Assembly (NCBI GenBank): GCA_902790465.1 | Contig: CADASF010000022.1 | Span: 1 to 32,309, forward strand | Length of the DNA: 32,309 bases | Reading direction: 5' to 3' | Origin: an uncultured bacterium | GTDB taxonomy: Bacteria; Vulcanimicrobiota; CADAWZ01 | The notes under the pieces: generated by a model | Told to the model about the DNA's origin: nothing | Database searches by the model: none | Seen by the model: only the letters and a program-made list of their open reading frames with translations | Made by a program: the position numbers and the translations under genes | In this document: piece after piece, positions 1 through 32,309 of the stretch | Position numbering within the stretch: position 1 is the stretch's first letter | Layout of the letters: every line of letters starts with the position of its first letter

Positions 1-285
1 TTTGTCTGCATTTAAACTGTCAGTCAATGTCAAAGTAACTTCAGTAGTTACTACTGGCTCTTCTTCATTGTTGTTATTTTGATTATTGTTTTGCTGTTGA
101 TTGTTTTGTTGTTGATTATTTTGTTGTTGATTATTTTGTTGCTGATTGTTTCGTTGTGCTAATAGAAAATAGAGAGCAGAATTGTCAGGTGGTGTGGTTT
201 TGGAACTACCACCACATGCTGAGGTAAATATAGCAGTAAGTAATAGGCAAATTGCCATTACTGCCATTTTAGAAAAATTTTTCAT
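1..285 (-). CDS. Lipoprotein with Asn/Gln repeats (3' part outside window)
   Basis: This minus-strand reading frame starts at base 285 and is open for 95 codons to the window edge. The N-terminus is a lipoprotein signal: MKNFSK, a hydrophobic stretch, then the lipobox TSAC with Cys24 as the probable lipidated residue, followed by GGSS. Around residues 49-70 lies a low-complexity linker of repeated NNQQQ units, then an acidic EEEP segment and a Thr/Val-rich stretch that may begin a beta-rich domain. AGGA precedes the start by a normal distance. The linker probably spaces an extracytoplasmic domain from the membrane. The function is unknown because the folded part lies outside the window. I am confident in the lipoprotein call only. 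Confidence 0.75.
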   Translation of the reverse strand, partial: MKNFSKMAVMAICLLLTAIFTSACGGSSKTTPPDNSALYFLLAQRNNQQQNNQQQNNQQQNNQQQNNNQNNNNEEEPVVTTEVTLTLTDSLNADK

Positions 286-371
286 GTCTTTTATCCTTTC
301 TTAGTTTTTGTGTCGCCTCTATTTTTTTAAATATTTATGAAAATTGCTGTAACTAAGCGACACTTTAAATA

Positions 372-512
372 GTGGCTGTGAAAAAAGTAAATAAAGGCGA
401 TGTCATTGCGAGGGAGCTATGCGACCGTGGCAATCTCAATCCTTTTTTTATTAACTAACACAACGAGTTAATTTACGAAAATTATATAAAAAAATACTTT
501 TTTCTCAGAACC
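372..512. mobile_element. MITE-like repeat, copy 1
   Basis: This segment of about 141 bp is nearly the same as 21218-21361. It begins with GTGGCTGTGAAAAAAGTAAA and ends with a degenerate inverted counterpart (TACTTTTTTCTCAGAACC). The cargo has two modules: TGTCATTGCGAGGGAG followed by CTATGCGACCGTGGCAATCT, then TTATTAACTAAC, ACGAGTTAATTTACG and a T/A-rich stretch. There is no coding capacity and I see no clear target-site duplication. The terminal repeat is less perfect than in the 21.2-kb copy, so this copy looks older. Confidence 0.6.
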
Positions 513-580
513 TTATATATTTCAATAAATATTTTTAATATCCTTTATATTTCTTTTTCTAAAAAGGAGATAAAATAAAG

Positions 581-616
581 GAAGGATTTTTTCTTGTCTT
601 TTCGTATTTATTAAAG
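581..616 (+). promoter_or_regulatory. 36-bp conserved upstream box, copy 1
   Basis: This box reads GAAGGA, nine bases (eight T and one C), then GTCTTTTCGTATTTATTAAA plus G. The same 36 bp, almost identical, occur at 3408-3443 and 7055-7090. It ends 28 bp before the M16 peptidase start. It has no normal -35/-10 spacing, so it may be a binding site, a non-sigma70 promoter or a conserved 5' leader. Its function is inferred only from position and conservation. Confidence 0.5.
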
Positions 617-644
617 ACCGAATTTGAAAAATTGAGGATTAATT

Positions 645-1898
645 ATGTATAAAAAAACTGTTTTGGACAATGGATTGACGATTGTTACAGAAGAGATTCC
701 TTTTTTTCAATCTGCTTCTATTGGAATTTGGGCAAATACAGGTTCTAAAAATGAAAATGAAAAAAATAACGGAATATCACATTTTATAGAACACATGCTT
801 TTTAAAGGTACACCTACTCGAACTGCTTCTGATATTGCTGAGTTAATGGACGGAGTAGGAGGTCAGATGAATGCCTTTACAGGTAAAGAACAAACTTGTT
901 TTTATGTAAGATTGATGAGCCAACATATCGATCTTGCACTTGATTTGCTTTTTGATATGCTTCTAAATTCTACTTTTAATCAAGTTGAATTAGACCGTGA
1001 AAGAACAGTAATACTTGATGAAATAAAAATGTATGAAGATTCCCCAGAAGATATGATAATGGATATTTTCAATGGGATTGTTTGGAAAAATAGTTCACTT
1101 GGAAGACCTGTAATTGGAAATGAAGAAACAGTTTCAGGTATTACAAGAGATAATTTATTTGGATATATGAAAGAATATTATACTGCAGATAATTTAATTG
1201 TTTCTGCAACTGGAAATGTAAAACATGATGATTTTGTAAAAAATATTGAAAAATATTCTTCAAAATTAATACCAACTGCAAAGAGAAATAAGCCAGAACA
1301 TTTGATTTCAGAGAGACATTTTAAAGTTAAATCTAAAGACATTGAACAAGTTCATTTTATTTTGGGTAGAGAAGGACTTGCTAATTCATCTGAGGATAAA
1401 TATGTTTTAACATTGCTTGACAGTATTTTAGGAGCAAGTGCAAGTAGTAGAATTTTCCAAGAAGTGAGAGAAAAAAGAGGTCTTGCTTATGCAATAGGTT
1501 CTTTTGCAAGCTATTTAAAAGATACTGGACTTTTTGGAATTGTTGCAGGTACATCTCCAAAATTTTTAGAGGAAGTAATTCAACTTTCTTGCTCTATTTC
1601 AGAAGATATGAGGAAAAATGGAATTACTCCTGAAGAATTTAAAAGGGCAAAAGAGCAGTTAAAAGGAAATTTGGCACTTTCATTTGAAAGCACTTCAGCT
1701 CGAATGATACATCTTGCAAGGACAGAATATTATCACAATAGATTTATTTCTCTTGAAGAGATATTTGACAAAATTGATTCTGTTACAAAAGAACAAATAG
1801 AACAGCTTGCAAGTAAAATGCTTGTAACTTCTGAATGGTCAGCCTGTGTATTAGGCAATGTAGATAAAGATTTTGATTTGAAATCATTGGTAAAATAA
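645..1898 (+). CDS. M16 family zinc peptidase (processing-peptidase-like)
   Basis: This 417-residue protein has the inverted zinc motif HFIEH at residues 46-50 (HxxEH: His46 and His50 as ligands, Glu49 catalytic). The third ligand region EIKMYEDSPED starts at Glu126. The C-terminal half carries the usual M16 segment LREKRGLAY-like (EVREKRGLAYAIGSF, about residues 275-290) and an inactive-domain fold. The length is typical of single-chain bacterial members (YmxG/PqqL-like processing peptidases), which clamp and degrade short or unfolded peptides. It has no signal peptide, so it is probably cytoplasmic. It stands alone on this strand, with its own upstream conserved box and a downstream hairpin terminator. 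The substrate cannot be deduced. Confidence 0.9.
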   Translation: MYKKTVLDNGLTIVTEEIPFFQSASIGIWANTGSKNENEKNNGISHFIEHMLFKGTPTRTASDIAELMDGVGGQMNAFTGKEQTCFYVRLMSQHIDLALDLLFDMLLNSTFNQVELDRERTVILDEIKMYEDSPEDMIMDIFNGIVWKNSSLGRPVIGNEETVSGITRDNLFGYMKEYYTADNLIVSATGNVKHDDFVKNIEKYSSKLIPTAKRNKPEHLISERHFKVKSKDIEQVHFILGREGLANSSEDKYVLTLLDSILGASASSRIFQEVREKRGLAYAIGSFASYLKDTGLFGIVAGTSPKFLEEVIQLSCSISEDMRKNGITPEEFKRAKEQLKGNLALSFESTSARMIHLARTEYYHNRFISLEEIFDKIDSVTKEQIEQLASKMLVTSEWSACVLGNVDKDFDLKSLVK

Positions 1899-1910
1899 AA
1901 TACAATATAA

Positions 1911-1961
1911 AAAAAATCCAGTCGAGGAGCATATCATAATATTCTCGGCTGGATTTTTTTT
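1911..1961. terminator. Bidirectional rho-independent terminator
   Basis: AATCCAGTCGAG (1915-1926) pairs with CTCGGCTGGATT (1944-1955) with one G:U, flanked by A-run and T-run. It can end both the M16 gene and the convergent minus-strand gene. Its arm resembles the terminator at 2623-2663. Confidence 0.85.
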
Positions 1962-1972
1962 GTTATTAGTTT

Positions 1973-2551
1973 CTAATCTACATCCATATTTTGCTTTTGT
2001 ACTTGGAATTTATGTGATAATTTGAAGTTTAGTAGTTTATGGTGTTTGCTGGAATATTTCAGTCTCCAGTTAAATTTATTGAATGGCATATAATAAGTTA
2101 GTGTATATGATTCACCAGGATAGAGCTTACAGCTGTTAACTCTAGTAGATGTTAAATGTCCTCTACAATTAGTTATTGTCTTATAAGCTCTCCCCTTGTA
2201 TTTTATATCTCCTCCATAGTATGCTTCTTCACACTGCTTGAATGATAAAGTTAGAGTTTTATTGAAAATAGATTTCATTATCTTGTCTCTACTATTATTT
2301 CTATAGGTTATATCGATTTTAAATTTCTTCTGCCCATTGTCATTTATAATTTTATATCTCCAAGTCCACTTTACCCAACTGGGATATCCTTGTGATTTAC
2401 GAGTATTACTCCTTCTGGTAGTGTATCTTCTGCTTCTGTTTGATCTTCTTTGTGCATATAATTCTTCATCTGCATCAGATGTCATTGTTGTCAAAATTAA
2501 TGTTGCTATGAACATTAGTAGAAATGTCAAATAAAACTTTCTTTTAAACAT
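1973..2551 (-). CDS. Exported basic protein, paralogue A (function unknown)
   Basis: I do not recognise a family. The 192-residue product starts with a Sec-type signal (MFKRKF, a hydrophobic core to about residue 24, then small and acidic residues). Next comes a strongly basic Arg/Ser/Thr segment (about residues 34-53) and then a globular part of about 135 residues rich in aromatic and basic residues, starting near YPSWVKWTWRYKI. Shared blocks with the upstream paralogue at 2674-3297 include IINDxGQKKFKIDITYxN, LYPGESY/VYPGESY, TYYxPFN and LLNFKLSH. The globular part has four cysteines, absent in most positions of the paralogue. AGGAG precedes the ATG. The beta-rich pattern suggests a small cell-surface or periplasmic domain, but no function is supported. 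Confidence 0.75.
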   Translation of the reverse strand: MFKRKFYLTFLLMFIATLILTTMTSDADEELYAQRRSNRSRRYTTRRSNTRKSQGYPSWVKWTWRYKIINDNGQKKFKIDITYRNNSRDKIMKSIFNKTLTLSFKQCEEAYYGGDIKYKGRAYKTITNCRGHLTSTRVNSCKLYPGESYTLTYYMPFNKFNWRLKYSSKHHKLLNFKLSHKFQVQKQNMDVD

Positions 2552-2622
2552 TAAGTTTTCTCCTATTTTGTAAAATATTTAAGTATCTTTCTATATTTGT
2601 GAAAATTTTCCTTTTATATTAT

Positions 2623-2663
2623 AAAAATATCCAGTTGAGCAAAATTCTCAACTGGATATTTTT
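2623..2663 (-). terminator. Terminator of exported paralogue B
   Basis: A perfect 17-bp inverted repeat (2623-2639 with 2647-2663), 7-nt loop, core ATCCAGTTGAG, with A/T runs on both sides. It lies just downstream of the minus-strand gene 2674-3297 and resembles the terminator at 1915-1955. Confidence 0.85.
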
Positions 2664-2673
2664 CTACTCATTT

Positions 2674-3297
2674 TTATTCTGCATCCATATTTTCTTTTCG
2701 TACTTGGAAGGAATGTGATAATTTGAAATTTAGTAGTATATGATCTTTGCTATTATATCTTTTTTTCCACTTAAATCTATTAAATGGAATATAATAAGTT
2801 AATTTATACGATTCACCAGGATAAACTTCACATTTGATATGTTTTGTGTATTGTATTCCACTTACTCTATAATTAGATACTAAATTATAAGGTTTACCTT
2901 TGTGTTTTATCTCCCCTACAGCATATTGTTCTTGATATTGTTTAAATGAGAAAGTTATACTTCTGTTGAAAAAACCTTTTATTATTTTGTTTTTGCTTTT
3001 GTTAGTGTATGTTATATCAATTTTAAATTTCTTCTGCCCGTCATCGTTTATAATTTTAGATTTCCAACGCCAACTTATCCATTTAGGATATGATGATTGA
3101 GATGAATTGCTACTACTTCTTCTTTTTTTACTACTTCTTTTTCTGTGCTTTTTTGTTGTCCTTTTTTTTGTTGTCCTTTTTGGTGTGTAATTTGTGTCAT
3201 AAGACTCTTCTGCACTTGCATAAGTTGGTATTGTTGTCAATAAAAATATAGATATCAACATTAGTACAAATGCTACAAAAATGTTCTTTTTTAACAT
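2674..3297 (-). CDS. Exported basic protein, paralogue B (function unknown)
   Basis: This 207-residue protein has a Sec signal peptide (MLKKN, hydrophobic core, then TYASAEE with likely cleavage after ASA). A Lys/Arg/Ser-rich linker follows (about residues 38-68), then the same globular domain as in paralogue A (YPKWISWRWKSKIINDDG onward). The linker differs most between the two, while the domain is clearly homologous. It may anchor the protein to anionic surface polymers, but this is inference. AGGAG lies 8 nt before the start. The start-proximal leader of about 75 bp is nearly identical to that of paralogue A, so both genes may share regulation. Confidence 0.75.
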   Translation of the reverse strand: MLKKNIFVAFVLMLISIFLLTTIPTYASAEESYDTNYTPKRTTKKRTTKKHRKRSSKKRRSSSNSSQSSYPKWISWRWKSKIINDDGQKKFKIDITYTNKSKNKIIKGFFNRSITFSFKQYQEQYAVGEIKHKGKPYNLVSNYRVSGIQYTKHIKCEVYPGESYKLTYYIPFNRFKWKKRYNSKDHILLNFKLSHSFQVRKENMDAE

Positions 3298-3407
3298 TAA
3301 GTTTTTCTCCTATTTTATAAAATATTTAAATATCTTTCTATATTTGTGAAAATTTTCCCTTTATATTATAAAATAACATAAAATATTTTTTTGAAAATTG
3401 CTGTATT

Positions 3408-3443
3408 GAAGGATTTTTTTTTGTCTTTTCGTATTTATTAAAG
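3408..3443 (+). promoter_or_regulatory. 36-bp conserved upstream box, copy 2
   Basis: GAAGGA, nine T, then GTCTTTTCGTATTTATTAAA plus G; near-identical to 581-616 and 7055-7090. It ends 35 bp before the membrane-protein gene at 3479. Confidence 0.5.
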
Positions 3444-3478
3444 AAATTTTTGTAGATATTTAATAAGAGTTTAATTTT

Positions 3479-4531
3479 ATGAAAAAAACTTGGCTTTATT
3501 TAAAAAAAATAAGAGAACAAAAAAAGTCCTTTTGGGATATTTTTATTTTTGGATTATTTTTTGAAATTGCTTGGATAATTCCAGGAATTGATATATTTTC
3601 TTTTATAACTCCTATATTTGAAAAAACTAATGCTGATTTACCTTTGCCATTTCAGGCTATTAATTTATTTATTTATCCAATAATTGATTCATTTACTCCT
3701 TGTATCTTGTCTCCATTTTGGGGATTTATTACAAAAATAAACGCTTTTCAACTTTGTATTTTAGTTGTTTTATCGGCAATTATCTCTGTCCTTTACATAT
3801 TTTTTCATTGTAAAATTTATAATGTTGTTTTGAAAACATTTTTGAATCCTGATAAAAAATTAAAAATTGGCGATTTGTATGCTGAAAATACAGATTATTT
3901 GAAAAAATATTATAATTGGGAATTAATATGTTTTGGCATTAAATTTGTCATATCTCTTCCTTTTTTGATTTGGACACTATATTTTACTAATTTTTCATCT
4001 TGTGAATTTGGAAGTATTTTAATTGCCATAATTTTCTGTGTTGGTTTTTCATTATTTAATTTATATATTATTTTAAATCGTGCTTTTGTTGTACCTGTTT
4101 TTATGTCAGGAAAATATAAAGACTTAAATTCAAAAGGTATTTTTGAACTTTCGAAAAAAGTTTTTTCAGTAAAGCTAATTGTTCCTATTTTAATTCTTGG
4201 AATAGTCTATATTTTGTCAAATGTTATTGTATTAAGTGGAACAGTTGCACTATTTTTTATATCGTTTGAATATATTTCACTTTTTATATTAAAATTGCTT
4301 ATTTGGTTCTTTGGAGTTGTTATATTGGCGATTTTTACATATTATGTTGCTTCATTCTGTTTATGTTATTGCATTTCGTCTCAAGAAATCATATTTCCAG
4401 ATTATCCGTTGATTTTGACAAAAGAAAAATTTGCCGATAGAGTAAATATTGGAAAAGAAGATGACAATAACAATGAGTCAGGCGATAAAGAAGACGGTCC
4501 AAGAGAAAATGTTTCAGAAAATCAAATATAG
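3479..4531 (+). CDS. Polytopic membrane protein of unknown function
   Basis: I do not recognise this 350-residue protein. It has about five to seven hydrophobic segments, roughly at residues 20-45, 65-85, 90-112, 150-172, 177-202, 230-258 and 265-300. It ends in a hydrophilic acidic tail of about 30 residues (EDDNNNESGDKEDG) that is probably cytoplasmic. The N-terminus is short and basic. No transporter or enzyme motif is visible. A copy of the 36-bp conserved box lies upstream, and dapB starts 47 bp downstream on the same strand, so the two may be co-transcribed. The start has only a weak ribosome-binding site (AAGAG). Confidence 0.7.
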   Translation: MKKTWLYLKKIREQKKSFWDIFIFGLFFEIAWIIPGIDIFSFITPIFEKTNADLPLPFQAINLFIYPIIDSFTPCILSPFWGFITKINAFQLCILVVLSAIISVLYIFFHCKIYNVVLKTFLNPDKKLKIGDLYAENTDYLKKYYNWELICFGIKFVISLPFLIWTLYFTNFSSCEFGSILIAIIFCVGFSLFNLYIILNRAFVVPVFMSGKYKDLNSKGIFELSKKVFSVKLIVPILILGIVYILSNVIVLSGTVALFFISFEYISLFILKLLIWFFGVVILAIFTYYVASFCLCYCISSQEIIFPDYPLILTKEKFADRVNIGKEDDNNNESGDKEDGPRENVSENQI

Positions 4532-4578
4532 AAAGTGTTTATTCTGTTTTTGAAAAAATTAGAGTTATGGAGGATTTT

Positions 4579-5361
4579 ATGAGAGTAGCAGTTTGTGGTG
4601 CTAATGGTCGAATGGGAAAAGAAGTTGTTAAGACAATTTTAAACACAGATGATTTTATTTTGACAGGTGCATTTGATAGGGAAGAATCTGCAGGTATAGA
4701 TGCAGGAGAAAATGCAGGTTGTAAAAATTGTGGAGTTAAAATATCTTCCAATTTAGAAGAAGTTTTAGCAAATTGTGATTGTATCGTTGATTTTACAAAT
4801 TCTTCAATATCTGCAGAAATAATTAAAAAGGCTATTGAAAAAAATGTTGATTGTATTGTAGGTGCAACAGGTCATTCAGATAAAGATTTGGAAGAGATAA
4901 AAGAACTTGCAAAAGATAAAACAAAAGTTTTGATAGTTCCTAATTTTTCAATAGGTGCTGTTTTAATGATGAGATTTGCAAAAGAGGCTTCTATTTATTT
5001 TGATTCTGCAGAGATAATAGAACTTCATCACGAGAAAAAAATGGACGCACCTTCTGGAACATCAATAAAGACTTTAAAAGGTATGCTTGAAAATAGGGAA
5101 TCTTTTTTATCTCCTGAAACTAAAAAGGAGACTATGAAAGGGGCAAGAGGAGCAGAAGAAAATGGTATTCATATTCATTCTGTAAGATTGCCAGGTATGG
5201 TTGCACATCAAGAAGTTATTTTTGGAAAAGAAGGAGAATATATGACAATAAGGCACGATTCAACATCGAGAATTTGTTTTATGTCAGGTGTTTTGGTTGC
5301 TCTCAGGAATTTAGATAAGATTTCAAAAGGTCTCACTATTGGACTTGAAGCAGTTATGTAA
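4579..5361 (+). CDS. dapB: 4-hydroxy-tetrahydrodipicolinate reductase
   Basis: This enzyme reduces the DapA product to tetrahydrodipicolinate with NAD(P)H in the diaminopimelate/lysine branch. From the chosen start the protein is 260 residues, the usual size. The nucleotide-binding motif GANGRMG is at residues 7-13. The catalytic region ELHHEKKMDAPSGT has His150, His151 and Lys154, and the substrate-binding APSGT ends at residue 161. The C-terminal block RLPGMVAHQEVIFG is typical. I prefer the ATG at 4579 because GGAGG sits 5 nt upstream; the in-frame ATG at 4567 would include the Shine-Dalgarno site in the coding region. asd and lysC follow on the same strand after long gaps. Confidence 0.95.
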   Translation: MRVAVCGANGRMGKEVVKTILNTDDFILTGAFDREESAGIDAGENAGCKNCGVKISSNLEEVLANCDCIVDFTNSSISAEIIKKAIEKNVDCIVGATGHSDKDLEEIKELAKDKTKVLIVPNFSIGAVLMMRFAKEASIYFDSAEIIELHHEKKMDAPSGTSIKTLKGMLENRESFLSPETKKETMKGARGAEENGIHIHSVRLPGMVAHQEVIFGKEGEYMTIRHDSTSRICFMSGVLVALRNLDKISKGLTIGLEAVM

Positions 5362-5842
5362 ATGTTTTATGTAATTTTTTGAGCATTTTGTGGTAAGGGA
5401 AATCTATTTTTATTCAGGGAAATCAATTTTCTGTTATTTATTCTCTTATAAAAATTTTCAAAAATATAGATTTTTTTATTTTTAGCAATAAGGCATTCAC
5501 TAGGTTATTAGACTCGGAAAGTAATTTGCTTTCTATTTTGATAATAAAATTTTTCTTTAATAGTGCATTTTTAGAAAATAACTATTGAGTGTAATAAATT
5601 TCGTTCATCGCCTTACAGCTACAAAATAAAAAATATTAAAGATGTATTGTATTTTTTAAAATTTATAATAAATAGTACAATCTGCAAAAATTGATTTCCG
5701 TTGATTCCCGAGGTTAATCTCTTTAATTTATTAAGGAGCTGAAATGCCCGACTTATATCGCACAAAAGTTGCTAATTGAGATTTGATGTTGAATTTGCCT
5801 TATTGTTGGATGGAAGACAGACGAAAAGAAAGAGAGATAGTT
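5362..5842. other. Long intergenic region between dapB and asd
   Basis: About 480 bp without a supportable gene. It holds a 13-bp inverted repeat (5418-5430 against 5687-5699, GGAAATCAATTTT and its complement) enclosing about 256 bp of AT-rich DNA, then a candidate structured leader (5719-5768). An upstream in-frame extension of asd from 5783 lacks a good ribosome-binding site and is not supported. I see no lysine-riboswitch core. Confidence 0.5.
5719..5768 (+). ncRNA. Candidate structured leader shared with atpE
   Basis: The hairpin CTCTTTAA-TTTA-TTAAGGAG (5719-5738) is followed by a conserved tail with GAAAT, CGACTTATAT and ACAAAAG. The region before atpE (24860-24907) has the same order with a different but still paired stem (CTCCTAA/TTAGGAG). 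Substitutions that keep pairing suggest RNA structure. It may be a cis-regulatory leader or a small repeat. There is no match to a riboswitch that I know. Confidence 0.35.
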
Positions 5843-6850
5843 ATGAAAAAATATAATGTTTGTGTTTTAGGTGCTACTGGTCTTGTTGGTGGCGAGATGT
5901 TGAAAATTCTTGTTGAGAGAAATTTTCCTTATGATAATTTGACAGCTCTTGCAACTTCAAAAAGTGCAGGAAAAATTGTTGAAGTTGGCGATCTAAAATT
6001 GACTGTAAAAGACGCTGATTTAGAAACTTTTGAGAATATGGATGTAGCTTTATTTGCAGGCGGTGAAATAGCAAGTGAGGAATATGCAAAAAAAGCTGTA
6101 AAAGCAGGTTGTGTTGTCATTGATAACAGTGCTTTTTTTAGAATGCATGAAGATGTTCCGCTTGTAGTTCCAGAAGTCAATCCAGATGATATTTTTAAAC
6201 ATAAGGGAATAATTGCAAATCCAAATTGTTCTACAATTCAAATGGTTGTAGCTTTAAAACCAATCTATGACGCTGTTGGAATAAAAAGAATAGTTGTTTC
6301 AACTTATCAATCTGTTTCAGGTACAGGCAAAAATGCACTTACAGAATTGAAAAATCAGGCAAAGGCTGTGCTTGAAGGAAAAGAGATTGAAAAACCTGTT
6401 TCTTATCCACATCAAATAGCATTTAATTTGATTCCACAGATTGGGTCTTTTGGTGAAAATGGTTATTCTTCAGAAGAGATGAAAATGATAAATGAAACTA
6501 AAAAAATAATTGGTGATCAAAATATTGCCATAACTGCAACAACAGTTAGAGTTCCTACAGAGTTTGGACATTGTGAGTCAATAAATATTGAAACAGTTAA
6601 GCCAATTACTGCAGAAGAAGTTAAAAAATTGATGTCAAATGCAAAAGGTGTCAAATTGGTTGACAATTTAAAAGAATCACTTTATCCGATGACTTTGAGT
6701 GCCGCTCACACTGATTTTGTTGAGGTAGGGCGAATCAGAAAAGACATTTCTTGTGAAAATGGAATAGAAATGTGGATTTCTGCAGATAATATCAGAAAAG
6801 GTGCTGCATTGAACGCAGTTCAAATCGCAGAAAAACTTTTCAATATTTAG
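5843..6850 (+). CDS. asd: Aspartate-semialdehyde dehydrogenase
   Basis: The enzyme makes L-aspartate semialdehyde from aspartyl phosphate, the branch point to lysine/diaminopimelate and to threonine/methionine. From the ATG at 5843 the protein has 335 residues. The NADP-binding motif GATGLVGGEML is at residues 10-20, the catalytic cysteine is Cys129 in ANPNCSTIQ, and the substrate-binding RVPTEFGHCESINIE carries the usual Arg and His. The start is chosen because the extension upstream adds 20 residues before the beta1 strand MKKYNVCVLGATG, where the family begins. It works between LysC and the DapA/DapB steps. A hairpin terminator follows at 6880. Confidence 0.95.
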   Translation: MKKYNVCVLGATGLVGGEMLKILVERNFPYDNLTALATSKSAGKIVEVGDLKLTVKDADLETFENMDVALFAGGEIASEEYAKKAVKAGCVVIDNSAFFRMHEDVPLVVPEVNPDDIFKHKGIIANPNCSTIQMVVALKPIYDAVGIKRIVVSTYQSVSGTGKNALTELKNQAKAVLEGKEIEKPVSYPHQIAFNLIPQIGSFGENGYSSEEMKMINETKKIIGDQNIAITATTVRVPTEFGHCESINIETVKPITAEEVKKLMSNAKGVKLVDNLKESLYPMTLSAAHTDFVEVGRIRKDISCENGIEMWISADNIRKGAALNAVQIAEKLFNI

Positions 6851-6879
6851 AAATGTAAAAATGTTAAGTGTATTAAAAA

Positions 6880-6918
6880 GGAGCTGTGAAAAAAATATTT
6901 TTTTACAGCCCTTTTTTT
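6880..6918 (+). terminator. asd terminator, repeat-family hairpin
   Basis: GAGCTGTGAAAAAAA pairs with TTTTTTTACAGCCC across a short loop and runs into a T-tract. The arms match the ends of the MITE-like elements at 372 and 21218. The following 6920-6950 contains GTAAATTAACTCGTTGTG, the reverse complement of a module inside those elements. Confidence 0.75.
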
Positions 6919-7054
6919 ATAATCTTAGTAAATTAACTCGTTGTGCTAAATGCTCCTCTTTTCTATTTTTATTATAAAATTAAGCCCCAAAAATGTCAAT
7001 TATTTAATTTACACCTTAATTAAAAAATGCAATATATATAAATTTACTATTGTA

Positions 7055-7090
7055 GAAGGATTTTTTTTTGTCTTTTCGTATTTATTAAAA
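7055..7090 (+). promoter_or_regulatory. 36-bp conserved upstream box, copy 3
   Basis: GAAGGA, nine T, then GTCTTTTCGTATTTATTAAA and A; near-identical to the boxes at 581 and 3408. It ends 70 bp before lysC. The whole gap 6851-7160 otherwise holds only the asd terminator and an inverted repeat module. Confidence 0.5.
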
Positions 7091-7160
7091 GTTAATCTAT
7101 AAAATTAATGGAAGATTCTGAGCTCAAAATATTTTTGGGCAGGATAAAAAAAGGTTGAAA

Positions 7161-8351
7161 ATGGAAAAGATAATTGTAAAAAAATTTGGTGGAACTTCTC
7201 TTTCTTCTTTTGAGGCAAGAAAAAAAGCAGTCGATTTGATAAAATCTTCTGTTGAATCTGATTTTAAAGTTGTTGCTGTTGTTTCTGCAATGGGAAGAAA
7301 GGGAGATATTTTTTCAACAGATACACTTATCGACAATTTGAAAAAAGAACTTCCAAATGCGTCTGATACTGAAAAAGCTCTTCTAACTTCAACAGGTGAA
7401 TTTTATTCTTGCCTTTCTGTTGCTTCTATGCTCAGAGATAATAAATTAAAAGTTGAAATTTTTTCAGGAGCAGATGTTCCAATAATAACTGAAAATAAGA
7501 CATTTAATGCAAAAATAAAATCTGTTGGCACTGAAAATATATTAAAGGCTTTTGAAAATAATGATGTTGTGGTTGTTGCTGGTTTTCAGGGAATCACCGA
7601 ATTTGGCATTGTTTCCACATTGGGAAGAGGTGGAAGTGATACAACTGCAACAGCTCTTGGAGTTGCATTAAAAGCTGATTGTGTTGAAATTTACACAGAT
7701 GTTGATGGTGTTATGACTGCAGACCCCAAAATATATAGTGAGACAAAAAAAATTGATGAACTCAATTTTGTTGAAATGGGCGAAATGGCAAGCGAAGGGG
7801 CAAAAGTTTTGCATACTCCAAGTGTCGAAATTGCAGAAAGATATGATGTTGATATTCTTGTTAAAAATACTTTTTCGAACGATAAGGGGACAAAAGTTTC
7901 AAAAAGTGCAAAAAATACTGAAATAGTAACAGGTTTTATACACAGAAAAGATATAACAGATTTCTTTGTAGATTATACGCTTGTAAATAATTCTCCAAAA
8001 AGACAGAGAGGGCTTTTTAAATCACTTGCTGAAAAACATATAAGTCTCGATCTTATAAATATCTGTGGGAAAAAAGTATATTTTGCTGTTAACTCTTCAG
8101 ATACTGAAGCAGTCAGACAACATCTCATTGATACTGGTATGAGATTTTTTGAAAGAGATAATGTTGCAAAAATTTCTTGTATTGGTGCAGGAATGAGGGG
8201 AACTGCTGGAGTTATGGCAAAAGTTGTGAATCAGTTGAGAAAGGCGGATATAAAAATATATAGGAGTGTAGATTCTCTTATAAATATTTCTTGTATTATT
8301 GATGAGGATAGACTTCAAGATGCAATGAAAATTTTGCACGAGTTGGTTTAG
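7161..8351 (+). CDS. lysC: Aspartate kinase
   Basis: The enzyme phosphorylates L-aspartate, the first step of the aspartate family pathway. The protein has 396 residues, close to the usual 400. The N-terminal kinase domain has KKFGGTSLSS at about residues 7-16, the GRGGSDTTATAL loop near 155-166 and DVDGVMTADP near 180. The C-terminal third holds two ACT-type domains (segments starting near FFVDYTLVNNSP and ISCIGAGMRGTAGV), which in this family bind lysine and/or threonine for feedback control. I chose ATG 7161, 6 nt after AAAGG; a TTG two codons upstream is less likely. It is next to the LpxB-like gene (9-bp gap), and likely co-transcribed with it. Confidence 0.95.
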   Translation: MEKIIVKKFGGTSLSSFEARKKAVDLIKSSVESDFKVVAVVSAMGRKGDIFSTDTLIDNLKKELPNASDTEKALLTSTGEFYSCLSVASMLRDNKLKVEIFSGADVPIITENKTFNAKIKSVGTENILKAFENNDVVVVAGFQGITEFGIVSTLGRGGSDTTATALGVALKADCVEIYTDVDGVMTADPKIYSETKKIDELNFVEMGEMASEGAKVLHTPSVEIAERYDVDILVKNTFSNDKGTKVSKSAKNTEIVTGFIHRKDITDFFVDYTLVNNSPKRQRGLFKSLAEKHISLDLINICGKKVYFAVNSSDTEAVRQHLIDTGMRFFERDNVAKISCIGAGMRGTAGVMAKVVNQLRKADIKIYRSVDSLINISCIIDEDRLQDAMKILHELV

Positions 8352-8360
8352 ATATAAGTT

Positions 8361-9599
8361 ATGCCAAGAAAAGAATTTGATTATTTCATAATAACAAATA
8401 GTCCAGGTGAGCTTTCGGCATGGGTTTATCCTGTCGTCTGTGAACTCCGAAAGCAAGACCCAGAATCAAGGATAAATATTTTGTTGGTTCCATGTTTTTA
8501 TGCAACAGGTAGAGAAAAACAGATTGCAGAAACATTTGAAGCTGTTAACAATGTATTTACCCCTAATGACTTTTTGCGTTTTTCATTTGGTCTAAAAGTG
8601 GGGGATTTTAAGCCTTATAAAAATGGTGCTGTTATCTCTCTTGGCGGTGATCCTTGGCATGCTGTTTTGATTTCTAAAAAATTAAAATATCCTGCTTTTT
8701 TATACACAATGAAAAAAGCAGATACTGGCAAATGCTTTAAACATATTTTTTCAATACATGAAAAATTGAGACAAAGATTTTTATCTCTTGGTATCAAACC
8801 TGAAAATATATCTGTTGTCGGAGATCTTATGCGAGATGGTGTAAAACCTGTTTTGACACCTGAAGAGACGAGAAAAAAATTAAATATCTCTGATGATAAA
8901 AAAATAGTAACATTTTTTCCAGGTAGCAGATTGCCACATGTTGAAGAGAGTCTGCCTGTTTTTATGAAAACATGTGAAGAGATAAAAGAAAAGATTCCAA
9001 ACGCAGAATTTGTGATTTGTCTTTCTCCTTTTGTAAATTTTGATGATGTCAACAAATTTATAAAACAGAGAAATAAATATATAATAGACGGAACTTGGGG
9101 AAATCTCGAGAATGACGAGATAACAACAGCAGGAAATGTAAAAATAAAACTTTCGAGAGAATATAGATATGACATTGTCAAAATTTCAGACCTCGTCATA
9201 ACAATTCCAGGTACTAATACTGCTGAAATCGCTTCATTAGGTAAGCCAATGATAGTTGCATTTACTTGGAATGCCAAAATTCCGAGTGGTGGAATTGGTT
9301 TTTTATTAAATTTAATTCCTGCAACAGGTTTTTTGAAAAAATCAATTATGATGTTACTTCATGGAAAAGTTAAATTTAAAGGGCTTCCAAATGCTCTTGC
9401 TGAAAAAGAGTTAACACCTGAGTTGATGGTTGATAAAGGCTCTTATCAGCTCTCCTCACTCGCTATAGAGCTATTAAACGATCCTGAAAGATGTAAAAAA
9501 ATATCTGAAGATCTCCTTGGAATTATGGGTGGAGGAGGGGCAGGTGTGAAAATCGCCTCAAAAATAATAGAAATAGCTCAGAAAGGTATATCAGAATAA
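8361..9599 (+). CDS. Lipid-A-disaccharide-synthase-like glycosyltransferase
   Basis: The 412-residue protein has the features of LpxB-type (GT-B fold) glycosyltransferases: an N-terminal TNSPGELSAWVYPVV motif resembling the LpxB GE.S.D start, a central VVGDLMRDGV segment and the nucleotide-binding FFPGSRLPHVEESLPVF (PGSR motif, about residues 190-206). A TIPGTNTAEIASLGKPMIV block near 275-293 matches the LpxB region that precedes the C-terminal helix. LpxB joins UDP-diacylglucosamine and lipid X, but related proteins exist in bacteria without classical lipid A. No other lipid A gene is visible, so I give no symbol. Its stop overlaps the next start by one base (TAATG), which indicates translational coupling. 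Confidence 0.75.
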   Translation: MPRKEFDYFIITNSPGELSAWVYPVVCELRKQDPESRINILLVPCFYATGREKQIAETFEAVNNVFTPNDFLRFSFGLKVGDFKPYKNGAVISLGGDPWHAVLISKKLKYPAFLYTMKKADTGKCFKHIFSIHEKLRQRFLSLGIKPENISVVGDLMRDGVKPVLTPEETRKKLNISDDKKIVTFFPGSRLPHVEESLPVFMKTCEEIKEKIPNAEFVICLSPFVNFDDVNKFIKQRNKYIIDGTWGNLENDEITTAGNVKIKLSREYRYDIVKISDLVITIPGTNTAEIASLGKPMIVAFTWNAKIPSGGIGFLLNLIPATGFLKKSIMMLLHGKVKFKGLPNALAEKELTPELMVDKGSYQLSSLAIELLNDPERCKKISEDLLGIMGGGGAGVKIASKIIEIAQKGISE

Positions 9600-10204
9600 T
9601 GGGAAGTTTTTTCTTTAAGCACAGAGGAGCATTTTTTGTTCCAGTTGCTCTTTTACTTTTTATCGCAGGAAAGCCAACAGTTTTATCTTTTATAATAGGA
9701 CTTGTATTTGCTCTACTTGGTGAAGCAATAAGAATTTGGGGGGTAGGTTATGCTGGAATAACGACCAGAAAAGATAATGTTGAAGCACCTTTTCTTGTTA
9801 CAGGTGGTCCATTTTCTTATGTGAGAAATCCACTGTATATTGGAAATGGAATTACAGGTCTTGGTTTTGTTATAATGGCATGTGGGGAACAAAATCTAAT
9901 TTGGAGAATTGTTTTTATTGCTCTTTGGTTTTTATGTTATTTCGGTGTCTATGGAATGGTTATTCCACATGAAGAAGAATTTTTGAAAAAAGAATTTGGT
10001 GAGCCATACTTAGAATATTGTAAACATGTAAATAGAATTTTCCCAAATTTTAAAAAATACTCAAATCCACAGGGTACTTTTAATCCAGAGGCAATAAAAG
10101 AAGCCGAGAGTAAGACATTAGTTCAATTTTTTATTTTCTTGATTTTGATGAGTTTAAAAATAATTCCTTTTGGTCCTTTGGTCGGAAAATTGTTCTTGTC
10201 TTAA
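9599..10204 (+). CDS. Isoprenylcysteine/phospholipid methyltransferase-like membrane protein
   Basis: The 201-residue integral membrane protein has hydrophobic segments near residues 13-45, 85-125 and 170-195. The signature FLVTGGPFSYVRNPLYIGN (about residues 65-83), followed by HEEEFLKKEFGEPYLEYCKHVNRIFP (in two pieces, near 122-147), is typical of the ICMT/PEMT superfamily, which uses S-adenosylmethionine at the membrane. Bacterial members often have unknown lipid or prenyl substrates. The coupling to an LpxB-like gene suggests a role in envelope lipid modification, but that is inference. Confidence 0.75.
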   Translation: MGSFFFKHRGAFFVPVALLLFIAGKPTVLSFIIGLVFALLGEAIRIWGVGYAGITTRKDNVEAPFLVTGGPFSYVRNPLYIGNGITGLGFVIMACGEQNLIWRIVFIALWFLCYFGVYGMVIPHEEEFLKKEFGEPYLEYCKHVNRIFPNFKKYSNPQGTFNPEAIKEAESKTLVQFFIFLILMSLKIIPFGPLVGKLFLS

Positions 10205-10233
10205 AAAATATATAAAATTTTTTTATTTATATA

Positions 10234-10262
10234 TTGACATATTTAGGAAAAAGTATTAAAAT
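10234..10262 (+). promoter_or_regulatory. Promoter of rpsU
   Basis: TTGACA (10234-10239), a 17-bp spacer and TAAAAT (10257-10262) form a near-consensus sigma70-type promoter about 90 bp upstream of rpsU. Confidence 0.65.
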
Positions 10263-10355
10263 AGGTTAGCATTAAAAGCAAATAATGACATATTTATAAA
10301 TTTGAGCTTCAAAATGCAATGCGAAAATTATTTCAATGTGGAGGGGGTGAAATGA

Positions 10356-10529
10356 ATGGAAACTCGTGTACTTGAAGGCGAATCTATTGATGCTGCATTG
10401 AAAAGATTTCGCAGACAGTGTCAGCGTGACGGAATTCTTTCTGAATGGAAGAAACGTGAGCATTATGAAAAGCCAAGCGTTAAGAGAAAAAAGAAATCCG
10501 AAGCTGCAAGACGTAGAAGATCAAGCTAA
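10356..10529 (+). CDS. rpsU: Small ribosomal subunit protein bS21
   Basis: This 57-residue reading frame is below the usual ORF cutoff. It begins [18 protein letters not shown] and continues [23 protein letters not shown], then a very basic tail rich in Lys and Arg ([10 protein letters not shown] at the end). This is the typical bS21 pattern. The protein helps the 30S subunit recognise mRNA during initiation. A strong Shine-Dalgarno site (GAGGGGG) lies 8 nt before the ATG at 10356; the ATG at 10352 is in another frame with an early stop. It has its own promoter and terminator. Confidence 0.95.
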
Positions 10530-10590
10530 TTATATCTAATTGCTTAGAAATTTTGATATTTTTAATTTTTTATTACATATCAAAAATTGA

Positions 10591-10627
10591 AGCCACATCT
10601 TAAATATTTTTTTGATGTGGCTTTTTC
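10591..10627 (+). terminator. rpsU terminator
   Basis: AGCCACATC (10591-10599) pairs perfectly with GATGTGGCT (10614-10622), followed by a T-run. Confidence 0.85.
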
Positions 10628-10637
10628 TGATTTTAAT

Positions 10638-10672
10638 AAGTTTTATAATATAAAAAAGTTTTATAATATAAA
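10638..10672 (+). promoter_or_regulatory. Tandem duplicated -10-like boxes before the 7TM-HD gene
   Basis: A 17-bp unit AAGTTTTATAATATAAA occurs twice (10638-10654 and 10656-10672) with an 18-bp period, each with a perfect TATAAT. No good -35 is seen. The second copy ends 4 bp before the start codon, so it may act as leader rather than promoter. Confidence 0.4.
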
Positions 10673-10676
10673 GAAC

Positions 10677-12827
10677 ATGAATTTTTTATTAAAAATACAA
10701 ACATTTTTAAAAAAATATTATACATTATGTAAAAAGCCTGTTTTTGAATTAAAAAAGCCTGTTTCTGAATTTTTAAAAAATAGAAATGCGGTTCTTATTC
10801 TTACATATCTTATTCTGACTTGGATATCTATTTCTTTTATTATAATGGAATATCGTCCTTCAGAAAAGTTTGTTGTTGGACAACCTTCAAAAAGAGATGT
10901 CAAAGCCAATTCTGATTTTAGTGAGATAGATAATGCAGCAACTGAGCTTGCAAGAAAAAAAGCAGCGGAATCTGTTCCTATTATTATGACAACAGATTCA
11001 AATATTACTAATTCTGTAATATCTGATTTTAGATATACATTGAGCCAACTTGACAATATTAGAAAAAAAAGAGATAAAATGGAAGATATCACTAATATAC
11101 ATCCAGAAACCTCTTTTAAAATTTTTATCAAAGATTCTATTTTTAAGAAATTGCTTGAAATGGATGATTTAACTTTTAATTCAGTAGAAGATAAATCTTT
11201 AAATATATTGTATGAAGTAATGGTAAAAGGTATTTCTGCTTCTGCAAAAAATTATTCTCTTGTCAGTGATGAATCTATAGATGAATTGAAAAAAAATGTT
11301 GATAAATTGAAAGTTACGGAAGATGAAAAAGATGTTATATTTTCGATTCTTTCAAATGCAATAAGACCTAATATGATTCAAGATTGGGCTGAGATAAAAA
11401 AAGAACAACAATATAAAATGAGCCAAGTATCTCCTATAATGATTTTTATTGCTAAAGGTCAGACAATTATAAGAGAAGGGGATATTGTAACTCCTAAAGA
11501 TTTAGAACTTTTGAAAAACTTAGATATTTATGGTTCTTCTCCAGTGAAGGATGTTCTTTCAAGTTTTATTATATCTTTAATTTTAGTTCTAATTTTATAT
11601 TATGGAGCTAAAATTTTATATCCACCAATGATAAAAGAGAGAAGAGTTTTATTTATTGTCTGTTTAGTCATTGTTTTAACAGCTCTTATATGTCGTTTTT
11701 CTTTAAATTCTGATACTGAATATGTTTCTGGAAAATATATAGCTACTTATTTTGCACCAATAGCTATGGCTTCTATTGCTATACAGTTGATATATGGTTC
11801 TTCTTCGGCTTTTATTGTAACTTTTGTTTTGGGAATAATATCTGGAATTATAAGTCGTAATTTCTCAACTATTGTTGTTTCTTTTATAACTGGATTTTCA
11901 GCTGTTATCTTTTTTGCAAATATTCAGAAACGAGCTGAAATGGTTTTGGCATCTGCTTTTGTTATGGTGATAAACATAGTAACTGCACTTGTCATGAATG
12001 CATACATAGATACATCTGATACAAAATTTTTTACACCAATTTTTATAGCTGGATTTAATGCTTTTGTATCTTGTCTTTTTGCAATAGGTCTTGTTTTTTT
12101 GTTAGAAAATATATTTCCTATTGTTACAAATATAAAATTACTCGACCTTGCAAATCCTTCAGAACCACTTTTGAGAGAATTGACAACAAAAGCTCCAGGT
12201 TCACATGTACACAGTATTCTTGTTTCAAATCTTGCGGAAGCTGGTGCTATAGCTATAGGAGCTAATCCAATTCTTGCAAAAGTTGGAGCATATTATCATG
12301 ATATAGGAAAGACAAAACAGCCTTCAATGTTTATAGAAAATCAGTTTGGGGCTTTAAATCCACATGACAAGGTTACATCTAATTTGAGTAAGGTTATTAT
12401 TATTTCTCATGTTCGTCAAGGTGTGGAATTAGCTACTAAGGCAAAACTCCCTGATCCTATTATTGACATAATTGCACAACATCATGGGACTTCGCTTTTG
12501 AGATATTTCTATGCAAAAGCATTGAAAACTGATAAAAATGTAAGGGAAGAAAGTTTCCGTTATCCTGGACCAAAACCGCAGACAAAAGAAGCTGCTGTTG
12601 TTATGATGTCAGATTGTATAGAGGCTGCTGTTAGGTCTTTAAAAAATCCAAATACATCAAAAATAGAATCTATGATAGATATGTTATTAATTGGAATGTT
12701 AAACGATGGTCAATTTAATGAGTGTGAATTGACTTTTAGAGATATAGATATATTAAAAAAGGTATTTTTGAAAAGTATGACAAGTCTTTATCATACAAGA
12801 ATAGAATATCCTAATCAGAAAAAGTAA
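10677..12827 (+). CDS. 7TM-HD protein, PgpH-type phosphodiesterase
   Basis: The 716-residue protein has a first transmembrane helix (about residues 33-56), a large extracytoplasmic region of the 7TM-HD type up to about residue 295, then seven hydrophobic segments to about 480. The cytoplasmic HD domain has YYHDIGK with the metal-binding His541 and Asp542, preceded by the substrate region SHVHSILVSNLAEAGA and followed by IISHVRQGVELA and IAQHHGTSL. Firmicute PgpH degrades c-di-AMP, so this is the likely substrate, but I cannot prove it here. The ATG at 10677 is chosen because an upstream extension would run through the rpsU terminator. YbeY, DgkA and a CBS protein follow closely, a common neighbourhood for this family. 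Confidence 0.85.
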   Translation: MNFLLKIQTFLKKYYTLCKKPVFELKKPVSEFLKNRNAVLILTYLILTWISISFIIMEYRPSEKFVVGQPSKRDVKANSDFSEIDNAATELARKKAAESVPIIMTTDSNITNSVISDFRYTLSQLDNIRKKRDKMEDITNIHPETSFKIFIKDSIFKKLLEMDDLTFNSVEDKSLNILYEVMVKGISASAKNYSLVSDESIDELKKNVDKLKVTEDEKDVIFSILSNAIRPNMIQDWAEIKKEQQYKMSQVSPIMIFIAKGQTIIREGDIVTPKDLELLKNLDIYGSSPVKDVLSSFIISLILVLILYYGAKILYPPMIKERRVLFIVCLVIVLTALICRFSLNSDTEYVSGKYIATYFAPIAMASIAIQLIYGSSSAFIVTFVLGIISGIISRNFSTIVVSFITGFSAVIFFANIQKRAEMVLASAFVMVINIVTALVMNAYIDTSDTKFFTPIFIAGFNAFVSCLFAIGLVFLLENIFPIVTNIKLLDLANPSEPLLRELTTKAPGSHVHSILVSNLAEAGAIAIGANPILAKVGAYYHDIGKTKQPSMFIENQFGALNPHDKVTSNLSKVIIISHVRQGVELATKAKLPDPIIDIIAQHHGTSLLRYFYAKALKTDKNVREESFRYPGPKPQTKEAAVVMMSDCIEAAVRSLKNPNTSKIESMIDMLLIGMLNDGQFNECELTFRDIDILKKVFLKSMTSLYHTRIEYPNQKK

Positions 12828-12847
12828 AAAAATAGTTTGGAGGGAAA

Positions 12848-13318
12848 ATGGCTAAAGCAAGAGTCCTTGTAGATATTCAAGGGAAGCCACCACGTGGATA
12901 TAAAAGATTTGTAAAAGTATGTGCTGAACAAATTATAGAGAAAATGGAACTTGAATTTAACTGTGAATTGAGTGTCCTTTTAACTGATGATTCGGTTATG
13001 AGGCATTTAAATTACGATTATCGTCAAATAGATGATACAACAGATGTATTGTCATTTGCTATGAATGAGGGAACTGCTTTGGCTTTACCACCTTCTAAGA
13101 GATATAAACTCTTGGGAGATGTTGTTATTTCTATTGATAAGGCTATAAAGCAAGCCAAAGAACAGGGACATTCCATAAAAAGAGAAATGGCACTTTTGAT
13201 TACACATGGAGTTCTTCATCTTTTAGGTTATGATGATGTAACAGAAGAAGGATTAAAGGAAATGGTTGAATTGGGAAATAAATATGTTTCTATGATAGAA
13301 CCAGATGCGATAATGTAA
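12848..13318 (+). CDS. ybeY: Endoribonuclease YbeY (16S rRNA maturation)
   Basis: This 156-residue metalloprotein acts in rRNA 3' maturation and ribosome quality control. The signatures are DDTTDVLSFA (residues 62-71), LGDVVIS (89-95) and the metal motif at 120-130. The motif usually reads HGxLHLxGYDH; here it is HGVLHLLGYDD, so His120 and His124 are present, but the third ligand is Asp130. Asp can bind zinc, so activity is plausible but should be noted. GGAGGG lies 6 nt before the start. The gene lies between the 7TM-HD gene and the DgkA fusion with short gaps (20 and 12 bp), consistent with one operon. Confidence 0.93.
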   Translation: MAKARVLVDIQGKPPRGYKRFVKVCAEQIIEKMELEFNCELSVLLTDDSVMRHLNYDYRQIDDTTDVLSFAMNEGTALALPPSKRYKLLGDVVISIDKAIKQAKEQGHSIKREMALLITHGVLHLLGYDDVTEEGLKEMVELGNKYVSMIEPDAIM

Positions 13319-13330
13319 TGGAAATATGAG

Positions 13331-14038
13331 ATGAGAAAACCAAGATTTACAGAATCACTTAATAATGCTGTTGCAGGTATAACTTATGTTTTGAAAACAG
13401 AAAGAAATATGAAAATCCATGTGATTATTGGTTTTTGTATTCTTTTGATGTGTCTTTGGCTTGATTTAGAGAGAACAGAACTTGCTATTATAATACTTGT
13501 TATAACTATTGTTATTGTTGCAGAGATTATAAATACTGCAGTTGAGGCTGTTGTAAATCTCTTGTCCATTTCTGAACACCCACTTGCGAAAATTGCAAAA
13601 GATGTTGCAGCAGGTGGGGTTTTAGTTGCTTCTTTGGGAGCTTGTGGCTGTGGTTATTTGATTTTAATGCCTGCTATAAAGCGACCTGTTATGACAGATG
13701 TTTTTACAAGGATTAAAGAACATTTTCCGCATTTGATTTTTATAATAGTTGTTTTGCTTTTGATATCTGTAGCAATAGTAAAACATCTTGGTAAAAATGG
13801 TAAATTTACTCAAGGAGGCTTAGCTTCAGGACATGCAGCTTTGTCTTTTGGAGCTGCTACTGCCATTTTTTTGATAACACAAAACACTACTGCTGGGGTT
13901 TTGTCATTGGCCTTGGCACTTCTTGTAACTCAAAGTAGGATTGAAGCAAAATTTCATAAAATTTATGAAACTATAATTGGTGGACTTTTGGGAATATTGC
14001 TTACATTACTTATATTTTTCTTTTTCTTGAATTCATGA
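13331..14038 (+). CDS. DgkA-type lipid kinase fused to a PAP2-like domain
   Basis: The 235-residue protein joins two membrane domains. Residues 1-115 match prokaryotic diacylglycerol/undecaprenol kinase (DgkA): ERNMKIH, three membrane helices, EIINTAVEAVVNLL (65-78) and AKDVAAGGV (89-97). Residues 130-235 resemble a PAP2 phosphatase: SGHAALSFG (166-174), then SR at 202-203 and His209 in SRIEAKFHKIYETIIGG. The first PAP2 motif (KxxxxxxRP) is not clear; KHLGKNGKF may be its remnant. If both halves are active, one protein would phosphorylate undecaprenol and remove phosphate from a lipid pyrophosphate, serving cell-wall lipid carrier recycling. Activity of the phosphatase half is uncertain. Confidence 0.85.
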   Translation: MRKPRFTESLNNAVAGITYVLKTERNMKIHVIIGFCILLMCLWLDLERTELAIIILVITIVIVAEIINTAVEAVVNLLSISEHPLAKIAKDVAAGGVLVASLGACGCGYLILMPAIKRPVMTDVFTRIKEHFPHLIFIIVVLLLISVAIVKHLGKNGKFTQGGLASGHAALSFGAATAIFLITQNTTAGVLSLALALLVTQSRIEAKFHKIYETIIGGLLGILLTLLIFFFFLNS

Positions 14039-14045
14039 GGCTTTA

Positions 14046-15248
14046 ATGTTTGTTGCATTATTAATTTCTATTTTGATTGCATTGCATTTTTCTGTTCTTT
14101 TGTACAATTTGAAAAATGTAAACATAAGCAGTTTAAAAAATAAATCTAAAGAAGATAAAAAAGTTTTAGTTTTTATTAAACAATTTGAATCTTGGATTAG
14201 TTTAAGAAATTCTTTGAGAATATGGCTTTTATTTTCTTTGGTAACTTATGGTTTTTTAGTTGGAACATATTGTCATATATATTCAAATTTAAAAACAGTA
14301 GCTATTATATTTGTCTCCTCTGTTTTTCTTTTGGTTATATTGAATGCCATTTCTTTAAAGATTTTTCATTTTTCAATAGATGTATTTCATTTTATGATAC
14401 CTTTATATATATATGCTTATTATATAGTATTTCCATTTAATTATCTTTATTCATTCATTGCTGGTTTAAAAGATCAGAGAGAAGAAAAGATAACGGAAGA
14501 AGATTTAATTAAGATTGTAGATAAGGCTTCAAAAGATGGTGTCCTTGAGAAAAAAGAAAAAGAGATGATAAATAATGTCGTCCTGCTTGCTGATACAACA
14601 GCTTCTGAAATTATGATTCCAAGGCTTGATGTTGTAGCTATAGAAAAAAAAGAAAGTTTGACAACTGCATTATCTTTGGCAATGGATAAGGGATTGTCAA
14701 GACTTCCTGTCTATGATGAAACTATAGATAATGTGATTGGAATTATTCACACAAAAGATTTAATGAAGCCACTTTCTGAAAATACACTCGAGCGTCCTTT
14801 GATGGATTTTGCCCGTCCTCCAATGCTTATTCCTGAAAATAAAAAGATTGATGAGATCTTGGTTGATATGCAGAGAAAGAAGATTGCTATGGCAATAGTT
14901 GTTGATGAATATGGTGGAACAGAGGGAATTTTAACACTTGAAGATGTCTTGGAAGAAATTGTTGGTGAGATAAATGATGAATATGATGATGTAGTTTCCG
15001 AACCTGTTAAAAAAGTTTCAGATAAAAGTTATATTGTTGCGGGTACTGCTACAATTTATGAAGTTAATGAAGCACTTTCAATTAATTTACCAGAAGATGA
15101 AGATTTTGATACAATAAGTGGTTATGTATATGATAAATTGGGTCATATTCCTGTAAAAGATGAATTTATTGAATCAGATGGTTTAAAAATTACTGTAAAA
15201 AAAGTTGTTAGACATAGAATAACATTACTTTTTGTCGAAAAAAGATGA
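14046..15248 (+). CDS. CBS-pair / CorC-HlyC family membrane protein
   Basis: The 400-residue protein has an N-terminal membrane part with about three or four helices (residues 1-20, 57-78, 83-105, 115-140). A linker with EEDLIKIVDKASKDGVLEKKE follows in two blocks, then the CBS pair (MIPRLDVVAI near 190 to VDEYGGTEGILTLEDVLEEIVGEI near 295-318) and a C-terminal CorC_HlyC domain (DFDTISGYVYDKLGHIP). Members are linked to magnesium/cobalt export or ion homeostasis. The membrane region is shorter and less canonical than a standard DUF21 domain, so the transport role is less sure. It starts 8 bp after the DgkA fusion and ends the operon. Confidence 0.85.
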   Translation: MFVALLISILIALHFSVLLYNLKNVNISSLKNKSKEDKKVLVFIKQFESWISLRNSLRIWLLFSLVTYGFLVGTYCHIYSNLKTVAIIFVSSVFLLVILNAISLKIFHFSIDVFHFMIPLYIYAYYIVFPFNYLYSFIAGLKDQREEKITEEDLIKIVDKASKDGVLEKKEKEMINNVVLLADTTASEIMIPRLDVVAIEKKESLTTALSLAMDKGLSRLPVYDETIDNVIGIIHTKDLMKPLSENTLERPLMDFARPPMLIPENKKIDEILVDMQRKKIAMAIVVDEYGGTEGILTLEDVLEEIVGEINDEYDDVVSEPVKKVSDKSYIVAGTATIYEVNEALSINLPEDEDFDTISGYVYDKLGHIPVKDEFIESDGLKITVKKVVRHRITLLFVEKR

Positions 15249-15386
15249 AATTTTAACAATTTATTCACTTTCTGTCTATAGAATAATAAAAAAAAATGTT
15301 GTATATTATAGTAAGAGATTTTTAATAAGTAGTTTTTTAGAGAAGACATTAAAAAAATAACAGACTAATGAACGGAGAATTAAAAT

Positions 15387-16634
15387 ATGAATATTAATGC
15401 AACTTCTTCATTTTCAAACATGCAATTACATACTGATTACAATCAGGATCAGTCTGCAGAAGTAAGAAAACATCATCATGCAAAACCAAAACATGATTCA
15501 GCTCCACAGGCAGCTGGCGATCAAGTATCACTCGGCGGAGCAGACAAAGAAGCAGGAGTTCACAAAAAATGGACTTTCCTTCACTTTGGTGCTGGTGATA
15601 ACAACCTTTCATCTCTCATCAAAGGCGATGTCGATGAGATGGAAAAAGTTGGTTCAGATGCAAATACACATGTAATTTCTATGCTCGATCAGTCTTATGG
15701 CGATTGCAAAACATATTACATCACAAAGAACAATCAATCAGGTTTACAGTCTCCTGTAGTTCAAAATCATGGTTCTCATGTCGATATGTCAGATCCAAAA
15801 ACACTTGCAAACTTCATTGCTTGGGGCGTCAAGAATTATCCTTCAGACAATGTTGCAGTTATTTTGGGAAGCCACGGTGGCGGTACAATGGGAGCTCTTG
15901 CTGATGACAAAGATGGAAACTTTATGTCTCCACAGGGTTTGAGACAAGCATTCCAAGAAGCAGAAAAAATGACAGGAAAGAAAATTGATGTACTCGGTTT
16001 TGACTGTTGTTTGATGGCAAATACAGAAGTTGCCTATGAACTTAAAGATGTTGCTAATTATATTGTTGCTTCTGAAGAATCAGAAGGTGGCAATGGTTGG
16101 CCATATCACAATGTATTGAACGAAAAAGTCCTCAAAGGACTCCAAGAAGCACTTGATACAAAGCTCACAATTACTCCTGAAGCATTTGCTAAGAAAATCG
16201 TTGGTAACGCTTCTGGTGTACAGAGTGATCTTCCAACAATGTCATCTATTGACACAAGCAAGATGGGTGATGTTGCTAAGGCTGTTGACGGATTTGCAAA
16301 TGCAATAATCGGTGCAAAAGATTTCAACACAACACTCAAAAATATCGCAAGAAGAACAGAAGATTTCAATGGCTTCAAGGATATCTATCACTTCTGTGAA
16401 CAAGTTGCAGATTCAAAAGAAATCACAGACAACAAGCTCAAAGCAGAAGCAAAGAAAGTTATGGCAGCACTTGATGATGCAATCATTGCAAATCAGAACT
16501 CATACCAGTATCCAAATGCACATGGTCTCCAAATGGAAATTCCAGCAAGTGGCAGACCTTCAAATGGATATGGCAATCTCCAATTTGCAAAAGATACACA
16601 TTGGGACGAAGCTCTCAACTCAATGCGTTCATAG
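15387..16634 (+). CDS. Clostripain-family (C11) cysteine peptidase, paralogue 1
   Basis: The 415-residue protein has the C11 catalytic pair: His163 in GSHGGG and Cys208 in FDCCLMANTEVAYEL. Blocks FGAGDNNL (67-74) and VASEESEGGNGWPY support the family. There is no Sec signal; the N-terminus MNINATSSFSNMQ, a His/Lys-rich linker, then GDQVSLGGADKE precede the domain. The other paralogue shares these segments while the linker differs. Codons here use more C-ending and CTC/ATC triplets than in the neighbours, similar to the ATP synthase genes, which suggests high expression. GGAG precedes the ATG. The role is probably protein degradation or processing; secretion would need a non-Sec route. Confidence 0.9.
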   Translation: MNINATSSFSNMQLHTDYNQDQSAEVRKHHHAKPKHDSAPQAAGDQVSLGGADKEAGVHKKWTFLHFGAGDNNLSSLIKGDVDEMEKVGSDANTHVISMLDQSYGDCKTYYITKNNQSGLQSPVVQNHGSHVDMSDPKTLANFIAWGVKNYPSDNVAVILGSHGGGTMGALADDKDGNFMSPQGLRQAFQEAEKMTGKKIDVLGFDCCLMANTEVAYELKDVANYIVASEESEGGNGWPYHNVLNEKVLKGLQEALDTKLTITPEAFAKKIVGNASGVQSDLPTMSSIDTSKMGDVAKAVDGFANAIIGAKDFNTTLKNIARRTEDFNGFKDIYHFCEQVADSKEITDNKLKAEAKKVMAALDDAIIANQNSYQYPNAHGLQMEIPASGRPSNGYGNLQFAKDTHWDEALNSMRS

Positions 16635-16651
16635 TATTTTAAATTAAAAGT

Positions 16652-16690
16652 AAAAACTGTGTCCTCATATTTTGAAGGCACAGTTTTTTT
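16652..16690 (+). terminator. Terminator between the two C11 genes
   Basis: AAAAACTGTG and CACAGTTTTT flank a loop with a CCT/AGG inner pairing and a T-run. It would separate transcription of the two paralogues or only attenuate read-through. Confidence 0.75.
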
Positions 16691-16709
16691 ATAAATATTG
16701 GAGACTTTT

Positions 16710-18002
16710 ATGAATATTAATGCAACATCTTCATTTTCAAATATACAACAAATAAACAAGGATTATTCTGCCGAACAACCTGTGGAGGTAAAGCAAGATA
16801 ACTCTTCACCACAAGCTACAGGAGATAAAGTATCTCTTGGTGGTGCTGATAAAGAAGTTGGAGTTCATAAAAAATGGACTGTTCTTCACTATGGAGCAGG
16901 AGATAATAATCTTACTGACTGTTTATTTGCTGATGTAAATGAGATGGAAACAGTTGGTTCAGATGATAATGCACATATAATTTCAATGCTGGATCAATCT
17001 TTTAGTGATTGTAAGACATATTATATTACACAGGACAAACAAGATGCTCAGGACAACACAACTAAATTACATTCTCCTGTAGTTCAAAATAATGGTTTTG
17101 ATGTCAATATGTCTGATCCTAAAGTTCTTGCTGATTTTATATCTTGGGGAATAAAGAATTATCCTTCTGAACATGTTGTGGTTATTGTTAGCAGTCATGG
17201 GGGAGGACCAGAAGGGGCTATTGCAGATGATAAAAATAGTATAGATGGTAGTTTAATGTCCCCACAAGATTTAAGGCAAGCCTTTGAAGAGGCAGAAGCA
17301 AAGACAGGAAAGAAAATTGATGTTCTCGGTTTTGATGCTTGTTTAATGGCAAATACAGAAGTTGCCTATGAACTCAAAGATGTTGCTGATTATATTGTTG
17401 CTTCAGAAGAAATAGAAGGTGGCAATGGCTGGGCTTATAATGAAATATTACAAAAATTGAAACCTTCTAAATTGAGTAGTATTGTAGGCAAACTTACAAA
17501 TAAACCAGCGGAAGTTAATCCTGAAGGTTTTGCAAAAAGTATTGTAAAGAACGCTTCTAAACATAGGTCTGATTTGTTTACACTTTCTGCTATAGATACA
17601 AGTAAAATGGATAAATTAGCTAATTCAATAGATGAATTTGCTAAATCTATTAAATCATTTACTGACGAAAAAGATTTAATTGGTAAAGAACAATTAAGTA
17701 TTATAAGACATAAGACAAAGACTTTTATGGCTAATGATTTAATAGATTTATATGATTTTTGTAAATTGGTTGTCAAAAATGATGATCTGAAAGATGATAA
17801 TTTGAAAGCTAAGGCAAAAGATGTTATAGCTAATCTTAAGGAAACAGTTATAGCCGACAGTAATTGGCGAAAACTTTATAAAAAAGCTCATGGATTGCAA
17901 ATTGAAATGCCTTTTTTAGGTAAACCTATTGAAGGATATGAAGAGCTCCAGTTTGCAAAAGATACAAATTGGGACGAAGCTCTCAACTCAATGAATTCAT
18001 AA
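16710..18002 (+). CDS. Clostripain-family (C11) cysteine peptidase, paralogue 2
   Basis: The 430-residue paralogue of the preceding gene has the catalytic His163 (SSHGGG) and Cys211 (FDACLMANTEVAYEL). The N-terminus MNINATSSFSNIQ and GDKVSLGGADKEVG are kept, and the C-terminus NWDEALNSMNS matches HWDEALNSMRS of paralogue 1. ATG 16710 is preferred because GGAG lies at 16700-16703 and it gives the same N-terminus as paralogue 1; an in-frame TTG at 16698 is too early. Codon use is plain AT-rich, unlike paralogue 1, which suggests lower expression. A terminator follows at 18027. Confidence 0.9.
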   Translation: MNINATSSFSNIQQINKDYSAEQPVEVKQDNSSPQATGDKVSLGGADKEVGVHKKWTVLHYGAGDNNLTDCLFADVNEMETVGSDDNAHIISMLDQSFSDCKTYYITQDKQDAQDNTTKLHSPVVQNNGFDVNMSDPKVLADFISWGIKNYPSEHVVVIVSSHGGGPEGAIADDKNSIDGSLMSPQDLRQAFEEAEAKTGKKIDVLGFDACLMANTEVAYELKDVADYIVASEEIEGGNGWAYNEILQKLKPSKLSSIVGKLTNKPAEVNPEGFAKSIVKNASKHRSDLFTLSAIDTSKMDKLANSIDEFAKSIKSFTDEKDLIGKEQLSIIRHKTKTFMANDLIDLYDFCKLVVKNDDLKDDNLKAKAKDVIANLKETVIADSNWRKLYKKAHGLQIEMPFLGKPIEGYEELQFAKDTNWDEALNSMNS

Positions 18003-18026
18003 AATTTTAAGTTAGGTTATAAAAAT

Positions 18027-18072
18027 GAGGGAGCTGTGAAAAAAGTAAATATTTTTCACAGCCTCTTTTTTT
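18027..18072 (+). terminator. Terminator after C11 paralogue 2, repeat-family hairpin
   Basis: GCTGTGAAAAA pairs with TTTTTCACAGC (outer GAGG/CCTC also pair), followed by eight T. The arms match the ends of the MITE-like repeats. Confidence 0.75.
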
Positions 18073-18073
18073 A

Positions 18074-18201
18074 TTTTATATAATTTTCGTAAATTAACTC
18101 GTTAGGATAGTTAATAAAAAAAGTTGCTATGAACTCTCCAATATATGGCTGTGTACTGCCACTTTGTCATTGCGAGGGAGCTGTGCGACCGTGGCAATCT
18201 A
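18074..18201. repeat. Mosaic dispersed repeat copy
   Basis: It begins with the reverse complement of the cargo module found at 21295-21345, then a block TTGCTATGAACTCTCCAATA, GGCTGTGTACTGCCACTTT and TGTCATTGCGAGGGAG through GACCGTGGCAATCT. The same last block of about 78 bp recurs at 20275-20353. Confidence 0.6.
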
Positions 18202-18445
18202 AGCCTGTAAATTATTATTTACTTAAAAATTAAGTCGATCGCCTATATTTAGAAATGGTGTCCTCGATCTATTGATTTTACAGTCCTTTTTTTTTTCTAC
18301 AATGACAGAATCTGTCCTTAATAATCTAAAATTTACTTTTCACAAAGAAAAAAAGGAAAATTTCTTGCTTTTCTTTAAAAACATAAAATAGATACTAAAG
18401 GTAAATTTGTTTTTTCTATCTAAGGGAAAAAATTGGGAGATAGTT

Positions 18446-20116
18446 ATGGCTACAATTCAAGAAGCTGTTAAAAAGATAATTGAATTAAGAGGTTTGGAAA
18501 TATTTAAAAATTCTAAACAGTTTTTTGCATCAATCGGTGATTTTGCACCAGAATATCCAAAAGAATTAAGGATGATCAGAAATAATTTTGATGATAAGTT
18601 GTTGGAATTGTTTATAGATGATAGCAAAAAGGTTCGTCACAGAGTGAGATTAATAAAAGATCATCTTGAAGATTTTGGTTTTTCAGATGATAAGGTTTAT
18701 TTTTTCCTTGAAGCTTTTGGAATTCCACTTGGTTGGGAACAAGAAATATTGGAGCTAAAAGCTGATTCTCCAATTCAGGCTCCAAGTTTTAGTCAGCAAC
18801 CTCAAAAACAAAATCAAGTAAATGCAAATGTTACAGATATTTCATTGAGTGCAGATATTTTGAAACAATGGGGTTTCCAAGATAAAAATTCAATACCAGA
18901 TGTTCTCAATATTCCTTCAACATATAGATCGCCATTTGGTACAATGTATAGAATAATAAAAGTCGATGATGAAGTATTTAAGGATTGTGATAAATTACAA
19001 GCTGTTACAATACCTGATACAGTAACAGAGATTGGAAATAGTGCCTTCGAAAATTGTAGGTCTTTGAAAAAAATAAATATATCTGCAAGTATAAATAAAA
19101 TAGGCGATAGAGCATTTACAAATTGTAAATCATTAGATAGTATAACCCTTTCAAATGATGTAATAGAAATAGGAAAAAGTGCATTTGGTGGTTGTTCTTC
19201 ATTGACGACTGTAACAATTCCAAATAGGGTTACAAAAATATCAGAAGGATTATTTGGCAAGTGCAAATCTCTTACAAATGTAATTATTCCAAATGGAGTT
19301 ACAGAGATAGGTGATAAATCATTTGCAGGCTGTGAATCTCTTAATGGTGTAATTATTCCAAAGACAGTTACAAAAATAGGAAATCGTGCATTTGTAAATT
19401 GTAAAAATCTTGATATTTTTGTTATTCCAAATTCTGTAACAAATGTTGGGACAGAAGTTTTTGGCGGTTGTTTAAAATTACAAACATTTACACTTCCGAC
19501 ACGGTTTACAATATTTAAAGACGATGTAAATAAACAGATCGACTTGTCAACAAATGTAAATAATCCTTTTAAGACAGCAAAAGTAGGCGATTATGTCAAA
19601 TTTGGTAGTTACCCTCAGACTTCAAGTGGTGGAGTTCAACCTATAGAGTGGCAGGTATTGTCAATAGAAAATAATAAAATGCTTGTTATTTCTCGTTATG
19701 GTCTTGATGCAAGGCGTTTTGATGGCAATTCAAGTAATTGGGCAAATAGTGAAATTCGTAAGTGGTTGAATGGTGAATTTTACAATAAAGCTTTTACAGA
19801 TCAAGAAAAGAAATCTATAAAATCTTTAAATCTTTCAGATGTAGGCACGACTGATAATGTGTTTTTGTTGAGTGAAGAAGAATCAGAGAAATATTTTGCT
19901 AATTATACTGCGAGACAATGTAAGGCTACTGATTATGCTAAAAATAATGGTGCTTGGGTGAGTAGTAGTAATGGTTATTGTTATTGGTGGCTTCGTTCTC
20001 CTTATCCTGATATTCGCAATAATGTCTATTTTGTCTATGATGATGGTTCTATCTACTACAGCAATGTTATCGATTTTAGCGGTGTTGTGCGGCTCGCTTT
20101 GTGGGTAAATCTTTAA
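18446..20116 (+). CDS. DGR target protein: BspA-like repeats plus DUF6273-type domain
   Basis: The 556-residue protein has an N-terminal helical domain of about 100 residues (unknown, ends near GIPLGWEQEILEL), a Gln-rich linker and about seven BspA-like leucine-rich repeats (residues about 170-350; units like VTIPDTVTEIGNSAFENC). The C-terminal domain (from about residue 376) carries VKFGSYPQ, IEWQVLSIENNKMLVIS and WWLRSP, as in DUF6273/C-type-lectin-like folds. Residues 515-556 are the variable repeat. No signal peptide is seen. ATG 18446 follows GGGAGA by 5 nt; an extension to 18407 has no support. The diversified C-terminus presumably binds varied ligands, while the repeats may present it, but the partner and location are unknown. 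Confidence 0.9.
   Translation: MATIQEAVKKIIELRGLEIFKNSKQFFASIGDFAPEYPKELRMIRNNFDDKLLELFIDDSKKVRHRVRLIKDHLEDFGFSDDKVYFFLEAFGIPLGWEQEILELKADSPIQAPSFSQQPQKQNQVNANVTDISLSADILKQWGFQDKNSIPDVLNIPSTYRSPFGTMYRIIKVDDEVFKDCDKLQAVTIPDTVTEIGNSAFENCRSLKKINISASINKIGDRAFTNCKSLDSITLSNDVIEIGKSAFGGCSSLTTVTIPNRVTKISEGLFGKCKSLTNVIIPNGVTEIGDKSFAGCESLNGVIIPKTVTKIGNRAFVNCKNLDIFVIPNSVTNVGTEVFGGCLKLQTFTLPTRFTIFKDDVNKQIDLSTNVNNPFKTAKVGDYVKFGSYPQTSSGGVQPIEWQVLSIENNKMLVISRYGLDARRFDGNSSNWANSEIRKWLNGEFYNKAFTDQEKKSIKSLNLSDVGTTDNVFLLSEEESEKYFANYTARQCKATDYAKNNGAWVSSSNGYCYWWLRSPYPDIRNNVYFVYDDGSIYYSNVIDFSGVVRLALWVNL
19988..20116 (+). repeat. DGR variable repeat (VR)
   Basis: 129 nt encoding the last 42 residues of the target. 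Against the template at 20891-21019, 17 of 18 differences before the GGTGTTGTGCGGCTCGCTTT tract are at template adenines (to T, G or C). Thirteen of the 16 Asn codons in that part are changed. Both repeats share that GC-richer tract, a likely initiation-of-mutagenic-homing site. Four further differences lie 3' of it (TATATT against TGGGTA), as expected for IMH versus IMH*. Confidence 0.93.
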
Positions 20117-20168
20117 TCTTTTAAATCAAGCTCCTTAATTTTTTTTAAATTAATGAGAAAAAAAATTG

Positions 20169-20210
20169 CGTTAGGTGCCAATCTTGCGCCTTTAGGCGCT
20201 TAATCTTAAA
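20169..20210 (+). repeat. Hairpin block downstream of VR
   Basis: CGTTAGGTGCCAATC, a short variable part and CCTTTAGGCGCTTAATCT recur, almost the same, at 21029-21067 after the template. The duplication that made the template therefore reaches beyond the VR, or the block is a second shared DGR signal. Confidence 0.65.
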
Positions 20211-20274
20211 TAATTATAATTTGGTTTAGGATTAATTTGTTTGCGAGTTGATTTAAAAAAATAAGTAAATAAGA

Positions 20275-20353
20275 AGTTGCAATAAACTATCCAATATAGT
20301 CTGTATATTGCCACTTTGTCATTGCGAGAGAGCTGTGCGACCGTGGCAATCTC
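20275..20353. repeat. GTCATTGCGAG dispersed repeat copy
   Basis: About 79 bp, closely similar to 18123-18200 (GTTGCAATAAACTATCCAAT, then TGTCATTGCGAGAGAGCTG and GACCGTGGCAATCTC). ATTGC and GCAAT form the outer arms of an imperfect inverted repeat. Confidence 0.65.
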
Positions 20354-20469
20354 AAATGCTTAATTTAAATTTATTAATTTATAATTTGCTTTAGGCAGTA
20401 ATTTGAAAAGGTTATTTTTGACTATTATTTTTTGTTTCCGGCCTTTGGCCGGTCGATTTTATTGAAAAA

Positions 20470-20859
20470 ATGAGTGATAAAACATCGGAACTTGCTGTTA
20501 TAACAAAGGCAAAAGACCTTTGTTCTTATATTATGACTGTTACTCAAAAATCTCCGAAGCACTTTAGATATTCGTTTGTCAGCCGTATGCAAAATATTGC
20601 CCTTTCAATAATAGAGAATCTTTACAGGGCAAATGACATATTTCTAAAAAAAGGCGACAGTATATTGATTTCTCATAGACGTAATAAGCAGAGAGAGGTA
20701 ATGACTGATTTGCGTATTCTTGGCTATTTTTCACTGTTGGCTATGGAGCAGAAATGTATTTTGCCGAAACAGTATCAAATTATTTCAGAAATGATAGCCG
20801 ATTGTGTCAATTTGCTTGTTGCGTGGGTCGCAAGTGATAAAAGAAGATTACAGCCTTAA
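20470..20859 (+). CDS. Avd-like four-helix-bundle protein of a DGR
   Basis: The 129-residue protein matches the DGR accessory variability determinant (Avd) family in pattern: four amphipathic helices with SPKHFRYSFVSRMQNIAL (about residues 28-45), IIENLYRANDIFL, LRILGYFSLLAMEQ and a basic end (WVASDKRRLQP). In known DGRs Avd forms a pentamer that binds the reverse transcriptase and template RNA. It lies directly before the template repeat, as in many DGRs. There is no clear Shine-Dalgarno site before ATG 20470, only a strong hairpin. It has no stop or frameshift, which argues against a long-dead cassette. Confidence 0.85.
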   Translation: MSDKTSELAVITKAKDLCSYIMTVTQKSPKHFRYSFVSRMQNIALSIIENLYRANDIFLKKGDSILISHRRNKQREVMTDLRILGYFSLLAMEQKCILPKQYQIISEMIADCVNLLVAWVASDKRRLQP

Positions 20860-20890
20860 TTTTAGGCTGTTAATTAGGGATCTGATTGAA

Positions 20891-21019
20891 TGGCTTCGTT
20901 CTCCTAATCCTAATAATGACAATAATGTCTATAATGTCAATAATGATGGTAATATCAACTACAACAATGTTAACAATAATAACGGTGTTGTGCGGCTCGC
21001 TTTGTATATTAATCTTTAA
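20891..21019 (+). repeat. DGR template repeat (TR)
   Basis: 129 nt aligned without gaps to the VR at 19988-20116. Read in the same frame it holds 16 AAT/AAC codons between TGGCTTCGTTCTCCT and the shared GGTGTTGTGCGG tract, with 37 adenines in that span. AAY codons allow many residues without making stop codons. The open frame across it is not a gene. It starts 31 bp after avd. Confidence 0.93.
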
Positions 21020-21022
21020 TCA

Positions 21023-21067
21023 GGCACCGTTAGGTGCCAATCAGTGCCTTTAGGTGCTTAATCTAAA
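21023..21067 (+). repeat. Hairpin block downstream of TR
   Basis: A perfect GGCACC-GTTA-GGTGCC hairpin (21023-21038) and a GTGCC-TTTA-GGTGC stem follow the template. From 21029 it matches the block at 20169-20210. It may be part of the template RNA structure. Confidence 0.6.
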
Positions 21068-21116
21068 GAAATAAAAAGTTAATTCTTTCGAATAATTTAA
21101 CAGAATAAATAAAAAA

Positions 21117-21155
21117 GGCTCTTACAGAAAATAATTTTGCAAGAGTCTCTTTTTA
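21117..21155 (+). terminator. Terminator of the avd-TR transcript
   Basis: GGCTCTTACA pairs with TGCAAGAGTC (one mismatch, one G:U), followed by a T-rich tract. It closes the avd-TR unit about 100 bp after the template. Confidence 0.7.
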
Positions 21156-21217
21156 TTTGCATTTTTTGTGAAATTCTGGTAAAATAAGATAAAAATTAAA
21201 ATAATAGGAAGGATAAG

Positions 21218-21361
21218 GGGGCTGTGAAAAAAAAGTAAATAGAGGCGATGTCATTGCGAGGGAGCTATGCGACCGTGGCAATCTCAGGCACTTTTTTATT
21301 AACTAACAAAACGAGTTAATTTACGAAAATTATATAAAAAAATACTTTTTTTCACAGCCCC
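21218..21361. mobile_element. MITE-like repeat, best copy
   Basis: A 144-bp non-coding element with near-perfect terminal inverted repeats: GGGGCTGTGAAAAAAAAGTA at the left and TACTTTTTTTCACAGCCCC at the right. Inside are the GTCATTGCGAG...GGCAATCTC module and TTATTAACTAAC with ACGAGTTAATTTACG. Copy 1 at 372-512 is closely similar. The right end is 11 bp from the start codon of the next gene, so the element forms its immediate leader. Confidence 0.7.
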
Positions 21362-21372
21362 AAAAAATATAT

Positions 21373-22992
21373 ATGCAAAATTTGCCAATAGGTATTCAAA
21401 ATTTTGAAAATATTCGTCTAAAGAATTACCTTTATGTTGATAAAACAAAACAAATATTGAATTTAATAGAAAAAGGGGAATGTTATTTTTTATCTCGTCC
21501 TCGCCGTTTTGGAAAATCTCTTACTTTATCAACATTAGAGGCAATGTTTCAAGGTAAAGCAGAACTATTCAAAGGTCTTTATGCCGAGGAATGGGTAAAA
21601 GAGCAAACAAAAAATCCAAATCCAGTTATTAAATTGGATATGAGTGGCTTAGGAAATTATGAAAATAAAAAAGAGTTAAATGATTCTATTATAAATTATT
21701 TGGAAAATTATATATTTTTAAATGATTTAAATATATCTTCAGAAACAGATGCTTCTAAAATGTTGTTTAATATAATAATAAGATTATATAAGCAATTTGG
21801 AAAAGTTGTTGTTCTTATTGATGAATATGATAAACCAATGACTGACAACTTAAACAATTTAGAAAAAGCAGAAGAAATGCGAGAAACTCTTTCTAAATTT
21901 TATATTGTTGTAAAGAATTGTAGTGATTATTTGCGTTTTGTAATGGTAACAGGTGTATCAAAATTTAGCAAAGTAGGTTTATTGTCAGGGGTAAATAATT
22001 TAAAAGATATATCTATGGACGAAAAATATGGTGATATAGTTGGCTATACTCAACAAGAGCTTGAAGATAATTTTGTTGAATGGATTGAAAATACAAGTAA
22101 AAAATTATCTATGAGTAAAAAAGAACTTTTGGATAAAATAAAAGAATTTTATGATGGTTTTTCATTTGATGGCAAAACACGAGTATATAATCCATTCTCA
22201 GTATTAAATTTCTTTAAAAAAAGTGATTTTAGCAATTATTGGTATGTTTCAGACTTTTTATTTTCTCCTTCGAAGAAGGAGCTAAATGCACCTTCTTTTC
22301 TTCTCAATTATTTACAAAATCATCGTATTAAAAATCCAGATAAATATGATGGGATAACAGTATCTAAAACTTTTGCAGATAAACGAGAAATAGAAAGTGC
22401 GAGTGTAGAGAGTTTTTTATTTCAAGCTGGTTATTTGACAATAAAAAAGAAATTGCTAAATGAATTTGTACTTGGTTATCCAAACGAAGAAGTTCGCAGT
22501 TCTTTAGCCGATATGTATCTTGATGATATTTATCATATTGAAGGCTATACTACACTTGGCAATGAGATTTGGAAAGCATTAGAAGATGACAACATAGAAA
22601 ATTTAGTAAAATCATTTAATTTGGCAATTTCAGGAATTCCTTATGAAGACTTTGAAAAGGACAAATCAGCTCCTTCGAAAGAAGGAGAAAAAAAATGTGA
22701 ATATTTTTATCGTTCAATGTTTGTGATGTTGCTTCGTGGTGCAGGTGTAATATATTTTGCCGAAGTACACACATTCAAAGGTCGTTCAGATGTCGTTATA
22801 GTTTTTAAAAATAAAGTAGTAGTTATTGAATTTAAGTTGGCAAAAAATTCATCAGAAGTAGAGAAGAAGAGAAAAGAAGGCGAAGAACAGATAAAATCGA
22901 GAGATTATTCTTCCGCCTATAAAGGCAGTAATTTAAAGGTTATTAATCTCGTCTTAGTCGCAGATGATGAAAAACGACAAATTGTTATTTAG
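21373..22992 (+). CDS. AAA-ATPase-like protein with PD-(D/E)XK nuclease-like domain
   Basis: The 539-residue protein belongs to the AAA-ATPase_like (PF09820) type joined to a C-terminal PD-(D/E)XK (PF08011-like) domain. The start GIQNFENIRLKNYLYVDKT is typical. The P-loop variant is SRPRRFGKS (41-49) and Walker B is VVVLIDEYDKP with Asp150 and Glu151. The nuclease-like core has Asp473, Glu486 and Lys488 (SDVVIVF ... VVVIEFKL). Such genes are numerous in gut and oral bacteria; their role is unproven and may involve mobile elements or defence. There is no Shine-Dalgarno site, since the MITE-like repeat ends 11 bp before the ATG. Confidence 0.88.
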   Translation: MQNLPIGIQNFENIRLKNYLYVDKTKQILNLIEKGECYFLSRPRRFGKSLTLSTLEAMFQGKAELFKGLYAEEWVKEQTKNPNPVIKLDMSGLGNYENKKELNDSIINYLENYIFLNDLNISSETDASKMLFNIIIRLYKQFGKVVVLIDEYDKPMTDNLNNLEKAEEMRETLSKFYIVVKNCSDYLRFVMVTGVSKFSKVGLLSGVNNLKDISMDEKYGDIVGYTQQELEDNFVEWIENTSKKLSMSKKELLDKIKEFYDGFSFDGKTRVYNPFSVLNFFKKSDFSNYWYVSDFLFSPSKKELNAPSFLLNYLQNHRIKNPDKYDGITVSKTFADKREIESASVESFLFQAGYLTIKKKLLNEFVLGYPNEEVRSSLADMYLDDIYHIEGYTTLGNEIWKALEDDNIENLVKSFNLAISGIPYEDFEKDKSAPSKEGEKKCEYFYRSMFVMLLRGAGVIYFAEVHTFKGRSDVVIVFKNKVVVIEFKLAKNSSEVEKKRKEGEEQIKSRDYSSAYKGSNLKVINLVLVADDEKRQIVI

Positions 22993-23021
22993 GTTTAAAT
23001 TTGTAATATTATTTCAAAAAA

Positions 23022-23068
23022 GGGGCTGTGAAAAAAGTCAATATTTTTCACAACCCCATTTTTTTTGT
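23022..23068. terminator. Terminator between convergent genes, repeat-family hairpin
   Basis: GGGGCTGTGAAAAA pairs with TTTTTCACAACCCC (one mismatch) over a short loop, followed by T-run. It serves the ATPase gene and perhaps the minus-strand gene 23083-23427. The arms are those of the MITE-like element joined directly. Confidence 0.8.
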
Positions 23069-23082
23069 TCAAGAAATAGAAT

Positions 23083-23427
23083 TTAGAAGTAAATCTTTTT
23101 GGCTTTTACATGGATACTCATTGTATATCCACCTCTTACTCTGATTATCTGATCTTTTTTGAATAATCTCCAAGCCTCATCATAAGATATTACCTTATTG
23201 TCTTTTGAAAAAACAGTGTTGTCATCTATTTCTACATATTGTACATTTTTATTGCCTTTTTCATGAACTCTTACTTGGAGTCTGTTTTTCTTGCGTTCAA
23301 CTTCTACAATTTTCACTCTCAAATTTACAAGAATAATCTGGGAATTGGCTGTTTTAAATGTTGACAATACAAAACAGAATACCATTAATGGAATTATAAA
23401 TAAAGCAATATTTTTATAATTTTTCAT
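23083..23427 (-). CDS. Small exported protein of unknown function
   Basis: The 114-residue product has a short basic start (MKNYKN), a hydrophobic segment (residues 8-22) and probable signal cleavage near residue 30 (TANSQ). The mature part is about 85 residues with alternating hydrophobic and basic residues (VKIVEVERKKNRLQVRV, YVEIDDNTVFS, IIRVRGGYT) like a small beta-barrel/OB-type domain such as DUF5666-like proteins. That likeness is weak. AGGAG precedes the start and a good promoter lies upstream. Confidence 0.7.
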   Translation of the reverse strand: MKNYKNIALFIIPLMVFCFVLSTFKTANSQIILVNLRVKIVEVERKKNRLQVRVHEKGNKNVQYVEIDDNTVFSKDNKVISYDEAWRLFKKDQIIRVRGGYTMSIHVKAKKIYF

Positions 23428-23481
23428 ATTTGCTCCTTTCTAAAGTTGAATTTTTTTTATTTTTATGATATTATATTTTTC

Positions 23482-23510
23482 ATTATATCATATTTTTTGG
23501 TTAATGTGAA
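23482..23510 (-). promoter_or_regulatory. Promoter of the small exported protein gene
   Basis: Reading the minus strand: TTCACA (23510-23505), 17-bp spacer, TATAAT (23487-23482). It is about 55 bp upstream of the start at 23427. Confidence 0.6.
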
Positions 23511-23532
23511 TTATTTTATAAAAATTTTTTTT

Positions 23533-23562
23533 TGACAATTTTTGTCTTTTTCTTCTAAAAAA
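23533..23562 (+). promoter_or_regulatory. Possible promoter of the ATP synthase operon
   Basis: A perfect TTGACA (23533-23538) with TAAAAA (23557-23562) at 18-bp spacing, about 70 bp upstream of the first gene. The -10 is weak, so the call is tentative. Confidence 0.4.
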
Positions 23563-23631
23563 TTCAAAAAAATGTTATTTTTATCTAATTTCCCTATTAA
23601 AGGGAGGATTGAAAACCAATTTTGAAGAATT

Positions 23632-23976
23632 ATGTTAAGTGTTTTTTTTATTTTTATTATAGTCGATATTATATTATATTTTATTTTTGGAATTAACATT
23701 TTTCTTGGCTTTTTTTTAGGAGTTGTTGTTTTTATATCCTCTATGATGATAATTATAAAGACAACAGATTTTATTTTTTTAAAATCTTTAAAAACTCAAA
23801 AGAAAAATTTAATTATTTTTTTTATAATAATAGGTTTTTTTATTAAGATTTGTATTTCAATTTGTTTAATATCTTTGGTATTTATTTTAAAAGCTAATAT
23901 CATAGCTTTTTTAATAGGAGTTCTTTGCTCTTTTGTTATATTTTTATTTTTATATTCTCGAAAGAATATAAAATAA
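23632..23976 (+). CDS. Probable AtpI-like membrane protein of the ATP synthase operon
   Basis: This 114-residue protein has four hydrophobic segments (about residues 2-18, 22-42, 60-80, 86-106) and a short basic linker between helices 2 and 3 (KSLKTQKKN). Size, topology and position immediately before atpB fit the AtpI/UncI assembly factor, which helps c-ring assembly. Sequence identity to known AtpI is not evident by eye, so the assignment rests mainly on context. The stop is 16 bp before the atpB start. Confidence 0.6.
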   Translation: MLSVFFIFIIVDIILYFIFGINIFLGFFLGVVVFISSMMIIIKTTDFIFLKSLKTQKKNLIIFFIIIGFFIKICISICLISLVFILKANIIAFLIGVLCSFVIFLFLYSRKNIK

Positions 23977-23992
23977 AAGGCGGTGATTCTGT

Positions 23993-24850
23993 TTGAATGC
24001 AATGGCTAATGCTGAAAAAGTCATAGCTACTATGGCAAGTGAGCCTATTGAGTACATATATAAAAATTTTGGTGATTTTACAACTCATTTTGATACAGTT
24101 TTTATAACTTGGCTATTGATTGCTATTACTGTTATTTTTTGCCTTGTTATAGGTAATAGATTTTCAGCAATTCCTAATAGAATTCAAGTATGTTTAGAAG
24201 CTGTTTATGAATTTTTTGAAGAATTGGCAGTTGGTCTTGGGGGAGAAAAAATGAAAAAATATCTCCCATGGGTTTTGAGTTTTTTCTTTTTTATTGTTTT
24301 TTCAAACCTTTGGGGACTTTTGCCAGGTATTCCAATAAAAGAGATTGGTGGTAAACACATTTTATTATCTATGCCACCTACAAGAGATTTAAATACAACT
24401 CTTGCACTTGCTGTTTTGTCCTTTTTCTCATTTCAGGTTATAGGCTATAAAGAGGGTGGAATAAAATATTTACTTCACTATTTACATCCTCTACCAGCAA
24501 TTTTACCAGGATTTCCTAAAGTTGTTCAATATATATTATTTGTTCCTTTGGCAATTTTCTTTATTACTTTGAATATTATTGAAGAACTTGCAAGAGTATT
24601 ATCACTTACAATGAGACTTATGGGAAACATACTTGGTGAGCATATTGTTGCAGGTGTTATGATTGGATTAATATATATTTCAGCTACTTTTGCAACAAAT
24701 ATGTTAACTGGAGTAGTTATAGCAGCAGGTACAGATATTTTTGCATTTATTCTTCAGTTTATGGGAGCCTTAACAGGAATAATTCAAGGATTTGTATTTA
24801 CTCTTTTAACTATGTCATATATAGGCTCAGCAATTAATTTTGAAGATTAG
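23993..24850 (+). CDS. atpB: F-ATPase subunit a
   Basis: This is the membrane stator subunit that forms the ion half-channels next to the c ring. The 285-residue protein has six main hydrophobic segments. The essential arginine is Arg208 in SLTMRLMGN (residue count from the TTG start), and the preceding helix has NIIEELARVL. The block FSNLWGLLPG is also typical. The TTG at 23993 lies 9 nt after AGGCGG; the in-frame ATG at 24002 is an alternative that would put the Shine-Dalgarno site too far. It is followed by a candidate leader and atpE. Confidence 0.95.
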   Translation: MNAMANAEKVIATMASEPIEYIYKNFGDFTTHFDTVFITWLLIAITVIFCLVIGNRFSAIPNRIQVCLEAVYEFFEELAVGLGGEKMKKYLPWVLSFFFFIVFSNLWGLLPGIPIKEIGGKHILLSMPPTRDLNTTLALAVLSFFSFQVIGYKEGGIKYLLHYLHPLPAILPGFPKVVQYILFVPLAIFFITLNIIEELARVLSLTMRLMGNILGEHIVAGVMIGLIYISATFATNMLTGVVIAAGTDIFAFILQFMGALTGIIQGFVFTLLTMSYIGSAINFED

Positions 24851-24859
24851 ATTTTTGGT

Positions 24860-24907
24860 CTCCTAATTCATTTAGGAGCGAAATTATCGACTTATATTTA
24901 ACAAAAG
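24860..24907 (+). ncRNA. Candidate structured leader before atpE
   Basis: CTCCTAA-TTCAT-TTAGGAG hairpin (24860-24878), then CGAAAT, CGACTTATAT and ACAAAAG. It matches the element before asd (5719-5768), with stem substitutions that keep pairing. It lies 28 bp before atpE and might raise or tune c-subunit translation. Confidence 0.35.
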
Positions 24908-24935
24908 GATATAAAAAAACGGAGGTTTTATTTGA

Positions 24936-25268
24936 ATGTTTAAAAAAGTTTCTTCTACAGTAATCAATACTATAGCTATTATGATTGCTTTTACTGCTTG
25001 TGCATTTGCTGCAGATGCAACTAATATAAATGCTGCAAGTATGGCAATCGTTGCTTCTTGTATCGGTTTGGGGCTTGCAGCACTTGGTGTTGGAATTGCT
25101 CAAGGTATGGCTGTTTCAAAATCTGTTGAAGCAGCAGGCAGAAATCCTGAAAGTACATCAAAAGTTCAGTTACTTATGATTTTAGGTCTTGCATTCCTTG
25201 AAACAGTTGTCATTTATGCACTTGTTGTTTCACTTCTCTTGATATTTGTAAATCCTTTCTTAAAATAA
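24936..25268 (+). CDS. atpE: F-ATPase subunit c (sodium-type residues)
   Basis: This proteolipid forms the rotor ring. At 110 residues it is longer than the usual 75-90 because of an N-terminal signal-like extension ending CAFAAD (about residue 26). Helix 1 contains GVGIAQGMAVSKSVEAAGRNPE with Gln56, and helix 2 contains LAFLETVVIYALV with Glu89, Thr90 and Tyr94. Gln in helix 1 and E-S/T plus Tyr in helix 2 are the known Na+-binding pattern of Ilyobacter-type c subunits, so Na+ coupling is predicted. The loop RNPE is as expected. A strong GGAGG precedes the ATG by 10 nt, fitting high output of this subunit. Confidence 0.95.
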   Translation: MFKKVSSTVINTIAIMIAFTACAFAADATNINAASMAIVASCIGLGLAALGVGIAQGMAVSKSVEAAGRNPESTSKVQLLMILGLAFLETVVIYALVVSLLLIFVNPFLK

Positions 25269-25275
25269 GGTTGAA

Positions 25276-25295
25276 ATTCGAAAATATTTTCGAAT
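25276..25295 (+). other. Palindrome between atpE and atpF
   Basis: ATTCGAAAATATTTTCGAAT is a perfect 20-bp palindrome 8 bp after atpE, without a T-run. It may protect the atpE end of the mRNA or change read-through, helping c-ring stoichiometry. Confidence 0.45.
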
Positions 25296-25325
25296 AAGTA
25301 ATAAAATGAAAGGTCATAATCTGTT

Positions 25326-25817
25326 ATGGAAATTAGTGTTCCAACCTTTGTAATTCAGATTATTAATTTTGTCCTTTTTGCTCTTGTTCTTATCGTTTTT
25401 TTGCTTAAACCTTTACAAAGAGTTATTGATGAAAGAAGAAAAAAAATCGAAAATGATTTCGAAGAAGCAAAAGAAGCTAAAGAATCAGCAATGCAAATTA
25501 AAAAAGATTATGAAGATAAATTAAAAGAGACTAATATCACTTCAGCTGAGATAATTGCAAATGCTGTAACTTCTGCAGAAAATACAAAAAAAGAGATAAT
25601 TGCAGAAGCAAATGCACATGCAGATAGACTTAGAAAAAGAATATTTATTGAAGCAGAAGATATGAAAAAGAGAACATATCAAGATATAAACAAAGAGATT
25701 GGTTCTCTTGCTGTTTCAATGGCTTCTAAGATTTTGGAAACATCGCTTGAAGCACCTGTTCATTCAGATTTAATTGAAAAATTTGCATCAAAGGTGGAGT
25801 CTGGAAATGTTAGATGA
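25326..25817 (+). CDS. atpF: F-ATPase subunit b
   Basis: The 163-residue peripheral stalk protein has one N-terminal membrane helix (about residues 8-27) followed by LLKPLQRVIDERRKKIENDFEEA (residues 27-49, in two blocks) and a long charged helix rich in Ala, Glu and Lys up to residue 150. These are standard for bacterial b subunits. The start ATG follows AAAGGTC weakly. Its stop overlaps the start of atpH by 11 nt. Confidence 0.95.
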   Translation: MEISVPTFVIQIINFVLFALVLIVFLLKPLQRVIDERRKKIENDFEEAKEAKESAMQIKKDYEDKLKETNITSAEIIANAVTSAENTKKEIIAEANAHADRLRKRIFIEAEDMKKRTYQDINKEIGSLAVSMASKILETSLEAPVHSDLIEKFASKVESGNVR

Positions 25818-26622
25818 TTCCGTTGCCGAACGCTATGCTGAAGCTTTTTTTAGTGTTGCTGGTGAGCATGAAAAGGAAGATATTTGGAAAGAACAACTTT
25901 CAAATATTGTTACTACTGTTTCAAAAATTCCTTTTTTGGATAAAATAATGAAATATCCTTTTGCTTTAAAATCAGAGAAAAGGGATATTTTTACAAAAGT
26001 TTTTTCTTCTCAGGTTGATCAACAAGTTTTAAATTTTATCTATTTGATAATTGATCACGATAGAGGGGCATATTTAAACTTAATATATGAAAAATATGCA
26101 GAATGTATAAGGAAGAGTAGAAGAATATTACTTGCAGAAATAACATCAGCAAAAGAATTATCTTCTTATGAACAGACAAGACTTATATCTTCTATATCAA
26201 GGAGAGAAGGACGAGCTGTTGAGGCTTCATTTAAAATAGATCCTTCTTTGATAGGTGGAGTTGTCGTAAAAATAGAGGGTAAAATAATAGACGGCAGTCT
26301 TAAAAAATCTTTGAAAGATTTGGCAGATTCTTTTGTAAAAGCAGATTTTAGTGCTTTTTCTGATTCTGAAGAATTATTGGAAGATGAATTTTTGCCTAAA
26401 GAAGAGAATTTATCTGAATCAGAGGAAGAAATAGAATTTTTACCTGAAAAAGAAAATTTATCTGAATCAGAAGAAGAGATAGAATTTTTACCTGAAGATG
26501 AGGTTTTGCCTAAAGAAGAAATTTCGATTGAAGAAGAAAATTCTAAGACAAAATTGAAAACTGTGCAAGATGAGCCAGTTAAAAAATCCAAGAAGAAAAA
26601 ACATAAAAAATCAAAACAGTAG
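25807..26622 (+). CDS. atpH: F-ATPase subunit delta with acidic C-terminal extension
   Basis: Residues 1-180 form the delta/OSCP subunit that links F1 to the b stalk: VAERYAEAFF (6-15), MKYPFALKSEKRDIF, and the C-terminal block IDPSLIGGVVVKIEGKIIDGSLK (near 149-171, in two blocks). Most bacterial delta subunits stop there. This one is 271 residues, with an extra tail of about 90 residues: an acidic part of 16-residue repeats (FLPxxENLSESEEEIE), then a lysine-rich end (KKSKKKKHKKSKQ). The ATG 25807, 8 nt after GGTGGAG, overlaps atpF; the longer form from 25774 is unlikely. The tail function is unknown. Confidence 0.93.
   Translation: MLDDSVAERYAEAFFSVAGEHEKEDIWKEQLSNIVTTVSKIPFLDKIMKYPFALKSEKRDIFTKVFSSQVDQQVLNFIYLIIDHDRGAYLNLIYEKYAECIRKSRRILLAEITSAKELSSYEQTRLISSISRREGRAVEASFKIDPSLIGGVVVKIEGKIIDGSLKKSLKDLADSFVKADFSAFSDSEELLEDEFLPKEENLSESEEEIEFLPEKENLSESEEEIEFLPEDEVLPKEEISIEEENSKTKLKTVQDEPVKKSKKKKHKKSKQ
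26389..26520 (+). repeat. 48-bp tandem repeat in atpH tail
   Basis: Units start at 26389, 26437 and 26485 (two full, one partial), each coding FLP-(K/E)-x-E-N-L-S-E-S-E-E-E-I-E or a shortened form. Repeat number could vary between strains by slippage. Confidence 0.8.
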
Positions 26623-26656
26623 TTTTAGGACAATTAATGACGAGGTATTATTTTAA

Positions 26657-28183
26657 ATGTTAAGACCCGAAGAAATTAGCAATTTGCTAAAAAAAGAAAT
26701 AGAAAAATATCAAGGTCGCCTCGAACAGGTTGATGTTGGTTCTGTTATTAAAGTTGGCGACAGTATCGCAACAGTATATGGACTTCCAGGGGCTAAATCT
26801 GGAGAATTGCTTCAATTTGAAAGTGGCGTTCTCGGTATGGTCATGAATTTGGAACTTGAAACTATCGGCTGTGTTTTGCTTGGACCAGATGATCAAGTAA
26901 AAGAAGGCGATAAAGTTACTCGTACCGAGAGAGTTGTTGAAATTCCAGTTGGTAAAGAGCTTTTGGGCAGAGTAATTGATCCTCTTGGAAATCCAGTTGA
27001 TGGAAAAGGTCCTATTAGAACTAAAAAAACAAGACCTATTGAATTTCAAGCTCCTAAAGTTCTTGATAGAAAGCCAGTTTCTGAACCATTGGAAACAGGA
27101 CTTAAAGCTATTGACGCATTAGTTCCTATTGGTAGAGGTCAAAGAGAATTAATAGTCGGAGATAGACAGACTGGAAAAACTGCTATTGGAATTGATACAA
27201 TAATCAACCAAAAGGGAAAAGATGTTATTTGTATCTATGTTGCAATAGGTCAAAAAGCAAACTCTGTCGCTTCAACAATAGAAGTTTTAGAAAAATATGA
27301 TGCTTTGAAATATACAATCGTTGTAAGTGCTGCTGCTAATCAGCCTCCTGCATTATTGTATATAGCACCTTATGCAGGTTGTGCCATTGGTGAAGAATTT
27401 ATGTACAATGGTGGGCATGTTTTGATTATTTATGACGATTTATCTAAACATGCTGTTGCATATAGAGAAATTTCGCTTCTTTTACGTCGTCCTACAGGAA
27501 GAGAAGCATATCCTGGTGATGTATTTTATCTCCATTCAAGGCTTCTTGAACGTGCAGCAAAACTTTCAGATGAACTCGGTGGTGGTTCAATGACAGCTTT
27601 GCCAATAATTGAAACCCAACTTGGAGATGTTTCGGCATATATTCCAACAAATGTTATTTCAATCACAGATGGTCAAATTTATCTTGATACAGATGTTTTC
27701 TATAGAAATATAAGACCTGCTATTGATGTTGGTTTGTCTGTTTCAAGAGTTGGTGGTTCTGCACAGGTAAAGGCTTTAAAGCAGGTAACAGGAGCAATGA
27801 GGATGCAGCTTTCACAATATAGAGAGTTGTCTTCTTTTGCTAAGTTTAGTTCAGATGAACTTGATTCTGCAAGTAAGGCTCAGTTAAAAAGAGGTTCTAT
27901 ATTGACTGAGATTTTGAAACAGAAACAATTTTCTCCAATGTCAACACCTGAACAGGTATTTGTATTTTTTGCTGTTGTCAATGGTTTTCTTGATAATGTC
28001 AAAACTGAATTGATTCCTCAATTTGAACCAAAATTTCTTACTTTTATGAGGAGTAATTATGCTAAACTTGCTCAAGAAATTGAGAAAGAGCGTAAATTGA
28101 CAGATGATATTAAGGAAAAATTGACAAAAGCTGTAGAACAATTTATGGATATGTTCACAAAGACTGAGGATGAAGAAGAGTAG
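26657..28183 (+). CDS. atpA: F-ATPase subunit alpha
   Basis: The 508-residue non-catalytic nucleotide-binding subunit of F1. The P-loop GDRQTGKT is at residues 168-175. Other family blocks are [27 protein letters not shown] (in two parts near 273-300), [14 protein letters not shown] and SISDGQI-like SITDGQIYL. The length is standard. The gene lies 34 bp after atpH with GAGG upstream, and 63 bp before atpG. Confidence 0.97.
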
Positions 28184-28246
28184 AAAACCATAGAATAGAA
28201 AAAATTAGCAATATCTACAGATAAGGAAGATGAGCAAAGAGAAAGT

Positions 28247-29119
28247 ATGGGAAATCTTAAAGAAATTAAAAATAGACAGGCAAGTGTTAAATCCATTTCC
28301 CAGATAACAAAAGCGATGAAAATGATCGCTTCTTCTAAGATATCAAAAGCGGAATCTATGGTAAAAGCTGGGGTTCCGTATGCTGAACAGCTTGTTTATA
28401 TAATGGGAAAGATTGCAGAAAACACAAAAGAAATTTCTCATCCACTATTGGAAAAAAGAAGTGATGTAAAAAATGTGGGTATTTTGATTATAACGAGTGA
28501 TAAAGGACTTTGTGGCTCTTATAATACAAATATAATGAAAATCTCTTCTAATTTCATTGATGAACTAAAATTAAAAGGCAAAAATCCTGTTATATATATT
28601 TTGGGAACTAAAGCCAAAAATTATTACGATCGCAGAAAAATTCCGTATAAGTGGGGAAAAGCTAATTGGGTTACTGACTGTGATTTTGCTGATGAGATGT
28701 ATTTAATGTTTGCCAAGGATTTTAAAGAAAATGTATTTGATGAATTTCATATAATATATGCTTCTGCTAAATCCAAAGCCTCTTATAAAGTAAAAAACAT
28801 ACAATATTTACCATTTGTTCCAGAAATAAAAGAAGAAAATTCTTCAAAAAAAGCTGGAAACTGTGTTTTTGAGCCTTCAACTGAAATGGCTGTAAATTTA
28901 CTTGTGCCAATGGCTTTAAAACAACTTTTATTGACTGCATTGCTCGATGCTCGTTATTCTGAATATGGGGCAAGAATCGTAGCAATGACAAATGCAACAG
29001 ATAGTGCAGAAAAACTTTCAGATGAACTTCGTTTGAGTTTCTTTAGAGCAAGACAAGAAGCTATTACGACTGAAATTTTGGAAATTTCATCTGCAGCAGC
29101 ACAACTTAGCAAATCTTAA
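28247..29119 (+). CDS. atpG: F-ATPase subunit gamma
   Basis: The 290-residue central shaft subunit. The N-terminus NLKEIKNRQASVKSISQITK and AMKMIASSKISKAE form the first rotor helix, TSDKGLCGSYNTNIMK is the conserved block (about residues 84-98) and the C-terminal helix ARIVAMTNATDSAEKL and FFRARQEAITTEILEISSAA is typical. The Shine-Dalgarno site is weak (AAGGA far upstream). Confidence 0.97.
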   Translation: MGNLKEIKNRQASVKSISQITKAMKMIASSKISKAESMVKAGVPYAEQLVYIMGKIAENTKEISHPLLEKRSDVKNVGILIITSDKGLCGSYNTNIMKISSNFIDELKLKGKNPVIYILGTKAKNYYDRRKIPYKWGKANWVTDCDFADEMYLMFAKDFKENVFDEFHIIYASAKSKASYKVKNIQYLPFVPEIKEENSSKKAGNCVFEPSTEMAVNLLVPMALKQLLLTALLDARYSEYGARIVAMTNATDSAEKLSDELRLSFFRARQEAITTEILEISSAAAQLSKS

Positions 29120-30571
<1,452 letters not shown>

Positions 30572-30635
30572 TATAAGTAAATTTTAATGCTTGTATTAAA
30601 TTTGAAACTTGTTAATGGAAAGGGTTTCATGAGTT

Positions 30636-31058
30636 ATGAAGCGTTTTACAGTTGATATTGTTGCAAAAGATGAAAAAGTTTATTCTGGGGAAGCCGAATA
30701 TCTTCAACTTCCTGGCTGGGAAGGGGATATTGGTATTATGGCAGGACATACAGAATTAATATCAATGATACGCCCTGGAGTTTGTATTTTAAGACTTGAT
30801 AAAGAAGAACATATTTGGGCTATGGCAGAAGGATTTGTTTCTATTTCAGGAGATAAAGTAACAGTGGCGGTTGGTTTTGCATTCCCTCCAGATGAAATAG
30901 ATGAGGAATCAGCAGAAGAAATGTACCAAAAGGCTTCAGAGGATTTGCGTAAAAATCCTGCGTATTCAGAGACAGATGAAAAATATTTAGAATTTAAACG
31001 AGCCGAAACTTGCTTAAAAATAGTTCAAAAATATCTGCATAAAGATAAAGAAGAATAA
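30636..31058 (+). CDS. atpC: F-ATPase subunit epsilon
   Basis: The 140-residue central stalk subunit. The N-terminal beta-sandwich has VYSGEAEYLQLPGWEGDIGIMAGH (in two parts near residues 16-39) and AMAEGFVSISGDKVTVA, followed by an acidic helical part that in the family regulates ATP hydrolysis. It closes the operon, and a long hairpin terminator follows. Confidence 0.93.
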   Translation: MKRFTVDIVAKDEKVYSGEAEYLQLPGWEGDIGIMAGHTELISMIRPGVCILRLDKEEHIWAMAEGFVSISGDKVTVAVGFAFPPDEIDEESAEEMYQKASEDLRKNPAYSETDEKYLEFKRAETCLKIVQKYLHKDKEE

Positions 31059-31074
31059 AAAAATAAGATAGTTA

Positions 31075-31118
31075 AAAAAAGTTTTGGTGAATAAAATTTT
31101 ATTCACCAAAACTTTTTT
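31075..31118. terminator. Bidirectional terminator after atpC
   Basis: A perfect 22-bp inverted repeat with no spacer (arms 31075-31096 and 31097-31118; core GTTTTGGTGAATAAAA), flanked by A and T runs. It ends the ATP synthase operon and the convergent nitroreductase gene. Confidence 0.9.
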
Positions 31119-31135
31119 ATGTTTAATATTATATA

Positions 31136-31666
31136 TTATTCAATCCAAAATACACGATTTTCTTTTCTTGGCAATGCTTGTGGTCTTTCGCCTTCTACAT
31201 ATCCGAGAATACAATGTCCGATACCTTCATATTTTCCATCTATGCCGAGGTCAGTCAATAATTTTTTGTATTCGTCCATTTCAAATTCTTCTTTTGCTCT
31301 GTGAATCCAACAGCTTCCGAGACCGAGTGAGTGAGCTGCTAACATCATATTTCCCATTACAAGGCTTCCGTCATAGACATATGTTACATAATCTTTGTGT
31401 GCGAGAACTATTAAAACTACAGGAGCACCATAAAATGGATCGAAGTTTTCATCTTTCCAACCGCCAATTTTGCGATTTATTTTAGAAAGTTTATCTCTTA
31501 CTTCTTTATTTGTAACTGCTAATATTATGACTTGTTGTTGATTTCTTCCGCTTGGAGCATAAAGACCAGCTTCGATTACTTGATCTATTTCCTCTTTTTT
31601 GACCATATCTGGTTTGAATTTGCGAAAACTTCTTCTTTCTTCCATTGCTTTTATAATTTCGTTCAT
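31136..31666 (-). CDS. Nitroreductase-family flavoprotein
   Basis: The 176-residue protein has the FMN-binding start RRSFRKFKPD (residues 11-20), APSGRNQQ (37-44) and the C-terminal GLGSCWIHRAKEEF and GIGHCILGYVEGE, typical of small NADH/NADPH-dependent nitroreductases. These reduce nitro compounds, quinones or flavins; the natural substrate is unknown. TTGGAGG lies a few bases before the start. The leader (31690-31760) shares short pieces with the asd leader, such as GCACAAAAGTTGC. Confidence 0.9.
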   Translation of the reverse strand: MNEIIKAMEERRSFRKFKPDMVKKEEIDQVIEAGLYAPSGRNQQQVIILAVTNKEVRDKLSKINRKIGGWKDENFDPFYGAPVVLIVLAHKDYVTYVYDGSLVMGNMMLAAHSLGLGSCWIHRAKEEFEMDEYKKLLTDLGIDGKYEGIGHCILGYVEGERPQALPRKENRVFWIE

Positions 31667-31816
31667 TTTTAAACCTCCAATTTTTTTTGTTTATTAAGTC
31701 GGCAGTTAAATAATTTTAATTGGCAACTTTTGTGCGGTGTCTTTTTTAGGAAATCAATTTAATCTTATTTATATTTTATAATTTACAAGCTTTTTCCTTT
31801 CAAAATGTTAATTTTA

Positions 31817-32024
31817 CTAGTTGTTATCTATTTCGCCTTCTACTCCATTTACAGTTACAGTGTTTGTACAGCCTGTTTCATCATTAGTAGCATAAATATT
31901 CTTGGCTTTTGTTATTATATAATTTGAATTGTTATTTATAACAATATTTCCCTTATTTATGTACTTTTATATATCTCTACTTGCAACTTGTTTAATTCGT
32001 CGAGGATTTTGCCAATATTCCATT
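31817..32024 (-). pseudogene. Possible decayed gene remnant
   Basis: On the minus strand, a protein-like stretch IGKILDELNKLQVEIYKST runs in one frame to a stop near 31965, and another frame then continues INKGNIVINNNSNYI and ATNDETGCTNTVTVNGVEGE to a stop at 31817-31819. Joined by one frameshift they resemble the C-terminal part of a small exported or pilin-like protein. There is no proper start. This is a weak call. Confidence 0.3.
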
Positions 32025-32147
32025 AATAAAAAATTAACATTGTTAGCATTTTTTTTACAGTATTGAGGTAGAATTTTTAACATTTGGCAAATACAATGGA
32101 ATTATCAAATATTTTTTCTCTTTGCAAGTAAAGAGTTAGAAAATAAC

Positions 32148-32176
32148 TTGATTTTTAGTTATTATTTTAGTATAAT
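32148..32176 (+). promoter_or_regulatory. Promoter of the last gene
   Basis: TTGATT (32148-32153), 17-bp spacer and a perfect TATAAT (32171-32176), 15 bp before the ATG at 32191. The short leader still has AGGAAAG. Confidence 0.65.
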
Positions 32177-32190
32177 AAGAAAGGAAAGTT

Positions 32191-32309
32191 ATGTCAAAGA
32201 ATAAAGAAATAAAAAAAGAAAAAGAATGTTGAGAAAATATCTTTAAAAGAACAAGTCCCAAAAGATATTCAAAAAGATATTCAAAATTTTATTCTTATGG
32301 ACGATGAAT
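32191..32309 (+). CDS. Start of a gene with an apparent +1 frameshift (3' part outside)
   Basis: A good promoter and AGGAAAGTT precede ATG 32191. The frame reads MSKNKEIKKEKEC and stops at 32230-32232. If one A of the A-run at 32211-32217 is removed, the frame continues KKNVEKISLKEQVPKDIQKD and on through DIQNFILMDDE to the window edge. The signals before the start make a real gene likely; the break is a sequencing error, a mutation or slippage in the A-run. The product is a lysine-rich protein of unknown function. Confidence 0.45.

Follow-up and report, generated by a model that had tools for sequence, protein, structure and literature searches.

The window, the whole stretch of DNA that was analyzed (32,309 nt), is the complete contig C22 of genome G000, an assembly of 3.05 Mb in 121 contigs that is 97.8% complete. 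It contains the template repeat (TR), a variable repeat (VR) and the Avd gene of a diversity-generating retroelement (DGR), a kind of system by which the tips of binding proteins are rewritten, followed by a MITE-like element and an AAA-ATPase gene. These features are listed below with their coordinates in the window.

18446 to 20116, plus strand: target gene in cis, with BspA-type LRR_5 repeats and a C-terminal DUF6273 domain (open frame; Pfam LRR_5 E=2.5e-55, DUF6273 E=5.8e-22)
19988 to 20116, plus strand: VR, the 3' end of the target gene including its stop codon (ungapped alignment with the TR)
20080 to 20099, plus strand: IMH-like tract of the VR, GGTGTTGTGCGGCTCGCTTT, identical to that of the TR (alignment; the end point is where TR/VR homology ends in relatives)
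20186 to 20199, plus strand: hairpin GCGCC-TTTA-GGCGC 3' of the cis VR, a possible target hairpin (4-nt loop, not phage GRNA; further away than usual)
20470 to 20859, plus strand: Avd gene of 129 aa, the sole copy in the genome (open frame, family profiles, homologues)
20865 to 20890, plus strand: 5' motif of the template RNA, GGCTGTTAATTAGGGATCTGATTGAA, common to DGRs that bear a reverse transcriptase (RT) (alignment A3)
20891 to 21019, plus strand: TR, made of a template part (20891-21002, with the IMH-like tract at 20983-21002) and then 17 nt of VR-gene type
21003 to 21076, plus strand: VR-gene-like 3' flank replacing the spacer (matches the flank of the VR gene at C84:6381, L007, with 88% over 43 nt and 89% over 35 nt)
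21023 to 21038, plus strand: hairpin GGCACC-GTTA-GGTGCC in the 3' flank of the TR (an identical hairpin lies in the flank of C84:6381)
21218 to 21361, no strand assigned: MITE-like element with 16-nt perfect terminal inverted repeats, not part of the DGR (sequence comparison)
21373 to 22992, plus strand: AAA-ATPase_like and PDDEXK_9 gene at the place expected for the RT, not part of the DGR (domain search)

The initial annotation, made from the sequence alone, had described an intact Avd-like gene between VR and TR, and a MITE-like element and an AAA-ATPase gene after the TR. The element and the ATPase gene are as described, and the Avd gene is an open frame whose best matches include Avd families (NCBIfam NF033474, E=2.6e-14; Pfam bAvd, E=2.6e-8), with scores that lie below the curated cut-offs in both cases and that are equaled by an RT-linked relative. 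Relatives of this Avd in the GTDB genome collection come from Firmicutes, Actinobacteria and Betaproteobacteria and are 47-64% identical over full-length matches; with this identity to RT-linked Avds, the accessory gene of a complete DGR is present.

The MITE-like element has the ends GGGGCTGTGAAAAAAA, and copies that are 93-94% alike were found at 374-503 and after the VR genes L017 and L059, in both species. Segment 18003-23082, comprising the target gene, Avd, TR and AAA-ATPase, is an insert. Its uninterrupted site is found in G002, where the 114-aa gene located in the window at 23083-23427 directly adjoins a clostripain-like gene. Two adjacent and mutually similar clostripain-like (C11 peptidase) genes, assigned to this family by eye, lie 5' of the insert (15387-18002). 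We also looked for an intact DGR copy at the syntenic place of the sister genomes: G002 is without the insert, and G001 has other genes there.

Adenine-limited differences and dispersed target genes

TR and cis VR align gap-free over 129 nt with 22 mismatches. Within the first 92 nt, 5' of the GGTGTTGTGCGG tract, 17 of 18 mismatches fall at TR adenines and the remaining one is a change of G to C (P=2e-6 for at least 17 of 18 at adenines, the TR having 37 A in these 92 nt). Translation of the alignment showed that 13 of the 16 Asn codons of the TR are altered in the VR. Our realignment and translation reproduce the gap-free pair, its adenine count and the proportion of changed Asn codons that had been reported earlier. 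When five VRs are pooled, 85 of 88 mismatches are at TR adenines (P=9e-30). The original scoring of the VRs favors adenine mismatches, so the alignments were rerun with uniform scoring; the pattern holds and the counts per VR are nearly unchanged. The locus thus carries a TR/VR pair with the adenine-limited differences of a DGR. One could argue that the pattern is due to chance or to ordinary divergence of paralogs, with no DGR involved, as DUF6273 is a large paralogous family and homology alone predicts many VR-like matches; but the adenine restriction over the five VRs, the position of the AAY-rich repeat directly after the Avd gene and outside the target genes, and the alignment of the TR with the TRs of RT-bearing DGRs leave this reading a negligible probability, and the adenine pattern, together with the homologous DGR cassettes, practically refutes it.

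The initial annotation had envisaged additional VRs in other parts of the genome, and these turned out to be many. The TR DNA matches 27 places in G000. For the DUF6273 domain the count is 44, in part fragments of one gene, giving about 40 target genes. Apart from 20891-21019, all fully readable places matching the TR are located at ends of target-gene open frames, so one TR is known in the genome. The targets have LRR-DUF6273, Sel1-DUF6273 or Big_2-DUF6273 architectures, or DUF6273 with unnamed N-termini, and some of them start with lipoprotein-like signal sequences (read by eye). G001, a sister species of the same genus, has 23 DUF6273 matches; a search of this genome for Avd and RT found neither.

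Over 48-50 sites, L004 and L005 show no non-adenine mismatch to the TR. There is 1 each in L003 and in the cis VR, and 1 in 55 sites in L059, from the sister species, while each of these five VRs presents 11-21 adenine mismatches. Since the distant VRs agree with the TR at nearly all non-adenine sites, it is well supported that this TR or a near-identical one wrote distant genes in trans, at least L003-L005 and L059. Five VRs (L003, L004, L005, L006 and L063) are without 9 nt of the TR near the 5' end of the repeat, which suggests that the template was a shorter (earlier or second) allele, or that rewriting took place only 3' of the missing stretch. The remaining VRs, with 4-37% non-adenine mismatches, look like products of older templates, or of drift. 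The VR set is in this sense a record of earlier template versions.

We also compared orthologs from the two species. In the pair L059/L017 the VR differs by 28.6%, the upstream sequence by 7.6% and the downstream sequence at 0 of 150 positions; the excess in the VR indicates that one of them was rewritten (or exchanged) after the species parted. In the pairs L062/L008 and L069/L084 the VR core is nearly unchanged between species. The DGR was thus at work within the time span of the genus, and it acted on genes at a distance from the TR. Regarding the recent activity suggested in the initial annotation, past writing in trans is well supported, and present activity is hypothetical. Two side observations concern these orthologs. 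The identity of the 150 nt 3' of the VR in L059 and L017, next to gene bodies that are 7.6% apart, hints at an exchange of target genes. L008 (C84:11779-11910) and L062 (G001) are identical in the VR core and differ in the IMH end, where 7 sites of the final ~32 nt or so are changed; this gives the impression of an alteration in the very target site.

The missing enzyme and the 3' end of the template

That there is no RT in cis, as the initial annotation had it, is true of the window and of the assembled genome as well. A PF00078 profile search of G000 gave no RT, and the same search finds the controls and the RTs of 19 of 98 relatives. We then used an RT profile (A1) of 15 RTs found beside Avd relatives, with controls at 1e-162 and 1e-192 and a match of 6e-137 in a same-phylum genome; it gave no RT in G000-G004 at E<=10. 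By both profile searches, then, this 97.8% complete assembly yields no DGR-type RT. Candidate RT fragments in the window (tblastn) were chance-level matches, with the sole exception of the Avd part of a fused Avd-RT frame. A search of viral contigs gave only 29%-identical Avds and no match to the 20-nt IMH tract. The same-phylum DGR of G024 has both RT and spacer, and its 2.7 kb hold no close Avd or TR.

RT-bearing relatives present the order Avd, TR, about 200 nt of partly conserved spacer RNA (Sp) and RT. A covariance model of this spacer (R1) recovers six held-out DGRs (E<=7e-8) and the same-phylum DGR (1e-13). Searching the window and G000 with R1, we found no spacer, the other element that a complete DGR would have. 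In the system studied, the spacer serves to recruit bRT-Avd and also contains the adenine from which cDNA synthesis is primed (PMC12875486). Because Sp has this priming role, an RT supplied in trans should not by itself revive a spacer-less TR, and we expect that a TR without Sp should be silent even given a foreign RT. The initial annotation had suggested a trans-acting RT; both the negative genome-wide search and the lack of spacer RNA at the TR weaken that suggestion.

The 5' side of the TR is as in the template RNA of RT-bearing relatives. In these relatives TR/VR homology ends at or near CCCGC[AT]TT, with unlike flanks beyond it, that of the TR being followed by the spacer. In the window, homology extends past CCCGC[AT]TT through the stop codon, and the last 17 nt of the TR together with the downstream flank are of the VR-gene 3' end type, not of the TR type, a feature that the initial annotation had missed. 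This flank resembles those of VR genes, C84:6381 being the best match. GC-rich hairpins with 4-nt loops follow about ten of 47 VRs as well as the TR, and their loops (GTTA, TTTA, CTTG and TTTT) misfit GRNA. Phage BPP-1 has such a hairpin on the VR side, past the end of TR/VR homology (PMC3240598). Among the relatives, the Firmicutes DGR L111 (4460-4700) has in its TR a TAA triplet, AACTAAACA, that was lost from the VR through adenine changes.

Probable deletion of the spacer and RT, and its alternatives

With RT and spacer absent, the locus does not qualify as a complete DGR; we class it as DGR-derived and as formerly DGR-like in its working. We consider it, with a probability of roughly 0.6, to be the remnant of an Avd-type DGR whose RT and Sp were deleted, probably by homologous recombination between TR and a VR. 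A recent breakdown of the system is more probable than its operation from elsewhere. Until RT and Sp were lost, the TR, or alleles close to it, would have written adenine-mutated copies into dispersed LRR-DUF6273 genes in trans, and a target gene with its VR would have lain 3' of the RT in the same orientation. The deletion model needs a VR 3' of the RT on the same strand, an arrangement that is found in relatives L106, L110, L111 and L120. In the simplest reading, a single crossover at the IMH between the TR and a VR so placed would have produced the chimera and removed Sp and RT, which would leave the locus incapable of cDNA synthesis. The few non-adenine differences between TR and VRs suggest that the loss, if real, was recent. 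The TR is still very close to the VRs it wrote, which is what one would see with an active template, and this counts against deletion; so does the fact that four TR-matching VRs are without 9 nt of the TR, as another allele may have been the template. Finally, the assembly, although 97.8% complete, is fragmented and has contigs that end inside DUF6273 genes, which leaves room for a misjoin and for the loss of an Sp-RT contig.

The main alternative to deletion is such an unassembled or misjoined Sp-RT contig. Living cells would then hold a complete and active DGR, either with Sp and RT on a short unbinned contig and the TR misjoined to a VR flank, or as a second complete copy elsewhere. The break of contigs inside DUF6273 genes in both G000 and G001, the up to about 28 identical nt that the TR and the VR genes share at the IMH, the 0-1 non-adenine differences between the TR and several VRs, and the VR rewritten since the two species parted are all consistent with it. 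However, the contig continues for more than 11 kb on both sides of the TR, the 3.05 Mb yielded no RT, spacer, second TR or second Avd, and the sister genome (only 89% complete) gave no RT either. On balance, we regard this alternative as possible but rather unlikely.

A much less probable explanation is an RT that acts in trans on the TR from a mobile element or from a different cell lineage. In its favor are the intactness of TR and Avd, the past writing of distant VRs in trans and the trans activity inferred in Thiohalocapsa PB-PSB1 (PMC10907252), but here the TR is without the spacer RNA used in recruitment and priming (PMC12875486), and the viral contigs have neither a close Avd nor the IMH tract. 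We find it more improbable still that TR, Avd and dozens of DUF6273 targets are kept and used by a lineage that has no DGR RT of its own, the spacer-less TR being copied by an unknown or foreign enzyme.

In order to contextualize the locus, we compared it with known systems. The Avd-type DGRs of Firmicutes and other gut bacteria (L102-L128, e.g. DCHY01000046.1) are alike in Avd (47-64% identical), in the 5' motif of the template RNA, in a homologous AAY-rich TR and in a VR of the W-L-R-S ... V-R-P-A-L type. In those DGRs the TR is followed by about 200 nt of Sp and the RT, whereas the window has neither and its TR passes into a VR-gene flank. Treponema denticola isolates without the DGR core (PMC4891356) resemble the present case in that targets with adenine-limited VRs persist after loss of the RT, and this species likewise has many remote targets, two to seven per isolate; in those isolates RT and TR are both gone, while here TR and Avd are retained. 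Thiohalocapsa PB-PSB1 (PMC10907252) is alike in its incomplete loci, its inferred trans diversification and its nearby MITE-like elements, but has intact-RT loci in the same genome, of which we found none. The remote variable proteins of cyanobacteria (PMC7517822) are also paralogous targets far from a DGR and linked to it by TR identity; those DGRs encode an RT, and the proteins they target have CLec domains combined with other partners. The unusual feature of the present locus is that TR and Avd are retained with RT and Sp gone, next to a chimera that hints at the route and in a genome with a large target family.

Surveys that begin with the RT easily miss such RT-less loci. If the deletion reading is right, the locus illustrates a route by which a DGR can bring about its own loss: TR and VR are nearly identical at the IMH, which makes this a site of recombination. 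Recombination would remove the enzyme, leave the template and its helper, and freeze the repertoire already written in many genes.
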